In this document: positions 1 through 64,000 of the stretch, piece after piece
How positions within the stretch are numbered: the first letter of the stretch is position 1
Layout: each line of letters opens with the position of its first letter
Assembly (NCBI GenBank): GCA_902580895.1
Contig: CACHMJ010000001.1
Coordinates: 124,001 to 188,000 of the forward strand
Length of the DNA stretch: 64,000 nt
Direction of reading: 5' to 3'
From: an uncultured Pelagibacteraceae bacterium
GTDB taxonomy: Bacteria > Pseudomonadota > Alphaproteobacteria > Pelagibacterales > Pelagibacteraceae
The notes under the pieces: generated by a model
Database searches by the model: none
What the model was told of the DNA's origin: nothing
What the model saw: the letters and a program-made list of their open reading frames with translations, nothing else
Made by a program: the position numbers and the translations under genes

Positions 1-213
<213 letters not shown>

Positions 214-234
214 ATTTGAAAAAAATAAAGTTAT

Positions 235-831
235 ATGGCAACAGCAAATTTTGAGGATTTTTACGAAGTTCCAAATCTAAATTTTGACATTTCAAAGCTA
301 AAAAATGACTTAGATAAAATTTTGAAATTAAAAAAATTTAATACTCCAGGTGTTACACATTTTGGTGCAATTCCATTAAACCAAATTCCAAACGATAAAA
401 GCTCAATTGAAGGGAGTAATATTAGAGGAAAATATTGGACAATTGCAGATGAAACTGGAAAAGAGGTTTCAAGAGATGTTGAAATAGATGAATCTAAATA
501 CACTCAATTAATACCTGAATTTGAAAATACATACTTTGCAGAAGTTTACAAAGTTCTAAGTAAGAGATTTAAATTGGGAAGGGTTAGACTTTTATTAAAA
601 GAGCCTAGATCAACTTTGAGTTGGCACAAAGATCCTGAATGTAGGCTTCATGTGCCTATAATCACAAATAAAGGGTGTTCAATGGTTATAGAGAACGTTG
701 CTAAACATTTACCGGCAGATGGGAAAGTTTGGATTACAAATAACACTAAATATCATAATTTTTTTAATGGAGGTGAACAGGCTAGAATACACCTTGTGGC
801 TTGTGTTCTTGAGAGTCCTTTTAAAAACTGA
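235..831 (+). CDS. Aspartyl/asparaginyl beta-hydroxylase-like Fe(II)/2-oxoglutarate oxygenase
   Basis: A 198-residue protein with the metal-binding facial triad of the cupin-like Asp_Arg_Hydrox family: H131-K-D133, R137/H139 just after it, a distal histidine at H174 in the motif KYHNFFN, and the 2-oxoglutarate-binding arginine at about R184 in QARIHLV. Family members hydroxylate Asp, Asn or Arg side chains or small molecules; the substrate here is not evident. It has no signal peptide, so it is probably cytoplasmic. Its stop codon overlaps the ATG of the next gene by one base, indicating translational coupling. Its position directly behind katG suggests a role near peroxide or iron metabolism, which is inference only. 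Confidence 0.8.
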   Translation: MATANFEDFYEVPNLNFDISKLKNDLDKILKLKKFNTPGVTHFGAIPLNQIPNDKSSIEGSNIRGKYWTIADETGKEVSRDVEIDESKYTQLIPEFENTYFAEVYKVLSKRFKLGRVRLLLKEPRSTLSWHKDPECRLHVPIITNKGCSMVIENVAKHLPADGKVWITNNTKYHNFFNGGEQARIHLVACVLESPFKN

Positions 832-1070
832 TGGAAATTACTAAAGGCATATTTCAAGCATCTCAAAATATTTATCAAAATAATAAAGGCTCTTTACTTA
901 GAACTGTAATTTATACAATTGGACATTTTGCAATAGCGATTACAGTTTTAATGATAGTAGCAGATGTTTCTTTTAAAATTGCACTGACGGATGCAATTGT
1001 TGAACCAATTGCAAATTCAATTTGGTATTTTATTTTAGATAAATGGTGGACAAACAAATCTAAAAAATAA
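831..1070 (+). CDS. DUF2061 family small membrane protein
   Basis: A 79-residue protein with two hydrophobic stretches (about residues 24-45 and 48-68) and the aromatic, basic C-terminus (IWYFILDKWW) seen in DUF2061 proteins. It begins with the last base of the preceding stop codon (TGATG arrangement). The family is a predicted inner-membrane protein of unknown function. The conserved family signature is a small T/A-rich membrane span followed by a K-x-x-W/Y-type tail, which fits. The assignment rests on overall pattern; the function remains open. Confidence 0.65.
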   Translation: MEITKGIFQASQNIYQNNKGSLLRTVIYTIGHFAIAITVLMIVADVSFKIALTDAIVEPIANSIWYFILDKWWTNKSKK

Positions 1071-1102
1071 TTGGATAAAATACCCAAAAAAAAAGCAATT
1101 AG

Positions 1103-1144
1103 TAATCATTCGCAAAAAACTTTCGATAATAATAATCATTCGCA
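1103..1144 (+). promoter_or_regulatory. Tandem Fur-box-like sites upstream of a Cys-rich mini-gene
   Basis: The 12-mer TAATCATTCGCA occurs twice with a 30-bp period (1103-1114 and 1133-1144). Bases 1125-1143 match the classical Fur box GATAATGATAATCATTATC at 16 of 19 positions. The first copy sits in a weaker version of the same symmetry. The sites lie 45-86 bp upstream of the ATG at 1189, a normal distance for a repressor acting on that gene. Which Fur-family protein would bind (Fur, Mur or other) cannot be told from sequence. Confidence 0.5.
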
Positions 1145-1188
1145 TGGATAGTTATTGAAAAAAATTTATTTATGATTAATTTTTCACT

Positions 1189-1368
1189 ATGCAAACAGAA
1201 AATTATAATTGTAAAAAATGTGGACTTACAATTTCTTCAACTTGTTCCAAGTGTGATAAAATTGTTGATGTTGAAGTCCTTGACGATGGTTGTATTGTTC
1301 AGAAAACAAAATGTCTAGATTGTGCAAATACTCCTGTAATCAAGGATGTTTGTGAACAACAAAAGTAG
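1189..1368 (+). CDS. Small cysteine-rich (zinc-ribbon-like) protein, 59 aa
   Basis: An ATG-initiated frame of 60 codons ending at TAG 1366-1368. The protein has eight cysteines: CxxC at C8-C11, C19-C22 and C42-C45, plus C35 and C55. The first two pairs resemble a zinc-ribbon or rubredoxin-type knuckle. There is no signal peptide and the protein is charged, so it is probably a cytoplasmic metal-binding or redox protein. I do not recognise a named family. It is preceded by Fur-box-like repeats and ends 36 bp from the convergent SH3 gene. The dense CxxC pattern over the full length argues it is a real gene rather than chance. Confidence 0.6.
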   Translation: MQTENYNCKKCGLTISSTCSKCDKIVDVEVLDDGCIVQKTKCLDCANTPVIKDVCEQQK

Positions 1369-1404
1369 TTTTACATAAAAAAATATAATTTGAGAAGATT
1401 AAAA

Positions 1405-1845
1405 TTAATTAACACCCCAGGAATTTTCTCTTTTAACCCAACCCTTAAAGTTTCCAGTTTTAATCTTACACCAATTGTTTCTACAATTCTGAATTAACAA
1501 AACTCTACCCTTTTCTATTTTTGCTAAAGGCTTTGAAAAATTCGTTGGTTTACTGAATAAAATTTTATCTGTTTTAGGTATAATGGAATTTACTTTTTTA
1601 AGTTGAGAGACATGTATCCATCCACTATTATTTTTAAGATCAATGATCCTCCTAAAATTTTCCTTCTTATCAATCTGCTTAATAGGTAAATTAATTTTTT
1701 TATAGATATATTTTATAGGATACTCGAACCCTGGACCATATCTTACATTTACTTTATTTTTTTTTAATGAAAGAAAAGTATCACTTGCAAAAACATTTAA
1801 TGGAAAAAAAATCGAGAGCAAAATTAAAAAATATAAATTTTTCAT
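1405..1845 (-). CDS. Periplasmic bacterial SH3-domain protein
   Basis: A 146-residue protein with an N-terminal signal peptide (hydrophobic residues about 4-18, cleavage likely after VFA at about 20). Two bacterial SH3-like units follow: residues about 27-82, with the typical VNVRYGPGFEYP start and GWIHVSQL end, and about 88-146, with GRVLLIQNCRNNWCKIK and GWVKRENSWGV. Such domains typically bind cell-wall peptides or act as envelope adaptors. It is the last gene of the minus-strand series ubiE-ubiB-coaBC-dut-thiF-like, 13 nt after the preceding gene. Exact role unknown. Confidence 0.8.
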   Translation of the reverse strand: MKNLYFLILLSIFFPLNVFASDTFLSLKKNKVNVRYGPGFEYPIKYIYKKINLPIKQIDKKENFRRIIDLKNNSGWIHVSQLKKVNSIIPKTDKILFSKPTNFSKPLAKIEKGRVLLIQNCRNNWCKIKTGNFKGWVKRENSWGVN

Positions 1846-1858
1846 TATTATGTTATAC

Positions 1859-2596
1859 CTATTTTCTATTAAATTTAACTTTTCTAAAATTAAGATTTAA
1901 AAGATCAATAATTAATATTTGATTTTTTAAAGTTTGCCCTATTTTCATAATCATTTTTAAGGCTTCATTTGCTTGAGTTGTTCCTACAATTGATGCAGTT
2001 GTACCAAGAACTCCCTCAAACTCACAATTTAGGTCATTGTCTGAAATTTCATTTTCTTGGTAGAAGCTTTTTAAAGAAGCTGTTTTTTTATTGTTAAAAT
2101 CAAATGTAAATACATGACCATCGAATCTACTGATTGCTCCTGTTACCAATTTTTTTTTTAACTTTACACAGAAATCATTAATTAAAAATTTTGTCTTAAA
2201 ATTATCTGAACCATCAATAATTATTTCATAATCTTTAATTATATTTTTGATATTATTCTTATTAAGTCTTGATTTGTAAGTTTTGATTTTAGTAGATGGA
2301 TTTATTTCCCTCAGTTTTTTTGCCGCTACACTGACTTTTGATTTTTTTATATCTTTAGAAGTAAATAGGCTTTGTCTGTGTATATTAGAAAGATTTATGA
2401 TATCATTATCAACAAGACCAATAGTTCCAATACCAGCTCTTACTAGATTTTCTGCAGCAGGACAACCTAATCCTCCAACACCAACGATTAAAATTTTAGA
2501 GGATAAAATTTTTTTTTGACCTTTCGCACCTATATTTTTTAAAACTAATTGTCTTGAGAATCTTTCAATTTGAGATTTGTTAAGACTTTCTTTCAT
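1859..2596 (-). CDS. ThiF/MoeB-family ubiquitin-like-protein adenylyltransferase
   Basis: A 245-residue E1-like enzyme that adenylates the C-terminus of a ThiS or MoaD type sulfur carrier. Visible motifs are the nucleotide-binding loop GVGGLG (about 39-44), LVDND (about 61-65), the NIHRQ arginine-finger motif (71-75), DGSDNF (128-133) and a C-terminal CEFEGVLG with a cysteine at 191. The two CxxC zinc-binding pairs of classical MoeB/ThiF are not visible, so this is a zinc-less variant. It cannot be assigned to thiamine or molybdopterin synthesis from sequence alone. It overlaps dut by 4 bp (ATGA). Confidence 0.85.
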   Translation of the reverse strand: MKESLNKSQIERFSRQLVLKNIGAKGQKKILSSKILIVGVGGLGCPAAENLVRAGIGTIGLVDNDIINLSNIHRQSLFTSKDIKKSKVSVAAKKLREINPSTKIKTYKSRLNKNNIKNIIKDYEIIIDGSDNFKTKFLINDFCVKLKKKLVTGAISRFDGHVFTFDFNNKKTASLKSFYQENEISDNDLNCEFEGVLGTTASIVGTTQANEALKMIMKIGQTLKNQILIIDLLNLNFRKVKFNRK

Positions 2597-3030
2597 TTAC
2601 CTGTTGAACCAAAACCACCTGTTCCTCTTATTGAATCTGGAAGTTCATTTGTTTCTTCTAGATCCATTTTTATAACTGGGGTTAAAATCATTTGAGCAAT
2701 TCTATCATTGTTATTGATCTTAAAACTTTTGTTACCATGATTAAATAAAATAACTTTTATCTCTCCTCTATAATCACTATCAATTGTACCAGGTGTATTT
2801 AAAACACTAATATTTCTTTTTGCCGCTAATCCTGACCTTGGTCTTATTTGAATTTCATATTCTTTAGGAAATGCAACTGATAATCCAGTTGGTACTAGGC
2901 ATGATTCTCCTGGCTTTAATTCAATTGATTTATCTATATATGCCATTAGATCCATGCCAGATGCACCATCAGTTTTATATGATGGTAATTTTACAGAAGG
3001 TTTTAATTTTTTTACTAAAACTTTAATCAT
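2593..3030 (-). CDS. dut: dUTP diphosphatase
   Basis: A 145-residue trimeric-type dUTPase that hydrolyses dUTP to dUMP and PPi, keeping uracil out of DNA and feeding dTMP synthesis. All five family motifs are present: ASGMDLMAY (about 23-31), PRSGLAAK (64-71), LNTPGTIDSDYRGEI (77-91), DRIAQMIL (109-116) and RGTGGFGSTG (135-144). Full length for the family. The ATG shares one base with the coaBC stop (TAATG) and the 3' end overlaps the thiF-like gene. The neighbourhood coaBC-dut is common in many bacteria. Confidence 0.97.
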   Translation of the reverse strand: MIKVLVKKLKPSVKLPSYKTDGASGMDLMAYIDKSIELKPGESCLVPTGLSVAFPKEYEIQIRPRSGLAAKRNISVLNTPGTIDSDYRGEIKVILFNHGNKSFKINNNDRIAQMILTPVIKMDLEETNELPDSIRGTGGFGSTGK

Positions 3031-4229
3031 TAGTTTAAATGATCAATGATTTTTTCAACTAATTCATCTGAAATTTCTGATTTAGATTTATACTTAAGTC
3101 TTTCTATTTTTTTATTTTTATAAAGAATTGATACTTCATTAAAATCTGATTCAAAACCAATTGATTTATTTGATACATCATTTGCAACTATCCAGTCACA
3201 ATTTTTTTCACTTAGTTTTTTATTAGCATAGTTTTCTAAATCATTCGTTTCAGCTGCAAAGCCTACCACAAGTTTTGGTCTTAAGGAGTTATGATTAGAG
3301 ACATAATCAAGAATATCGACATTTTTTTCCAAATCTAAACTAATTTCATCCTGCTTCTTTATTTTTGTTTTAGAAATTTCTTTCACTTTATAATCACACA
3401 CTGCTGCCGAAAATATTGCAACTTCGGCTGGTAAACTTTTAAGTGTTGATTGAAACATTTCTTCAGCAGTTTCAACTTTGATCAAATTGATATCATTATT
3501 TATTTCTAAGTTTGTTGGTCCTGAAATTAAAGTTGTTTCAAAACCCTTTTTTGATAATGATTTCGCAATTTCATAGCCTTGTTTACCACTTGATTTATTA
3601 GATATATATCTTACTGGATCAATGTATTCTTTCGTTGGTCCTGCGGTCACGATTGCCTTTAATTTATTTTTTTGTTTTAAATTTTTGAAATAAATTTTAA
3701 GCTTATCTATTATCTCTTTTGGTTCCGACATTTTACCTTCACCGTATTCACCACATGCCATATCCCCAATTTCAGGGCCAATTAATTCATAGTTATAGGT
3801 TTTTAGTTTTCTTATATTTTGTTTAGTAGATTGATGTTCCCACATCCTCACATTCATTGCAGGAGCAATAAAAATTTTTTTGTTTGAAGCAAGAGCAACA
3901 GTTGAAGCTAAATCATCTGAACTTCCACTAGCAAGTTTAGATATTGTATTAGCTGTTGCAGGGGCAATTAAAATGAGATCTGCCCATCTTGAAAGACTAA
4001 TATGATCCATTTCTACTTCATTTTCTATACTAAAAAGATCCTGATAAACTTTAGATTGAGATAATGAAGTAATTGAAAGAGGCGTCACAAATTCAGCACC
4101 ACTTTTAGTAAGAATTGTTTTGATAACTACACCATCCTTTTTTAAAAGCCTGATTAATTCAAGACTTTTATATGCAGCTATACCTCCACAAATTATTAAT
4201 AAGATTTTTTTATTATTCAAGTTACTCAT
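3030..4229 (-). CDS. coaBC: Bifunctional phosphopantothenoylcysteine decarboxylase / phosphopantothenate-cysteine ligase
   Basis: A 399-residue fusion enzyme of coenzyme A synthesis. The N-terminal flavoprotein domain CoaC (about 1-180) shows GGIAAYKSLELIRLL, the region DHISLSRWADLILIAPATAN, PAMNVRMW and the catalytic cysteine in MACGEYGEGKM. The C-terminal CoaB domain (about 190-399) starts with VTAGPTKEYIDPVRYISN and contains SSGKQGYEIA. It condenses 4'-phosphopantothenate with cysteine and decarboxylates the product to 4'-phosphopantetheine. It lies 8 nt after ubiB and overlaps dut by one base, so it is part of the ubiE operon. Confidence 0.96.
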   Translation of the reverse strand: MSNLNNKKILLIICGGIAAYKSLELIRLLKKDGVVIKTILTKSGAEFVTPLSITSLSQSKVYQDLFSIENEVEMDHISLSRWADLILIAPATANTISKLASGSSDDLASTVALASNKKIFIAPAMNVRMWEHQSTKQNIRKLKTYNYELIGPEIGDMACGEYGEGKMSEPKEIIDKLKIYFKNLKQKNKLKAIVTAGPTKEYIDPVRYISNKSSGKQGYEIAKSLSKKGFETTLISGPTNLEINNDINLIKVETAEEMFQSTLKSLPAEVAIFSAAVCDYKVKEISKTKIKKQDEISLDLEKNVDILDYVSNHNSLRPKLVVGFAAETNDLENYANKKLSEKNCDWIVANDVSNKSIGFESDFNEVSILYKNKKIERLKYKSKSEISDELVEKIIDHLN

Positions 4230-4237
4230 GGAGTGAA

Positions 4238-5803
4238 TTAAAATACCAATAGACCAAAAATTACAAGGACTAAAAAGCCAATAATAGATTGATTTCTAAA
4301 AGCAGTCATTTCTGATTTTTTTGTATTCAAAGCAGTATAAGAGTTTGAATTTTGTGGAATTTGACCACTAGCTAAATATGTTAGAGCTTGATTAGCTTTA
4401 TCCATTATTTCTGGGAATTCTGGTAATCTTTTAATCACTTCAGATGTACTTTGAATTGTTTCGTTAATTGTGATCATAGGATCTTTTGTTTCTCTTAACC
4501 AATTCTCTAGAACAGGTTTAGACGTAGTCCAAATGTTTGTATTTGGATTTAATTTTCTGGCTACCCCCTCCACAACAACCATTGTTTTTTGAAGCATTAG
4601 AAGCTGAGGTTGTGTTTGCATGTTAAATTTCTCTGTAACATCAAATAATTGTTTTAATAATTTACCACCAGAAATATCTTTTACTGTTTGACCAAAAATT
4701 GGTTCACCAATTGATCTTAGGGCTTGAGCAAGGTCATCAATCGGAACTTCTTTAGGAACCAGTCCAGCAACTAAATGCACTTCTGCTACTTTACGATAAT
4801 CTCTTTGAATAAAACCAAATAATATTTCTGCCAAAAATCTTTTACTCATTTTATCAAGTCTACCCATTATTCCAAAATCAATTGGAACTATATGACCATT
4901 ATTATCTATAAATATATTTCCTTGATGCATATCAGCATGAAAAAATCCATCTCTCACTGCATGTCTTAGAAAATTTTGAATAATGTCATTTGCGATTTTT
5001 TCAGTATTTAAATTTCTTTTTTTTAGCTCCTCAGTTTCCCTAATAGAAACTCCATCGACCCAATCTAATGTCATTACATTTTCACTTGTAAAATTCCAAT
5101 AAATTTCTGGAACTCTAAACCCAACATCATTTTTAGTATTTTCTGCGTATTCATTAGCTGCAGCTGCTTCAAATCTTAAATCCATTTCTAAATTTGTTAT
5201 TTCTTTAAGTAAAAAAACTACTTCGACCAATTTTAATCTTTTTGTCTTTTTAACAAACGATTCCACTAAAAAAGCAAAAAGCATAATTGCATCAATTTCA
5301 TCATTAAAAATTTTTTTAATGTTCGGGCGTAAAATCTTTATCGCAACATCGTTGATAGTACCATTATCGTTGATTTGAGCTTTATGGACTTGAGCTATGG
5401 AGGCTGCTGCAACAGGTTCACTTAAATTGATAATTGAGTTATATGTCTCATTTCCTAAATCATTTTTGACGATTTCTTTAGCTTGTATAAGTGAAAATGG
5501 TGGCAACTTATCCTGAAGACTCTCTAGTTGTTTTGAGAGATCCTCGCCAATTATATCTGGTCGCGTAGCTAAAAATTGTCCAAGTTTAATAAAAGTTGTA
5601 CCCATGGACTCTAAGGAATCTGCCAAGTTCTCGCTTTTACTTTTATCAAAATCTTTTTTTTTAGGTGTAAAAGATATTGATAAAAATTTAAACAGTAATG
5701 TGATAGCTAATGGCGGCTTTTGAAACTTTGAGATTATCTCTAATATATTTGAATGAGCTATTTTTCGTCCAAGTTTAAATAAAGTTATAATTTTTTTTAT
5801 CAT
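4238..5803 (-). CDS. ubiB: Ubiquinone biosynthesis accessory kinase-like ATPase UbiB
   Basis: An ABC1/UbiB protein of about 521 residues. The atypical protein-kinase-like core carries the KxGQ motif (FIKLGQFLATRP), the alanine-rich loop AAASIAQVHKA replacing the usual glycine loop, HADMHQGNIFI and PIDFGIMGRL. The C-terminus is a hydrophobic anchor (SIIGFLVLVIFGLLVF). The family is an ATPase assisting the ubiquinone-synthesis complex at the inner membrane. The frame has an upstream ATG at 5815, but the ATG at 5803 overlaps the ubiE stop by one base (TAATG), the coupling used by neighbouring genes, so I prefer 5803. ubiE-ubiB adjacency supports the call. Confidence 0.93.
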   Translation of the reverse strand: MIKKIITLFKLGRKIAHSNILEIISKFQKPPLAITLLFKFLSISFTPKKKDFDKSKSENLADSLESMGTTFIKLGQFLATRPDIIGEDLSKQLESLQDKLPPFSLIQAKEIVKNDLGNETYNSIINLSEPVAAASIAQVHKAQINDNGTINDVAIKILRPNIKKIFNDEIDAIMLFAFLVESFVKKTKRLKLVEVVFLLKEITNLEMDLRFEAAAANEYAENTKNDVGFRVPEIYWNFTSENVMTLDWVDGVSIRETEELKKRNLNTEKIANDIIQNFLRHAVRDGFFHADMHQGNIFIDNNGHIVPIDFGIMGRLDKMSKRFLAEILFGFIQRDYRKVAEVHLVAGLVPKEVPIDDLAQALRSIGEPIFGQTVKDISGGKLLKQLFDVTEKFNMQTQPQLLMLQKTMVVVEGVARKLNPNTNIWTTSKPVLENWLRETKDPMITINETIQSTSEVIKRLPEFPEIMDKANQALTYLASGQIPQNSNSYTALNTKKSEMTAFRNQSIIGFLVLVIFGLLVF

Positions 5804-6507
5804 TAAACTTTCCAACCACTATGTATAGATACTATTCCATTAGAGAAGTTCCTGTAATTGCATTTTTGAAATTTTTTGACTTTCATATATTGTAAAAGCT
5901 CTTCTTGATTGACAAAATTATCAATACTTTCAATAAGATAATCATAAGGCTCTCTTTGTCCAACAACGTATTTACCAACTAAAGGAATTAATTTTGAATA
6001 ATTTTTATATATAAGTTCTAAGTTTTTATTTTGTATTTTGGAAAATTCTAAACAAAAAAATCGTCCACCTTTTTTTAAAACTCTATATGCCTCTGATAAA
6101 GATTTATCTAAATTTTTTGTATTTCTTAAGCCAAAACTAATCGTATAAAAATCAAATGAATTACTTTTGAGAGGGAGTTTTTCTGCACTGGAAATTATCC
6201 ATTTTATATTTTTATAATTTTTTAGCTTTTCTTTTCCTTTGGATACCATTCCTCTATTTGGGTCGATGCAAGTAATATGATTATTGATATTAGTGTTATC
6301 TAGATAAAGTTTTCCTATATCTCCAGTACCGCAAGCAACATCAACCAAGCTTTTATTTTTTGATGGTCCCATCATATTGATTAAGTTTTTTTTCCACAGT
6401 CTATGTATTCCAAAAGACATAAAATCATTCATTAAATCATATCTATCAAAAACTTGATTAAATACACCCTGAACTAACCCTTTTTTATTTTGAAGATGTT
6501 GTTGCAT
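5803..6507 (-). CDS. ubiE: Class I methyltransferase UbiE (ubiquinone/menaquinone C-methyltransferase)
   Basis: A 234-residue SAM-dependent methyltransferase acting on the demethylated quinone ring. It shows the UbiE N-terminal signature (VFDRYDLMNDFMSFGIHRLWK), SAM motif I DVACGTGDIG at about 58-67, and the family signature SFGLRNTKNLDKSLSEAYRVLKKGGRF. The length is close to the family norm. It is the first gene of the minus-strand operon and is divergent from mutM with 33 bp between the start codons. Together with ubiB and coq7 it shows aerobic ubiquinone synthesis. Confidence 0.96.
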   Translation of the reverse strand: MQQHLQNKKGLVQGVFNQVFDRYDLMNDFMSFGIHRLWKKNLINMMGPSKNKSLVDVACGTGDIGKLYLDNTNINNHITCIDPNRGMVSKGKEKLKNYKNIKWIISSAEKLPLKSNSFDFYTISFGLRNTKNLDKSLSEAYRVLKKGGRFFCLEFSKIQNKNLELIYKNYSKLIPLVGKYVVGQREPYDYLIESIDNFVNQEELLQYMKVKKFQKCNYRNFSNGIVSIHSGWKV

Positions 6508-6529
6508 TTTTAATTAATTATTCATTTAA

Positions 6530-6540
6530 TATAATAGTAA
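6530..6540 (+). promoter_or_regulatory. -10 hexamer TATAAT abutting the mutM start (predicted leaderless)
   Basis: A perfect TATAAT at 6530-6535 is separated from the mutM ATG at 6541 by only 5 bp. A transcript starting 6-7 nt after the hexamer would begin at the A of the start codon. No good -35 is seen at 17 bp spacing. Prediction from sequence only. Confidence 0.45.
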
Positions 6541-7404
6541 ATGCCAGAATTACCAGAAGTAGAAATAGTCCGACAATCTTTATTAAAAAATATAAAAGGT
6601 AAAAAAATCAATAAAGTTTTGGTTAGAAACAGAAACTTAAGATTTAAATTGGAAACCTCCTTTGAAAAAAAGCTAAAAAATAAATTTATTTCAAATATCA
6701 AAAGATTTTCAAAATATTTGATTATTGAGCTGGAGAATAAAAGTTTTTGTATAGTCCATTTAGGAATGTCAGGAACAATTCACATTATTAAAAATAAAAA
6801 AAATAATCTTCCCACTAACACTAGTTTTTATAATTCACCAAATTTGCCTGAAAATCACAATCATGTTGAATTTTTCTTTAAGAATATCAAGTTAGTTTAT
6901 AATGACCCTAGAAGATTTGGCTATTTCAAATTTTTCAGTGATTTTAATAGTCTAAAAAAAAAGTTTAAAAGTTATGGTCCAGAACCCTTTAATAAAAAAT
7001 TTAATTTAGAGTATTTGATTAATTATTTTAAAAACAAAGATAAGAATATAAAAAATTTTTTATTAGATCAAAATTTTGTGTCTGGAATCGGAAATATTTA
7101 TGCGAGTGAAATTTTATATTTATCAAAAATTAATCCCTCAATTCCAGCTAAATATTTAAAAAAAAATCAATGCAAAAATATAGTTATTAATTCAAGAAAA
7201 ATTTTACGAAATGCTATAAAAAAAGGTGGATCAACCATAAGGGACTTTAAAAATACAAAAGGCGATCAAGGTAATTTTCAAAAAGAATTTAAAGTTTATG
7301 GTAGAGATAAACAAAAATGTAAAAGATTTAATTGTTTGGGGACAATTAATAAAATAACTCAATCAAATAGGTCAACATTTTTGTGTGAAATATGTCAAAA
7401 ATAA
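6541..7404 (+). CDS. mutM: Formamidopyrimidine-DNA glycosylase (8-oxoguanine repair)
   Basis: A 287-residue Fpg enzyme that excises oxidised purines and nicks the abasic site. The N-terminus MPELPEVE holds the catalytic Pro2 and Glu3. LGMSGTIHI and NDPRRFGYFKF lie in the N-domain, and the helix-two-turn-helix region reads LLDQNFVSGIGNIYASEIL with its conserved lysine replaced or shifted in this lineage. The C-terminal zinc finger has the cysteines of CKRFNCLGT and CEICQK. It is first in the mutM-rpsT-dnaA series common in alphaproteobacteria. Confidence 0.95.
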   Translation: MPELPEVEIVRQSLLKNIKGKKINKVLVRNRNLRFKLETSFEKKLKNKFISNIKRFSKYLIIELENKSFCIVHLGMSGTIHIIKNKKNNLPTNTSFYNSPNLPENHNHVEFFFKNIKLVYNDPRRFGYFKFFSDFNSLKKKFKSYGPEPFNKKFNLEYLINYFKNKDKNIKNFLLDQNFVSGIGNIYASEILYLSKINPSIPAKYLKKNQCKNIVINSRKILRNAIKKGGSTIRDFKNTKGDQGNFQKEFKVYGRDKQKCKRFNCLGTINKITQSNRSTFLCEICQK

Positions 7405-7455
7405 TAAATATATTATTGACCAGGCCTATTTAAGCAGTTATACCCCTGCAAAATT

Positions 7456-7716
7456 ATGGCTAATACAAAATCAGCAATTAAAAGAATTAGACGAATATCT
7501 AAACAGACTGCAGTCAATAAAGCGAGAAAGAGTAGATACAAAATTGCATTAAAAAAAATGAACGTTCTGATTGAAAATAAAAAAAAATCAGAAGCTTTAA
7601 AGTTCTTACCCAAGTTGAATTCCGAGTTAATGAAGATTGCTAAAACTGGAATTATAAAAAAACAAAATGCATCTAGGAATGTATCAAGAATTACAAAAAA
7701 AATAAGTTCCTTATAA
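7456..7716 (+). CDS. rpsT: 30S ribosomal protein bS20
   Basis: An 86-residue, strongly basic, all-helical ribosomal protein with the family N-terminus MANTKSAIKRIRRISKQTAVN and the C-terminal KTGIIKKQNASRNVSRITKKI. It binds 16S rRNA in 30S assembly. It lies 51 bp after mutM, with dnaA 273 bp downstream. The upstream gap could hold its own promoter, but no convincing hexamers were found. Confidence 0.97.
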   Translation: MANTKSAIKRIRRISKQTAVNKARKSRYKIALKKMNVLIENKKKSEALKFLPKLNSELMKIAKTGIIKKQNASRNVSRITKKISSL

Positions 7717-7989
7717 TTTTCTATACCTGAAGTTGATTCAACTTAAAGAATACGCTTCATATATGATGCGTTAATCTTAAATTACAATATTTAGAATTAG
7801 TAAAAAAATATTATATTTAATTCAATCATAAATTTTATTTATTTTTTTAATACATAAAAAAAAAATTTGTCAAAGAAATTTTTAAAAAAAATTTTTTACA
7901 CAATCCCAGATTTTATTTATTTTCAGTTTAGTAAAATAATTTGTTGCAATCCACATCATTATTGATGTAACTGGAGTCTCTCCAAAAAA
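7717..7989. other. Non-coding dnaA upstream region with inverted repeats and DnaA-box-like 9-mers
   Basis: This 273-bp gap is very AT-rich. It holds a perfect 6-3-6 hairpin (AAGTTG/CAACTT, 7730-7744), a 20-bp near-palindrome (7752-7771, 9 of 10 pairs), the DnaA-box-like 9-mers TTTTACACA (7894-7902) and CAATCCACA (7947-7955), and a 6-4-6 inverted repeat ACATCA/TGATGT (7953-7968) just before dnaA. The first hairpins lack a U-tract, so they are weak as rpsT terminators. The region could serve dnaA control or replication initiation; neither is shown. Confidence 0.4.
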
Positions 7990-9390
7990 ATGAACAATAC
8001 GCACATAAACAAAAGTTTTGATAAGATTAATCTTGATTGGAAATTAATTCAGTCTGAATTAAAAGTTAAATTGGGAATAGAAGTTTATGAAAGTTGGATA
8101 AAAAAAATTGATTTATGTGAGGAGTTTAATAATTATATATTATTAACTGTCCCAACGAGGTTTATCCGTGATTGGATTACATCAAGATATTTAGATCAAA
8201 TTTTACAAACTATCAGAAAACATAAAAAACAAATTATAAGGATAGAATTTAAGATTTTAGAAAAAAAGGATACAAAAAGTGAAAAATTTGATGATCTTAA
8301 TCAGATAAACAAAACTCAAAATATCTCATTTATAAAAGACTCTCATCTGCAGTATAGTCGAATAGATCCCAATAAAAGATTTGAAAATTTTTTAACTGGC
8401 TCAAGCAATAAAATAGCTTTTGAGGCTTCTTTAAAGGTATCTGAGAATATTTCCTATTATAATCCACTTTATATATACGGGGGCGTAGGTTTAGGTAAAA
8501 CTCATCTTCTAAATTCTATAGGCTACGAAATGAGTAAAAACAAAAAAGTGATGTTTATTTCAGCTGAGCGTTTCATGTATCAATTTGTAAAATCAATTAA
8601 ATCTAACGATATGGTTAAATTTAAAGAGTATTTTAGAAATACAGATGTTTTATTAATTGACGATATTCAGTTCATGAATGGCAAAGAAGCTATGCAGGAG
8701 GAGTTTTTTCATACTTTTAATGCACTTTTAGATAAAGAGTCACAAATAATTGTTTCAGCTGATAGACCACCTAATAAGTTGTCTAGAATTCAAGAAAGAA
8801 TTAAATCAAGATTCTCTGGAGGTCTGGTTGTAGATATTCAAAAACCTGAGTATGATTTAAGAAGAAAGATCATCGATCACAAAATAAATGAACTAACTAG
8901 TTTATATTCTGACAAAGTAAATGTTACAGATGAAATTCAAGATTTTATAAGTAATAAAATTACCACTAATGTACGGGAATTAGTTGGAGCGATTAATCGT
9001 ATAGTCTCATTCTCGAGAATTTATAACAAACTACCAAGTCTATCCGAGACAAAGATTATTTTGAAAGATTTATTAAATTTAACAGAAAATAACGTAACAA
9101 TAGACTCTATACAAACAATTGTCTGCAAATTTTTCAAAATTAGTAAAAATGAGATGTTATCCTCAAGAAGATCGAGATATTTAGTTAGACCAAGACAGAC
9201 AGCTATTTACCTAACTAAAATTTTAACCACAAAATCATTACCAGAAATCGGACGAGAATTTTCAAATCGAGATCATACGACCATAATTCATTCTGTGAAA
9301 ACAATAGAAAAATTAAAAGAAAAAAATCCAGACATGAATGATAATATCAATAAATTAAAAAATATTATTTTATATAATAAAGAAGGATGA
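7990..9390 (+). CDS. dnaA: Chromosomal replication initiator DnaA
   Basis: A 466-residue AAA+ initiator. Domain I covers about 1-90, a short linker follows, and the AAA+ domain starts near FENFLTGSSNKIAFEA. It has Walker A GGVGLGKT (164-171), Walker B LLIDDIQF (221-228), and the domain IV helix-turn-helix with the family signature LPEIGREFSNRDHTTIIHS near residue 415-435. It binds 9-bp DnaA boxes and opens the origin. Its stop overlaps the dnaN start by 4 bp (ATGA). A possible Shine-Dalgarno GGAG (7973-7976) can pair with CTCC (7980-7983). Confidence 0.98.
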   Translation: MNNTHINKSFDKINLDWKLIQSELKVKLGIEVYESWIKKIDLCEEFNNYILLTVPTRFIRDWITSRYLDQILQTIRKHKKQIIRIEFKILEKKDTKSEKFDDLNQINKTQNISFIKDSHLQYSRIDPNKRFENFLTGSSNKIAFEASLKVSENISYYNPLYIYGGVGLGKTHLLNSIGYEMSKNKKVMFISAERFMYQFVKSIKSNDMVKFKEYFRNTDVLLIDDIQFMNGKEAMQEEFFHTFNALLDKESQIIVSADRPPNKLSRIQERIKSRFSGGLVVDIQKPEYDLRRKIIDHKINELTSLYSDKVNVTDEIQDFISNKITTNVRELVGAINRIVSFSRIYNKLPSLSETKIILKDLLNLTENNVTIDSIQTIVCKFFKISKNEMLSSRRSRYLVRPRQTAIYLTKILTTKSLPEIGREFSNRDHTTIIHSVKTIEKLKEKNPDMNDNINKLKNIILYNKEG

Positions 9391-10499
9391 AATTTAACGT
9401 TAATCAAAAAGAGCTTCAAGAAGCCTTAAGTTATTGTCAAGGTGTTATAGAAAAAAGGAGCACGCTACAGATACTTTCTAATGTTTTACTAAATGCAAGT
9501 AACTCAAAATTAACAATCACAGCCACAGATCTTGACTTGATTTTTATTCATCAAATTGAAAATGTTGAAATTCTAGAGGAGGGAAATACAACTACAACTT
9601 CTTCAATTATGTTTGATATTGTTAGAAAATTTTCTTCAGACAAAAAATTAAACCTATCAATGAGTAGCGAAAACAAACTTCAACTAGAGTCTGAAAAATC
9701 AATATTTAATCTAAACTGTATAAATTCCTCGGAGTTTCCACTTACTGACGAAAATTTTAATGATAATACTTTTACAATTAATTCAAAACATTTTTTAAAG
9801 TTACTTAATAAGTGTAAGTTTTCAATATCGAATGATGAAACACGTCATTACTTAAGTGGTATATATTTTCATCAAACTGAAGTTGAGGATAAAATTTATT
9901 TAACTGCTGTCGCAACTGATAGTCATAGGATGTCAATTTCCAAAATAAGATTAAGTGAAAAAATAAATTTTGACCCAATTATTCTTCCAAAAAAAACTAT
10001 TTTCCAACTTTGCTCTTTACTAGATAATTATGATGGTGATCTTAAAATATCTAACTTAAAATCAAAAATAAAGTTTGAATTAACTAATAGTATTTTAATT
10101 TCTAAATTAATTGATGGAAAATTTCCAAATTATGTACAAGTAATCCCTAAAAATAATCAAAAAAAATTAGAGACAAATCTTAAATCATTTTTAGGATCTA
10201 TCGATAGGGTCGCATCAGTGTCACTAGATAAAAAAGATGGAGTTAAGTTTAAGCTTTCTAAGGATACCCTAAATCTTTCTGTTAATAATACTACTAGTGG
10301 TGATGGTAATGAAACTTTGGGTGTTCAATTTGACCATGATTTAGAAATCAGTTTCAATTCGAGATATTTAATAGATGTTGCTTCACAGCTTGATGGGGAA
10401 AAAATAGAATTATTTTTAAACGATACAGGATCTCCAGCTTTAATAAAAGATCCAAGTGATTTCGATAGTATCTATGTGGTGATGCCCATGAAAGGCTAA
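9387..10499 (+). CDS. dnaN: DNA polymerase III beta subunit (sliding clamp)
   Basis: A 370-residue ring-forming processivity clamp with three repeated clamp domains (about 1-120, 125-245, 250-370). Recognisable segments are RSTLQILSNVLLNA, LTATD-type strands, AVATDSHRMS and the C-terminal YVVMPMKG (family VMPMRL). It is translationally coupled to dnaA. recF and gyrB, which often follow, are not here: dnaN runs convergently into plsC with a 4-bp overlap, and gyrB lies 45 kb downstream. Confidence 0.97.
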   Translation: MKFNVNQKELQEALSYCQGVIEKRSTLQILSNVLLNASNSKLTITATDLDLIFIHQIENVEILEEGNTTTTSSIMFDIVRKFSSDKKLNLSMSSENKLQLESEKSIFNLNCINSSEFPLTDENFNDNTFTINSKHFLKLLNKCKFSISNDETRHYLSGIYFHQTEVEDKIYLTAVATDSHRMSISKIRLSEKINFDPIILPKKTIFQLCSLLDNYDGDLKISNLKSKIKFELTNSILISKLIDGKFPNYVQVIPKNNQKKLETNLKSFLGSIDRVASVSLDKKDGVKFKLSKDTLNLSVNNTTSGDGNETLGVQFDHDLEISFNSRYLIDVASQLDGEKIELFLNDTGSPALIKDPSDFDSIYVVMPMKG

Positions 10500-11197
10500 T
10501 CTATAAGATTTAATTCTGAATAAATTGTATTCTCTAAAGTTTTAAGAAATACTTCTTTTTCCAAATCATTATTTATTTTTTGCATTATAGATATAGTAAT
10601 AGTTCTATTGCTAATTTTTCTTCCTGATTTAGGCCAAACATATCCAGAATTAATCGCAACTGGCTGACAAGCAATTTTAAGTTTCTCATAAATTCTAGAG
10701 GCTCCTTTTTTAAAAGGAGGTCTTTCATTAGGTAAAACTCTAGTTCCTTGAGGAAAAATTATCAAAGGTCTATCTGAATTAGTAACTACACTTAAAATTT
10801 CATCATAAAAACTGAGATTATCTTTTGTAATTTGACCTCTTTTAACTGATATAGATCCAATTTTTTTTAAATACCATCCGAATATAGGTATCAATAATAA
10901 CTCTTTCTTTAGAATAAATACAGGTGAGTTAAATAAAGTTTGAAGAAAGAAAGTTTCAAACATTGATTGATGTGATGCTGCTATAAAAAATTTTTCATCT
11001 CTAATAATATTTTCAGTCCCTTTAATTATTATTTTTGTTGAAAGAAAAAATTTTAAGCAAAAACTCGTCCAGTGACCCATTAGCTTACCACCAAATAACA
11101 CTACTTGTTTAGGTAAGAAAAATGAGGGCAAAAAAATTATTAAAATAATAATAATTCCAGTAAAAAAAAATAATGAAAATATGAAGTTTCTTAACAT
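10496..11197 (-). CDS. plsC: 1-acyl-sn-glycerol-3-phosphate acyltransferase
   Basis: A 233-residue membrane acyltransferase that makes phosphatidic acid from lysophosphatidic acid. An N-terminal hydrophobic segment (about 5-27) is followed by the active-site box SHQSMFETF (HxxxxE in place of the classical HxxxxD) and the glycerol-phosphate-binding box IIFPQGTR. It sits 11 nt after lysA in the argH-lysA series and converges on dnaN. The acyl donor preference is not visible. Confidence 0.9.
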   Translation of the reverse strand: MLRNFIFSLFFFTGIIIILIIFLPSFFLPKQVVLFGGKLMGHWTSFCLKFFLSTKIIIKGTENIIRDEKFFIAASHQSMFETFFLQTLFNSPVFILKKELLLIPIFGWYLKKIGSISVKRGQITKDNLSFYDEILSVVTNSDRPLIIFPQGTRVLPNERPPFKKGASRIYEKLKIACQPVAINSGYVWPKSGRKISNRTITISIMQKINNDLEKEVFLKTLENTIYSELNLID

Positions 11198-11208
11198 TGT
11201 GTTAAAAG

Positions 11209-12423
11209 CTAGATTATTTCCGCGTGCTTTTGTCTTTTTCTAATTACATTAATTTTTGAACCTTTAATTAATAATTCTATTGGTTTAGGTCTTAAATTAT
11301 AATTTGAGCTTAAAGACATACCGTACGCGCCAACATCGCATATAGCTATTAAATCTTTTTCCTCTAATTTTTGAAATTTTTTTAATGTTATAAATTTATC
11401 AGTACTTTCGCAAATTGGACCAACGAATTCATAAGGTTTATTTGATATTTTATTCGATTTTATTACTGGCAATGTCCTATGAAATGCCCCATATAATGCA
11501 GGTCTCATAAAATCATTCATAGCAGCATCTAAAATTATAAATTTTTTACTTCCACTGTCTTTAATATAAATAACTCTACTAATTAACATACCAGTATTGC
11601 CAATTATAGATCTTCCAGGTTCAAAAATAATTTTAACTTTATGTTTTTTGAGAAAATTATTTATTGCAGTGTTATACTTTTTATAATTAAGTGTTTTGTC
11701 TTTATTGGAATAATTAATTCCCATACCTCCACCTAAATCAATAAATTCAAATTGATGATTAGTCTTATCTAAGATATGGCTAACAGCTTCAAGCATTTTT
11801 CCATAGGGTTTATGATCTAAAATTTGACTACCTATGTGAACACTCAAACATTTTAGGTCTATATTTTTTGAATTTTTACAAAAATTAACAATTTTGTGAA
11901 ATGTATCTTTATTTACTCCAAATTTATTCTCTTTTTTTCCTGTAGAAATTTGATTTAGTGTTTTTGCATCTGTATTAGGATTAAGTCTAACTCCAACCCT
12001 CACTTTTTTGTTCCTTAATTTTGCAAGTTTATTTATTTCCATTATTTCACTTAATGACTCAGCATTAATGAGTAGTATTTTTTTATTTATTGCAAAATTC
12101 AATTCACTAGAAGTTTTTCCAACTCCAGAGAATACTATTTTATTTGGTTTTATTCCTGCTTTTATGGCTATCATGAGCTCACCTAAAGAAACTACATCAG
12201 CCCCTAAACCAAATTTTTTAATTTCTCTAATTAAATTAACATTAGTATTCGATTTAACTGCAAAACAAATTAAAGGTGAAAAAGATTTAAAATTTTCTTT
12301 AAATTTGTTTATATTTTCTTTTAATTTTGAATATGAATAACAATAAAAAGGTGTTCCAAATTTTTTAGCTATCTTCTGGAAGTCGACTTTTTCCAATGTT
12401 AGTCTTTTATTAATGTATTTCAT
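11209..12423 (-). CDS. lysA: Diaminopimelate decarboxylase
   Basis: A 404-residue fold-type III PLP enzyme that converts meso-diaminopimelate to L-lysine. The PLP lysine lies in ICFAVKSNTN (about residue 58). The glycine-rich phosphate loop is in EFIDLGGGMGINY, EPGRSI follows, and the substrate-binding motif is GPICESTDKF. The ATG overlaps the stop of the small lipoprotein gene (ATGA). Full length for the family. Confidence 0.96.
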   Translation of the reverse strand: MKYINKRLTLEKVDFQKIAKKFGTPFYCYSYSKLKENINKFKENFKSFSPLICFAVKSNTNVNLIREIKKFGLGADVVSLGELMIAIKAGIKPNKIVFSGVGKTSSELNFAINKKILLINAESLSEIMEINKLAKLRNKKVRVGVRLNPNTDAKTLNQISTGKKENKFGVNKDTFHKIVNFCKNSKNIDLKCLSVHIGSQILDHKPYGKMLEAVSHILDKTNHQFEFIDLGGGMGINYSNKDKTLNYKKYNTAINNFLKKHKVKIIFEPGRSIIGNTGMLISRVIYIKDSGSKKFIILDAAMNDFMRPALYGAFHRTLPVIKSNKISNKPYEFVGPICESTDKFITLKKFQKLEEKDLIAICDVGAYGMSLSSNYNLRPKPIELLIKGSKINVIRKRQKHAEII

Positions 12424-12554
12424 GAAGTTTTGTTAATTATAATTGTTGGTATTTCAATTTCTTGATTTAATGCTTTATATTCAGGATCACCTTTCTTTCC
12501 ACAAGAAACTAAAGAACAACAAACTAAAATAACAAATGTAATTTTTTTAATCAT
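12420..12554 (-). CDS. lptM: Small LptM/YifL-like lipoprotein, 44 aa
   Basis: A 44-codon frame tightly packed between argH and lysA, overlapping both by 4 bp (ATGA at each end). The translation starts MIKKITFVILVCCSLVSCGKKG: a short basic n-region, a hydrophobic core and a lipobox ending at the cysteine of LVSC, followed directly by GKKGDP. That CG-K-KG-P-type start right after the lipidated cysteine is the pattern of the LptM (YifL) lipoproteins, which assist assembly of the LPS-export outer-membrane LptDE complex and sit beside lysine-pathway genes in many proteobacteria. The symbol is by pattern and position, not by alignment. Confidence 0.75.
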   Translation of the reverse strand: MIKKITFVILVCCSLVSCGKKGDPEYKALNQEIEIPTIIINKTS

Positions 12555-13942
12555 CTTAATTTTTTATATTTCCTTATCATCTTTTTGATATTATCAAAAG
12601 ATGTTCCACCATAAGATTTTTTGGAATTGACAGAATTCTTTAAATCAAACACTTTTAGGACATCTTTTGTTAATGCTGGCTCTACTTTTTTTAAGTCTTC
12701 TAATGATAATTCGTTTAGTTTTTTCTTTCTCTTTTCAGCTAAATTCACTAGCAAAGCTGTTTTTTGATAAGCTTTTCTAAAAGACATTGAATTATTCTTA
12801 ACAAGGTAATCTGCTAAATCTGTTGCAGTAATGTAACCTGAGTATGCCAATTCAAGCATTCTTTTTTTATTAGGACTTACATTCTTAAGAATTTCATTAA
12901 ATACTTTTAAACTTTGAAAAAGAACATCATATGATTTAAAAATAATTTCTTTATCATCTTGAAGATCTTTGAAGTATGAAAGAGGCAATCCTTTTAATAT
13001 AGTAAACATTGAAAATAAATTACCAAAAGTAATTCCAGATTTACCTCTTAAGTACTCTAAAAGATCAGGATTTTTTTTTTGTGGCATTATTGATGAACCA
13101 GTTACTATTTTATCTGAGAGGTTAATTAGATTAAAACCATCGGAATTCCAGATAATTAATTCTTCAGAAATTCTTGATAAATGCAACGAACAAACAGAAA
13201 CACTATAAAGAAAGTCTAAAACGAAATCTCTATCCGCTACAGTGTCGATTGAATTATTTGTAGGCTTTTCAAAACCAAGTTTTTTTGTCGTATAGTTCCT
13301 GTCAATGTTAAAAGAAGTGCCAGTTAATGCAGCAACACCTAATGGGTTTTCATTTAGACTGTCTAAATTATTCTTAAATCTGTCTTCGTCTCTTTTAAAC
13401 ATCTCTACATATGCCATTAGATAGTGTGCAAATGAAACTGCTTGTGCATTTTTTAAGTGAGTAAAACCTGGCATAATAGTATCTATATTTTTTTCAGCTA
13501 AATTAATTGAATTTTTAATTACGTTATTTAACATCATACTAATTTTTTGATTTGCAGATTTAATCCAGATCTTAAAGTCGGTTATTACTTGGTCGTTTCT
13601 AGATCTTGCTGTGTGAACATAACCCGCTTCTTCACCAATTATTTGAAACAGTCGTTTTTCAATATTAATATGAATGTCCTCGTATTTTTTATTAAATTCA
13701 AATTTTTTATTGGATATTTCTTTTTCAATTTTATTTAGTCCGTAAATAATTTTATTTTTTGTTCTAAAAGAAATTATTTTTTGTTTAAATAACATCTCTA
13801 CATGAGCAATAGAACCATTTATATCTTCTTTATACAGTCTTTTATCTACATCAATAGAGCTACCTATTTTTTGTGAGAGATTATAAGAATTATTTTTAAT
13901 TCTTGTATTCCATATTGTCTGGTTGTTTTTATTTTTTACCAT
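12551..13942 (-). CDS. argH: Argininosuccinate lyase
   Basis: A 463-residue member of the fumarase/aspartase superfamily that cleaves argininosuccinate to arginine and fumarate. It carries the superfamily signature GSSIMPQKKNPD, the catalytic-loop residues in TARSRNDQV, and MPGFTHLKNAQAVSFAHY. Full length. It heads the minus-strand set argH-lptM-lysA-plsC. A TATAAT on the minus strand at 13956-13951 lies only 8 nt from its ATG. Confidence 0.97.
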   Translation of the reverse strand: MVKNKNNQTIWNTRIKNNSYNLSQKIGSSIDVDKRLYKEDINGSIAHVEMLFKQKIISFRTKNKIIYGLNKIEKEISNKKFEFNKKYEDIHINIEKRLFQIIGEEAGYVHTARSRNDQVITDFKIWIKSANQKISMMLNNVIKNSINLAEKNIDTIMPGFTHLKNAQAVSFAHYLMAYVEMFKRDEDRFKNNLDSLNENPLGVAALTGTSFNIDRNYTTKKLGFEKPTNNSIDTVADRDFVLDFLYSVSVCSLHLSRISEELIIWNSDGFNLINLSDKIVTGSSIMPQKKNPDLLEYLRGKSGITFGNLFSMFTILKGLPLSYFKDLQDDKEIIFKSYDVLFQSLKVFNEILKNVSPNKKRMLELAYSGYITATDLADYLVKNNSMSFRKAYQKTALLVNLAEKRKKKLNELSLEDLKKVEPALTKDVLKVFDLKNSVNSKKSYGGTSFDNIKKMIRKYKKLR

Positions 13943-13966
13943 GATAATTAATTATACCTATTTAAC
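13943..13966. promoter_or_regulatory. Compact divergent promoter between argH and the TlpA-like gene
   Basis: Only 24 bp separate the two divergent start codons. The gap contains the palindrome ATAATTAATTAT (13944-13955) and a minus-strand TATAAT (plus-strand ATTATA, 13951-13956) placed 8 nt from the argH ATG. A TATACC on the plus strand (13954-13959) sits 7 nt from the other ATG. Both transcripts would then have almost no leader. Confidence 0.45.
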
Positions 13967-14476
13967 ATGAGATTATTAATAATATTTGTTTTAATGCTAT
14001 CAAATTCTTTTGCTAGTGACGCATCCGATATTAAAAATTTAGTCATTAATAAAGAGTTAAAAAATTACAGTGATATAACGTTTTTAAACATTAAAAATAA
14101 AGAATTATACTTAAATGATTATAAAGGAAATCTAGTTTTATTGAATTTTTGGGCAACTTGGTGTGCTCCATGTAAAGATGAAATGCCATCTTTAGATTTG
14201 TTAGCTGAAAATCCAAATTTAGATAATCTAAAGATATTTCCCATAAATATTGGCAAGGATACTAGTCAAAAATCTTTAACTTTCTTTGAAGATTTGAAGA
14301 TAAAAAATTTAGAAATATATTTTGACTCACCCAATACATTAGCAAAGAAATTTAAATTAAGAGGTCTTCCTACAACTATACTTTTTAACAAAGATGGACT
14401 TGAGTTTGCGAGAATAATAGGATCAATCGACTTTGCTGATGAAAAATTTATTGCGTGGTTAAGTAATTTTAATTAA
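13967..14476 (+). CDS. TlpA/ResA-like periplasmic thiol-disulfide oxidoreductase
   Basis: A 169-residue thioredoxin-fold protein with an N-terminal signal peptide (about 1-16, ending ...SNSFA). The active site is WATWCAPCKDEMPSLDLL, with CAPC near residue 65, and the cis-proline loop is RGLPTTILF. TlpA-type proteins reduce disulfides in the periplasm, for example in cytochrome c or oxidase copper-site maturation. Which partner applies here is not visible. The convergent HIG1-domain gene overlaps its stop by 4 bp, an interesting neighbour since HIG1 proteins associate with cytochrome oxidases. Confidence 0.9.
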   Translation: MRLLIIFVLMLSNSFASDASDIKNLVINKELKNYSDITFLNIKNKELYLNDYKGNLVLLNFWATWCAPCKDEMPSLDLLAENPNLDNLKIFPINIGKDTSQKSLTFFEDLKIKNLEIYFDSPNTLAKKFKLRGLPTTILFNKDGLEFARIIGSIDFADEKFIAWLSNFN

Positions 14477-14676
14477 TTTTTAAAAAAATATGCAAAAGCT
14501 ACTAAGGCTATAATTGCTATAAATTGTAGCAAGACTCTTAATTGCATTAATTTATTAGAGTATTTTTTACTTGTTTCCCCACCTTTAAATAAAGTTCCAA
14601 TTCCAAGAATTAGAACTAAACCAACTGCCACCAATAAGATTATAGATAAAATTTTTACTATTATTCCTGAAATCAT
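14473..14676 (-). CDS. HIG1-domain twin-transmembrane protein
   Basis: A 67-residue protein with two transmembrane spans (about 6-29 and 47-65) joined by a polar loop holding KGGETSKKYSNKLMQLRVLLQ. That loop is characteristic of the alphaproteobacterial HIG1 'twin transmembrane' family, related to mitochondrial HIG1/Rcf1 factors that bind cytochrome c oxidase. It is thus probably an inner-membrane respiratory accessory protein. Ends overlap with the TlpA-like gene tail to tail. Confidence 0.8.
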   Translation of the reverse strand: MISGIIVKILSIILLVAVGLVLILGIGTLFKGGETSKKYSNKLMQLRVLLQFIAIIALVAFAYFFKN

Positions 14677-14725
14677 AAAATTATAGTAGGCTGTTTTATA
14701 GATAAAAAAACATAAATCAATTACT

Positions 14726-15379
14726 ATGACATTTTGCCTAGATACAACTATTATAAAGCCAGAAAAGGATGTGAAAATTGAAAATGCAGTTATTTTACTA
14801 CATGGGTATGGAGGTGATGGTAAGGATATAAGTATGCTTTCATTAAATTGGAAAAGGCATCTTGCAAATACAATTTTTCTCTGTCCGAATGGTCATGAAC
14901 CTTGCTCAATAAATCCATCTGGGTATCAATGGTTTGATCTTACAAAAGATGATCCGAAGTACATCTTAGAAGAAACAATTAAGGCTGAAAAAAAACTCAA
15001 TCAATTCATAGATGAAATAAAGATCAAATATAATTTAGAAAATGATAAGATTTGCCTGTCTGGTTTTAGTCAAGGATGCATGATGTCAATTAATTTAGGA
15101 CTTACTTCTAAAAATAAGTTTAGTTGTGTAGTAGGTTTTTCTGGTAAGATTATAAATCAAGAAGACCTTAAACAAAGAAAAAAAACGTCAACAAGTATCC
15201 TTCTGATTCATGGTGACTCTGATCAAGTTGTCTCACCCAATTACATGTTAGAGGCAAAAGATTTCTTTATTAGATCAAACATTGAAATAGAGACCCATTT
15301 AATTAAAAATTGTGATCATCATATTCCTATAGAGGCTTCTAGTATAGCATTAAATTATATTTTAAAAAAAATAAAATGA
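14726..15379 (+). CDS. Phospholipase/carboxylesterase family alpha/beta hydrolase
   Basis: A 217-residue serine hydrolase of the acyl-protein-thioesterase/YpfH type. It has LLHGYGGDGKDI as the oxyanion region near residue 25, the nucleophile elbow LSGFSQGCMM (about 111-120), the acid in HGDSDQVVSP and the histidine in NCDHHIP. No signal peptide is present. Likely substrates are esters or lysophospholipids; the sequence does not settle this. Divergent from the HIG1 gene with 49 bp between. Confidence 0.85.
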   Translation: MTFCLDTTIIKPEKDVKIENAVILLHGYGGDGKDISMLSLNWKRHLANTIFLCPNGHEPCSINPSGYQWFDLTKDDPKYILEETIKAEKKLNQFIDEIKIKYNLENDKICLSGFSQGCMMSINLGLTSKNKFSCVVGFSGKIINQEDLKQRKKTSTSILLIHGDSDQVVSPNYMLEAKDFFIRSNIEIETHLIKNCDHHIPIEASSIALNYILKKIK

Positions 15380-15389
15380 GTGCTAAATA

Positions 15390-15424
15390 TTGAAATCATT
15401 TTTTATTTAAGTTAAAATTAGCTT
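15390..15424 (+). promoter_or_regulatory. Sigma70-type promoter abutting the HNH gene start
   Basis: TTGAAA (15390-15395), a 17-bp spacer and TAAAAT (15413-15418) form a good sigma70 promoter. The GTG start codon follows 6 nt after the -10, so the predicted mRNA begins at or next to the GTG. No Shine-Dalgarno is present. Confidence 0.5.
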
Positions 15425-15994
15425 GTGAATAATTTTATTGAACAAGATGTGTCATTAGAGAAATGTCCTGCGCTAGTTTTAAATGCAGATTATAGACCTT
15501 TAAGCTATTACCCTTTGTCATTATGGTCTTGGCAAGATACAGTAAAGTCAGTTTTTTTAGATAGAGTAATTATAGTAAGTAGTTATGATAGAATTGTAAG
15601 AAGTCCATCGTTTAAAATGCAGCTTCCAAGCGTTATTGCTCTTAAAGATTATATAGTCCCACAATCTCAACCAAGTTTTACAAGATTTAATGTTTTTCTC
15701 AGAGATAAATTTTCCTGTCAATACTGCGGAAGTGGAGATGAATTAACTTTTGACCATCTTTTACCAAGATCCAAAGGTGGAGAGACAAACTGGGATAATG
15801 TTGTAACAGCATGTTCTGCATGTAATGTTAAAAAAGGTGGAAAATTATTAAAATCTTCAGGAATGAAACTCAATCAGTATCCTTATCAACCATCAACTGA
15901 AGACCTACATAGAAATGGCAAGAATTTTCCCCCAAATTATTTACATAAAAGTTGGATGGACTATTTATATTGGGATGTTGAGCTGGAAGCTTAA
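15425..15994 (+). CDS. HNH endonuclease family protein
   Basis: A 189-residue protein starting at GTG. The N-terminal half (ALVLNADYRPLSYYPLSLWSW) and the HNH core are typical of a widespread group in alphaproteobacteria and cyanobacteria. The HNH core has CQYCGS, FDHLLPRSKGGETNWDNVVTAC and SACNVKKG; the two CxxC pairs (about residues 99-102 and 137-140) bind zinc, and the DH and N residues form the beta-beta-alpha-metal site. It is a chromosomal single-gene nuclease without a methyltransferase or Cas neighbour, so its biological role is unknown. Confidence 0.88.
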   Translation: MNNFIEQDVSLEKCPALVLNADYRPLSYYPLSLWSWQDTVKSVFLDRVIIVSSYDRIVRSPSFKMQLPSVIALKDYIVPQSQPSFTRFNVFLRDKFSCQYCGSGDELTFDHLLPRSKGGETNWDNVVTACSACNVKKGGKLLKSSGMKLNQYPYQPSTEDLHRNGKNFPPNYLHKSWMDYLYWDVELEA

Positions 15995-15996
15995 AT

Positions 15997-16527
15997 TTAA
16001 ATTTTCTCAGAAATATTTATTGCTAATTTAGATCCAGTTTTGATAATTCTATCCATTATAGAGTAAAAACCTTTTTTTGTTGCACCCTCCTCATAAGCAA
16101 TATCTTTATGATCTAATTCATCTTGTCTAAATTTTGTAATTTTCTTCTTTAATTCTTCCTCTTCAGGACCAAGCTGATTAATTTGATCTAAATAATGTTT
16201 ATCAATAACTTCTTCAACAGATGCGGTACACAGCATTGCTGCTTTTTTACCTAATAAAGTAGACCCAAATCCTAATCCAACTCCTAATAAATCCCATAAA
16301 GGTAAAAATTTTGTTGGTTCGATGTTTCTTTTTTTTATTTCGTTCTCAAAAAATTGACAATGTTCAATCTCATGCTCTTTCATATCCTCAATTTTTTTTT
16401 TCAATTCATCATTTTTAACAATAGTATTTAAAGCTAATAATTGACCCTCATATATTTTCACAGCACCTCTCTCACCAGCGTGGTCAACCCTTATAAACTC
16501 CTGCACTCTTTTATTTGTTTTTTTCAT
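15997..16527 (-). CDS. coq7: Demethoxyubiquinone hydroxylase Coq7/UbiF type
   Basis: A 176-residue di-iron monooxygenase performing the penultimate hydroxylation of ubiquinone synthesis. The carboxylate-histidine ligands are visible: E in RVDHAGERGAVKIY, ExxH in MKEHEIEHCQFF, E in ASVEEVIDKHY and ExxH in QDELDHKDIAYEEGA. The length matches bacterial Coq7. The start overlaps the dsbB 3' end by 17 bp. It complements ubiE and ubiB in this window and implies oxygen-dependent quinone synthesis. Confidence 0.95.
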   Translation of the reverse strand: MKKTNKRVQEFIRVDHAGERGAVKIYEGQLLALNTIVKNDELKKKIEDMKEHEIEHCQFFENEIKKRNIEPTKFLPLWDLLGVGLGFGSTLLGKKAAMLCTASVEEVIDKHYLDQINQLGPEEEELKKKITKFRQDELDHKDIAYEEGATKKGFYSIMDRIIKTGSKLAINISEKI

Positions 16528-16996
16528 ATTTATTAAAGATTTTTAAAAGTGTTATAATAAACAATAAACTAAAAACAATATTAATACTTGTGAGTGATAA
16601 TCCAAAAATCCTAAATGTCACATCTCTGCAGCTTATTGTTTTCTCACTTAATTGTTTAAGCAAATCTTCTTTGGTGAAACTTTCAGTTAAACTCTTTACT
16701 CCACAAACAGATGACTCCTGAAAAAACCCCTGTTCAATTCCAAAATGGTAGAATGAAATTGCAAAAGAGAAGGTAAAAGTAAGAATTAGTAATAAAACAA
16801 AGAATTTTTGATTTTTTTTAATTAAAAAGATCGACATTATTATCATGATACTTAATCCATAAGGAATTCTCTCTATTAAACATAAATTACAAGGCTGATG
16901 TCCAAGGGCATATTCTATAAAAAAAGCAGAAACTAAGGCAATAAAGCTAAATAAAAAAATTATCTTTAAATAAAATTCAGCTTTTAAATTAAACAT
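16511..16996 (-). CDS. dsbB: Disulfide bond formation protein B
   Basis: A 161-residue inner-membrane protein with four predicted transmembrane spans. The first periplasmic loop holds the redox pair in GHQPCNLCLIER, and the second loop holds cysteines in SSVCGVK and TISCRD. DsbB reoxidises DsbA and passes electrons to ubiquinone, in keeping with its position next to coq7. It overlaps coq7 by 17 bp at one end and the DedA-like gene by 8 bp at the other. Confidence 0.92.
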   Translation of the reverse strand: MFNLKAEFYLKIIFLFSFIALVSAFFIEYALGHQPCNLCLIERIPYGLSIMIIMSIFLIKKNQKFFVLLLILTFTFSFAISFYHFGIEQGFFQESSVCGVKSLTESFTKEDLLKQLSEKTISCRDVTFRIFGLSLTSINIVFSLLFIITLLKIFNKYEKNK

Positions 16997-17594
16997 TAGA
17001 TTTAAAAATTAGATAAACTACTATTCCAACAATAACAATTAGTATTCCAATTATCGTAAACCATTTTGACCCATGTTTATCCATAAATTCATTAAATAGA
17101 TCTCCAAACTTATAAGAGAGATATGATACTAAAAAAAATCTTAATCCTCTAGAAATTAAGCTTATTAAAACAAAAATTAAAAAGTTAAAACCTATGAGAC
17201 CACTCGCAATCGTAAAAACTTTATAAGGAAGAGGTGTAAAACCTGCTAAAAAAAGTATTCCTAGCCAAGCATAAAAACCGTCATTTCTTATTAAGCTTTC
17301 TTTTATATTATTTAGTTTATTCTCATAACCATAAAAATTCATGATTTGGGCTCCAAACTCAAAAAAGAATGCTCCAATTATATAACCGAGCATGCCACCT
17401 AAAACTGAAAATATTGTTGTTATTAGAAAAATTTTTTTAAAATCAGTTTTTTTGGAGATTACCATTGGAATAACCATAACGTCAGGGGGAATAGGAAAAA
17501 ATGAACTTTCAACAAATGACACAATCGCTAAATAGTATTTAGAACTTTTGTGACCTGCCAAATCTAAACATTTTTTGTAAAGATTTTTAAACAT
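16989..17594 (-). CDS. DedA/VTT-family membrane protein (YqaA-like)
   Basis: A 201-residue polytopic protein of the VTT/SNARE-associated family. It shows SFVESSFFPIPPDVMVIPMV with the conserved E and P residues, a re-entrant-type region with GGMLGYIIG, and FLAGFTPLPYKVFTIASGL, followed by a basic segment and a C-terminal transmembrane helix. Family members are implicated in lipid scrambling or carrier-lipid recycling. The specific substrate is not known. It is coupled to dsbB by an 8-bp overlap. Confidence 0.85.
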   Translation of the reverse strand: MFKNLYKKCLDLAGHKSSKYYLAIVSFVESSFFPIPPDVMVIPMVISKKTDFKKIFLITTIFSVLGGMLGYIIGAFFFEFGAQIMNFYGYENKLNNIKESLIRNDGFYAWLGILFLAGFTPLPYKVFTIASGLIGFNFLIFVLISLISRGLRFFLVSYLSYKFGDLFNEFMDKHGSKWFTIIGILIVIVGIVVYLIFKSNV

Positions 17595-17652
17595 TTTTTG
17601 GTTTTAATATAATTTTAGTTCTTATACTATTTAATATATTATTTAACAATCG

Positions 17653-17737
17653 GGGCGAATGGCGGAACTGGTAGACGCGCACGACTCAAAATCGTGTTTC
17701 GCAAGAAGTGAGAGTTCGATTCTCTCTTCGCCCACCA
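17653..17737 (+). tRNA. tRNA-Leu (anticodon CAA)
   Basis: An 85-nt class II tRNA with encoded CCA. Acceptor arms GGGCGAA (17653-17659) and TTCGCCC (17727-17733) pair perfectly, followed by discriminator A and CCA (17735-17737). The anticodon stem CACGA/TCGTG encloses loop CTCAAAA, giving anticodon CAA, which reads UUG. A variable arm and the T-loop TTCGATT are present. The next coding start lies only 4 nt beyond the CCA. Confidence 0.97.
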
Positions 17738-17741
17738 AATT

Positions 17742-19442
17742 ATGCAATTAAATAGAATAAATAGTTTAGTAGAACTTTTTTTTACAAAGTATAAAGAAAT
17801 AAACTCAGTTACTAATAAGCCATTTTTAAAATGGTTAAAAGAAAACAAAAAAGATTTTTTGACTTGGGAGCAAGTTTCAACAAAAATTCAAATTTTATCT
17901 GAATACTTAAAAGCAAATTTAGCTGATGGAGACCGATGTATCCTATTATCTGAAAATCGACCTGAGTGGCTTATCTCTGACATATCAATTATGAATGCAG
18001 GTGGGGTTACGGTGCCTTTATTTACAACTTATTCAGAGAAAGATTATGAATTCATCATTAATGATTGTAAGCCAAAAATTTGTATCGTCTCCAATGAAAC
18101 TCAATTAAACAAAATAAAAAAATTTATCTCGGATGAAATAAAAGTTTTATCTATTGAAAACATAAATGAAAGTGTCGAGAATATAGAAAATATATACGAT
18201 GAATATTCTAAAAAAAAGAAATCAGGTACTGATTTAATTTTTAATCAAAAACTTGAAAGGAAAGATCTTGCTTGTATAATTTATACATCCGGAACAACTG
18301 GTAATCCTAAAGGCGTAATGCTTAGTCATGGAGGAATTTTATCAAATTGTGAAGGAGCTCAAGAAATATTAAATCAATTAGTTCAAAATAGTGAACCTAC
18401 TTTTTTAACATGGTTACCTTTGTCTCATTCATATGAGCATGCAGTTCAATTTGTTCAAATCTCGCTTGGTGCAAAGATTTATTATGCTGAAAGTTTAGAG
18501 AAGTTGATATCTAATATGTCTATTGCAAAACCCACTATTATGACTGCAGTGCCAAGATTTTATCAAAATTTGTACAGTAAAATTTCAATGAATTTTTTAA
18601 AGCAAAAAGGTTTAAAGAAAAAACTGATATCATCTACTATCTCACTCGGAATCAAAAAATTGAATGGTGAGAGTTTAACATTGAGAGAAAAATTAATTAA
18701 TTTTTTTTGTGAAAAACTTGTAAGAAAAAAGATCAAAAAACAGTTTGGGGGAAAACTAAAGGCCTTTGTATCTGGGGGCGGTGCATTAGACAAAAAAATT
18801 GGAGAGTTTTTAAATGCTATAGGATTGCCCACTCTCCAAGGCTATGGTCTTACCGAAGCCTCACCTGTGGTAAGTTGTAATATTCCAGGAAAAATCAAAA
18901 TCGAGACAGTTGGTCCTCCTTTTAAAACAAACCAAGTAGATATAGCTGAGGATGGTGAAATTTTAGTCAAAGGTGAAAATGTAATGCTTGGATATTGGAA
19001 CATGGAAAAAGAGACAGCTGATGTAATAAAGAATGGCTGGTTGCATACTGGTGATATTGGAGAGATTACACAAGATGGAAATTTAAAAATTACTGATAGA
19101 AAAAAGGAAATAATAGTTAGTCTTGGAGGAGATAATATTTCACCATCTAAAATTGAAAATTTATTATGTTTAAATGAAAAAATTAAACAAAGTTTTGTTT
19201 ATGGAGATAAAAAAACTTATTTAGTTGCATTAATTGTTTCTGAAAGTAAAGAAAATAGAAAAAATATTGAAATTTATTTAGAAAACTTAAATAAAACTTT
19301 ATCTTTAGTTGAAAAAGTTAAAAAATTTAAATTAATTGAAGAAGAATTTACAATTGACAATGGAATGTTAACACCAACATTAAAATTAAAAAGAAAAAAA
19401 ATCTTAGAAAAATATAAAGATGATTTGGAAAAACTTTATTAA
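17742..19442 (+). CDS. Long-chain acyl-CoA synthetase (AMP-forming, FadD-like)
   Basis: A 566-residue ANL-superfamily enzyme. The P-loop-like motif is IIYTSGTTGNPKGVMLSH, followed by WLPLSHSYEH, GYGLTEASPV, WLHTGDIGEI and the C-terminal hinge DRKKEIIV. These motifs place it with AMP-dependent acyl-CoA synthetases that activate fatty acids. The final catalytic lysine region lies in NGMLTPTLKLKRKKI. The ATG is 4 nt after the tRNA-Leu CCA end, so no Shine-Dalgarno fits outside the tRNA. The mRNA is probably released by tRNA 3' processing. Confidence 0.9.
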   Translation: MQLNRINSLVELFFTKYKEINSVTNKPFLKWLKENKKDFLTWEQVSTKIQILSEYLKANLADGDRCILLSENRPEWLISDISIMNAGGVTVPLFTTYSEKDYEFIINDCKPKICIVSNETQLNKIKKFISDEIKVLSIENINESVENIENIYDEYSKKKKSGTDLIFNQKLERKDLACIIYTSGTTGNPKGVMLSHGGILSNCEGAQEILNQLVQNSEPTFLTWLPLSHSYEHAVQFVQISLGAKIYYAESLEKLISNMSIAKPTIMTAVPRFYQNLYSKISMNFLKQKGLKKKLISSTISLGIKKLNGESLTLREKLINFFCEKLVRKKIKKQFGGKLKAFVSGGGALDKKIGEFLNAIGLPTLQGYGLTEASPVVSCNIPGKIKIETVGPPFKTNQVDIAEDGEILVKGENVMLGYWNMEKETADVIKNGWLHTGDIGEITQDGNLKITDRKKEIIVSLGGDNISPSKIENLLCLNEKIKQSFVYGDKKTYLVALIVSESKENRKNIEIYLENLNKTLSLVEKVKKFKLIEEEFTIDNGMLTPTLKLKRKKILEKYKDDLEKLY

Positions 19443-19559
19443 ATTAATAAATTATTTGATTATAAAGCGCATAAACATTAACTTTTTTACACTTTAGATT
19501 ATAAAAAAATTTTTATTTTAAATTTTATTTTTTCTAAAATTAAAAGTTTAATTAAAGAA
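19443..19559. other. AT-rich non-coding stretch before the mini-gene promoter
   Basis: No frame or RNA gene is visible between the acyl-CoA synthetase stop and the TTGACA of the next promoter. The sequence is nearly all A and T and has no hairpin with a T-tract that I can defend as a terminator. Confidence 0.5.
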
Positions 19560-19588
19560 TTGACATAACGTATATAAAAAAATAAAAA
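19560..19588 (+). promoter_or_regulatory. Sigma70-type promoter for the 25-residue basic peptide gene
   Basis: A perfect -35 TTGACA (19560-19565) is followed after 17 bp by TAAAAA (19583-19588), a four-of-six match to TATAAT. The predicted start near 19595 gives a leader of about 45 nt that holds the hairpin described next. Confidence 0.5.
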
Positions 19589-19598
19589 TAAGTTAATT

Positions 19599-19617
19599 AC
19601 GAATCATTTTGATTCGT
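19599..19617 (+). promoter_or_regulatory. Leader hairpin (perfect 8-3-8 inverted repeat)
   Basis: ACGAATCA (19599-19606) and TGATTCGT (19610-19617) are perfect complements around a TTT loop, near the predicted 5' end of the mini-gene mRNA and 13 nt before its Shine-Dalgarno. It may be an RNA-stabilising 5' hairpin or, as DNA, an operator. Confidence 0.55.
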
Positions 19618-19640
19618 TTAACTAAAAAAGGGAGCTAAAG

Positions 19641-19718
19641 ATGCCTAAGAGAAGAAAAAAAGCAAAGAAGGCTAAGAAAAAAGCTAAGAAAAAAGCTAAA
19701 AAAAGAAGAAGAAGATAA
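19641..19718 (+). CDS. 25-residue Lys/Arg/Ala-rich basic peptide
   Basis: An ATG frame of 25 codons ending TAA at 19716-19718. The peptide begins MPKRRKKAKKAKKK, continues as A-K-K repeats and ends in four arginines; apart from Met and Pro it consists only of Lys, Arg and Ala. It has the clearest Shine-Dalgarno in the window (AAGGGAG, six bases before the ATG), its own promoter, a leader hairpin and a strong terminator, so it looks like a real, well-expressed gene. The composition suits nucleic-acid binding, such as a ribosomal mini-protein or histone-H1-like peptide. I cannot name a family. Confidence 0.7.
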   Translation: MPKRRKKAKKAKKKAKKKAKKRRRR

Positions 19719-19740
19719 TAACTTAGTATTCTTTATAAAA

Positions 19741-19780
19741 AACGCTTCTCATAACTTTCAGTGTGAGAGGCGTTTTTTTT
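19741..19780. terminator. Strong, probably bidirectional intrinsic terminator
   Basis: AACGCTTCTCA (19741-19751) pairs with TGAGAGGCGTT (19764-19774), eleven pairs with one G-T wobble around a 12-nt loop, followed by T8. On the minus strand the flanking A-run gives a T-tract as well, so it can also end the carD transcript, whose stop codon lies in the T-run. Confidence 0.9.
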
Positions 19781-20642
19781 AGTCCTCAATTTGTTCTTCA
19801 ACATCTGAAATCGGTTCATCTACAGGCAGATCATCATTACTTGATGTTTTTGAAGGTTTATTTTCTTCATTAACTTCTTTGCTAAGATTTCTTTTTAAAG
19901 CTTTATCAAGTTTTTTTAGTGTATCCTCTTTTGATAAATTTAAAACAATTTGAAACTCGGAAATTATCCTGTCATAAGCTTTTTCAAAAAGTTGTCTTTC
20001 GCTGTAAGATTGATCTATCATTATATCGTCACCTTTATTTAAATCTCTGACAACTTCAGCAAGTTCATAAATTTTACCAGATGATATTTTAGCTTCATAT
20101 TCCTGAGCTCTCCTACTCCACATTGATCTTTTAATTTTTGGTTTACTTTTTAAAATAGAAATACTCTTATTAACTTGATTAATTGTTGAAAGTGGTCTTA
20201 GATGAGACTGTTTGTTAACAGGCACCATTCCATTGGCTTTATCTTTTTCAAATTTAATTATGTATGTTTCGACATCTATTCCACCAATATTAATTTTTTT
20301 AAATTCTGTAATTTGACCAACGCCATGTTTGGGATAAACCACATAATCTTTAATTTTATATTCTCTTTTTTCAGTACTTTGTTTTTTAACTTTTTTTATT
20401 TCTGGTTTTAATTCATTATTTTTCGGTATTCTTAAATTTTCTGGTTGAGCCTCAGATTTTTTTTCTATTTTTTTTGCTATTTTTTTTTTTGAAATTTTCT
20501 TAGATATCTTTGAGATTTTTTTTGTTTTTTTAAGCTTTTTTATTTTGGTTATCTTTTTTGTCTTTTTTGTACTAGTTTTTTTTTTAAAGGTTTTCTTTAA
20601 AATATTTTTCAAACTTATTTTGCTCATTTTTAAATTTTTCAT
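19779..20642 (-). CDS. carD: CarD-family RNA-polymerase-binding regulator with Lys-rich N-terminal tail
   Basis: A 287-residue protein. The CarD/TRCF interaction domain starts near residue 94 ([17 protein letters not shown]), and the helical DNA-binding domain carries [14 protein letters not shown] and AEVVRDLN. CarD proteins bind the RNA polymerase beta subunit and stabilise open promoter complexes. Unusually, about 90 residues before the core are dominated by Lys, Ser and Thr in K-K-x repeats, like a histone H1 tail, and the C-terminus is acidic. The ATG at 20642 lies inside fdxA (59-bp overlap); ATG at 20627 is an alternative. It ends the helicase-TerB-fdxA-carD operon. Confidence 0.9.
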
Positions 20643-20910
20643 GATCCGTAGGTGGATCTTTTTTTTCGCTTATATTGGGCCAAATTTCAGAGTATTTTTT
20701 ATTGATATCCAACCACTTTTCGCTTCCCGGCTCAGTGTCGGCTTTAATAGCATCAACTGGACATTCAGGTTCGCAAACGCCACAATCTATACACTCATCA
20801 GGTTTAATTACAAGCATATTTTTACCTTCATAGAAGCAATCAACAGGACAAACTTCAACGCAATCCATCAATTTACATTTTATACACTTGTCATTTACAA
20901 TGTAAGTCAT
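20584..20910 (-). CDS. fdxA: FdxA-type 7Fe-8S ferredoxin
   Basis: A 108-residue ferredoxin. The N-terminal half holds cysteines in [18 protein letters not shown] and [16 protein letters not shown], the pattern of one 3Fe-4S and one 4Fe-4S cluster. The C-terminal extension ([15 protein letters not shown]) is typical of alphaproteobacterial FdxA. It carries electrons in the cytoplasm; the partner is unknown. fdxA next to carD is a common alphaproteobacterial pairing. It overlaps TerB by 4 bp upstream. Confidence 0.95.
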
Positions 20911-21317
20911 TTTGAAATTTCCTTTTTAATCTTTTCTTTAATATTTCCCATTAATTTATTATCAATATACAACAGCCCAGCTAATCTTCTCATTAGATTG
21001 GTTTCATATATATCCGCATCATCATTGGAGTAAATTATCCTCCAAAGTGTCTCAATTATTTTTATTTTGTTTTCTTCATTCATATTTTTAACTTCCCTAG
21101 TAAAATCTAATATTTGATTTGCATTTTCCTCTATTTTTTTTCCATTCTTAATAATTTCTTTAAAATTTTTATGACTTGCACCAATTTTTAATAGAGCTTC
21201 TTCAATGATTTTTTCCTCTTCAATTGAGAAATTTTCATCAATCTTAGCAGCATGGATTAATAATGCTGCAACTTTAGATAAATCATCCTCTTTGTTATCA
21301 TTTTTTGAAAAAAACAT
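20907..21317 (-). CDS. TerB-like domain protein
   Basis: A 136-residue, mostly helical acidic protein. The segment [31 protein letters not shown] is the hallmark of the TerB/TerB-N superfamily (helix with D/E-rich metal-binding turn), and a second half-repeat follows ([21 protein letters not shown]). Family members are linked to tellurite resistance and membrane-associated stress complexes. The role here is unknown. It lies between the SUV3-like helicase and fdxA, 4 nt after the helicase. Confidence 0.8.
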
Positions 21318-21321
21318 AATT

Positions 21322-23799
21322 TTAACTTAGGTTTAAGTTTTTTAAAACTTTAAATGGGTTTTCTTTTATATTTTTCTTATCTGTGTGCTTTATTTTTTTC
21401 TTTTGTATGTATCTAAAAAATACCTCATTATTTCTTTCCAACACCTTATAATTCATAATTTTAAGTAATTGTTTAAAATTATCTTTATTACATCCTAATA
21501 AATTTAGCATTTCAGGTATCATTTTTATCTCTTTTAAACTTTCAGTATTTGAGTTTATAATTTGCACAAATAATCTTTCCAAGATATCAATTCTTATATA
21601 AAAATTATTAAATTTTTCAAATCCACAAAGTAACATAAAATCTCTATTTTTTATTTTGTTATCACTAATGAAATTAAGACCAAAAGTAGGTGGTTTAAGA
21701 TTAAAAAATTTTTGATGATGATTTTTCCAAAGCAATGTTCTAAGAGAAACAGGTTCTGGTTTAATAAGTTTATATAAGAAAACATGGTATCTTCCAAATT
21801 TTACTCCCAGATCTCTCAAAATTTTTCTATCACTTTGGTCCAGTTTTTTAATATAATCTGATACTTGATCTCGTACAATTACACCGTTATTTTCATAAAG
21901 TTGATATGCTAGAGCTTTAATAGAAGAATTTTTATCTTTTATATCTTTTAAATCAAAGAGACTTTTTAATACGGTGGTGATTTTATTTTTTAACCATTTT
22001 TCTAAAAAACTTGTTAACTTAATTCTTTGATTCTGTTCGAGCATGTCATCAACTAATAATTCAATATTGGGATTTAAATAATCTTTTCCTGTAGTAATTT
22101 TACCAATAGATGAATTGTTCCAGTAAATCTTAAAATCATCTTTTAGATCTATCAATTTTGTATCAATAATTGACTGAATTCTTTTTTCAAGTTCAGGACC
22201 AATTGTTTTTCTTGCAGCTTTTTTAAGAGATTTAATGTCAGTTTCAAGTGCACCCTTTTTTAAGTCTAGTTCCAATTTAAGTCCGTTTATTTTACCAATG
22301 AATTGATTATCAATCATAACATCATTATTCTCTAAAATTTTAGTATCAAATGCCACGTCTTGTTTTAAACCTCTTGCAAGCACACTTGCTCTTTTATCAA
22401 TAAATGTTTTTGTAAGTTCCTCATGAAGTCTGTCTGAAAGTTTATCCTCTAAAAATTTTGTTTTTTCTATCCAATAGTTTTGATTTTCTACCCAATTATT
22501 TTTATTTGAAACATAAGACCAAGTTCTAACATTTGCAATTCTATTTGCTAAAGAATCAACATTTCCCTCTAATTTACTTAGTTTCATTAACTGTAAATGC
22601 ATAAAATCATTAGTTATTTTTCCCTTATTAGTGTTTAAAAAATTGAATACTTTTTCAACAACCTCAATATGATTTCCGTAAGTCTTTTTTACAAAATCAG
22701 GAATCTGACAGCATTCCCATAATAAAATTAAAGTTTCTTTGACATTTACTACATTATATAAATCAAGTTTTTTTATAAAATACTTTAGAACCTTTTCATC
22801 TTCACATTCATGAATTTTCCTCAACCAATCTTTACTAGGTTTTTCCTCTAGGGATTTTAATAAAGCTGAGGGGTTATTAAAATTTAAATTTGAATTTCTC
22901 CAAAATAAAGTTCTAATTTCCTCAAATTTATGGTTTTCCAATAAATCAACTTCTTCAGCTGTTATTTCTTTACAATTACCTGTAATACCAAAATTGCCAT
23001 CGTTAAGATATCGTCCTGCTCTGCCTGCAATTTGACCTATTTCTGATAGATTAAGTTTTCTTAACTTTTTTCCATCAAATTTTTTTAGATTTGAGAAATA
23101 TACATTGTCAAGATCCATATTAATTCCCATCCCTATAGCATCAGTTGCTATTAAAAAATCGACATCTCCTGATTGATACAAATTAACTTGTGCATTTCTT
23201 GTTTTTGGGCTAAGTGAACCCATTACTATTGCTGCACCACCTTTTTGTCTTCGAATTAATTCTGCGATTGCATAGACTTCCTCTGTTGAAAAAGCAATAA
23301 TTGCTGTTTTTCTATTAATTCTTGAAATTTTTTTGTGTCCTGCGTAAGTAAGTTTAGAGAACCTTACTCTGTTGATAAATTCTATATCATCATCTAATTT
23401 TGAAATAATACTTTTTATTGTATTTGACCCCATAAACATTGTAAGTTTACTTCCCCTCATGTTAAGTAACCTATCAGTAAAAATGTGACCTCTTTCATGG
23501 TCGGCACACATCTGGATCTCATCAATACCAACAAATTCTAAATCTTTGTCTATTGGCATAGACTCAACTGTGCATAAAAAATACTTTGCATTTTTTGGTA
23601 TAATTTTTTCTTCACCAGTTATTAAAGCAACTTCATCATACCTGGTTTTTTTAATAACCTTGTCGTAGACTTCTCTTGCGAGAAGTCTCAACGGGAACCC
23701 TATCATTCCAGTATCAAAAGATAGCAGTGTTTCTATTGCTAAATGAGTTTTACCTGTATTGGTTGGACCAAGCACTGCTGTGATTTTATTTTTGTTCAT
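21322..23799 (-). CDS. SUV3-like superfamily 2 RNA/DNA helicase
   Basis: An 825-residue helicase. The N-terminal motor has Walker A LGPTNTGKTHLAIE (about 10-23), LRLLAREVYDK, the Walker B-type GIDEIQMCAD and IAFSTEEVYAIAE. The second RecA domain has ATDAIGMGINMDLDNVYFS and GQIAGRAGRY. This order is that of the SUV3/MgpS group shared by alphaproteobacteria and mitochondria, where Suv3 works in RNA decay. The remaining 500 residues are helical with Lys-rich segments. It is the first gene of a minus-strand operon. Confidence 0.9.
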   Translation of the reverse strand: MNKNKITAVLGPTNTGKTHLAIETLLSFDTGMIGFPLRLLAREVYDKVIKKTRYDEVALITGEEKIIPKNAKYFLCTVESMPIDKDLEFVGIDEIQMCADHERGHIFTDRLLNMRGSKLTMFMGSNTIKSIISKLDDDIEFINRVRFSKLTYAGHKKISRINRKTAIIAFSTEEVYAIAELIRRQKGGAAIVMGSLSPKTRNAQVNLYQSGDVDFLIATDAIGMGINMDLDNVYFSNLKKFDGKKLRKLNLSEIGQIAGRAGRYLNDGNFGITGNCKEITAEEVDLLENHKFEEIRTLFWRNSNLNFNNPSALLKSLEEKPSKDWLRKIHECEDEKVLKYFIKKLDLYNVVNVKETLILLWECCQIPDFVKKTYGNHIEVVEKVFNFLNTNKGKITNDFMHLQLMKLSKLEGNVDSLANRIANVRTWSYVSNKNNWVENQNYWIEKTKFLEDKLSDRLHEELTKTFIDKRASVLARGLKQDVAFDTKILENNDVMIDNQFIGKINGLKLELDLKKGALETDIKSLKKAARKTIGPELEKRIQSIIDTKLIDLKDDFKIYWNNSSIGKITTGKDYLNPNIELLVDDMLEQNQRIKLTSFLEKWLKNKITTVLKSLFDLKDIKDKNSSIKALAYQLYENNGVIVRDQVSDYIKKLDQSDRKILRDLGVKFGRYHVFLYKLIKPEPVSLRTLLWKNHHQKFFNLKPPTFGLNFISDNKIKNRDFMLLCGFEKFNNFYIRIDILERLFVQIINSNTESLKEIKMIPEMLNLLGCNKDNFKQLLKIMNYKVLERNNEVFFRYIQKKKIKHTDKKNIKENPFKVLKNLNLS

Positions 23800-23975
23800 T
23801 TCTATCTTTGGTATATTAAATTTTTAACCTACAAGATGTAGTTATCTATAAAGAACAAAAATAGACTAAAACATGACCGAATCATTAGACTAAAAGTTCT
23901 CATTTTAAACTAAATCACATACAATTTAACATAATAAGATTTATTATCAAAAGTTTGAAATCTGACATTGAGGCC

Positions 23976-24380
23976 TTAAGACTTTACTTTAAGAATTTTC
24001 CAAACCCCTGAGGCAGATGTGATAATCTTATCATTAGATTTTAATTCGCAAAATAAAAATACAAGTGTCTTTGTTTTTTTTAAAATTCGTACATGTCCAA
24101 TAATTTCATCACCAATTTTTGAGGAACCAATATATTTCAGATCTAAAGAAATGGTTACACATGGTGCATTTTGAGCACAGCGATATGCCGCTGTTCCTGA
24201 TCCTGCATCTATTAAAGCTGCCAAATACCCTCCATGAGTTATACCTGCAGCATTTAAATGATTTTCATTTATAGTTGATTTAAATTCATATTCATTTTCA
24301 GAGATATTTCTAAACATAACTCCACCATTATGTTTCATGAAACCGTGTTTTAAACTTATTTGTTCAAATTCATAAGACAT
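23976..24380 (-). CDS. PaaI-family hotdog thioesterase
   Basis: A 134-residue single hotdog-fold protein. The central helix and catalytic region read AAGITHGGYLAALIDAGSGTAAY, the PaaI/HGG signature with the conserved HGG and downstream aspartate, and SLDLKYIGSSKIGDEI forms the following strands. It should hydrolyse an acyl- or aryl-CoA thioester; the substrate is unknown. The 176-bp gap between it and the helicase start is AT-rich with no visible gene. Confidence 0.87.
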   Translation of the reverse strand: MSYEFEQISLKHGFMKHNGGVMFRNISENEYEFKSTINENHLNAAGITHGGYLAALIDAGSGTAAYRCAQNAPCVTISLDLKYIGSSKIGDEIIGHVRILKKTKTLVFLFCELKSNDKIITSASGVWKILKVKS

Positions 24381-24383
24381 ATT

Positions 24384-24467
24384 TTAAAGTGTAAAAGTTA
24401 GAATTAATAAAATAAAAAAAATTATTACAAAGAACAATATAACTGAAGACTGTAAAGAAATTTTCAT
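24384..24467 (-). CDS. Possible 27-residue single-transmembrane peptide
   Basis: An ATG-TAA frame of 28 codons directly upstream of the thioesterase, with 3 nt between its stop and the next ATG. The translation starts MKISLQSS and is otherwise almost entirely Val, Ile, Leu and Phe, which would form one membrane helix. Tight spacing in an otherwise compact genome favours it being translated, but in AT-rich sequence such short hydrophobic frames also arise by chance. No Shine-Dalgarno is visible. Confidence 0.3.
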   Translation of the reverse strand: MKISLQSSVILFFVIIFFILLILTFTL

Positions 24468-24543
24468 AATTCTTAAAATTTAATATCTTGAATATAAAGA
24501 AATATCAAATAAGTTATCTTAAATTAAAGAAAATAAACGTAAA

Positions 24544-25653
24544 GTGGCTCAAAAAAAAATCTTATTTTATCATCCTATTTTTCTAGATGGAGGAGTAGAG
24601 AGAACAAATTTATTAATTTCTGAGGAATTATCTAAAAAATATAAAATTTTCTTTGCATCTAATCATTTTTCAAACAAATTTAATTCTGAAATTAAAAAAA
24701 TTGGTATTAAAAAGATAAAATTAAAAGCTAATAGAACTATTCTATCTCTTTTTGAATTCCCAAAAATTATTAAAGAAATTAATCCTGATTTAATTCTTTC
24801 ACTTCAAATGCATGCAAATGTAACTCTTCTTATTTTGAATTTTTTATTTTTTTTTAATAAACTTAAAATAATTTGTTGTGAAAGATTATCCCCACAAAGT
24901 TATAATAAAAATTTGAAGGGGAAGATTATACTATTTTTAGCGAAAATTTTTTATAGATTTTCAAAAAAAATTATCTGTAATTCATCAGATTTAGCTAAAG
25001 AAATTAAAAATTTTTCAAAATCCAAAAACATAGTATTTATCTATAATCCAACACTTAAAAGAAATTTAAAAAAATTATCAAAAGAATTTAAATCTAAAAA
25101 GAAACCTTTTTTCGAAAAAAAAAGAAAGATAATCATTTCTATAGGAAGATTAGATGAAACTAAAAATCAAATTATGCTTTTAAGAGCAGTAAATCTTTTA
25201 AAAGATAAAACGATTTTTGATATTGTGTTAATTGGTGAGGGTAAAAATAAAAGATATTTAGTCGAATATGCAAAAAAAATTGGAATTAATAAAAATTTGT
25301 ATATTTATAATTTCAAAAAAAATCCTTTTCCATATTTATTAAATTCGGATTTAAAAATTTTAACTTCAAATTTTGAAGGCCTACCAAATGTATTAATTGA
25401 GGCTATGGCATTAAATATACCAATAATTTCTACCAACTCTCCAACTGGACCTCGAGAAATACTTTTGAATGGCAAGGCTGGTTTTTTAGTAAAGAGAAAT
25501 GACCACATATCACTATCAAAAAAAATTAAACTTTTTTTAGAAAATCCTAAAGTTTTTAGAAAAAAAAAATTATTTTATGAAGAAAGCTTAAAAAGATTTT
25601 TACCTGAAAAAAATTTAAAGAATTACATAAAAATTATAGAAAATATAATCTGA
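24544..25653 (+). CDS. Glycosyltransferase family 4
   Basis: A 369-residue GT-B fold enzyme with a GTG start. The N-domain begins KKILFYHPIFLDGGVERTNLLIS with a glycine-rich acceptor loop. The C-domain has ISIGRLDETKNQIMLLRAV and the sugar-nucleotide site NFEGLPNVLIEAMALNIPII, with the E-x7-E-type motif of GT4. It probably adds a hexose or amino sugar to an envelope glycan. The stop codon directly abuts the 3' end of the convergent tRNA-Arg. It is isolated from other glycan genes. Confidence 0.88.
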   Translation: MAQKKILFYHPIFLDGGVERTNLLISEELSKKYKIFFASNHFSNKFNSEIKKIGIKKIKLKANRTILSLFEFPKIIKEINPDLILSLQMHANVTLLILNFLFFFNKLKIICCERLSPQSYNKNLKGKIILFLAKIFYRFSKKIICNSSDLAKEIKNFSKSKNIVFIYNPTLKRNLKKLSKEFKSKKKPFFEKKRKIIISIGRLDETKNQIMLLRAVNLLKDKTIFDIVLIGEGKNKRYLVEYAKKIGINKNLYIYNFKKNPFPYLLNSDLKILTSNFEGLPNVLIEAMALNIPIISTNSPTGPREILLNGKAGFLVKRNDHISLSKKIKLFLENPKVFRKKKLFYEESLKRFLPEKNLKNYIKIIENII

Positions 25654-25730
25654 TGGTGCGCCTGCTAGGAGTCGAACCCAGAACCTCCTGGTCCGTAGCC
25701 AAGCGCTCTATCCAATTGAGCTACAGGCGC
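25654..25730 (-). tRNA. tRNA-Arg (anticodon ACG)
   Basis: On the minus strand the 77-nt sequence runs from GCGCCTG at 25730 to an encoded CCA at 25654-25656. The anticodon stem CTTGG/CCAGG encloses loop CTACGGA, giving ACG, which reads CGN after deamination of A34. The D-arm TAGCTCAATTGGATAGAGC and T-loop TTCGACT are standard. It abuts the stop codon of the convergent glycosyltransferase with no spacer. Confidence 0.97.
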
Positions 25731-25804
25731 TTTTTTAATTATATTTAAATTAAGTATAATAAATTTTTTAGTGTATTTTAAGAAGAAGATAAAATTTAAT
25801 TTAT

Positions 25805-26983
25805 ATGAATATTAAATTTAATAATGAAGTAGTAATAATAGAAGCATTAAGAACTCCAATAGGTGCTTATAAAGGATCTTTAAGAAATATTAAAGCTGAT
25901 CAACTTGGATCGATTGTGATTAAAGAAATTTTAAAGAAAAAAAAAATTAATAGTCACGAAATAGATGAAATAATTATAGGACAAGTTTTAACAGCAGGTT
26001 CTGGTCAAAATCCTGCCAGACAAGCGGCTATCAATGCAGGAATTCCAGTTTCAAAACCAGCACATGTTATTAATCAAGTTTGTGGATCTGGTTTAAGAGC
26101 TGTGATTTCGGGATATCAATCCATTAAATTAGGTGAAGTTAAAATTGTTATTTCTGGTGGTCAAGAAAATATGTCATTGGCACCACATTCAATTTTATAC
26201 CGAAATGAAAAAAAATTTTTAGAAGATAAACTTGTTGATACAATGATCAACGATGGATTAATGGATGCATTTAATAAATATCATATGGGTGTTACAGCTG
26301 AAAATGTTGCAAAAAAGTTTGGTATTTCTAGAAAAGAACAAGATGAGTTTGCATTAAATTCTCAAAAAAAAACAGAACTTGCAATAAGACAAAATAAATT
26401 TAATGATGAATTGGTTAAGATAATCACTGAAAATGGAATTTTATATAAGGATGAGCATCCAAGATTAAACTTAACATATTCAGATCTAGAAAAATTAAAA
26501 ACTGTTTTTCAAAAAGATGGAACCGTTACTCCTGGAAATTCTTCAGGAATAAATGATGGAGCCGCAGCTTTATTATTAACTACTTTAGAGGAAGCTGAAA
26601 AAAGGTCTATTAAACCCTTAGTAAAGATTGTATCTTGGGCCTCAATTGGACTAGACCCCTCCTTAATGGGTATAGGACCTATAACTGCTGTTCAAGAGGC
26701 TATTAAAAAAGCTAAATGGAACTTAGATGAAATAGATATTTTTGAAATAAATGAGGCTTTTGCTGCACAAAGTATCGCAGTAATAAAAGAGTTAAAAATT
26801 GATAAAAATAAAGTTAATGTTAATGGAGGAGCTATTGCATTAGGTCATCCGATTGGAGCCTCAGGAGCTAGAATATTAGTTACACTTATACATGAAATGG
26901 TAAAACAGAAAAAAAAAAAAGGTTGTGCTACTCTTTGCATAGGAGGTGGCATGGGTATTGCAATGTGTATTGAGAAAATTTAG
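25805..26983 (+). CDS. Acetyl-CoA C-acetyltransferase (thiolase)
   Basis: A 392-residue biosynthetic-type thiolase. The active-site cysteine lies in NQVCGSGLRAV (about residue 91), the histidine in NGGAIALGHPIGASGARI and the second cysteine in LCIGGGMGIA. It interconverts two acetyl-CoA with acetoacetyl-CoA. No other beta-oxidation, PHB or mevalonate gene is beside it, so the pathway cannot be fixed. TAAAAT (25790-25795) lies 9 nt before the ATG. Confidence 0.93.
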   Translation: MNIKFNNEVVIIEALRTPIGAYKGSLRNIKADQLGSIVIKEILKKKKINSHEIDEIIIGQVLTAGSGQNPARQAAINAGIPVSKPAHVINQVCGSGLRAVISGYQSIKLGEVKIVISGGQENMSLAPHSILYRNEKKFLEDKLVDTMINDGLMDAFNKYHMGVTAENVAKKFGISRKEQDEFALNSQKKTELAIRQNKFNDELVKIITENGILYKDEHPRLNLTYSDLEKLKTVFQKDGTVTPGNSSGINDGAAALLLTTLEEAEKRSIKPLVKIVSWASIGLDPSLMGIGPITAVQEAIKKAKWNLDEIDIFEINEAFAAQSIAVIKELKIDKNKVNVNGGAIALGHPIGASGARILVTLIHEMVKQKKKKGCATLCIGGGMGIAMCIEKI

Positions 26984-27195
26984 GAATGATGATTTCTAAA
27001 CTTTTTTTCAAGTAAAATTTTTTGAATCCAAATTTTAGCATCTACGCATATGCATTCTTTTGGTTGAAAAAGACTATATAAGAACCTTTTTATCATCTTT
27101 AAAGGATACATTTAAAGAGTGTCAAAAAATTGAGCAGAATGTGTTAAAAATAGCAATTAAGTAAAATTTAATAGTGTATAAGATTTAAATATTAA

Positions 27196-30100
27196 ATGAG
27201 TAAAAAATTATTAGTTCCAGATATTGGTGATTTCGAAAATGTTGAAGTCATTGAATTACTTGTTAAAGAAGGTCAAGTGATTACAAAAAATGATCCAGTA
27301 GTAACTATTGAAAGTGATAAGTCTAGTGTTGAAATACCCTCAACTTTATCTGGTAAAATTGAGACAATTAATGTGAAAGTTGGTGATAAAGTTTCTAAAG
27401 GCGATTTAATTTTGAGTATTTTAGCTTTAGATGAAAAACCTTCACCATCTAAAACAATCCCAAAAGATACAGAAAATTTAATTAAAGAAGCTGAAAAATC
27501 ATTGGAAAAAAAACTAGAACAAAAAGTTAAAGTAAATACCAATGAGAGAAAAAAACCTGAAATAATTCAAATTGTCAATGAGGGTGATATTGATCCATTA
27601 GAGACCAACGAATGGTTAGAATCCCTTTCTGCAGTAATTGAGAAGGATGGGAATCAAAGAGCCCATTATTTGATTAAAGAATTAATAAACAAGGCTTATA
27701 TGGAGGGTGCAAATATTCCTTACACACAAAATACTCCTTATATTAATACCATTCCAGTTAATGAAGAAAAAAAATCTAATGGTGATCAAAACATTGAGAG
27801 AAGAATTAGATCATTAATTAGATGGAATTCTGCAGCAATGGTTGTTAGAGCAAATAAAAAATTTCCTGAACTTGGGGGACATATTGGAACATTTGCATCC
27901 GCAGCTACACTATATGATGTAGGCATGAATCATTTTTGGCGAGCTAAGAATAATAAATTTGGAGGAGATTTGATTTATTTTCAAGGACACAGCGCTCCAG
28001 GTATGTATGCAAGAGCATTTCTTGAGGGTAGACTTAATGAAAAACAATTAGATAGTTTTAGACAAGAGGTTAATCCAGGAGGTTTATCATCGTACCCACA
28101 TCCTTGGTTGATGCCAAGCTTTTGGCAATTTCCGACGGTCTCAATGGGGCTGGGACCAATGTTAGCAATCTACCAAGCTAGATATATGAAATATTTAATT
28201 AACAGGGGTCTTATAAAAGATGAGGGCAGAAAAGTTTGGGCTTTTTTAGGTGATGGAGAAATGGACGAACCAGAGTCATTAGGAGCAATTGGTTTAGCGG
28301 CAAGAGAAAAATTAGACAATTTAATATTTGTCATAAACTGTAATCTTCAAAGATTGGATGGACCTGTTAGAGGAAATGGAAAAATTATACAAGAGTTAGA
28401 AGGAATTTTTCGAGGTGCAGGATGGAACGTTATTAAAGTAATTTGGGGCTCTTACTGGGATCCTTTATTGGCTAACGATAAAACTGGCCATTTAATTAAA
28501 GTTATGAATGAAACTGTCGATGGTGAATACCAAGCAATGAAAGCAAGAGATGGAGCTTATGTGAGAGAAAAGTTTTTTGGCAAGTATCCTGAAACTAAAG
28601 AGTTAATCTCAAGCCTTTCAGACAAAGATATATGGAGATTGAATAGAGGTGGACATGATCCTCATAAAGTTTTTGCAGCTTATGATAAAGCCTCAAAAAA
28701 TATTGGAAGCCCAACTGTTGTGATTGCTAAGACTATAAAAGGTTATGGAATGGGCAAAAGTGGCGAGAGTGTAAATACAACACATCAAACTAAAAAATTA
28801 GATATAGACGATTTGATGTATTACAGAGACAGGTTTGATGTTCCTTTGACTGATAAACAGGTACAAAATATTGAATATTATAAGCCAGACCAAAATTCAC
28901 CTGAAATAAAATATATCAAAGAAAGAAGACTTCAATTAGGAGGATTTATTCCGGAGAGAACTACTTATGCAAAACCCATTAAAGCTCCTCCAAAAAACAT
29001 TTTTCACAATATGCAAGAGTCAACAGGTAAAAAAGAAATGTCTACAACAATGGCATTAGTAAGAATGTTAACAAATCTTTTACGAGATAAAAATGTTGCA
29101 CCAAGATTAGTACCGATTATTCCTGATGAGGCGAGAACATTTGGTATGGAGGGTTTCTTTCAAAAAATTGGTATTTATGCTCATGAAGGACAAAAATATG
29201 AACCCGAGGACTCAGCACAATTAAGTTCATATAGAGAAGAGAAAAGTGGACAAGTTTTGGAGGAAGGAATTAACGAGGCAGGCGCAATGTCTTCATGGAT
29301 TGCTGCAGGTACTTCATACACAAATCATGATATTGAAATGATCCCTATCTATCTTTTTTACTCAATGTTTGGTTTTCAAAGAATAGGTGATTTTGCTTGG
29401 GCAGGAGCAGACAGTCAATCAAGAGGGTTTTTAATTGGTGCTACTGCTGGGAGAACAACGTTAGCGGGAGAAGGTTTACAGCACCAAGATGGACATAGTC
29501 ATTTAATGGCATCAACTATTCCAAACTGTAAGTCTTATGATCCAACATTTCATTATGAACTAGCAACAATCTTTAGAGAAGGATTGAAAAGAATGCATGA
29601 GAAGAAAGAAAATATTTTTTATTACATTACAACAATGAACGAAAATTATCCTCACCCTGCTATGCCAATTGAAAAATCATGTGAAGAAGGCATTTTAAAA
29701 GGAATGTATAAAATTAAAGAATTTAACAAATATAAGAAAACCAAAATTCAATTTTTAGGATCAGGCACAATTTTAAGAGAAATGATAGCTGGTGCGGAGA
29801 TTCTACAAAAGGAATATCAAATTGATAGTGAAGTTTGGAGCGTAACTAGTTTCAATGAATTAAGAAGAGATGGCTTAGAGGTGGAAAGATATAATTTATT
29901 AAATCCTGAAAAAGAACCGAAAAAAACATATGTTGAAAGCTGTTTAGGCAAAACTGAAGGTCCAATTTTGGCTGCATCAGATTATATGAGGATGAATTCA
30001 GACCAAATTAGACCTTATATTAACAAGAGCTTTTACTCGTTAGGAACAGATGGATTTGGTCGAAGTGATACCAGAAAAAATTTGAGGAAGTTCTTTGAGG

Positions 30101-30234
30101 TTGATAAAGAACATGTCGTTGCATATGGACTAAGTGTTTTAGCTAAAGAGCAATTAATTGCATCTAAATATGCTCAAGAGGCAATAAAGAAGTATCAAAT
30201 TGATAAAGATAAACCAATGCCAACAAAATTATAA
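27196..30234 (+). CDS. aceE: Pyruvate dehydrogenase E1 (homodimeric AceE type) with fused N-terminal lipoyl domain
   Basis: A 1012-residue protein. Residues 1-78 are a complete lipoyl domain (VPDIGDF..., lipoyl lysine K42 in IESDKSSVEI, GDKVSKGD). A Lys/Glu-rich linker (about 80-125) follows. From about residue 129 (IDPLETNEWLESL) comes a full-length AceE-type E1, with the ThDP motif GDGEMDEPES and LQRLDGPVRGN, the pyrimidine-domain segment DFAWAGADSQSRGFLIG and HQDGHSH. It decarboxylates pyruvate and acetylates lipoyl groups. Canonical AceE lacks a lipoyl domain. It overlaps aceF by one base (TAATG). The 212-bp upstream gap holds TATAAG at 27177-27182 but no clear -35. Confidence 0.95.
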   Translation: MSKKLLVPDIGDFENVEVIELLVKEGQVITKNDPVVTIESDKSSVEIPSTLSGKIETINVKVGDKVSKGDLILSILALDEKPSPSKTIPKDTENLIKEAEKSLEKKLEQKVKVNTNERKKPEIIQIVNEGDIDPLETNEWLESLSAVIEKDGNQRAHYLIKELINKAYMEGANIPYTQNTPYINTIPVNEEKKSNGDQNIERRIRSLIRWNSAAMVVRANKKFPELGGHIGTFASAATLYDVGMNHFWRAKNNKFGGDLIYFQGHSAPGMYARAFLEGRLNEKQLDSFRQEVNPGGLSSYPHPWLMPSFWQFPTVSMGLGPMLAIYQARYMKYLINRGLIKDEGRKVWAFLGDGEMDEPESLGAIGLAAREKLDNLIFVINCNLQRLDGPVRGNGKIIQELEGIFRGAGWNVIKVIWGSYWDPLLANDKTGHLIKVMNETVDGEYQAMKARDGAYVREKFFGKYPETKELISSLSDKDIWRLNRGGHDPHKVFAAYDKASKNIGSPTVVIAKTIKGYGMGKSGESVNTTHQTKKLDIDDLMYYRDRFDVPLTDKQVQNIEYYKPDQNSPEIKYIKERRLQLGGFIPERTTYAKPIKAPPKNIFHNMQESTGKKEMSTTMALVRMLTNLLRDKNVAPRLVPIIPDEARTFGMEGFFQKIGIYAHEGQKYEPEDSAQLSSYREEKSGQVLEEGINEAGAMSSWIAAGTSYTNHDIEMIPIYLFYSMFGFQRIGDFAWAGADSQSRGFLIGATAGRTTLAGEGLQHQDGHSHLMASTIPNCKSYDPTFHYELATIFREGLKRMHEKKENIFYYITTMNENYPHPAMPIEKSCEEGILKGMYKIKEFNKYKKTKIQFLGSGTILREMIAGAEILQKEYQIDSEVWSVTSFNELRRDGLEVERYNLLNPEKEPKKTYVESCLGKTEGPILAASDYMRMNSDQIRPYINKSFYSLGTDGFGRSDTRKNLRKFFEVDKEHVVAYGLSVLAKEQLIASKYAQEAIKKYQIDKDKPMPTKL

Positions 30235-31499
30235 TGTCAAAGAAAGATATAAAAGTTCCAAATATTGGTGAATTCAAAGATGTGGAAGTCATCGAAGTTT
30301 TAATTAAAAAAGGTCAAAAAATAAAAAAGAATGATCCACTGATAACTATAGAAAGTGATAAATCAAGTGTTGAAATACCATCTTCTGATGATGGAACCAT
30401 AATTTCTTTGAATGTTAAAATTGGAGACAAGGTATCGGAAGGTGATAAAATTATTGAAATTGAAAGTGAGAAAGAAATAAAAGAAACAAGTGCTCAAGAA
30501 TTACCGAAAAGTCAATTACCAAAAGAAATAAAAAAAAATGATGTAAAAAAAACCAATGAGTCTGAAAATATAATAGTTAAAGATTTTTCTACAAAAGCTT
30601 CTGCCTCACCAAAAGTTAGAAAATTTGCGAGAGAACTCGGAGTTAATATCAACAAAGTCCCGGGTAGTGAAAGACAAGGTAGGGTTACCGAGAGTGATGT
30701 AAAGTTATTTGTTGCAACTAAATCTGATAAAAGTTTCAAAGATCAAAATACAACTGAACAAAAAATTGAACTAGAGTATTCTCATTCAGATTTTGGAGAA
30801 GTAGATATTAAAGACATTCCCAGAGTGAAAAAATTGTCGTCTAAATATCTAATGAACTCTTGGACAAAAATTCCTCATGTAACCAATCATGATGAAGCTG
30901 ATATAACTGAATTAGAGGAATTTAGAACTTCTCTTACGGACGTATATACTGGTGAAAAAAAAAAAATTACACCATTAGCTTTCATCGTAAAAGCATTAAC
31001 AACATCATTAAAAAAATTTCCAAATTTTAATACCTCAATTGATCAAATTGAAAATGGTAAAATGACTGTTAAAAAGTATTATCATGTTGGCATAGCAGTG
31101 GATACACCACATGGTTTGATGGTTCCTAAATTAAGAAATGCAGATAATAAAAATATTTCTTTAATAAGTACAGAATTAAAAAAAATCAGTCAGCAATGTA
31201 GAGATCTTAAAATTGATAAAAAAGAGTTGTTCGGAGGTTCTATGACGATAACTAGCCTAGGAGGAATTGGTGGATCTTTTTTTACCCCAATTATAAATTA
31301 TCCTGAAGTTGCTATTTTAGGAGTAGGAAGAGCAGAAAAAAAACAAGTATTCATGGATGGAAAATTTGTAACGCGTACAATGTTGCCACTTTCACTATCT
31401 TATGATCATAGAATTATTGATGGTGCGGAGGCAGCTCGATTTAATAATGATTTAAAAGAAAATCTTGGTAAAAATTTTGCTTATAAGTTAGCCGTTTGA
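30234..31499 (+). CDS. aceF: Dihydrolipoamide acetyltransferase, E2 of pyruvate dehydrogenase
   Basis: A 421-residue E2. It has one lipoyl domain (about 1-77, lysine K43 in IESDKSSVEI), an acidic/Lys linker, a peripheral-subunit-binding domain (about 123-163: ASPKVRKFARELGVN...GRVTESDV) and the catalytic domain (about 195-421) ending with SYDHRIIDGAEAARF, which holds the HxxxDG active site. It transfers acetyl from lipoyl to CoA and forms the complex core. No E3 (lpd) gene follows, so dihydrolipoamide dehydrogenase must be encoded elsewhere. Its lipoyl domain is about two-thirds identical to that fused to E1. Confidence 0.95.
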   Translation: MSKKDIKVPNIGEFKDVEVIEVLIKKGQKIKKNDPLITIESDKSSVEIPSSDDGTIISLNVKIGDKVSEGDKIIEIESEKEIKETSAQELPKSQLPKEIKKNDVKKTNESENIIVKDFSTKASASPKVRKFARELGVNINKVPGSERQGRVTESDVKLFVATKSDKSFKDQNTTEQKIELEYSHSDFGEVDIKDIPRVKKLSSKYLMNSWTKIPHVTNHDEADITELEEFRTSLTDVYTGEKKKITPLAFIVKALTTSLKKFPNFNTSIDQIENGKMTVKKYYHVGIAVDTPHGLMVPKLRNADNKNISLISTELKKISQQCRDLKIDKKELFGGSMTITSLGGIGGSFFTPIINYPEVAILGVGRAEKKQVFMDGKFVTRTMLPLSLSYDHRIIDGAEAARFNNDLKENLGKNFAYKLAV

Positions 31500-31507
31500 T
31501 AAAAATT

Positions 31508-32404
31508 ATGTCTAAAAGCGTTTCATTGTTAAGTGCTTTACTGTGTACATTTATTTGGGGAACTACATTTATTGCTCAAGACACTGGCATGGATGATATT
31601 GGTCCGTTTACATTTAATGCAGTAAGATTTTTTGTGGGTTTTTTGGCAATTCTTCCTTTAGCATTGTTATTTGAGACTAAAAAATTTCAATTAGAATTTA
31701 AAACTGGTTTTAGATATTTTGCTATTCTATCTTTTTTAATAGGATTATCATTATTTTTAGGATCGGCATTGCAGCAAGTAGCTTTACTTTACACAGATGT
31801 AGCTAATGCTGCTTTCTTTACAATTTTTTATGTTCCGATGGTACCAATTATTATTTTTATATTTAAGAGAGACTCATTGCATTGGAGTGTATGGCCTTCA
31901 GTTATTTTGTGTTTAATTGGCGGTTATCTTTTAACTAATTTTTATGATGCTACAGTTAGACTTGGAGACACATTGGTTATTCTCGGAGCGTTATTCTGGA
32001 GTACTCACATCATATTTACTGGAATGATTGTTAAATCATATGACTTACCCTTAACATTAGGTGCAATCCAAACTTTATTAGTAGCTTTATTTTCTTTTAT
32101 CATTGCTTTGATTTATGAAGAATTTGTAATTGAAAATATTCTCAATGAGATAGACTCCATCCTTTATGCTGGAATTTTATCAGGAGGTTTTGCATTTGTT
32201 TTACAAATTTATGCTCAAAAGAATATAACACCTGCACCAGCAGCCATAATTTTTTCTTTAGAAGGTGTATTTGCAACTATTGCAGCATGGTTTTTATTAA
32301 GTCAAATTTTAGATTTTAATAATATATTAGGGTGTTTATTTATATTATGTGGTGTTTTAATTTCTCAATTATTACCCCTAATGAGGAAAATAAATTATCA
32401 ATAA
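31508..32404 (+). CDS. DMT-superfamily (EamA) transporter
   Basis: A 10-helix drug/metabolite-type permease of about 298 residues with two EamA repeats: the first starts SALLCTFIWGTTFIAQ, the second LGALFWSTHIIFTGMIV. The frame could start at a TTG at 31496 overlapping the aceF stop, or at ATG 31508, which I prefer because it gives a normal N-terminus. The substrate is unknown. Its 3' end overlaps uppP by 27 bp tail to tail. Confidence 0.88.
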   Translation: MSKSVSLLSALLCTFIWGTTFIAQDTGMDDIGPFTFNAVRFFVGFLAILPLALLFETKKFQLEFKTGFRYFAILSFLIGLSLFLGSALQQVALLYTDVANAAFFTIFYVPMVPIIIFIFKRDSLHWSVWPSVILCLIGGYLLTNFYDATVRLGDTLVILGALFWSTHIIFTGMIVKSYDLPLTLGAIQTLLVALFSFIIALIYEEFVIENILNEIDSILYAGILSGGFAFVLQIYAQKNITPAPAAIIFSLEGVFATIAAWFLLSQILDFNNILGCLFILCGVLISQLLPLMRKINYQ

Positions 32405-33151
32405 TAAAATTAAAGCAATAATAATTCTATAAATTACAAATACGGTAAGAGAAAAATTCCTAACGAATCTTATAAAATATTTAACTGTGATAAATGAGAA
32501 GATAAAAGAAAGACTAATCGCAATTAATAATAAGTAATTGAATTCAATAGATTGTTGTACAGCATCTTTGAGTCCTAAAAAACTTGCACCAGCTAATGCA
32601 GGCACAGATAGCAAAAAGGCGATTTTACTTGAATCAACTCTATTAAATTTTAGAAAGCGAGCTGCTGTTAAAGTTATTCCCGCTCTACTCACACCAGGTA
32701 CAAGTGCTAAAATTTGAAATAGACCTATGAATAATATTGTTTTCGTATTTAAGTTGGTTGATATATTTTGATCAGTATCTCTTTTATCTGATAAAAAAAG
32801 GACTAAACCAAAAAATAGAGTTGTCCATGCAATAATTTCTATATTTCTTAAAAGATTAATTATTTCAGTAGAATATATTATATACCCAAAAATTGTAAGA
32901 GGTATTGAGCCAACTAAAATCAGAACCAATAATTTTTGATTGTTTCTCATATTTAGTAAATCTTCTTTAAAGTAATAGATTATTGCAAACAAAGAACCTA
33001 AATGCAGACCTATATCAATGAATAAAGAGCTTGAGCTAAAATTATAAAAATTAGATATTAGAATTAGATGGGCTGAAGAGCTAATAGGTAAAAATTCAGA
33101 AATTCCCTGGACCGCAGAAAGAATTAGGATTTCTATAAAATCTTGAAGCAT
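32378..33151 (-). CDS. uppP: Undecaprenyl-diphosphatase UppP (BacA)
   Basis: A 257-residue membrane enzyme that recycles undecaprenyl diphosphate for peptidoglycan and glycan synthesis. The active-site segments are AVQGISEFLPISSSAHLILI (E-x3-E-type region, residues about 13-32) and LALVPGVSRAGITLTAA (PGxSRS/A-T region, about 150-166). The length fits the family. The tail-to-tail overlap with the DMT transporter suggests compaction rather than functional coupling. Confidence 0.94.
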   Translation of the reverse strand: MLQDFIEILILSAVQGISEFLPISSSAHLILISNFYNFSSSSLFIDIGLHLGSLFAIIYYFKEDLLNMRNNQKLLVLILVGSIPLTIFGYIIYSTEIINLLRNIEIIAWTTLFFGLVLFLSDKRDTDQNISTNLNTKTILFIGLFQILALVPGVSRAGITLTAARFLKFNRVDSSKIAFLLSVPALAGASFLGLKDAVQQSIEFNYLLLIAISLSFIFSFITVKYFIRFVRNFSLTVFVIYRIIIALILLLIIYFPH

Positions 33152-33257
33152 TAAGATGTCGTAACTTAAAAAATATTCATTTTAAACAATTCGATTTAAT
33201 CATAATAGGTATGCAAAAAATAAATTTCTTATAATTTATGCTAAATAAAGGCAATTA

Positions 33258-33278
33258 TAGGTCATAATTATTGACCTA
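33258..33278. promoter_or_regulatory. 7-7-7 inverted repeat upstream of gltDB (candidate operator)
   Basis: TAGGTCA (33258-33264) and TGACCTA (33272-33278) are perfect inverted arms with a 7-bp AT spacer. The centre lies about 50 bp before the transcription start predicted from the TATAAT at 33307-33312 and 67 bp before the gltD ATG. The placement suits an activator site. Confidence 0.5.
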
Positions 33279-33306
33279 AATAATACTTTTAATAGAAAAA
33301 ACAATG

Positions 33307-33312
33307 TATAAT
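33307..33312 (+). promoter_or_regulatory. -10 hexamer TATAAT for gltDB
   Basis: A perfect TATAAT 22 bp before the gltD ATG. No recognisable -35 stands 16-18 bp upstream, consistent with activator dependence. A leader of about 15 nt would result. Confidence 0.45.
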
Positions 33313-33334
33313 TTGCCAAAAATTAAAAAATTTT

Positions 33335-34774
33335 ATGACTGATAAAATGTTAAAATTTGTAAAAATAGGTCAACAAACCCCACCTAAAAGAAAGATTGGC
33401 ACAAGAAAAGGGGATTTTAATGAGATCTATGATGAGTTTGTTACCAAAAAAGCTGAAGAACAGTCAAGCAGATGTTCTCAATGTGGAGTTCCATTTTGTC
33501 AAGTACACTGCCCTTTAAGCAACAATATTCCAGATTGGTTAAAACTAACAGCTGAAGGAAGACTAAAAGAGGCCTACGAATTATCTCAAAGCACCAACAA
33601 TATGCCAGAGGTATGTGGAAGGATTTGTCCTCAGGATAGATTGTGTGAGGGTAACTGTGTTATTGAGCAATCAGGACATGGAACAGTAACTATTGGTTCA
33701 GTTGAGAAATATATTAATGATACAGCTTGGGAACAGGGTTGGGTAAAACCAATTTCTTTAAAAAATGAAAAAGATCAAAGTGTTGGAATAATTGGCGCTG
33801 GTCCCGCTGGTTTAGCAGCTGCTGAACAGCTAAGAAAAAATGGATATAAAATCACTGTTTATGATCGATATGATCGTGCAGGTGGATTATTAATTTATGG
33901 TATTCCAAATTTCAAACTTGAAAAACATGTAGTTGAGAGAAGAACAAAGTTGTTAAAAGATGGTGGGATAAAATTTATTCAAAATTTTGAAGTTGGTAAA
34001 GATGCAACCCTAGAACAATTACGAAAAAAACATGATGCGATTTTAATTGCAACTGGTGTGTACAAACCAAGAGAAGTTGAATTACCTGGCAATGATTTAG
34101 GTAATATTTTTCCTGCAATGGAATTTTTGACAGCATCAAATAAAAAAGGCTTAGGTGATAAAGTAGAGTTATTTGATAAAGGAACTTTAAACGCTGAAGG
34201 AAAAGATGTTGTTGTAATAGGTGGCGGTGACACAGCAATGGATTGTGTAAGAACTTCGGTAAGACAAAAGGCAAAGTCGGTAAAGTGTTTATATAGAAGA
34301 GATAAAGAAAATATGCCTGGATCTGCTAGAGAAGTTGCAAATGCTGAAGAGGAAGGTGTAGAATTTGTTTGGCTTTCTAGTCCAAAAGAATTTAAAGGAA
34401 AAAATAAAATTGAAAATTTAGTTGTGAATCAAATTGAATTAGGTGAACCGGATGAGTCAGGAAGACGAAAACCAGAAATTAAAGAAGGTTCAGAATTTAC
34501 AGTAAAAGCTGACATGGTAATTAAAGCTCTTGGATTTGATCCAGAAAATTTACCATTATTATTTGACTCACCAGAGTTACAAGTAACAAGATGGGGAACA
34601 ATTAAAACTGACTTTAATTCAATGGAAACTAATCTAAAAGGTGTTTTTGCCGCAGGAGATATTGTAAGAGGAGCTTCGTTAGTAGTATGGGCAATTAAAG
34701 ATGGGAGAGATGCAGCTTCTTCTATGAAAACATATCTAGAAAATATGCAGCTTAATAAAACAAAAGTAGCGTAA
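33335..34774 (+). CDS. gltD: Glutamate synthase small subunit (NADPH)
   Basis: A 479-residue FAD protein passing electrons from NADPH to GltB. N-terminal iron-sulfur cysteines are in CSQCGVPFCQVHCPL and CGRICPQDRLCEGNC. The FAD-binding site is GIIGAGPAGLAAAEQL, the NADPH-binding site is VVVIGGGDTAMDC, and the C-terminal FAD motif is GVFAAGDIVRGASLV. It shares one base with the gltB start (TAATG). The gene order is gltD then gltB. Confidence 0.97.
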   Translation: MTDKMLKFVKIGQQTPPKRKIGTRKGDFNEIYDEFVTKKAEEQSSRCSQCGVPFCQVHCPLSNNIPDWLKLTAEGRLKEAYELSQSTNNMPEVCGRICPQDRLCEGNCVIEQSGHGTVTIGSVEKYINDTAWEQGWVKPISLKNEKDQSVGIIGAGPAGLAAAEQLRKNGYKITVYDRYDRAGGLLIYGIPNFKLEKHVVERRTKLLKDGGIKFIQNFEVGKDATLEQLRKKHDAILIATGVYKPREVELPGNDLGNIFPAMEFLTASNKKGLGDKVELFDKGTLNAEGKDVVVIGGGDTAMDCVRTSVRQKAKSVKCLYRRDKENMPGSAREVANAEEEGVEFVWLSSPKEFKGKNKIENLVVNQIELGEPDESGRRKPEIKEGSEFTVKADMVIKALGFDPENLPLLFDSPELQVTRWGTIKTDFNSMETNLKGVFAAGDIVRGASLVVWAIKDGRDAASSMKTYLENMQLNKTKVA

Positions 34775-37700
34775 TGCAAAATTATAAAAAAAATTTAGAG
34801 TTACTTACAAAAAATCATGTTTATTCAAAAGAGATGGAACACGATGCTTGTGGAGTTGGCTTAATCGCATCTACAGAGGGAAAAAAATCTAGAGCTATAG
34901 TTGAGTATGGAATTGAAGCCTTAAAAGCAGTTTGGCACAGGGGCGCTGTTGATGCAGATGGCAAAACGGGTGATGGAGCAGGAATACATGTTGAAATTCC
35001 GAAAGATTTTTTTATAGAAAAAATACAAGTTACTGGACACGATTATGATAATTCTGAAATCTGTGTAGGAATGATCTTTTTACCCAGAAATGACTATTCA
35101 GCACAAGAGAGCTGCAAAACAATAGTTGAGAGTGAACTAACCAAGAATAATTTTAGTATATATGGCTGGCGACAAGTACCAGTTAATTCAAAAGTTTTAG
35201 GAGAAAAAGCCTTTCAAACTATGCCAGAAATCATACAAGTTCTTTTTAAATCTAATGATCCAAATTTATTAGATAAAAACTTAGAGAGAAAAATTTATGA
35301 AACAAGAAAGAGAATTGAAAATAAAGCTTTTGATGCCTCATTGAATAATTTTTATATTTGTTCAATTAGTTCAAAATCTATAATTTATAAAGGGCTATAT
35401 TTAGCAGAGGCATTATCTGACTTTTATTTGGATCTTAGAGACTCAAGATTTATTTCAAGATATGCAATTTTTCACCAAAGATTTTCAACAAACACTGCAC
35501 CCAGCTGGAGCTTAGCTCAACCATTTAGGGCCATAGCGCACAATGGTGAAATAAACACTTATAAAGGAAATAAAAATTGGATGAAAGTTCACGAACAAGA
35601 AATGAGCAGCCCACTTTTCGAAGATATAGAAAATTTAAAACCAGTAATTCAAAAGGGCATCTCTGACTCTGCAGCTTTAGATAATGTATTTGAGTTATTA
35701 AATAAATCAGGCCAATCTGCGCCATTAGCTAAATTAATGCTAGTACCGGATGCATGGTCGAAAAAAAATAAGACATTATCAAAAAGTCATCAGCAATTAT
35801 TCAATTTTTTAAATAGCACAATGGAACCATGGGATGGACCTGCTGCTATTGCAGCTACAGACAATGAATGGGTTATAGCTGCAAATGATAGAAATGGTCT
35901 TAGGCCTCTGAGATATGCAATTACAAAAGACAAAATGATCTTTGCAGGTTCTGAAACAGGAATGATTGATTTAAATGAAAAAAAAATTTTAACCAAAGGA
36001 AGACTTGGTCCAGGTGAAATTATTGGGGTCAGAATTGAAAAAGGTAAAGTTTTTTCTAATAGTCAAATAAAAGATTATTTGGCTAAAGAATTTAAACATT
36101 TTAATTCTCAAATAATTGATCTAGATGAAAAATTACCAATCTCCAATGAAAAACATAATTTTGATGGCGAAAGTCTAAGGAGAAGACAATATACTTTCGG
36201 AATAAGTTTAGAGGATCTAGAACTTATCTTACATCCGATGGCAGAAGATGCAAAAGAGGCAACAGGTTCAATGGGTGACGATACCCCTTTAGCAGTACTA
36301 TCTGATAAGTATAGACCGCTTTACCATTTTTTTAGACAAAATTTTAGCCAAGTAACTAATCCACCAATTGACTCTTTACGAGAAAATAAAGTGATGAGTT
36401 TAAAAACTAGATTTGGAAATTTAGGAAATATTCTTGATTTTGATACTTTAACTAAAGAGAATATTTATGTTTTAAATAGTCCTATCCTATCGAATTCACA
36501 ATTTAACAAGTTCACTAATTTTTTTGGTAAAAGTTCAGTGACTATTGATTGTTCATTTTCACAACATGATAATTTAGAAAACTCTATTAACAGGATCCAA
36601 AAAGATTCTGAGATTGCAGTAAGACAAGGTATTACCCAATTGATTTTAAGTGACAAAAATCTCTCATCTGAGAGATTGCCAATGCCAATGTTATTATGTG
36701 TTGGAGCAATAAACACATTTTTAATACAAAAAAAATTAAGAGGTTATGTTTCTATTAATGTTCAGTCTGGAGAGGCTATAGATACACATTCGTTCGCAAC
36801 ATTAATTGGAGTTGGAGCAACTACAGTAAATCCATATCTGGCTTTCGATAGTTTATATCAGAGATATGAAAAAAAACTTTTTGGCCAATTTAGTTTTGAT
36901 GAGTGTGTACAACGCTACATTAATTCAGTTAATGCAGGTTTATTGAAGATAATGTCTAAAATGGGGATTTCGGTTTTAAGTTCTTACAGAGGTGGATGTA
37001 ATTTTGAAACAGTAGGATTAAGCAGAACAATCGTAAATGAATACTTCCCTGGAGTTACCTCGAAAATTTCAGGCATTGGTTTAGTTGGAATTGAAAAAAA
37101 AATAAGAGAAATTCACAAAGAAGCATTTGAAAGTACAGAAACTATATTGCCAATTGGAGGAATTTATAGATATAGGAAAAATGGAGAAACACATCAATAT
37201 CAAGGAAAGTTAATTCATTTATTGCAAAGCGCTGTAGGCTCAAATTCATATGAGGCATACAAGAAATATGCTGATGGTATATATAATTTACCACCAATAA
37301 ATTTGAGGGATCTAGTTGATTTTAGAAAAAAAAAATTGGGTCCATCAATTAATTTATCTGAAGTTGAACCAGTAGAAAAAATATTAAAAAGATTTGGTAG
37401 TGGAAGCATGTCCCACGGTGCTTTGTCTAAAGAAGCGCATGAAACACTTGCTATTGGAATGAATAGAATTAAAGGAGCCTCCTGTAGTGGTGAGGGCGGA
37501 GAAGACGCAGAAAGATTTAAGGTTATGGATAGTGGTGATAGCGCAAATTCTAGAGTTAAACAAATTGCATCTGCTAGATTTGGTGTGACTGTAAATTACT
37601 TAAATAATTGTAATGAAATAGAAATTAAAATGGCTCAAGGCGCTAAACCAGGTGAAGGCGGTCAGTTACCTGGCTTTAAAGTAACAAAGGAAATTGCAAG

Positions 37701-39279
37701 ACTACGTCATTCCACACCAGGTGTAACATTAATTTCTCCACCTCCACATCACGATATTTATTCGATAGAGGATTTGGCACAGCTGATTTATGATTTGAAA
37801 CAAACAAATCCAAAAGCACGAGTTGGTGTTAAGTTAGTTGCATCATCTGGAATCGGAACTATTGCTGCAGGTGTAGCTAAAGCAAAAGCAGATATTATTT
37901 TAATTTCGGGTCATAATGGCGGAACAGGCGCAACTCCTCAAACAAGTGTCAAATATGTTGGAATACCTTGGGAGATGGGTCTCACTGAGGCAAATCAGGT
38001 TTTAACATTAAACAATTTAAGACACAAAGTTACATTAAGAACCGATGGCGGTATTAAAACTGGAAGAGATGTTGTAATTGCTGCAATGATGGGAGCAGAG
38101 GAGTATGGGGTTGCAACAACAGCTCTAGTGGCAATGGGATGTATAATGGTAAGACAGTGTCACTCAAATACTTGTCCTGTAGGTGTTTGTACACAAGATG
38201 AAAAATTAAGAGAAAAATTTACTGGTACTCCAGACAAGATTGTAAATTTATTCACTTTTATTGCATCTGAAGTAAGAGAAATTTTAGCTGAATTAGGTTT
38301 TAAATCATTAAATGATATAATTGGAAGAACTGATTTATTAATGCAAGTTAATAAAGCGTCACCAAATTTAGATGATTTGGATTTAAATCCATTGTTTGTT
38401 CAGGCAGACCCAGGAACCAATAAAAGATATTGCGAGTCATTGGAGATCAACAAAGTACCCGAAACATTAGACCAGAAAATTTGGCCAGAAATAGAAAAAT
38501 GTTTAGATAATTCAGAAAGAGTTGAGAAAGAATTTGTCATCAAAAATACAAACAGGGCAGTTGGCACAAGAATTTCACATCATCTTTTCAAAAAGTATGG
38601 TTACGAAAAACTTGATGAAAATTTTCTTACATTAAATTTCAAAGGTTCTGCGGGTCAGTCATTTGGTGCTTTTTCATCAAAAGGATTAAAATTAAATCTT
38701 AAAGGTGATGCAAACGACTATGTCGGTAAAGGATTGTCAGGTGCAACAATCTCGATAAAACTTTCGGATGAAAGTAATTTAGTTTCTAATGAAAATACAA
38801 TCATTGGAAATACAGTTCTGTATGGAGCTACTTCAGGTAAACTTTTTGCTGCAGGTCAAGCAGGAGATAGATTTGCTGTAAGAAATTCTGGTGCAACTAC
38901 AGTTATAGAGGGATGTGACTCAAACGGTTGTGAGTATATGACTGGAGGAACAGTGGTTATTTTGGGAAATGTTGGAGATAATTTCGCAGCTGGCATGACT
39001 GGAGGTATGGCATTTATCTATGATAAATCGAATGAGTTTGAAAAAAAAGTTAATCCAGACTCAGTTGTTTGGCAAAATGTTGAAACAGATTATTGGACAA
39101 GTTATTTAAAAGAATTAATTTTAGAACATTCAAAAGAAACAGGCTCTTTGTTATCAAAAGATATTTTTGAAAACTTTGAGGTCGAAATTAAAAATTTTGT
39201 TCAGGTTTGTCCAAAAGAGATGATTAATAAACTCAAAAATCCAATTACATTTAAGTCTAAGATAAAAGAAGTCAGTTAA
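34774..39279 (+). CDS. gltB: Glutamate synthase large subunit
   Basis: A 1501-residue enzyme that makes two glutamates from glutamine and 2-oxoglutarate, the assimilation step after glutamine synthetase. A propeptide of about 25 residues precedes the N-terminal nucleophile cysteine in EHDACGVGLIA. The type II amidotransferase domain runs to about 430, a central domain follows, and the FMN-binding synthase domain (about 850-1200) contains GEGGQLPGFKV, ISGHNGGTGATP and the 3Fe-4S cysteines of CIMVRQCHSNTCPVGVC. The C-terminal GXGXG beta-helix domain covers about 1270-1480. Full length. Confidence 0.98.
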   Translation: MQNYKKNLELLTKNHVYSKEMEHDACGVGLIASTEGKKSRAIVEYGIEALKAVWHRGAVDADGKTGDGAGIHVEIPKDFFIEKIQVTGHDYDNSEICVGMIFLPRNDYSAQESCKTIVESELTKNNFSIYGWRQVPVNSKVLGEKAFQTMPEIIQVLFKSNDPNLLDKNLERKIYETRKRIENKAFDASLNNFYICSISSKSIIYKGLYLAEALSDFYLDLRDSRFISRYAIFHQRFSTNTAPSWSLAQPFRAIAHNGEINTYKGNKNWMKVHEQEMSSPLFEDIENLKPVIQKGISDSAALDNVFELLNKSGQSAPLAKLMLVPDAWSKKNKTLSKSHQQLFNFLNSTMEPWDGPAAIAATDNEWVIAANDRNGLRPLRYAITKDKMIFAGSETGMIDLNEKKILTKGRLGPGEIIGVRIEKGKVFSNSQIKDYLAKEFKHFNSQIIDLDEKLPISNEKHNFDGESLRRRQYTFGISLEDLELILHPMAEDAKEATGSMGDDTPLAVLSDKYRPLYHFFRQNFSQVTNPPIDSLRENKVMSLKTRFGNLGNILDFDTLTKENIYVLNSPILSNSQFNKFTNFFGKSSVTIDCSFSQHDNLENSINRIQKDSEIAVRQGITQLILSDKNLSSERLPMPMLLCVGAINTFLIQKKLRGYVSINVQSGEAIDTHSFATLIGVGATTVNPYLAFDSLYQRYEKKLFGQFSFDECVQRYINSVNAGLLKIMSKMGISVLSSYRGGCNFETVGLSRTIVNEYFPGVTSKISGIGLVGIEKKIREIHKEAFESTETILPIGGIYRYRKNGETHQYQGKLIHLLQSAVGSNSYEAYKKYADGIYNLPPINLRDLVDFRKKKLGPSINLSEVEPVEKILKRFGSGSMSHGALSKEAHETLAIGMNRIKGASCSGEGGEDAERFKVMDSGDSANSRVKQIASARFGVTVNYLNNCNEIEIKMAQGAKPGEGGQLPGFKVTKEIARLRHSTPGVTLISPPPHHDIYSIEDLAQLIYDLKQTNPKARVGVKLVASSGIGTIAAGVAKAKADIILISGHNGGTGATPQTSVKYVGIPWEMGLTEANQVLTLNNLRHKVTLRTDGGIKTGRDVVIAAMMGAEEYGVATTALVAMGCIMVRQCHSNTCPVGVCTQDEKLREKFTGTPDKIVNLFTFIASEVREILAELGFKSLNDIIGRTDLLMQVNKASPNLDDLDLNPLFVQADPGTNKRYCESLEINKVPETLDQKIWPEIEKCLDNSERVEKEFVIKNTNRAVGTRISHHLFKKYGYEKLDENFLTLNFKGSAGQSFGAFSSKGLKLNLKGDANDYVGKGLSGATISIKLSDESNLVSNENTIIGNTVLYGATSGKLFAAGQAGDRFAVRNSGATTVIEGCDSNGCEYMTGGTVVILGNVGDNFAAGMTGGMAFIYDKSNEFEKKVNPDSVVWQNVETDYWTSYLKELILEHSKETGSLLSKDIFENFEVEIKNFVQVCPKEMINKLKNPITFKSKIKEVS

Positions 39280-40018
39280 TCATAATTTTCAACTCTTTTA
39301 ATAATATGTTAAGCCATTTAGGTGAAGATAGACTGTGATCACCTTTTTTAATTATAACTAATTTTTTTTTAGAATTTAAGAAAATTTTTAAAACCTTTTT
39401 TGAGTAACTGACAGGGACAGATTCATCTTTTTGTCCATGAACCATAGTAACTTTTAACTTATCATAAATTTTTTTATGAAATACTTTATTTTTTCTTCCA
39501 TCTTTAATTAATTGTAAAGTAATTGGATATTCATAATTTCCATGCTTTAAATTAATAATTCCATTTTTTGTTATTTCTTCTTTCATTTTTTTTGAGAATT
39601 TATTCCACATTAAACCTTCTAAAAATTGAGGTGCAGAACCAATTCCTAAAAAACCTACAATTTGTTTTTTAAAAAATTTAAACTGATTTAAAGAGATCCA
39701 AGCACCCATACTTGAACCAACTAATATGATTTTATTTTTTTTGACAACTTTTTTTATTAGTATAGTTGTTTCTTTAGTCCATTTTGAGATATTTCCAGTG
39801 GTAAATTTACCAGATGATTTACCGTGACCAGAATATTCTAGAGCAAGAAAACCAAGTTTATTTTTTTTTGCAAAATTTAAAAATGTTTTAGGTTTTTTTC
39901 CCTCTAAATCAGACATAAACCCGTGTAAAAAAACAACGTAAGTTGTGTTTTTTTGGTAATTTTTTAAATATCTAATTTTTTTAGAATTATTTATTTTTAA
40001 GTAATTGAATTTAGTCAT
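39272..40018 (-). CDS. Alpha/beta hydrolase
   Basis: A 248-residue serine hydrolase with FLHGFMSDLEGKK as the oxyanion region, the nucleophile elbow VGSSMGAWISL (about residue 100), an acid in HGQKDESVPV and the histidine in KKGDHSLSSP. It belongs to the palmitoyl-thioesterase/ABHD10-like group of small hydrolases; the substrate is unknown. It is convergent with gltB (8-bp overlap) and divergent from the GT4 gene, with 42 bp between. Confidence 0.85.
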   Translation of the reverse strand: MTKFNYLKINNSKKIRYLKNYQKNTTYVVFLHGFMSDLEGKKPKTFLNFAKKNKLGFLALEYSGHGKSSGKFTTGNISKWTKETTILIKKVVKKNKIILVGSSMGAWISLNQFKFFKKQIVGFLGIGSAPQFLEGLMWNKFSKKMKEEITKNGIINLKHGNYEYPITLQLIKDGRKNKVFHKKIYDKLKVTMVHGQKDESVPVSYSKKVLKIFLNSKKKLVIIKKGDHSLSSPKWLNILLKELKIMIN

Positions 40019-40046
40019 AAAAGTTTATTAGTTATCTCTATTATTA

Positions 40047-40060
40047 TATAATCTTAATAT
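40047..40060 (+). promoter_or_regulatory. -10 hexamer TATAAT next to the GT4 start
   Basis: A perfect TATAAT (40047-40052) is 8 bp from the ATG at 40061, so the predicted transcript has a leader of about 1-2 nt. Confidence 0.45.
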
Positions 40061-41215
40061 ATGTCGTCTAATATAAAAGTCTTGCAAGTAATACCGAAAC
40101 TAGGTTACGGAGGGGCAGAAACTGGATGTTATGATATTGCTCATTATTTACCAGAAAAGAGGTGTGAGTCTTTTATAGTAACTAGTGGAGGGGAATTAAC
40201 AAAATTTGTTGATAAAAAAAAAGTAAAATTAATTAAACTTCCTGTACATAGTAAAAACCCATTATTAATTTTAATTAATACAATTTTATTAATTGGGATA
40301 ATATTATTTTTCAAGATCTCAATCGTTCACGCAAGAAGTAGAGCACCAGCTTGGTCTTGTTTATTTGCAACAAAGTTAACAAATAGAAAGTTTGTAACTA
40401 CATTTCATGGAACTTACAATTTTAGTGGTAAACTTAAAAAATTTTATAATTCTGTTATGGTAAGATCTGATTTGATAATTGCGGGATCAAATTTTATATT
40501 TTCTCATATTAAAGAAAACTACTCTGAATTCTTGACAAACCAAAAAAAATTTTTAGTTATTTTTAGAGGAATAAATGTTGATTATTTTGACTCTTCTACA
40601 AAATTAGAAAATGATGAAAAAAATTTACTTCAAAAATGGAATATAAATGACGAAAAAAAAATAATTTTAATGCCTGGTAGGCTTACTTCATGGAAAGGAC
40701 AAGAATTATTTATTGAGGCGATTAACTTAGTGAAAATTGAATTAGGTTATGAAGCTTTTCACGCAGTCATACTTGGAAATGATCAAGGAAGAGATCTATA
40801 TAAAAAAAAATTAATTCGTATTACAGAGCAATATCGTTTAACAAATCAAATAAAATTCATAGATCACTGTGAGGATATGGCGTTAGCCTATAAAGTTTCA
40901 GATATAATTGTATCAGCCTCAATTGAACCAGAAGCTTTTGGAAGAGTAGCAGTAGAGGCACAATCAATGGAAAAATTAATTATAGCTAGTAATATTGGAG
41001 GATCTAACGAGACAATTAATGATGAAAAAACAGGCTTTTTGTTTAAATCAGGAGACGCAGAGTCTTTAAGTAAAAAAATAATTCGTGGATTAACAATGGA
41101 TGAAACATCTATAAGTCTAATGGGCAGAGAAGGAAGAAGTAATATAATTAAAAAATTTAATGTTGAAAAAATGTGTTTTTCTACATATTCAGAGTATAAA
41201 AGACTATTAAACTAA
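40061..41215 (+). CDS. Glycosyltransferase family 4
   Basis: A 384-residue GT-B enzyme starting KVLQVIPKLGYGGAETGCYDIA. The C-terminal domain has LMPGRLTSWKGQELFIEAI and EPEAFGRVAVEAQSMEKLIIAS, the GT4 donor-site signature. It resembles LPS-core or sugar transferases of alphaproteobacteria. Its stop codon directly abuts the thrS ATG, so an envelope gene drives or is cotranscribed with a translation operon. Confidence 0.9.
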   Translation: MSSNIKVLQVIPKLGYGGAETGCYDIAHYLPEKRCESFIVTSGGELTKFVDKKKVKLIKLPVHSKNPLLILINTILLIGIILFFKISIVHARSRAPAWSCLFATKLTNRKFVTTFHGTYNFSGKLKKFYNSVMVRSDLIIAGSNFIFSHIKENYSEFLTNQKKFLVIFRGINVDYFDSSTKLENDEKNLLQKWNINDEKKIILMPGRLTSWKGQELFIEAINLVKIELGYEAFHAVILGNDQGRDLYKKKLIRITEQYRLTNQIKFIDHCEDMALAYKVSDIIVSASIEPEAFGRVAVEAQSMEKLIIASNIGGSNETINDEKTGFLFKSGDAESLSKKIIRGLTMDETSISLMGREGRSNIIKKFNVEKMCFSTYSEYKRLLN

Positions 41216-43135
41216 ATGCCTATAATTACACTACCAGACGGAAAAAATATTGAATTTCCAAAAGAAGTTACAGGTTTAGATATTGCACAAAAAATAAGTA
41301 AGTCATTATCAAAACAAGCATTGATAATGAGTGTGAACGGTGAACTAAAAGATCTATATTTTTCAATTAAAAAAGATTGTTCAGTAAAAATTTTTACCGC
41401 AAAAGACCCGGAAGGTCTTGAAGTTATAAGACATGACACCGCTCACATTATGGCGATGGCTGTTCAAGAATTATACCCTGGCACACAGGTAACTATTGGA
41501 CCAGTAATTGAGAATGGTTTTTACTATGATTTTGCTCGAAAAGAACCTTTTACAGAGAATGATTTAGAAAAAATAGAAAAAAAAATGTCAGAAATAATTG
41601 ACAAAGATGTAAAAACAAGAAGAGAGGTTTGGAAAAGAGATAAAGCAATAAACCATTTCAAAAAAATTGGTGAAAAATATAAAGCAGAAATAATAGAGAG
41701 TATACCTGAGGGCGAAGAACTAACTGTTTATCATCATGGTGATACATGGCATGATTTGTGTAGAGGTCCACACCTAGTTTCATCTGGCAAAATTGGTAAG
41801 GCTTTTAAGCTTACAAAAGTTGCTGGAGCATATTGGCGTGGAGACTCAAATAATGAAATGTTACAAAGAATTTACGGAACTGGATGGGCCTCTCAAAAAG
41901 ATTTAGATGATTATTTAAAAAGAATTGAGGAGGCAGAGAAAAGAGATCACAGAAAACTTGGTAAAGAAATGGATTTGTTTCACTTCAGAGAGGAGAGCCC
42001 AGGATCTGTTTTCTGGCATGAGAAGGGTTGGGCATTATTTCAAAAATTGATTAATTACATGCGGGCTCGCCAAGATGCAGCAGGATACAAAGAAGTAAAT
42101 ACCCCAGAAGTATTAGATAGATTATTATGGGAAAAATCAGGACATTGGGAAAAATATGGAGAAAACATGTACACTTCCGAGACACCTGATGAAAAAGTTT
42201 TTGCAATAAAACCTATGAACTGCCCAGGACATATACAAGTTTTTAACCAAGGTTTAAAAAGTTATAGAGATTTACCTTTAAGAATAACGGAGTTTGGTAA
42301 AGTACATAGATATGAACCGTCAGGGGCTCTACACGGACTTTTGAGAGTAAGGGCTTTTACACAGGATGATGCGCATATTTTTTGTTCAGAAGATCAAATT
42401 ACTAGTGAGTGTTTAAATGTAACTAATTTAATTCTAGATATTTACAAAGATTTAGGTTTTGAAAAAGTGGTTTTAAAATATGCTGATAGACCAGAGGTGA
42501 GAGTAGGCGAAGATAAAGTCTGGGATAAAGCTGAAGCTTCATTATTAGAGGCAGTCAAAGCAACAAAGTTAGAATACAGTATAAATAAAGGGGAAGGAGC
42601 CTTTTATGGACCTAAGATAGAGTTTGTTTTGAGAGATGCTATTGGTAGAGATTGGCAATGTGGAACAGTACAAGTTGATCTAAACTTACCCGAAAGATTA
42701 GATGCTTCTTATGTTGATAAAGATGGAACAAAAAAAGTTCCTGTAATGTTACATAGGGCATTATTTGGATCACTAGAAAGATTTATTGGAATTCTTATTG
42801 AAAATTATGCAGGAAAATTTCCATTTTGGATATCTCCTTTACAAACAGTAGTAATTCCTATTTCAGAAGATTTTGAAGATTATGCAATCAATGTCTCAAA
42901 AAAAATAAAAGAGGCAGGCATGAGTTCTGTAGTTGATTTAAAAAATCATAATTTAAATTATAAAATTAGAGAACATTCACTTGCAAAAGTCCCTATTTTA
43001 TTAATTTGTGGTAAAAAAGAAGTTGACAGCAACTCAGTAACCATTAGAAGGTTGGACTCTAATAAACAAGAAAATATGGAATTAAACAAATTTTTAAAAA
43101 CTTTTTCTGCTTTAAATAAAGCGTCCTCAAACTAA
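41216..43135 (+). CDS. thrS: Threonyl-tRNA synthetase
   Basis: A 639-residue class II synthetase. The N-terminal TGS domain (about 1-62) and second editing-type domain contain [17 protein letters not shown] and HDLCRGPHL (HxxxH and C/H editing site). The catalytic core has [10 protein letters not shown] and [15 protein letters not shown], with the zinc ligands Cys in MNCP and downstream His, and [18 protein letters not shown] as motif 3. The C-terminal anticodon-binding domain follows. Full length. Confidence 0.98.
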
Positions 43136-43681
43136 GTGGCAGATTTTAAACAAAATTATTTCCAAAGAAGAACTAAAGATCAAGGTCCAAGATCAAATAA
43201 TCGAATTTCATCTCCTGAGGTTCAAGTAATAAATAATGATGGAGAAAACTTGGGAGTCTTAAATACAAATGAAGCAATATCAATGGCCAAAAATTATGGC
43301 TTGGATTTGATTGAAATAGCTCCTAACGCAAAGCCACCAGTTTGTAAAATAATGGATATTGGAAAATATAAGTATGATGCACAAAAAAAAGCCAACCTTG
43401 CTAAAAAAAAACAAAAAATAATTGCATTAAAAGAAATTAAAATGAGGCCTGTAACTGAGACACATGATTATGAGTTTAAGGTAAAAAATGCAAAAAAATT
43501 TATTGCTAAAGGTGATAAGGTGAAATTTACAATAAGATTTAAAGGCAGAGAGCTTCAGCACTCACATTTAGGCAATGAGTTAATGACTAAGATTAAAGAG
43601 GATATGAAAGAAATTGGCAAGGTAGAATTGCACCCAAAGTTTGATGGAAAACAAATGATAATGGTAATTCAGCCTTTATAA
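43136..43681 (+). CDS. infC: Translation initiation factor IF-3
   Basis: A 181-residue IF3 with the N-domain NNRISSPEVQVINNDGENLGV and GLDLIEIAPNAKPPVCKIMD, and the C-domain KEIKMRPVTETHDYEFKVKNAKKFI ending in MVIQPL. The first codon is GTG, directly abutting the thrS stop. Rare infC start codons are classical because IF3 itself discriminates against non-ATG starts (AUU in E. coli); GTG may be a weaker form. It lies in a thrS-infC-rpmI-rplT cluster common to bacteria. Confidence 0.97.
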   Translation: MADFKQNYFQRRTKDQGPRSNNRISSPEVQVINNDGENLGVLNTNEAISMAKNYGLDLIEIAPNAKPPVCKIMDIGKYKYDAQKKANLAKKKQKIIALKEIKMRPVTETHDYEFKVKNAKKFIAKGDKVKFTIRFKGRELQHSHLGNELMTKIKEDMKEIGKVELHPKFDGKQMIMVIQPL

Positions 43682-43734
43682 GCTTTAATAGTAGTTGTAA
43701 ATTAATAACATTCTTTGTATAAACTCGCAAAATT

Positions 43735-43941
43735 ATGCCAAAACTTAAAACAAAAAGCTCTGCAAAAAAAAGGTTCAAAATATCTGCAAAGGGTAAAGTA
43801 ATAATGGCCCAAGCTGGCAAAAGACATGGCATGATAAAAAGAACAAATTCTCAAATAAGAAAATTAAGAGGCACCACAACTATGTCTAAACAAGACGGTA
43901 AAATTGTTAAGTCATATATGCCTTACAGTCTAAGAGGTTAA
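43735..43941 (+). CDS. rpmI: 50S ribosomal protein bL35
   Basis: A 68-residue basic ribosomal protein with the family start [20 protein letters not shown] and the end [11 protein letters not shown]. It follows infC after 53 bp and precedes rplT by one base. The 53-bp spacer could hold L20-dependent control, but no pseudoknot was worked out. Confidence 0.97.
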
Positions 43942-43942
43942 T

Positions 43943-44299
43943 ATGGCAAGAGTCAAAAGAGGTGTAACTAGTAGAGCAAAACATAAAAAAGTTTTAAAAG
44001 CTGTTAAAGGCCAATGGGGTAGAAGAAAAAATACTATCAGAGTTGCAAAGCAAGCTATGGAAAAAGCTATGCAATATGCATACAGAGATCGTAGAAATAA
44101 GAAGAGAGATTTTAAATCGCTGTGGATACAAAGAATAAACGCTGGGGTGAGAGCAGAAGGTTTGACATATTCTAAGTTTATCAATGGATTAAATAAATGT
44201 GGAATAGAAATTGATAGAAAAATTCTAGCTGAGATAGCGTATGATAGCCCAGAAGCCTTTAAAACTATCGTTCAAAAAGCTCAATCTGCTTTAAATTAA
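43943..44299 (+). CDS. rplT: 50S ribosomal protein bL20
   Basis: A 118-residue basic protein with the signature [19 protein letters not shown], an N-terminal RNA-binding tail, and the globular part [24 protein letters not shown]. It is an early assembly protein of the 50S subunit and a known autoregulator of infC-rpmI-rplT in other bacteria. Confidence 0.98.
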
Positions 44300-44342
44300 T
44301 CTTCGCTATTGTTTTATTTATCTGAAGAAATAATCTGTGAAA

Positions 44343-45410
44343 ATGTCAGATCTTAAAAAAATAAAAGATGAATTTCTCTCAAAACTTAGTGGAAAATTAG
44401 ATATTGCAGAAATAAATCAAATTAAATCTGATCTATTTGGCAAAAGTGGATTGATTTCAACTCAATTTAAAAAAATTGGAACAATTGAAGAGTCAGAAAG
44501 AAAAAAATTTGCTTCAGACTTAAATATAATAAAAGGTGAACTTCAGGACTTAATAAGTTCAAAAATTAACGAACTTGAAAGTGCAGAAATTAATAAGAAA
44601 TTAGAAAAAGAAAAAATTGACATTACATTACCTGAAAGATCATTTGTTCAAGGAAAAATTCATCCGGTTTCACAAACGATCGATGAAATATCATCAATTT
44701 TTTCTGAAATAGGTTTTAGCATTGAGGAAGGACCGGATGTTGAGAATGAATATAATAATTTTACAGCACTAAATACACCAGAAAATCATCCAGCTAGAGA
44801 TATGCATGATACTTTTTATCTAGATGAAAAAAAGCAGAAACTATTACGAACACATACTTCTCCAGTGCAAATTAGAACTATGTTGAAAGATAAGCCACCA
44901 TTTAAAATTATTGCCCCTGGAAGAACTTATAGATCAGATAGTGACCAAACTCACTCACCAATGTTTCATCAAGTTGAAGGACTTCATATAGACAAGAGTA
45001 TAAACATGGGTCATCTAAAAGGGTGTTTGAATTATTTTATCAAAGAGTTTTTTGAGGTAGATAAAATTAAGATGAGATTTAGACCTAGCCATTTTCCTTT
45101 TACAGAACCATCGGCTGAAGTTGATATTGGATACGAGATAAAAGATGGAAAAATTATGATAGGGGAAGGAAATAAATGGTTAGAGATTTTAGGGTGTGGA
45201 ATGGTTCATCCGAATGTTTTAAAAAATGTTAAAGTAGACCCATCAAAGTTTCAGGGATACGCATTTGGTATTGGAATTGATAGACTTGCTATGCTGAAAT
45301 ATGGAATAAATGATTTGAGAGCTTTTTTTGATTGTGATTATAGATGGTTAAATCATTTTGGATTTGATCCATTGGATGTACCTACGAATTATAGAGGCCT
45401 TAGTCGATGA
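44343..45410 (+). CDS. pheS: Phenylalanyl-tRNA synthetase alpha subunit
   Basis: A class II synthetase subunit of 355 residues from ATG 44343; a GTG two codons upstream (44337) is an alternative start. The N-terminal coiled coil (about 1-100) is followed by the catalytic core with [33 protein letters not shown] (motif 2 region), and [12 protein letters not shown] and [15 protein letters not shown] (motif 3). It pairs with PheT; the stop overlaps pheT by 4 bp. Confidence 0.97.
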
Positions 45411-47812
45411 TAATAACATTTGATTGGTTAAAAGATCACTTGAAGACAAACCTTAAAGAAAAAAATCTTTTAGAACAACTTACCAACATAGGTCTGGAGG
45501 TAGAAAGTGTAGAGAGTCTTTCCGCTGATAATGAGATGTTCAAAATAGCCGAAATCATAAGAACAGAAAAACATCCAAATGCAGATCGACTTAAAGTTTG
45601 TGATGTAAATATCGGAGAAAATGAAATTAAAAAAGTTGTATGTGGTGCAGAAAATGCAAAAAAAGGTTTGCTTACTATATATGCTCCTCCAGGTGCGATT
45701 ATACCCAAAACCAAGACAAAATTATTAGTTGCTAAAATAAGGGGTGTTACTTCTTACGGAATGCTTTGTTCAGAGTCTGAATTAAATTTGTCTGATGAGA
45801 GTGATGGGATTACTGAATTAAGCAAGGAATTTAGAAAGAATATTGGTAAAAGTTATTTTTCAAAATCAAAATCAAATCTTATTGATCTATCTATAACACC
45901 TAATAGACCAGATTGTCTTGGCGTTAGGGGAATAGCTAGAGATCTGGCTGCATCAGGTTTTGGAAAGTTAATAGATTTAGAAGAAAAAAATATTCATTCA
46001 AAAAATAAACATACCTTAAAAGTAAAAATTAATAAGGAAAAAGGTCAAGGATGTACTGCGTTTGGAAGCTGTTTAATAACAAATGTGAAAAATTCAGAAA
46101 GCCCTAAATGGCTTAAAGATAAATTAATTTCTATTGGCCAAAAACCTATCTCAGCAATAGTTGACATTACAAACTATGTTATGCTCGATATTAATCGTCC
46201 ATTACATGCTTACGATGCTGATAAAATTGAAAAAGGTATAATTGTTCGAAACTCTAAGTCTGGAGAAGAGTTTACAGCACTTGATAATAAAAATTATAAA
46301 TTGGAAAATGGCATGTGTGTTATTACCGATAATAAAGGTGTTTTGGGACTTGGGGGAATTATCGGCGGTACAAGATCCGGTACAGAATTTAACACAAAAA
46401 ATGTATTACTTGAGTCAGCTTATTTTGAACCGGGATCAATAAGAAATACAGCAAAAAAATTGAATCTTGATACTGATGCAAAGTTTAGATTTGAAAGAGG
46501 TATAGATCCGTTATCAATCGTAGATGGTTTAAATAAAGCGGCAAAATTAATAAAAGAGATTTGTGGTGGTGAAATTAGTAAATTTGATATTCAAAAAATA
46601 GAAACTTACAAAGCAAAAAAAATTACATTTGACCCAAATATTTTTGAAAAAATATCTGGTTTTAAAATTTCTTTAAAAGAAATTATTAAAATTTTAGAGG
46701 ATCTTGGTTTTGAAGTAAAAAAGAACAAGAAAAGACTCAAATTAGCTGTTCCTTCTTGGAGACCAGATATTTCACAGGAAGTTGATATCGTTGAGGAGTT
46801 GGTAAGAATAAGTGGTTATGAAAAGATAAAGTATATAGAGCCAACTAAACAAAGAAAAAAATCCACTTTAAATAAATTACAGAAATTATTTCATTTTTTA
46901 CAAAGATCAGTTGCCTCTAAAGGTTATATGGAGGCAATCACCTGGTCGTTTACTGACAAACGATTTAATGATTATTTTAGAGATACAAAAAAAGAGATAA
47001 AAATTATCAATCCTATTAGTTCAGAATTAGGAGTTTTGAGGAATTCAATTTTTTCAAATTTAATAATGCATATTAATAAAAATCTCGATAGAGGTTTTAA
47101 AGATTTATCAATATTTGAGATAGGTCCTATTTTTAATGGTTCTGATCCTGGTGAACAAAATACTGTAGTATGTGGTTTAACAGCGGGTAAAAAATCTAGA
47201 TTGTCTTGGATTGAAAAAGAAAGAAACGTAGATGTATTTGATGTAAAAAGAGATGTTGTTCAAACTTTAGTTGAGGCTGGGTATGACTCTGAAAAATTTT
47301 TTATTGATAACGAAACACCCAATTATTACCACCCTGGGAAATCAGGAAGATTATTTTTAAATAATGAAAAAAATCAAATAGCTGCATATTTTGGAGAAAT
47401 TCACCCAAATATTCTAAAACAGATTGATATGAAAACAGAATCTTTAGTTGGTTTTGAGATTTTCATGGAAAATTTAAAATTACCCGAAAAAACCCTTAAA
47501 GATCTTAAAATAAAATTTTCATTTTCAGATTATCAAAAATCTGAGAGAGATTTCGCATTTATCGTAAACAAAGATGTGAAAGCCCAAGATTTGATAAACA
47601 CTATTTCAAGTGTAGATAAAAGTTTAGTAAAAAATGTTAAAGTTTTTGATATTTATGAAGGTGAAAATATTCCTAAGAGTCATAAATCGATAGCAATCAA
47701 CGTAACAATACAATCATCTGAAAGAACTTTAAATGATGATGATTTAGAAAAAATCAATAACTTAATAATCCAGACAGTTGAAAATAAAACTGGTGCTAAA
47801 ATTCGATCTTAA
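45407..47812 (+). CDS. pheT: Phenylalanyl-tRNA synthetase beta subunit
   Basis: An 801-residue subunit of normal length. The N-terminal EMAP-type tRNA-binding domain (about 40-150) has [20 protein letters not shown]. The B3/B4 editing domain contains [13 protein letters not shown], the B5 domain is near 410-480, the inactive synthetase-like core follows, and the C-terminal ferredoxin-fold anticodon-binding domain includes [12 protein letters not shown]. It forms the alpha2-beta2 enzyme with PheS. Confidence 0.98.
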
Positions 47813-47819
47813 TATTTAA

Positions 47820-49625
47820 ATGAACACTATCGACAATATAAGAAATTTTTCAATTATTGCGCATATTGATCATGGAAAATCAACAATTGCAGATAGAATA
47901 ATTCATAAATGTGGAGGTTTGACAGAAAGGGAAATGAAAGCTCAAGTTTTAGACTCTATGGATATTGAAAGAGAAAGAGGAATCACAATTAAAGCTCAAA
48001 CAGTTAAGCTTAACTATATAGCCAGAGATGGAAAAGAATATATATTGAATATCATAGATACACCAGGACATGTTGATTTTAGTTATGAAGTTAGCAGATC
48101 TCTTTATGCATGTGAGGGTTCAATACTTATTGTTGATAGCACCCAGGGTGTTGAAGCGCAAACATTAGCTAATGTTTATCAAGCACTTGACACAAATCAT
48201 GAAATAATTCCAGTCTTAAATAAGATTGATTTACCAGCATCAGATTTAGAGAGAACTAGAAAACAAATTGAGGACGTGATTGGTATTGATACTGAAAACG
48301 CTATTTCATGTTCTGGAAAAACTGGAGAAGGCATCGATGAAATATTAGAACAAATAATAAATCGATTGCCAGGGCCAAAAGGTGATTTAGATCAAGATTT
48401 AAAATGTTTACTAGTAGATAGTTGGTACGACACATACCTTGGAGTAGTAATATTAGTAAGAGTTATAAATGGAAAGATTGCTAAAAATATGAAAATTAAG
48501 ATGCTTTCAACAAATCAAGATTATGTTGTTGAAAAAGTTGGTGTATTCACGCCCAAACCAAAAGATATTAACGAGTTAAATGCTGGTGAGATCGGTTTTA
48601 TTACAACAGGAATTAAAGTTTTATCTGATACAAAAGTAGGAGACACCATCTGCGACGCTTCTAAGCCATCGGTAAATCCATTACCTGGCTTTAAACCGAG
48701 TAAACCTGTTGTATTTTGTGGGTTGTTTCCAGTCGACAGTTCAGAATACCAAAAATTAAAAGATGGATTAGCAAAACTTCAATTAAATGATGCGAGTTTT
48801 TCATTTGAAGCTGAGTCTTCATCTGCTCTAGGTTTAGGTTTTAGATGTGGTTTTTTGGGACTGCTTCATCTTGAAATCATTACAGAGAGATTAGAGAGAG
48901 AATTTGATGTTAATTTGCTAACAACAACACCAGGTGTTGTTTATAAAGTAAATTTGAACAAAGGAAATACGATTGATTTACAAAACCCATCAAGCTTACC
49001 TGATCCTACATTAATTAAATCTATTGAAGAGCCCTGGATAAAAGCTACAGTTATAACACCAGATCAATATTTAGGTTCAATAATAAAATTATGCCAGGAT
49101 AAAAGAGGTATTCAAACCAATTTAACTTATTCAGGCAATAGAGCAGTTTTAAGTTATGAGCTACCTTTAAATGAAGTTGTTTTTGACTTTAATGATAGAA
49201 TAAAATCAATGACAAGTGGGTATGCAAGTTTTGATTACGAAATAATCGAACATCGAGAAGGAGAATTGGTAAAACTGGGAATTTTAGTAAATGCTGAACC
49301 AGTTGATGCACTAGCAATGATGATCCATAAAGATTTTGCTCAAAGAACAGGAAGAGAAGTTTGTGAAAAATTAAAAGATTTAATTCCAAGACATAATTTT
49401 ATGATACCAGTACAAGCTGCAATAGGTGGTAAAATAATTGCTAGAGAAACTATTAAAGGATTTAAAAAAGATGTCTTAACTAAAATTCATGGTGGAGGAG
49501 CAACTGATCGAAAGAGAAAACTTTTAGAAAAACAAAAAAAAGGAAAAGCGAGATCAAAACAATTTGGAAGAGTTGAAATTCCACAGGAGGCTTTTATTGG
49601 AGTTTTAAAAATTAATAAAGAATAA
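47820..49625 (+). CDS. lepA: Elongation factor 4 (LepA)
   Basis: A 601-residue translational GTPase. G1 is [10 protein letters not shown]3 is [17 protein letters not shown]4 is [11 protein letters not shown], and the LepA-specific C-terminal domain ends with [18 protein letters not shown] and YGGDxTRK-like [19 protein letters not shown]. It remodels stalled ribosomes. It follows pheT by 7 nt and closes the translation gene run; the sugar module begins 4 nt later. Confidence 0.98.
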
Positions 49626-49629
49626 TTAA

Positions 49630-50646
49630 ATGAAAAGAATAAATTGGGGAATAATTGGACTTGGAAATATAGCCAATCGTCATTTAAAAAGTTTTGAAAA
49701 GTCATTAAATAGCAAATTAAAAGGTGTAGCGAGTAGAAATCTAGAAAACTTAAAAAATTTCAAAAAAAAAGTTAAAATTGATGACAAATTTTATTTTGAT
49801 AATTATGAAGATTTAATAAAGAATTCAGAAATAGATATTATCTATATAGCGTTACCTAATTCATATCATTATGAGTGGATCAATAAGTGTATCGATCATA
49901 ATAAACATATACTTGTCGAAAAACCAATTACGGAAAATTTTTTTCAACTTGAAAAAATAAAAAATAGATTATTACAAAAAAAATCAAATGTCTTAATTTA
50001 TGAAGGGTTTATGTATAAATATCACCCTCAAATAAAAAAAGTTTTAGATCTAGTAAATAATAATGAGATAGGAGAAATAAAAAAAATTGTCTCAAGTTTT
50101 GGAGTTAATTTACTAACAAAAAAATATTTTTGGTTTTTTAAAAAAAAAAGAAAAATAGATAAAGAAAACAGATTATTTAACAAAAAATTAGGGGGAGGAA
50201 GTATTTTGGACCTTGGCTGTTATCCAGTATCATTTACAACAATGCTGTTAGAAAAGTTTAATTTTATCAATTTCGAGGATTATAAAGTTCTAAATAAAAA
50301 AGTTGAGATTGGAGAGTCAGGTGTTGATGTTGACTCAAAAATTGAAATGATAGCAAAAGGTAGCATCACTATAAAATTATCATCATCTTTCAAAAAAAAT
50401 ATTGGATCTGCAACTGAGATTCATGGGTCTAGAGGAAGCATAGAAATATTAAATACATGGTCAGGTTCATCAAACATAATTCTTAAAAAAGGGGATAAAA
50501 AGAATATAATAAGATTTAATAAAATTGATGATACCTATTTTGATCAATTAAATGTGATTTCAAACGATTTACTAAATAAAAATATAGGTCAAAATTTAGA
50601 TAATATGCTTCTTAATATGAAAATAATTGATCAATGGCTGAATTAA
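49630..50646 (+). CDS. Gfo/Idh/MocA-family sugar oxidoreductase
   Basis: A 338-residue NAD(P)-dependent dehydrogenase. The Rossmann fold starts with INWGIIGLGNIANRHLKSF, the lysine motif is ILVEKPITEN (EKP), and the C-terminal substrate domain includes GGGSILDLGCYPVSFTTM with the D-x3-H-like position altered to D-x2-C-Y-P. Members oxidise or reduce nucleotide or free sugars. In this context it may act on an activated sugar of the adjacent module. It lies 4 nt after lepA and overlaps the GT17 gene by 13 bp. Confidence 0.88.
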   Translation: MKRINWGIIGLGNIANRHLKSFEKSLNSKLKGVASRNLENLKNFKKKVKIDDKFYFDNYEDLIKNSEIDIIYIALPNSYHYEWINKCIDHNKHILVEKPITENFFQLEKIKNRLLQKKSNVLIYEGFMYKYHPQIKKVLDLVNNNEIGEIKKIVSSFGVNLLTKKYFWFFKKKRKIDKENRLFNKKLGGGSILDLGCYPVSFTTMLLEKFNFINFEDYKVLNKKVEIGESGVDVDSKIEMIAKGSITIKLSSSFKKNIGSATEIHGSRGSIEILNTWSGSSNIILKKGDKKNIIRFNKIDDTYFDQLNVISNDLLNKNIGQNLDNMLLNMKIIDQWLN

Positions 50647-51452
50647 AAAAAAATAAATTATTAGATTGTATTACATTCTTTGATAACAATTTTATGTTTC
50701 AAATTAGATATAATGTTTTAGTTAATTATGTAGATTATTTTGTAGTATGTGAGTCTTTGTTTGATCATAAAGGGAATGCTAAAAAACAAAATTTTATTTG
50801 GAGAGACGAATATAAAAAAGAAAAAATCAAATATTTTTTATTAGAAACACCATTTCCTCAAAATACTAATCCATGGGAAAATCAGGCGATACAAAGAGAA
50901 TTTCTGTTAGATTGCACAGATTTTGCTGATAAAGAGGATTATATTTTTTTTTCTGACCCTGATGAAATTCCTAAACCGGAAATTTTAAAAAAATTTGAAT
51001 TAAAAAAAAAATATGGGATCTTTTTACAGGAGTGTTTTAATTATAAATTTAATTTATTTAACAAGTATGAGTCACCATGGGAAGGAACAAGAGTTGCAAA
51101 AAAAAAAAATTTAAAATCTATAGATTTTATGAGACAAAAAATAAAAAGAAAAAATTTGAAATATAATTTTTTGAGATTTGATAAAGAAAAAAGTATTCAA
51201 ATATTTGAAAATTCAGGTTGGCATTTTAACAATGTGATGTCTCATGAGCAAATTTCTCTGAAATTAAAAACTTTTGCTCATACAGAGTTTACAAATGATA
51301 ATTTTTCTGCACCAGAAATTATAAAAGATAAAATTAATAAGCAGATTGATTTATTCAATAGAGGTCATAAATATGAAAAAGTAAAAATGGATAATTCTTT
51401 TCCAGAGTATATTTTACAAAATCAGGAAAAATATTTTGAATGGATACTCTAA
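50634..51452 (+). CDS. Glycosyltransferase family 17 protein
   Basis: A 272-residue protein with the GT17 pattern: LDCITFFDNNFMFQIRYN at the N-terminus, the metal-site acid cluster FFSDPDEIPKP (about 104-114) and the C-terminal GWHFNNVMSHEQISLKLKTFAHTEF. GT17 includes beta-1,4-N-acetylglucosaminyltransferases. The likely job is adding a sugar to a surface glycan. The only reasonable ATG overlaps the preceding gene by 13 bp. It converges with the GT61 gene, 13 bp apart. Confidence 0.85.
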   Translation: MAELKKNKLLDCITFFDNNFMFQIRYNVLVNYVDYFVVCESLFDHKGNAKKQNFIWRDEYKKEKIKYFLLETPFPQNTNPWENQAIQREFLLDCTDFADKEDYIFFSDPDEIPKPEILKKFELKKKYGIFLQECFNYKFNLFNKYESPWEGTRVAKKKNLKSIDFMRQKIKRKNLKYNFLRFDKEKSIQIFENSGWHFNNVMSHEQISLKLKTFAHTEFTNDNFSAPEIIKDKINKQIDLFNRGHKYEKVKMDNSFPEYILQNQEKYFEWIL

Positions 51453-51465
51453 ATTTTAAATAAAA

Positions 51466-52542
51466 TTAAATCTTCAAATCTTCGATATTAATTTTCATAT
51501 CACCAAATTTAGAATTAGCTTGTTTAGCTTTTATAAATGAGTAATTAAGATTTTGAATATTTGAAATATTTCTAAAAACATCACAATCAAAATTTGGATT
51601 TCCAATTTCTATTACTTTAGTAGATGGTTCACAAAATATTAAATTCGTTAAACCTGCACCATGAGATCCAATAATAATTTTTGCCTCATTAAATATCTTT
51701 ATTTGTTCATTAAAAGAAAGCTCTGACAATTTTATTATCAAAAATTCTTTTTTTTTTAAGTAGTCAATTATTTCCAGATTATTTACAAGTTTATTATGAT
51801 TAAAAATTGAGTCTGATCTATCAATAAAAATATTTTCATTTTTTTTTTTATTTAAACTAGAATTCTGTAAGAATATTTTTCTAATTGATTTTAAAATATC
51901 TTGGTCAACTTTAGCTACTGTCTCAAATTGATGTTTGTTAAGTTCCCAGTATGGATGACTTGGTATGGTAATCTTATCTGCATATAAATGTGTTATTTCA
52001 CTTCCATCTAAGATTTTATTTTTTGAAATATTGAAATATTCAAGACTATCCGTTTGAAATTTTTTTTTTATGTTAGGCATTAAAATAGCATCGAAGCTGT
52101 TCAAATCTTTAAACTTTTTAGTTATTATTAACTTAGGAATTGTATCTAGTATCCAGTGTCCATAATTTCCAATTGCAGATGCACCCTGAACAAGAGAAAG
52201 AATATTACCTTTTATTTTTTTTTGAATAAATTTTCTCGTTCCAGTTTTGATAATTATATTTTTATCTAAATCAACCAAATGATTATTAATAAGCTGGGTT
52301 GACAATTTTTTGTAAATTACACCTTTTTTAATAATAGCCACATTTTGTGATGAGTCGGTATACATTCTTGCATTATCAATCTCAAAAATTTCATATTCTT
52401 TTATACTATTTTTTGAAAATTTTATCTTAATCAAATTAAATCCATCATTAGATTTTTTTTTGATAGGACCATAGATTACGTCAAAAAAAATTTTTACAAA
52501 AAAAAAGTAAATTTTTCTAAATATCTTCCTTAAAAAATACAC
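51466..52542 (-). CDS. GT61 (DUF563) family glycosyltransferase
   Basis: A 358-residue protein. Core family segments are QGASAIGNYGHWILDTIPKL (NYGHWxxDxxP), NIFIDRSDS, and the C-terminal KIIIGSHGAGLTNLIFCEPSTKVIEI, which together define GT61/DUF563 capsular or EPS transferases. A hydrophobic N-terminal stretch (about 8-27) may associate it with the membrane. It overlaps the aminotransferase by one base in the minus-strand set. Confidence 0.86.
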   Translation of the reverse strand: MYFLRKIFRKIYFFFVKIFFDVIYGPIKKKSNDGFNLIKIKFSKNSIKEYEIFEIDNARMYTDSSQNVAIIKKGVIYKKLSTQLINNHLVDLDKNIIIKTGTRKFIQKKIKGNILSLVQGASAIGNYGHWILDTIPKLIITKKFKDLNSFDAILMPNIKKKFQTDSLEYFNISKNKILDGSEITHLYADKITIPSHPYWELNKHQFETVAKVDQDILKSIRKIFLQNSSLNKKKNENIFIDRSDSIFNHNKLVNNLEIIDYLKKKEFLIIKLSELSFNEQIKIFNEAKIIIGSHGAGLTNLIFCEPSTKVIEIGNPNFDCDVFRNISNIQNLNYSFIKAKQANSKFGDMKINIEDLKI

Positions 52543-53657
52543 TATATAAAAAATTTGTTTTTTTGGATAACTTCAAAAATACGCTCGATTTGTTTTTTTT
52601 TTATCCCTGGATAAAAAGGAAGGGATAAAATATTTTTGGAAATATTTTCTGTAATTTTAAGATCTTTCCTTTTAGTTTTTTTGTAAGCTGTTTGTAAATG
52701 TATTGGTATTTCATAATGAATTTGAGAATAGATATTTTCCTTTTTTAACTCTTTCATTAAAAGATCTCTTTTTTTAACAATAATTGGATATACATAATAA
52801 GCACTTTCTGCTTGAGGCATAACATGAATTCTTCTGATACCTAAAGAGTCACATTTTTTGTCATAAATTTTAGCAAGTTTTTTTCTTACACCATTGTTTT
52901 TCTTTAAATCTTTGATTTTTAAATTTAGAAAAGCTGCTTGAAGCTCGTCCATTCGAGAATTAAATCCAACAATTTTGTGATCTTTATCTTTAAAATTTAC
53001 ACTACCGTAATTTGCAAAAAGGGTTGCTTTTTGAAAAAATTTTTTGGAGTTACATATTATTGCACCACCATCACCAACTGCTCCAATATTTTTACTTGGA
53101 TAAAAACTCATACAAGCAATATCACCGAAATTTCCTACAATTTTATTCTTAAATCTAGCTAGTTGCGATTGTGCTATGTCTTCTATAATAAATAGTTTAT
53201 GTTTTTTGGCAAATTTGCAGATATAATCCATTTTAGAAGGATTTCCATAGAGGTGAGTTACCATTATAGCCTTAGTTCTTTTAGTGAGTTTTTTTTTTAA
53301 TAAGTTTTCATCCATCTGAAGATATTTGTCATTAATATCAACAAAAACAGGCTTACAATTATTAAGAGAAATAGCATAAGCGGATGATATCCATGTATTT
53401 GAAGTAGTTAAAATTTCATCTCCGTTTTTTAGACCTAAAGATTTTAGAGCAATAATCAATGCATCTGTGCCAGAATTTAAGCATAAAGAATATTTGCATT
53501 TAAATATCTTACAAATTTGTTTTTCAAGGATGTGATTATAATTTGACTTTATAAATGAAGAATTATCATAAATTTTATTGATCAAATTAAAGTACTTTGT
53601 TTTATATTTTCTATTAACCAGTCCTAGATCAACAAATTTAATTTTATTTTTAGTCAT
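52542..53657 (-). CDS. DegT/DnrJ/EryC1/StrS-family sugar aminotransferase
   Basis: A 371-residue PLP enzyme. It shows CLNSGTDALIIALKSLGLKNGDEI, TSNTWISSAYAI, the aspartate in IIEDIAQSQ, the PLP lysine in MSFYPSKNIGAVGDGGAI and GFNSRMDELQAAFLNLKI. Family members transaminate keto-sugar nucleotides to amino sugars. Next to a UXS-like decarboxylase and an N-formyltransferase it probably acts on a 4-keto-pentose or related keto sugar. It overlaps the formyltransferase by 8 bp. Confidence 0.9.
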   Translation of the reverse strand: MTKNKIKFVDLGLVNRKYKTKYFNLINKIYDNSSFIKSNYNHILEKQICKIFKCKYSLCLNSGTDALIIALKSLGLKNGDEILTTSNTWISSAYAISLNNCKPVFVDINDKYLQMDENLLKKKLTKRTKAIMVTHLYGNPSKMDYICKFAKKHKLFIIEDIAQSQLARFKNKIVGNFGDIACMSFYPSKNIGAVGDGGAIICNSKKFFQKATLFANYGSVNFKDKDHKIVGFNSRMDELQAAFLNLKIKDLKKNNGVRKKLAKIYDKKCDSLGIRRIHVMPQAESAYYVYPIIVKKRDLLMKELKKENIYSQIHYEIPIHLQTAYKKTKRKDLKITENISKNILSLPFYPGIKKKQIERIFEVIQKNKFFI

Positions 53658-54573
53658 TCAATAAAGTATCTCTTGTGCTTTTAATTATCTTAGATGGTTT
53701 CATAATTTTATCATTGTAAAAAATTTTTTTAATAGTTATTGGGCCGTTTTTACAAAGACAATCTATATTACCATTTTTATAAATTTGTGTAATTCTCCCA
53801 GGTATAATCCCTTCGAATTTTCTATTTTTCTTAATTGACGATTCCAAGATTATAATTTTTTTCTCTCTCAGATAGCAAAATGCTCCAAAGGATTTACTTT
53901 TACAAGCTCTTATTAAATTATGTACATCCTCTTTCTTCTTAAAAAAATTTATTAAACCGTCCTCAGGATTTCTAGAGCAATTCCAAGTTTCTTTTTTACT
54001 GTCATTTTTTTTAAGCTTTATCCTATTTTGTAAATATTTTAAAATTATTTTTGATATATTTATTTTTATATATCTACCTATTTTATTTTGTATTGTCTGA
54101 TAATTATCATATTTCTTTATGTCTATTTTCTTTTGTAAAATTATCTTACCAGAATCCAATTTTGGTACAACTTGATGAAAAGTTAAATAAATTGAATTTC
54201 TACCCATTAAGATGGCCCAATTTATTGAGGCCCTTCCTTTTTGTTCTGGCAATCTACCGTGATGAATATTAATGAAATTCGACAATTTTAAAATTTTTTT
54301 TTCAAAAATTTTGTTAAATGTTGAGATTAAAACTACATCAGGTTTTAAGTTTTTAATGAAATTAAATACGTGGTTTTTTTTGTCAGATTTTAATATTTTT
54401 ATTTTATTATCAATTTTCTTTAAATCTATATTGGAATAATAAAATTTATCTGTTTTTGGTACGATAATCCCTTTTATTTTTAAAATTTTATTTTTTCTTA
54501 AACCTTCCAAGGAGTATTTACCCATGAAGCCAAATGCAAAAATTACTACTGATAAGTTTTTATTATTATGCAC
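53650..54573 (-). CDS. Formyltransferase-family protein, probable sugar N-formyltransferase
   Basis: A 307-residue protein of the formyl_trans_N family. The catalytic triad pattern is visible: N and H in FINIHHGRLPEQKGRASINW (N-x-H) and D in VVPKLDSGKIILQK. The C-terminal domain (about 205-300) contains IRACKSKSFGAFCYLREKKI, typical of the Fmt/ArnA C-subdomain. The N-terminus is not that of methionyl-tRNA formyltransferase, and the context is sugar synthesis, so formylation of an amino sugar nucleotide from 10-formyl-THF is the best guess. It overlaps both neighbours by 8 bp. Confidence 0.82.
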   Translation of the reverse strand: MHNNKNLSVVIFAFGFMGKYSLEGLRKNKILKIKGIIVPKTDKFYYSNIDLKKIDNKIKILKSDKKNHVFNFIKNLKPDVVLISTFNKIFEKKILKLSNFINIHHGRLPEQKGRASINWAILMGRNSIYLTFHQVVPKLDSGKIILQKKIDIKKYDNYQTIQNKIGRYIKINISKIILKYLQNRIKLKKNDSKKETWNCSRNPEDGLINFFKKKEDVHNLIRACKSKSFGAFCYLREKKIIILESSIKKNRKFEGIIPGRITQIYKNGNIDCLCKNGPITIKKIFYNDKIMKPSKIIKSTRDTLLND

Positions 54574-55609
54574 TTAATTTATTATATTTGAGAACTCTAT
54601 ACACACCCTCTTTCACAGATACTTTTGGATAATATTTTGTATCATGTATAGCTTTATTAATATTGGGACATCTCCTCATAGGTTCATCTGCTGGATAATT
54701 TTTTGGATAATCGATTAATTTAAATTTATTTTTTTTTTTCAATAGATTATCAAAAATTTTTACTAGTTTGATCATGCTGATTTCATTAAATTGATTTCCA
54801 ATATTATAAATTTCCCCGAATTTTCCTAATAAAATTACTCGAAGAAACCCAATCATAGCATCTGTAATATAACAAAAAGTTCTTGTTTGTCTTCCATTTC
54901 CGTGGATCAAAATTTTTTGATTATTATTAATTTTATTAATTATATTTGGTATAACTCTATAGTCTTTTTTGTTCATAAGTGGTCCGAAAACATTAAAAGG
55001 TCTAATTATTTTAATTTTTGAATTAAAATAATTTTTATAGATATAACATAAAGTTTCTCCTACTCTTTTACCTTCATCATAACATGATCTGGGTCCAAAT
55101 GAATTTACATTTCCATAGTAAGTTTCTTTAGTTGGAATATTTTTTCTATCCGGATTTCCGTAAATTTCACTTGAACTAAAAAAAACAAGCTCAGATTTAC
55201 ATCTTAAGGAGTGTTTAAGTAATTTTTCTAAACCATTATAAGATACCGAAAGTGTTTCTAAAGGATATTTCTTATAAATGAAAGGACTAGCAATACCAGC
55301 CAAGAAAATAATTTTATCATATTTTTTTTTAATTTCAATTCTTGAAATATCTTTTCTATAAAATTTTATATGTTTGTGATTTTTCGGAATATCCGGATTA
55401 TTTTTCGATGATATAAAGTTATCATAACAATCAAGCTTAAACTTAATTTTTTCCTTATCAATAAGCTCTTTGAAAACCTCAGTAAAGTACTTTCCTAAAA
55501 AACCATTTGCCCCTACTAGCAAAATTCTTTGATTTCTAAGTTTTTTTTTACAGTCTTTGATTCCTGAAATAATTTCAAAGATGTCATTTTTGTAAAAATT
55601 ATTATGCAT
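54566..55609 (-). CDS. Extended SDR, UDP-glucuronate decarboxylase (UXS)-like
   Basis: A 347-residue NAD-dependent nucleotide-sugar enzyme with glycine motif [24 protein letters not shown], and the active-site stretch [16 protein letters not shown] (YxxxK). That stretch is almost the diagnostic UXS signature, which converts UDP-glucuronate to UDP-xylose through a 4-keto intermediate. RPFNVFGP and [17 protein letters not shown] follow. A dTDP- or GDP-sugar dehydratase is an alternative. It is first of four minus-strand sugar genes and starts 83 bp from tRNA-Ser. Confidence 0.85.
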
Positions 55610-55692
55610 AAAAATTAAAAATAAAATTATGTAACATAAAGAGCATAATTTTAATACAGATTAAATTTTTCTTGTATATAATCAATTTATAA

Positions 55693-55782
55693 GGAGAGGT
55701 GGCCGAGTGGTTGAAGGCGCACGCTTGGAAAGCGTGTATAGAGGAAACTCTATCATGGGTTCGAATCCCATTCTCTCCGCCA
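55693..55782 (+). tRNA. tRNA-Ser (anticodon GGA)
   Basis: A 90-nt class II tRNA with encoded CCA (55780-55782). Acceptor GGAGAGG (55693-55699) pairs with TCTCTCC (55772-55778), with a G-T pair at position 7. The anticodon stem CACGC/GCGTG encloses TTGGAAA, giving GGA. The long variable arm TAGAGGAAACTCTA and T-loop TTCGAAT confirm serine identity. It borders the sugar module. Confidence 0.97.
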
Positions 55783-55893
55783 TAAATAATCCTTGTTTTT
55801 CAAAGGGAATTTAAGTTTTTTCACTGATATTGAAAAAGATAATTCAGCATTTTTTTTTAAAAAATGTTATAAATATTACTTTCCAAAAATTAA

Positions 55894-57960
<2,067 letters not shown>

Positions 57961-57963
57961 ACC

Positions 57964-59244
57964 ATGAAGTTTTTTGAAACTTCAAAATTTCATACTTTAA
58001 AAAAATCTACCTATATCTCTTTAAGGTGGATCGGTATTATAGGTCAATTGATTTCTGTTTATATTGTTTATTTTTTCTTTAATTTTAATTTTAATTTTAT
58101 TTTATCAAATTTAATTATTTTTGTAGGAGTTTTGAGTAATTTCTATTTGATCTTTATTTACAATAAAACTCAACTTTCAGATAGATCTGCACTAATTTTT
58201 TTAATGATTGATATATTTCAACTAGGTTCACTTATCTATCTCACAGGAGGAATTAAAAACCCTTTTGTTATTTTTTTATTGATTCCTAGTGTATTTGCAT
58301 CATCAAATTTAGGAATCAGAACTAATTTATTTCTTGTTGTTACAACAATATTAACGATTATTTTTTTGACATTTTACTCAAAGGATTTACCTGCACCATT
58401 AAATGATCATTTTCATGTTGATCCTTACTATTATTATTCAATTCCAATCGCTTTCATAATTGCTTTAATTTTTTTAAATTATTTTGCGATAGTATTTGGT
58501 ACTGAGTCAAGAAAAAGGAAAGAGGCCCTAGGCAAAATGGAGGAAATAATGGCTCAAGAACACGAAATGTTATCTTTGGGGGGTCAAGCAGCAGCAGCAG
58601 CACATTCACTCGGAACTCCTTTATCTACCATTAAAATTATTTCACAAGAGTTAAAAGATCAGTTAAACGATCGTCCAGATCTGAAGTCAGATATAGAATT
58701 ACTTTCAAGTCAAGTCGAGAGATGTAATCAAATTTTAAAAAAACTATCTTTGAATCCTATTGAAGAAGATGATTTTATAGATGAGGATTTAGATTTTAAA
58801 AAATATATAAATCAAATAGTTAATTCATTTAAAGAAACAAGTAATAAAAGATTTATTTTAAATTTTGATCAAGATGCAAGTCCGAAAAAAATTTCTAAAT
58901 CGATAGAAATAATATATGGTTTAAGAAATTTTATTGGGAATGCAAATAAATTTGCTAAAGAAAAAATATTTATAACTTTAAGAAGTAATAATGAATACAC
59001 TGAAATCTCCATTGAAGATGATGGTGAAGGATATCCTGGCGAAATATTATCAAAAATAGGTGAACCTTATCTAAGATCACTCAAAAATAAAGGCAAGAGT
59101 CAATCTGGTCTAGGTCTAGGAATATTTATAGGCAAAAATTTACTTGAAAAAAATTTTGCTTCTTTAAATTGTCAAAATTCTAAAACAAGAACTGGAGCGG
59201 AAGTCAATATAAGATGGAAAAATCAAGATTTAAAAAAAATCTAA
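57964..59244 (+). CDS. regB: RegB/PrrB/ActS-type redox-sensing histidine kinase
   Basis: A 426-residue membrane kinase. Six predicted transmembrane spans (about 20-180) contain [10 protein letters not shown], the GGxxNPF quinone-site signature of RegB. The H-box is [16 protein letters not shown] (histidine near 214), followed by a cysteine in [12 protein letters not shown] at the position of the RegB redox cysteine. The ATPase domain has N-box GNANKFA and G-boxes DDGEGYPG and GLGLGIFIG. It should sense quinone redox state and phosphorylate a RegA-type regulator, which is not in the window. It follows gyrB by 3 nt. Confidence 0.9.
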
Positions 59245-61040
59245 TGTAATTTTGCTTTTTTATCAAATAATGAGCTTAATTGAGAAATCATTACATCACC
59301 AAGTTCATTTACATCAGTGATCTTAATTGCTCTTTTATAATATCTAGATACATCATGACCAATTCCAATAGCTAAAATCTCTATTTCAGATTTATCCTCT
59401 ATAAACTTAACCATTTTTTTTAAATGTTTCTCTAAAAAATCCCCTGAATTTACTGATAAAGTTGAGTCATCAACTGGTGCGCCATCCGAAATCACCATTA
59501 AAATTTTTCGTTCCTCTTTTCTTTTTTTAATTCTATTGAAAGCCCATGTTATAGCCTCCCCATCTATATTTTCTTTCAATAAACCTTCTTTTAACATAAG
59601 CCCAAGGTTATCTTTTGCCTGCCTCCAATGTGTATCAGCTCCTTTATAAATAATATGTCTTAAATCATTTAATCTTCCAGGTGTCTTTGGCTTATTATCT
59701 TTATTCCATAAATCTCTACTTTGACCACCCTTCCAATTTTTTGTTGTGAAACCTAATATCTCCACTTTCACTGAGCAACGTTCCAAAGTTCTAGATAGAA
59801 TATCAGCGCAAATAGCTGCAATTGTAATTGGTCTACCTCTCATTGAACCTGAGTTATCGATTAGAAGTGTTACCACCGTGTCCTTAAAGTCTAAATCTTT
59901 TTCTTTCTTGAAAGATAATGAATTGTATGGATCCATTATAATTCTTGGTAACTTAGAGCTATCAAGTAATCCTTCCTCTAAATCAAACTCCCAAGCTCTA
60001 TTCTGTTTTGCCAATAATTGTCTTTGAAGTTTATTAGCAAGTTTAGTTATAACATCTTGGAAACCAATCAATTGTTGATCTAAAGTTTTTCGAAGCTTAT
60101 TTGCCTCATCTGCGTTTTCAAGATTTTCAGCTTTCGTAATTTCGTCAAACTGTGTTGTAAAAATTTTATAATCTACATTCAAATTTTTTAAAGTTTCCTT
60201 TTTGATAACTTGCTCAGAGTTTTGTTCATCTGATTCTGTATCTACAAGTTGTTCATCTAATTTATATTCATCAATATTATATTCTGAGTCTAGACTGGCT
60301 TCTGTTTCATCTTGCTTATCAGGATCTTTTTTGTCTTCATCCTCATTATCATCATTTTCATTTGATTGATTTTCTTTATTATCCTCTGGATTTTCATCCT
60401 TTTTTTCCTCATTTTCCTCTGATTGAAAAATGTCCATTTCCTGCAGTATCTGTGAGAACTTTGAACTGTAAATATTCTGATCCTCTAAATTTTGTTTAAA
60501 AAATTCTATATGTTCAAAAATTGATTTATCAAAATCTTTTTCCCAGAAATTTAACATTCTTGATGTTAAAGAATTAAGTTTGATATTGTGGAAATTTTTC
60601 AGCATATATAATTCAAAAGCCTCAACTACAGGCACATCATCTTTGGATTTAATTTGATCTTTTCTTTTATGGTTGATCATTTGAATATAATTATTTCTTA
60701 AATTCTTTTCTATTCCTTTCAACATTTTTGATCCCAATTTTTCGTATCTTATTTTTTCAGTAATTGTATAAAGTGATTTACAAGACGAGCTGGAAGGTAA
60801 ATTTTTTTTAAATATTAACTCATCAGAAAATTTCTTTTTAAGAGCTTTCGAGTCTGTTTCTGCTCTAGCCTTAATAAAATCGTTTTTTGAATTTAAATTT
60901 TCTAGTTCAATTAAGTCTCGTTTTTCAGAATTTTTAATATTTTTTTTAGGATTGATTCCCAAATCATCTGAGATTACTCTTAAAGTAGATGATAGAGCCT
61001 GTGTAAGCTTTTCTTTAAAACTCTCAGTTTTATTATTCAT
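59241..61040 (-). CDS. cobT: CobT-like VWA protein (cobaltochelatase subunit family)
   Basis: A 599-residue protein. The helical N-terminal region (about 1-200) is followed by a very acidic Glu/Asp/Asn linker (about 210-270) and a C-terminal von Willebrand A domain with the MIDAS motif [14 protein letters not shown] and WAFNRIKKR. In aerobic cobalamin synthesis CobT works with the AAA+ CobS and the chelatase CobN. No other cobalamin gene is in the window, so the pair may serve another purpose. The start touches the cobS stop by one base (TAATG). Confidence 0.9.
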
Positions 61041-62014
61041 TAAATTTGAATATTTAATAAGGACTCTGGTAATTCCTCACCAAAACATCTTTGGTAATAT
61101 TCTGCAATTATATTTTTCTCGATTTCATCGCACTTATTTAAAAACGTTACTCTAAAAGCATAACCTGTATCTTTAAAGATTTCCGCGTTTTCAGCCCAAT
61201 GCAAAACTGTTCGTGGACTCATCACTGTTGATATATCCCCAGCTATAAATCCTTTTCTAGTTAATGATGCGACTTTTATCATATTAGAAACTTTTTCTTT
61301 ACCCTTTGAATTATTTAACTCTTTATTTTTCGCTAAGATTATCTCCATTTCTTTATCAAGGCTAAGATAGTTTAAAGTCGTAACAATATTCCATCTATCC
61401 ATTTGTCCTTGATTTATTTGTTGAGTTCCATGGTAAAGTCCTGTTGTATCTCCTAAACCAACAGTATTAGAGGTTGCAAATAATCTAAAAAATTTATTTT
61501 GTTTAATTACTTTATTTTTATCTAAAAGTGTAAAATTACCTTCTGCCTCAAGCACTCTCTGGATAACAAACATCACATCTGGTCTTCCTGCATCATATTC
61601 ATCAAATACTAAAGCAACAGGGTTTTGAATGGACCAAGGCAAAATACCTTCATTAAATTTTGTGACTTGCTTACCATCTTTCAAAACAATTGCATCTTTT
61701 CCTATCAAATCTATACGACTTATGTGACTGTCTAAATTTACTCTGACGCAAGGCCAATTTAACCTTGCAGCAATTTGTTCTATATGTGTAGATTTACCTG
61801 TTCCATGATAACCTTGAACCAAAACTCTTTTATTAAAAGCGAAGCCTGAGATGATTGCCAAAGTAGTATCGCGATCAAATTTATAGTTTTTATCAATTTC
61901 TGGCACATACTCACTTTTTTTGGAAAATGCATCAACCTCCATGTTAGATTCTATGCCAAAGGTTTGTTTAATTGATAATTTTATATCAGGTTGGTTATCT
62001 ATATTTGGTGTCAA
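61040..62014 (-). CDS. cobS: CobS-like AAA+ ATPase (cobaltochelatase subunit family)
   Basis: A 324-residue MoxR/CobS-type ATPase with Walker [18 protein letters not shown] (about 75-91), Walker [16 protein letters not shown], sensor-1 [13 protein letters not shown], and a C-terminal region ending [15 protein letters not shown]. With CobT it forms a ring complex acting like a metal-chelatase motor. The order J-protein-cobS-cobT is common in alphaproteobacteria. It overlaps the J-protein gene by 4 bp. Confidence 0.93.
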
Positions 62015-62532
62015 TTTTTTTCTCTATAAGTATTTTTTAACTGGGTATAGGCCAAAGTAATCGATTTAAGTTTTTCTTCAAATTTTTTATTCCCAGAATT
62101 CATATCAGGGTGAAATTTTTTAACAAGTATTTTAAATTTATCATAAATTTTTCCCCATTGAGACCCTACTGAAATACCTAATATTTCAAACGCTTTAATG
62201 TCTTTGTGATTATATCTAAATTGTCCCATGTGATTAAAATCGCTTTTTAATTTTTCTTTATCTAGTTCATCTCTCAAAGTATTGTTCCATAAGACTTTAA
62301 AAAAATTATCCGAGGAACTAAAACTTTGAGTGGGCTTATGCCAAACCATATCTGATTTCAAAAAATTAATTACTTGATCATCATTCATATCTGAAAAATA
62401 ATTCCAATTTTTATTGAATTCTTTGACATGATTTAAACATAATAATCTAAATTTTTTACTATTATCTTTTTCAACCGGTGCTTTATATTCACCAATTTCA
62501 TTGCAATTATTCCAATCACAGATATTTTTCAT
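62011..62532 (-). CDS. J-domain (DnaJ-like) protein
   Basis: A 173-residue protein with a C-terminal J-domain (about 117-170): [20 protein letters not shown] and the HPD tripeptide in [11 protein letters not shown]. The N-terminal part has cysteines in [14 protein letters not shown] and a later CLNH, perhaps a small zinc site. J-proteins stimulate Hsp70 (DnaK); the conserved neighbourhood suggests service to CobS/CobT assembly. Its ATG at 62532 is only 16 bp from the divergent bolA ATG. Confidence 0.88.
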
Positions 62533-62548
62533 GATATAATTATATCAT
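62531..62548. promoter_or_regulatory. 18-bp perfect palindrome with overlapping divergent TATAAT hexamers
   Basis: ATGATATAATTATATCAT fills the 16-bp gap between the J-protein and bolA start codons and overlaps the J-protein ATG. It contains TATAAT on the plus strand (62535-62540) and, two bases overlapped, TATAAT on the minus strand (62544-62539). Transcription starts 7-8 nt from each hexamer would coincide with the two ATG codons. Confidence 0.6.
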
Positions 62549-62809
62549 ATGAATATAGATGAATTAATCACAAACGTAAAAAAAAAACTAAAAAAAAATA
62601 TAAATATAGAAAATATTTTAATAGAAGATAAAACATTTCTACATAAAAATCATGTAGGACATGAAAGTAATAAATTTCACTTAAAAATAAGTATTGAGTC
62701 AGATGAGCTTAAGAAATTAAATAAGATTGAAAGCAATAAAAAAATTTATAAAGTATTAGATGAAGAATTAAAAAATCACATTCATTCTTTACAAATTTCA
62801 ATTAATTAA
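62549..62809 (+). CDS. bolA: BolA-family protein
   Basis: An 86-residue BolA fold protein. HVGHESNKFHLKISIES is the variable loop and strand with the conserved histidines, and KIYKVLDEELKNHIHSLQISI contains the helix-turn and signature IHSLQI. BolA proteins pair with monothiol glutaredoxins to handle 2Fe-2S clusters. It is divergent from the J-protein gene and converges with aroB (12-bp overlap). Confidence 0.93.
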   Translation: MNIDELITNVKKKLKKNINIENILIEDKTFLHKNHVGHESNKFHLKISIESDELKKLNKIESNKKIYKVLDEELKNHIHSLQISIN

Positions 62810-63904
62810 TCTCTTTTTTAAAAAAAGTTTTATAGTAATGTCAGAAAATTCTTTTTCAATTATTGGACCACCAATTTTTTTAATCAGCATAAGCTTGATA
62901 TTTTGAGAATTATTTTTTTTATCCCTCTTCATAAAGGATACGACTCGATCAATCTCTCTAATTGAAAAATAATTTTTAATTGAGATTGGAAAGTGAGAAT
63001 TATTAAGATGTTTTAATGCAGAGTCAAATTCTCTAAATGCAATTAACTTTTTATTATGACTAAATTCTAACGCTGACTTCATACCTAAAATCACAGCTTC
63101 TCCATGATTTAATTTTTTTGAAAAATTTAAACTTGCCTCATATGCATGAGCAAAAGTGTGACCAAAATTTAAAATTTTTCTCAAATTTTTTTCTTTTTCA
63201 TCTTTTTCAACTATTGATTTTTTGACTTTACAGCTTTCATAAATAGATTTTTCAAGAGCTGGTGAATTTAATTTTAATATTTTATTAATATTCTTATCCA
63301 AAAAATTATAGAACTTTTTATTTGCTATTAATGCATGTTTGACTATCTCTGCATAACCACAAACTATTTCCCTAAAAGGGAGACTTTTCAAAAAATCTAC
63401 ATCACTAATAACAATTTTAGGTTGATAAAAACTTCCAATTAAATTCTTGCCTTGAAATGTGTTAATACCTGTTTTGCCCCCAACCGATGAGTCAACTTGT
63501 GATAATAATGTTGTTGGAATATTTACAAACTTTAGACCTCTTTTGAATAAACTAGCTGCAAAACCTGACACATCACCAGTAATGCCTCCCCCAACAGATA
63601 TTAAACAATCATCTCTTGAAAAATTCTTTTTAAGCAAAAGATCCAAAATTTTACTAACATTTTTTTGGTTTTTATTTTTCTCATTGGCATTGTAAATAAA
63701 TTTGTAAACTTCATATCTATAGAGAGATTTTGAAATTTGTTTGATGTATTTACTTGGAATATTTTTATCTAAAACTAACAAACATTTTTTAAAGTTAAAA
63801 GAATTTTTTTTAAATATTTTTGATAGATTAGAAATTAAATTTCTACCAATTATTATAGGGTATTTTTCTGAATGAGTTTTAACTATCAGTTTAATTGGTT
63901 TCAT
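62798..63904 (-). CDS. aroB: 3-dehydroquinate synthase
   Basis: A 368-residue NAD- and zinc-dependent enzyme converting DAHP to 3-dehydroquinate in the shikimate pathway. NAD-binding loop and core are SVGGGITGDVSGFAASLFKR, IPTTLLSQVDSSVGGKTGIN and KNLIGSFYQPKIVI. The zinc ligands are E in GYAEIVKHALI and H in LNFGHTFAHAYEA and LNHGEAVILGM. Full length. The start overlaps the 3' end of aroK by 13 bp. Confidence 0.97.
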   Translation of the reverse strand: MKPIKLIVKTHSEKYPIIIGRNLISNLSKIFKKNSFNFKKCLLVLDKNIPSKYIKQISKSLYRYEVYKFIYNANEKNKNQKNVSKILDLLLKKNFSRDDCLISVGGGITGDVSGFAASLFKRGLKFVNIPTTLLSQVDSSVGGKTGINTFQGKNLIGSFYQPKIVISDVDFLKSLPFREIVCGYAEIVKHALIANKKFYNFLDKNINKILKLNSPALEKSIYESCKVKKSIVEKDEKEKNLRKILNFGHTFAHAYEASLNFSKKLNHGEAVILGMKSALEFSHNKKLIAFREFDSALKHLNNSHFPISIKNYFSIREIDRVVSFMKRDKKNNSQNIKLMLIKKIGGPIIEKEFSDITIKLFLKKRLIN

Positions 63905-64000
63905 AAATATCTATGATTTTTTTTGAAATTTGTTGTTTTGTAAAATTTTCACAATCTATTTTATATAGTGCTTTAGAGTAAATAATTGAACGTTTTTTTA
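63892..64000 (-). CDS. aroK: Shikimate kinase, C-terminal fragment (gene runs off the window end)
   Basis: The last 35 codons of a minus-strand frame ending TAA at 63892-63894. The translation RSIIYSKALYKIDCENFT and KKIIDIYETN matches the C-terminal R-x-x-x-Y-x-x-x-A-x-Y/L pattern of shikimate kinases, and its position directly upstream of aroB (aroK-aroB) supports this. The catalytic P-loop is outside the window. The call leans on synteny as much as on sequence. Confidence 0.75.

Follow-up and report, generated by a model that had tools for sequence, protein, structure and literature searches.

In the textbook pyruvate dehydrogenase complex, E2 is at once the core of the assembly and the bearer of its swinging arms (excerpts of PMC8421416). 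The AceE-AceF(-Lpd) complexes of E. coli and of gamma- and betaproteobacteria have a full AceE-type E1 gene followed by aceF, and they carry lipoyl domains (LDs) on E2 and often on an E3-like frame, with none on E1. The complex of Zymomonas mobilis reportedly carries an LD in E1-beta, as reference entries naming Neveling et al. (1998, 1999) have it. The E3 of Neisseria and Alcaligenes also carries an LD, and in Mycoplasma hyopneumoniae the lipoylated protein of the complex is the E3, PdhD (excerpts of PMC7873978 for all three). In the corynebacterial OdhA/AceF hybrid, OdhA uses the LD of AceF (excerpts of PMC7568260).

The locus described here lies in a window of 64,000 nucleotides from an uncultured Pelagibacteraceae (SAR11) bacterium, on whose plus strand all of the following features are read. 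As in the AceE-AceF(-Lpd) complexes, a full AceE-type E1 is followed by an AceF-like E2 with a peripheral subunit-binding domain (PSBD) and a catalytic domain; unlike in those complexes, the E1 has an LD at its N-terminus. The E1 (27196..30234; 1012 aa), delimited by its open reading frame and by Pfam, NCBIfam and phmmer matches, begins MSKKLLVPDIGDF. Pfam places a Biotin_lipoyl domain first (PF00364, E 3.5e-17; residues 5-75, 27208..27420), then transketolase-type domains and PDH_E1_M. Within the LD the motif IESDKSS holds the putative lipoyl lysine, K42 (codon 27319..27321), in the E-S-D-K setting, and a Lys/Glu-rich linker (residues 76-128, 27421..27579) leads to E1 proper (residues 129-1010, 27580..30225). 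The latter is matched by the NCBIfam model TIGR00759 (aceE) at 1422 bits against a cut-off of 859.9, while TIGR03186 stays under its cut-off (1283 vs 1408). Residues 130-1009 align in phmmer with residues 6-883 of E. coli AceE, and the E1 peptide in PDB entry 9h1n (chain C) matches residues 130-173. The complete LD on an AceE-type E1 that the preliminary description had reported is thus borne out. Pyruvate is the probable substrate, judging from the protein family and the adjacent acetyltransferase-type E2. A structure model of the full-length E1 was poor (mean pLDDT 47.8, with residues 1-80 at 74-86) and was left unused.

The E2 is of the dihydrolipoyllysine acetyltransferase type (30234..31499; 421 aa) and shares one base with the E1 gene, whose stop codon overlaps the ATG of E2 in the junction TAATG. 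It has one LD (residues 5-76, 30246..30461, Pfam) with its lysine at K43, a PSBD (residues 124-157, 30603..30704, Pfam E3_binding) and a catalytic domain (residues 194-411, 30813..31466, Pfam 2-oxoacid_dh). With one LD on each subunit, the window departs from the classical AceE/AceF arrangement, in which one to three LDs sit on E2 and none on E1. The two LDs are identical at 50 of 78 positions (64%), in agreement with the two-thirds estimated beforehand.

None of 58 AceE proteins from outside the Pelagibacteraceae carries an LD, and none was found on E1 at the 44 loci of named outside AceE genes; at those loci all 39 of the E2s found beside AceE have one, and 27 of the 44 have another on a further, E3-like frame. 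Nor is such a fusion concealed in the long AceE frames of other genomes: at least 12 outside genomes with an AceE frame of at least 960 aa were among the 20 checked for LDs, and by coordinates no LD match fell inside the E1 frame. The earlier statement that LDs belong to E2 and sometimes E3 is too narrow, given the LD reported in print from the E1-beta of Zymomonas. That enzyme (NF008854) resembles the present one in having an LD on an E1 chain in the Alphaproteobacteria, but its E1 is heterotetrameric (alpha2beta2), whereas that of the window is of the homodimeric AceE type. Arrival of the LD together with an E1-beta was rejected, since none of 20 genomes of the window's order exceeds the NF008854 cut-off (454 bits); the best score, 312.9, comes from G103 after reading through one TAG, and the window genome reaches 136.9 (C23), over profile positions 146-455 only. 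In the open-access literature, among the papers listed, no report was found of an LD on AceE or of an LD-less E2 in SAR11, nor of an AceE LD together with repeated absence of the E2 LD.

Within the Pelagibacteraceae the fusion is general. A survey of 95 family loci drew on 75 of the 99 genomes of one set and on 20 further genomes; the remaining 24 of the 99 had a partial E1 or none and were left unclassified, and one locus (L204, genome G046) was omitted for its 1252-aa frame with only a partial E1 match. All 94 classified loci have an E1 with one or two LDs, which rules out a freak of one genome and, together with the LD E-values, a chance match. The motif ESDKSS is present in all 103 E1 LDs, nine second copies included. 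Neither the general lack of the domain nor the degenerate lipoylation site that the preliminary description had named as fatal to its reading was thus encountered. No AceE match was obtained in four genomes of the window's genus, g1, that are 92-97% complete (G097, G152, G178 and G208).

Conservation of the lysine bears on whether the E1 LD could be an unlipoylated relic, or a structural piece such as a spacer or docking aid, with no role as a carrier. Such a reading can appeal to the arm that the window E2 has of its own and to the lysine-less LDs that do occur in the family, on E2: the second E2 LD of genera g5 and g12 lacks the lysine in all seven cases. It is nonetheless very improbable given the 103 intact motifs on E1 and the rates of change. 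Within the family dN/dS is 0.033-0.041 for the E1 LD and 0.027-0.031 for the E1 core, pointing to purifying selection on the LD nearly as strong as that on the catalytic core, while the linker evolves fast (0.185-0.216).

The number of LDs varies between relatives, with E1:E2 combinations of 1:1, 2:1, 1:2, 2:2 and 1:0. Among 90 complete family E2s (two cut E2s and two loci without an E2 match being excluded), 31, or about a third, have no LD at all. The claim that E2 keeps just one LD accordingly stands for the window and falls for the clade. In these relatives E2 has no LD and another subunit has one, an arrangement like that of M. hyopneumoniae, but that subunit is E1 and not E3, the bearer in M. 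hyopneumoniae and of the LD off E2 in Neisseria and Alcaligenes; the window organism, with its E2 LD, is not of this kind.

The LD-less E2s retain the PSBD and catalytic domain in all four proteins scanned. One of them, compared with the PDB, matches residues 326-621 of E. coli AceF, and a structure model (mean pLDDT 76.0) matches E2 catalytic domains with a TM score of about 0.6 and an rmsd of about 13. In five of the 31, all of one g1 clade, Asn replaces Asp in the H...DG motif. This exchange need not abolish activity, because the Azotobacter enzyme has His610 and Asn614 at the same spacing, according to the title of its PDB entry. Damaged genes are rejected as an explanation: in the 12 examined the PSBD follows directly upon a short start, and the E2 frame abuts E1, opening between -65 and +6 bases from the E1 stop (offsets below -1 being upstream alternative starts), so that the intergenic space is too small for a lost LD.

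Ten genomes with an LD-less E2 were searched whole, and in each the sole strong LD match was that of E1. The 11 other matches had E-values of 6e-11 or weaker; all eight that were scanned exceed the curated cut-off for SucB, and the other three (118-137 aa) are biotin-carrier-like, with BCCP best and just below its cut-off. On sequence grounds, E1 thus appears to bear the only PDH-type LD in 10 of 10, a further point against the relic reading. Borrowing of the SucB LD in trans has a precedent in Corynebacterium (excerpts of PMC7568260), where an E2-type acyltransferase domain is likewise served by the LD of another protein, and SucB was found in eight of the ten genomes. That said, it is extremely unlikely here, as each of the ten has a PDH-type LD on E1 and the SucB LDs share just 31-39% identity with the query. 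The corynebacterial LD comes from AceF of the pyruvate enzyme, whereas that of the Pelagibacteraceae would come from the E1 of the same operon. Genes for lipoylation are at hand, lipA and lipB both scoring over cut-off in six of six genomes, and the window genome's single E3 over cut-off is free of an LD.

The E1 and E2 LDs of SAR11 form one clade (support 98/96) in trees built on 73 columns. The suggestion that the domain was copied within the operon is thereby supported, with E2 to E1 as the probable direction. The E1 LDs are unresolved as a clade of their own, and a further tree places one E1 row among E2 rows. The joint clade also led to rejection of direct descent from an E3 LD; outside the family, E2 and E3-like LDs of one species often pair in the tree, and an E3 origin could thus be masked by homogenisation at a later stage.

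Presence or absence of the E2 LD changed at least six times on the trees, and an AU test rejects the grouping of all LD-less E2s in one clade (p 0.0001), which rules out one transferred gene type. Such counts cannot tell loss of the E2 LD from regain. Early loss of some E2 LDs and regain by recombination, instead of six losses, would suit the two basal g1 clades, both LD-less, and a group of g1 E2 LDs (L016 and three others) that is placed next to two g4 rows, though support is modest (82/78). It is nevertheless unlikely, for nothing firm points to foreign donors: the AU test does not reject a monophyletic group of g1 E2 LDs (p 0.46), and in each of g2, g5 and g9 the E2 LDs make up one clade. 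Repeated loss seems the better account.

Taken together, these sequence data make it very probable that E1 bears a working, lipoylated and sometimes sole swinging arm. Lipoylation of K42 would be the work of LipB and LipA. Reductive acetylation of the arm would take place at a thiamine site, be it that of the E1 bearing the arm, of the other E1 in the dimer or of a neighbour, and the arm would then visit the E2 catalytic trimer and the LD-free E3, encoded elsewhere. In E. coli the N-terminal segment of E1 binds the PSBD of E2 (PDB 4qoy, 9h1n). An arm placed ahead of this segment should, by its likely geometry, be rooted near the root of the E2 arm (LD-linker-PSBD), and because of this closeness a hand-over between subunits could be nearly neutral. 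The E1 arm would have been copied before the family diversified and have rendered that of E2 redundant; several later losses of the E2 arm would then account for the roughly one third of examined genomes in which E1 alone has an arm. Many SAR11 lineages thus probably have a bare E2 core of PSBD and catalytic domain, with all lipoyl groups on E1 dimers.

In the window organism the E2 LD is intact, and the E1 arm could therefore be auxiliary there, raising the number of lipoyl groups while most of the flux passes through the E2 arm, much as E. coli AceF has arms that are redundant. This is a real, if lesser, possibility. LDs of one complex can work redundantly (excerpts of PMC8421416), the lysine is kept in all 61 first E2 LDs of the family, and where both LDs coexist their rates of change are closely similar (pN 0.048 in E1 and 0.052 in E2; pN/pS 0.098 and 0.156, over 130 non-independent pairs). 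It fits less well with the E1 LD being absent from none of the 94 classified loci and the E2 LD from 31 of 90 E2s. An auxiliary arm in the window organism is compatible with an E1 arm serving alone in relatives whose E2 has no LD.

The swinging arm thus appears to have switched owner, from E2 to E1, in roughly one in three of the relatives surveyed. If so, the number of arms would be set by the share of PSBDs that hold E1 rather than E3, and the family would form a natural series, from redundancy to complete hand-over, in which the jobs of core and arm are split. Whether the arm must be tethered to the core, whether E1 acetylates the arm that it bears and what number of arms suffices become testable questions. 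Pelagibacteraceae are ocean bacteria with very small genomes. Few cells in the sea are more abundant, and an unusual complex in this family would accordingly handle a large carbon flux.

Short LD-less E2s could be mistaken for truncated genes. A search of the phylum with an LD-less E2 as query returned, among the matches listed, short E2-like frames outside the family in G828 (354 aa), G365 (338 aa), G717 (339 aa), G713 (292 aa) and G805 (288 aa), and LD-less E2-like proteins may therefore extend beyond the Pelagibacteraceae.

The E1 gene of the window (27196-30234, plus strand) encodes a 1012-aa protein whose residues 5-75 form a lipoyl domain (LD; Pfam PF00364, E 3.5e-17), with K42 lying within IESDKSS. 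The rest of the protein is an AceE-type E1, which scores 1422 bits against the aceE model TIGR00759 over residues 129-1010 and aligns over residues 130-1009 to residues 6-883 of E. coli AceE; all details of the preliminary description that were checked on this point hold. E2 is the next gene (30234-31499), its start sharing one base with the E1 stop (TAATG), and carries one LD, a peripheral subunit-binding domain (PSBD) and a catalytic domain. The two LDs are identical at 50 of 78 residues, in agreement with the earlier estimate of about two-thirds. The pair is flanked by genes for a thiolase (25805-26983, upstream of E1) and an EamA-type transporter (31496-32404, downstream of E2). The draft genome that holds the window (on contig C1) has 967 kb and is 82% complete. 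Its nearest named relatives are genomes of uncultured Pelagibacteraceae (SAR11), with at most 96% identity in E1, and they support assigning its family, f1, to Pelagibacteraceae.

The domain search proposed in the preliminary description placed an LD on E1 at every family locus counted and on none of the AceE proteins sampled outside the family (0 of 44 and 0 of 14 in two sets). Classification by open frame and lipoyl HMM covered 95 family loci, of which 94 were counted, and E1 carries at least one LD in all 94. The numbers of LDs on E1 and E2 are 1:1 in 46 loci, 1:0 in 31, 2:1 in six, 1:2 in five and 2:2 in two; two more have a cut E2 bearing at least one LD (with one and two LDs on E1), and two lack an E2 match. 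The locus set aside (L204, in genome G046) has a 1252-aa frame, perhaps an assembly chimera, in which E1 is recognised only in part, the rest of E1 being on another contig. A second Pelagibacteraceae set of 36 loci, drawn partly from the same genomes, has the E1 LD in 34, the other two being cut at a contig end. Only six genomes outside the family, among 385 sampled across the class, closely match the N-terminal part of E1, and the LD is present in none of these six E1s. A search of 147 genomes of the order gave 90 with a match, every one in the family; it returned no E1 match in four genomes of genus g1 and no AceE match among the genomes listed for the other family, f2 (e.g. G099-G114). None of eight f2 genomes searched exceeded the cut-off of NF008854, the model for LD-bearing E1-beta of alphaproteobacterial PdhAB.

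That E2 keeps just one LD, as first described, is true of the window but not of the family, where 31 of 90 complete E2s have no LD at all, as do the E2s at 11 of the 36 loci of the second set (examples are AG-470-C13, AG-337-G04, AG-439-A02, AG-343-D15 and AG-426-O05). The 12 LD-less E2s inspected start almost at the PSBD (e.g. MSDQYNKTSASPKVRKFARELG in L205), and one searched against the PDB aligns to residues 326-621 of E. coli AceF. All four that were scanned have E3_binding and 2-oxoacid_dh and lack Biotin_lipoyl, which is present in all four E1 partners. Ten genomes with an LD-less E2 were searched whole, among them G051 (99% complete, 5 contigs), and in each the sole strong LD match is E1; in G006 and G010, E1 is the single LD match of the genome. 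The 11 weaker matches in the ten genomes (E 6e-11 or weaker) comprise eight SucB proteins, each of which exceeds the cut-offs for SucB, and three that look like biotin carriers, with BCCP as best model at just below its cut-off. In five of the 31 LD-less E2s, which form one clade (L017, L018, L213, L214 and L215), Asn replaces Asp in the H...DG motif; this change is not necessarily inactivating, since a PDB title for the Azotobacter enzyme names His610 and Asn614.

The E1 LD shows no sign of degeneracy at its putative lipoylation site, a point raised by the preliminary description: ESDKSS is kept in all 103 family E1 LDs, including nine second copies. The lysine is likewise kept in 61 of 61 first E2 LDs (60 ESDKSS and, by eye, one ESDKST). 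In genera g5 and g12 the second E2 LD lacks it in 7 of 7 cases (L120, L128, L130, L131, L197, L199 and L201), the site reading EDDN, EDEE, EDDE and similar, so LD decay does occur in the family, there on E2. By a simple Nei-Gojobori count over non-independent pairs, dN/dS for the E1 LD, E1 core and linker is 0.033, 0.031 and 0.185 among relatives with LD-less E2s (26 pairs) and 0.041, 0.027 and 0.216 among those with LD-bearing E2s (79 pairs). The E1 LD is under purifying selection, close to the level of the E1 core, and where E2 retains its LD the two LDs change at similar rates.

In the LD tree (92 rows, 73 columns), one clade (98/96) holds all SAR11 E1 and E2 LDs. One LD is therefore a copy of the other within the SAR11 lineage, which supports the earlier suggestion of copying within the operon. 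The E2 LDs are a subclade (93/94), with the E1 LDs unresolved around them. From the state outside the family we infer that E2 was the source, and its occurrence in all 12 classified genera (g11 and g14, the other two of 14, yielded partial E1 only) suggests that copying predates family diversification. Outside the family the tree often pairs the E2 and E3-like LDs of one species. This points to copying or gene conversion within the operon, and intra-operon copying or homogenisation seems common. There, an extra LD-bearing frame lies near aceE-aceF at L143-L149, L155 and L156 and at 27 of the 44 outside-family loci among L260-L304. It has one or more LDs, is often about 560-620 aa, or cut, and is E3-like by its size.

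The distribution of the E2 LD requires at least six changes on the E1-core tree (94 family and 26 outgroup rows, five of the latter being the second AceE, without an LD, that some family genomes carry), and leaving the lipoyl columns out of the E2 tree gives the same number, six. A single clade of all 31 LD-less E2s was rejected on the E2 tree (AU p 0.0001). The simplest reading is repeated loss of the E2 LD. The domain could instead have been regained, although monophyly of the g1 E2 LDs was not rejected (p 0.46).

By sequence, one chain carries LD, linker and E1 in that order and the other PSBD and catalytic domain. A stretch of E1 matches the E1 peptide of PDB entry 9h1n, and the E2 PSBD matches 9h1n_A and 4qoy_E. 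K42 would carry a lipoyl group that E1 acetylates, in cis or in trans, that passes its acetyl group on at the E2 trimer and that E3 reoxidises. Because the N-terminal segment of E1 binds the PSBD, as established for the E. coli enzyme, the arm would be rooted at nearly one place whether E1 or E2 carries it, which would explain how it could change owner; in 1:0 complexes arm number should track the count of bound E1 chains. In the window genome, the sole E3 over the family cut-off (G000:C3:79370-80752) has no LD, since LD matches are confined to E1, E2, a 443-aa frame with a SucB-like LD about 1 kb from the E3 gene and, weakly, a 171-aa frame. Both lipA and lipB were found in six of six genomes searched.

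In passages of PMC8421416 and PMC7568260, E2 is described with one to three LDs, and the latter has corynebacterial OdhA relying on the LD of AceF. Passages of PMC7873978 mention E3s with LDs in Alcaligenes and Neisseria, the E3 (PdhD) as the lipoylated protein of Mycoplasma hyopneumoniae, and an LD in an E1 subunit of Zymomonas (alpha in the text, E1-beta in the title of the paper cited). A search of open-access papers found no report that AceE bears an LD or that this goes with an LD-less E2.

A second AceE, 883-891 aa long and lacking an LD, occurs in some family genomes (L137-L142; e.g. L139:3425-6097, minus strand). Searching 6.5-8.5 kb around six of these genes turned up no E2. The aceE and AKGDH_not_PDH exception models score almost equally in the two scanned, so this enzyme may act on another 2-oxoacid, perhaps borrowing an E2. 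Its neighbours in L139 resemble, by eye, TRAP-type transporter genes.

Follow-up and report, generated by a model that had tools for sequence, protein, structure and literature searches.

A hypervariable glycan site between lepA and gyrB of a Pelagibacteraceae bacterium carries a candidate operon for an N-formylated amino pentose

The window considered here is a stretch of 64,000 nucleotides from an uncultured Pelagibacteraceae bacterium. Within it, six genes lie between lepA (47820..49625, plus strand) and gyrB (55897..57960, plus strand), two open reading frames that form the conserved left and right flanks of a hypervariable site, which also contains a tRNA-Ser(gga) gene (55693..55782, plus strand; ARAGORN). 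Next to lepA, on the plus strand, a Gfo/Idh/MocA oxidoreductase gene (Gfo; 49630..50646; Pfam GFO_IDH_MocA, 87 bits) overlaps by 13 bp that of a GT17 glycosyltransferase (50634..51452; Glyco_transf_17, 53 bits). The other four genes are on the minus strand and form an operon that begins with an extended SDR (54566..55609; Epimerase), continues with a sugar N-formyltransferase (FT; 53650..54573; Formyl_trans_N and _C) and a DegT sugar aminotransferase (AT; 52542..53657; DegT_DnrJ_EryC1) and ends with a GT61 glycosyltransferase (51466..52542; Glyco_transf_61, 92 bits). All six Pfam matches exceed the cut-off and the minus-strand overlaps measure 8, 8 and 1 bp by ORF coordinates, so the genes, positions and 1-8 bp overlaps given in the initial annotation are borne out. 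The six-gene order is intact in L002, where the proteins are 78-93% identical, and the SDR-FT-AT-GT61 order is also kept in L005, which brings the genomes with an intact operon to three. As the order is preserved and the operon retained in L002 and L005 is under purifying selection (dN/dS 0.03-0.16), the block is not a chance assembly. Searches of 372 genomes at class level and 398 at phylum level yielded no relatives of the AT above the set threshold, and for the FT they gave only weak or ArnA-type matches.

The six genes had been read as one module, a view contradicted by their distribution. They form two convergent transcription units, each of which recurs without the other. The Gfo-GT17 pair adjoins lepA in four islands (L067, L077, L080 and L083), all lacking SDR, FT and AT, and GT17 is the commonest lepA-adjacent gene among the islands of this site. 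Conversely, Gfo is absent from the L005 site, though the SDR-FT-AT-GT61 operon is retained there. Gfo thus pairs with GT17 and is outside the core operon. GT61 stays next to the AT in L002 and L005, and is probably the transferase for the modified sugar.

The site that holds both units is itself highly variable. In 37 same-genus genomes the lepA-gyrB gap ranges from 212 bp to 13.8 kb: eight sites are shorter than 400 bp, and the other 29 are filled with 1.1-13.8 kb of mostly glycan genes. The tRNA-Ser is also found in the short sites scanned. Presence and absence across relatives had been proposed as a check on the block and a surface glycan as its setting; the site proved filled or empty with varying cargo, and the setting is well supported by this hypervariability and the predominance of glycan genes. 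A fixed place, differing glycan cargo and empty sites are the marks of a replacement island. SAR11 HVR2 and the replacement flexible genomic islands likewise occupy constant positions in the chromosome and carry surface-glycan genes that can be exchanged (PMC2217521, PMC4033161). HVR2, however, sits between the 23S and 5S rRNA genes, whereas the lepA-gyrB site lies about 150 kb from 5S in the complete genome G078. We found no paper naming this SAR11 site in the openly accessible literature, and consider it a small, swappable glycan site distinct from HVR2 for which no earlier description was found there. Insertion by an integrase at an att site was considered and rejected, as the ends share just a 10-bp AT-rich match and no integrase is among the 25 commonest island families. 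A phage origin of the operon was likewise discarded: a single-sequence query found no FT relative in IMG/VR, and no SDR relative in that database exceeds 48% identity.

What reaction might the SDR catalyse? A phmmer search of the PDB gives 160 bits to human UXS1, a UDP-xylose synthase (UXS), versus 75 to ArnA, and the structural comparison of the SDR with both, put forward in the initial annotation, yields UXS1 (2b69) as the nearest solved relative by predicted fold as well. The suggestion that the SDR is an ArnA decarboxylase fails, since it scores 96 bits against PRK11908, the stand-alone ArnA-type decarboxylase (cut-off 294), and 83 against the ArnA model (cut-off 777). In the tree, its clade is sister to UXS and outside the UXS clade (support 98/97 for the SDR clade and 94/94 for UXS), with ArnA and PRK11908 placed apart. 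The SDR and its relatives keep the catalytic Tyr-Lys, Ser/Thr-x-Glu (Ser-Glu in the SDR), Asn and the Arg equivalent to ArnA R619, and share catalytic residues with canonical UXS. The two clades differ in that the SDR clade bears RPFN and mostly SSSE where UXS has RIFN and STSE; the RPFN proline is common to the SDR clade and ArnA, and is one correlated change only. They also differ in their neighbours, a sugar C-methyltransferase being found near SDR-clade genes in 27 of 35 loci compared with none of 68 UXS loci. Because the clade usually lies near a C-methyltransferase, an enzyme that needs a keto sugar, the SDR, a putative decarboxylase, probably supplies a partner enzyme with a 4-keto pentose. 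In addition, nucleotide-sugar 6-dehydrogenases adjoin five SDR relatives, and both kinds of neighbour fit release of a 4-keto product from a uronate.

A different activity has to be weighed. If the SDR were a 4,6-dehydratase or an epimerase instead of a decarboxylase, the pathway would lead to a 6-deoxy amino hexose that is N-formylated, like Qui3NFo or Qui4NFo. The characterised N-formylated sugars of O-antigens are mainly 6-deoxyhexoses, and the LegB and RmlB models do match the SDR, though weakly. SDR families are, moreover, hard to separate by sequence (PMC10338323). Nevertheless, every dehydratase scores over 80 bits lower than UXS, the SDR retains the decarboxylase Arg and lacks the RmlB Asp-Glu pair, and the 6-dehydrogenases beside the five relatives point to a uronate. 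As no FdtA-type isomerase was found in the bacterium's own genome (82% complete) either, we regard a deoxyhexose product as improbable.

The initial annotation likened the block to a split ArnA/ArnB pathway. A decarboxylase-like SDR, an ArnA-like FT and a DegT AT are indeed separate, overlapping genes, as confirmed by ORF, Pfam and PDB evidence, and the best PDB match of the FT is the ArnA formyltransferase domain, with the catalytic Asn-His-Asp positions aligned; its best NCBIfam model is also ArnA, at a score far under the full-length cut-off. The likeness is only about half right, because the SDR and AT belong to family branches other than those of Arn. The AT scores 243-281 bits to QdtB and its relatives (QdtB 243) versus 106 to ArnB in the PDB, and 164 bits to the ArnB model PRK11658 (cut-off 631), which speaks against its designation as ArnB. 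Nor is a split ArnA new: separate NCBIfam models exist, and L100 holds a split arn operon (PRK11908/RsU4kpxS) with decarboxylase and formyltransferase as separate adjoining genes, as here. The L100 SDR, however, scores 673 bits to PRK11908 compared with 96 for ours, and L100 has ArnC and ArnD where this block has GT61 and neither of them. A true Arn-like pathway, in which the formyl group is later removed and lipid A ends up carrying aminoarabinose with its positive charge, would account for three activities that resemble ArnA and ArnB in outline. We consider it very improbable: ORFs for ArnC, ArnD and ArnT are lacking within the block, an E. coli ArnT query had no match in the same 82% complete genome (a search run without a positive control), the AT and SDR fall outside the Arn subfamilies, and the operon ends in GT61.

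The AT also bears on the position of the amino group. Its closest characterised relatives, by sequence and predicted fold, appear to be the C3 enzymes QdtB, WlaRG and WbpE rather than ArnB; the top rows of the fold search are mostly C3 enzymes, in a narrow Z range from 45.7 down to 42.1 for ArnB. QdtB and WlaRG, though, use dTDP-3-keto-6-deoxyhexoses, and the search of this 82% complete genome found no FdtA-type isomerase. In annotations, plasmid relatives of the AT often have Gfo/Idh/MocA or FdtA/QdtA genes as neighbours, and the Gfo of this locus, whose nearest relative is a sugar 3-ketoreductase, is a nearby candidate for a 3-keto partner, yet it is not tied to the operon. The relatives of the AT, their plasmid neighbours and the Gfo match would fit one pathway of all six genes to a 3-formamido pentose, in which Gfo would oxidise C3 of a nucleotide-uronate, the AT aminate C3, the FT formylate the amine and the SDR decarboxylate. 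The Gfo step is modelled on WbpB/WlbA and the AT step on WbpE. With Gfo on the opposite strand, alone with GT17 in four islands and missing from the L005 site that has the operon, and with SDR relatives indicating a 4-keto product, we think this route unlikely.

From what is shown above, namely which genes are present and in what order, the selection on them, the variability of the site, the families and residues assigned and the partner genes of relatives, we infer each substrate, product and step of the following route to a formamido pentose. The housekeeping GalU and UDP-glucose dehydrogenase would supply UDP-glucuronate, which the SDR would oxidise at C4 and decarboxylate before releasing the 4-keto pentose. 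The AT would then aminate this intermediate, most simply at C4, and the FT would formylate the amine. Because GT61 would transfer the formylated sugar, the formyl group would stay on. Judged from sequence, the most likely product is a nucleotide-linked formamido-pentose whose formyl group is kept on transfer, and an N-formylated amino pentose, as first proposed, is still the best single guess. The nucleotide is likelier to be UDP here. The genome has galU and ugd as adjacent genes, and in its sequence (82% complete) no CDP-glucose enzyme scored over the cut-off. Against UDP, some members of the SDR clade occur together with an enzyme that makes CDP-glucose; against C4 amination, the AT is nearer to C3 than to C4 enzymes. 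We give an even chance to the reading as a whole, with the block as cargo of an exchangeable surface-glycan site and SDR-FT-AT-GT61 as the operon that both synthesises an N-formylated amino pentose and transfers it.

What are the implications for the wider SDR clade? In five of its loci, of which three come from contigs with a viral classification, the SDR gene is accompanied by those of a nucleotide-sugar 6-dehydrogenase and a glucose-1-phosphate cytidylyltransferase. Given this grouping, part of the clade may act on CDP sugars. We tentatively suggest, with somewhat less than even confidence, that the clade comprises undescribed nucleotide-uronate decarboxylases apart from UXS and ArnA, some on CDP sugars, that release a 4-keto pentose to interchangeable partners. 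These would be a C-methyltransferase, a cupin and Gfo in most members, and an aminotransferase and a formyltransferase in SAR11; at this locus, amination and formylation probably replace the C-methylation seen near the relatives. We found no papers on C-methylation of UDP-4-keto-xylose or decarboxylation of CDP-glucuronate in the openly accessible literature. EvdS6, the bifunctional decarboxylase that takes part in making everninomicin, sets free 4-keto-xylose, which feeds subsequent steps including a C-4 branched sugar (PMC10338323). In this respect EvdS6 resembles the role proposed for the SDR. It is remote from it (18-19% identity in the fold search) and has a TDE motif where the SDR has SSE; its 4-keto-release positions Thr126 and Asn179 correspond to Ser and Asn in the SDR, residues that do not decide release. 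Psychrobacter cryohalolentis also has, according to PDB titles, a separate decarboxylase (Pcryo_0617, 8vr2) and DegT aminotransferase (Pcryo_0618, 8vr3) for an O-antigen amino sugar. Our SDR is nearer to UXS1 than to Pcryo_0617 (160 versus 74 bits), our AT is nearer to C3 enzymes than to Pcryo_0618, and the FT of this locus has no counterpart named in those entries. If our reading of the clade is true, C-methylated and formamido pentoses would be sugars so far undescribed from marine bacteria and phages, and it suggests a rule for sugar diversification in which the 4-keto-forming enzyme is kept and the modifying partner swapped. The clade can be recognised by the clear sequence marks given above.

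Every gene that the initial annotation placed between lepA and gyrB (49630-55609) is present, with its Pfam family over the cut-off: a Gfo/Idh/MocA oxidoreductase (Gfo) and a GT17 gene on the plus strand, and genes for a GT61 transferase, a DegT aminotransferase (AT), a sugar N-formyltransferase (FT) and a decarboxylase-like extended SDR on the minus strand. The minus-strand genes share 1, 8 and 8 bp, as it had claimed, and a tRNA-Ser lies between the SDR gene and gyrB. The genes are real and maintained, since the related locus L002 has all six in unbroken order with proteins 78-93% identical to those of the window, a second relative, L005, retains SDR-FT-AT-GT61 (SDR 78% identical, remaining proteins lower), and the genes compared have dN/dS values of 0.03-0.16, versus 0.04-0.09 for lepA and gyrB. 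Where its start would normally lie, the L005 GT61 gene (11041-12149) has none of the codons ATG, GTG and TTG, and its frame stays open upstream, which may reflect a rarer start codon or an error in the sequence. What does not hold is the view of the six genes as a single module. A Gfo-GT17 pair adjoins lepA in four relatives (L067, L077, L080 and L083), each without SDR, FT and AT, and L005 carries a distant GT17 and, in place of Gfo, a C-methyltransferase extended at its N-terminus. This makes the minus-strand operon SDR-FT-AT-GT61 the functional unit.

The site itself is hypervariable. Of the 61 genomes of the genus in which lepA and gyrB were found, 37, counting that of the window, have both genes on a single contig and in the same orientation; the gap between them is 212-365 bp in 8 and 1.1-13.8 kb in 29. 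The operon is rare: an FT ortholog occurs in 1 of 147 family genomes, the window's own, and the other genomes found with at least part of the operon are those of L002, L005 and L003, the last cut off inside the SDR gene. All three short sites scanned for tRNAs hold tRNA-Ser. In genome G577 the lepA stop and the tRNA are about 8 bp apart, a distance that is 6 kb in the window; island cargo lies ahead of the tRNA, behind it or on both sides. The commonest families among 139 island proteins scanned are NAD-dependent epimerases, GT17, GT2, DUF4422, methyltransferases, Gfo/Idh/MocA, GT61, dTDP-sugar isomerase and DegT. Sugar genes and tRNA-Ser likewise occur near lepA in a more distantly related alphaproteobacterium (L006). 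The site is not the known SAR11 hypervariable region HVR2, which is bounded by 23S and 5S (PMC2217521), because it lies ~150 kb from the 5S rRNA in the complete genome G078. It behaves like replacement flexible islands (PMC4033161), and our literature search, of limited coverage, found no publication naming it.

Is the operon a split ArnA/ArnB pathway, as initially annotated? Only in part. The genes with their order and selection, the hypervariable site, the family placements and the counts of partner genes are observed; every reaction, the nucleotide and the position of the amino group are inferred from them. Separation of the ArnA activities is not new: L100, from another Pseudomonadota genome (small, about 1.9 Mb), already has a split arn operon (1-3876) in which a DegT end, an ArnC-like gene, a formyltransferase, a stand-alone ArnA-type decarboxylase (PRK11908, 673 bits) and an ArnD-like gene are adjacent. 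The SAR11 operon differs in the origin of its parts, combining an ArnA-type FT with an SDR from a sister clade of UDP-xylose synthases (UXS) and an AT probably closer to C3 enzymes. ArnA is the top NCBIfam model and top PDB chain for the FT, and the Asn, His and Asp positions align. In Arn systems ArnD later strips the formyl group; the block lacks ArnC, ArnD and ArnT and its operon ends in GT61, which makes retention of the formyl group on the sugar the probable outcome. The AT seems nearer to C3 enzymes than to ArnB. Its top sequence matches are 7b0d (281 bits), 7n63, QdtB (243) and WlaRG, with ArnB at 106; by predicted fold (mean pLDDT 83) 7b0d, WlaRG, WbpE, QdtB and Pcryo_0616 lead (Z 43.5-45.7) and ArnB reaches 42.1. 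As these Z differences are small, the placement leans much on sequence identity (31-38% for the top matches versus 24-26%). Among its closest relatives, QdtB, WlaRG and WbpE act at C3. Yet a search of the window's genome for an FdtA-type isomerase found none, and Gfo is unlinked to the operon, so amination may be at C3 or at C4, the latter being the simpler chemistry. A DegT aminotransferase of Pelagibacter phage Mosig EXVC030M (MT647606.1:64193-65119), annotated ArnB-like, is 31.7% identical to the AT.

For the SDR, human UDP-xylose synthase (UXS1) ranks first by sequence and by predicted fold (mean pLDDT 84), and the tree resolves three groups: ArnA with PRK11908, canonical UXS, and a sister clade holding the window's SDR (98/97 support). 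Catalytic residues and the Arg aligned to ArnA R619 are kept in all three; RffG, a dTDP-glucose 4,6-dehydratase, has no Arg there. The residue before FN is Pro in the window's clade and Ile or Leu in UXS, and the clade mostly has Ser at the place of the UXS Thr. In the everninomicin decarboxylase EvdS6, Ala substitutions at that Thr or at the Asn nearly abolish the reduced product (PMC10338323). Because Thr to Ser is a milder change, the residue does not settle which product the SDR gives here. Five clade loci place the SDR with a glucose-1-phosphate cytidylyltransferase and a nucleotide-sugar 6-dehydrogenase (L091:2676-6124, L092:767-3891, L122:3225-6390, L124 and L125; three of the five on contigs classed viral), the cytidylyltransferase being over the NCBIfam cut-off in L091, L092 and L122, on which the models were run. 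The dehydrogenase is consistent with a uronate substrate, and the cytidylyltransferase points to CDP sugars for these members of the clade; the combination suggests a route from CDP-glucose to a CDP-4-keto-pentose. UDP is likelier for the window's SDR, because galU and ugd adjoin in its genome (the GalU match itself below the strict cut-off) and no glucose-1-phosphate cytidylyltransferase there is over cut-off.

Clade relatives were gathered with the SDR as query, a selection blind to neighbours. Of the clade loci, 14 of 18 bacterial and 13 of 17 viral-contig ones have a C-methyltransferase of Methyltransf_13/23/14 type no more than a few kb away, compared with 0 of 63 viral and 0 of 5 plasmid UXS loci; flank lengths are unequal among loci, the viral locus L118 is the same contig as L038, a reference source, and the references come from the clade's own neighbours, so that remote methyltransferases beside UXS could escape. 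The clade's C-methyltransferase often comes with a small cupin as well as a Gfo enzyme. Such C-methyltransferases work beside a keto group, and their recurrence therefore fits a released 4-keto sugar. Behind the clade SDR at L089 (4994-8914), a radical-SAM/SPASM protein and a DegT aminotransferase take the place of the C-methyltransferase, possibly another partner swap. The surface glycan may alter phage attachment, as the initial annotation proposed; phages may themselves be movers of a sugar cassette, as cupin, C-methyltransferase and SDR genes stand together on viral-classed contigs (L038, L110-L113, L115-L118 and L123), some with a Gfo enzyme.
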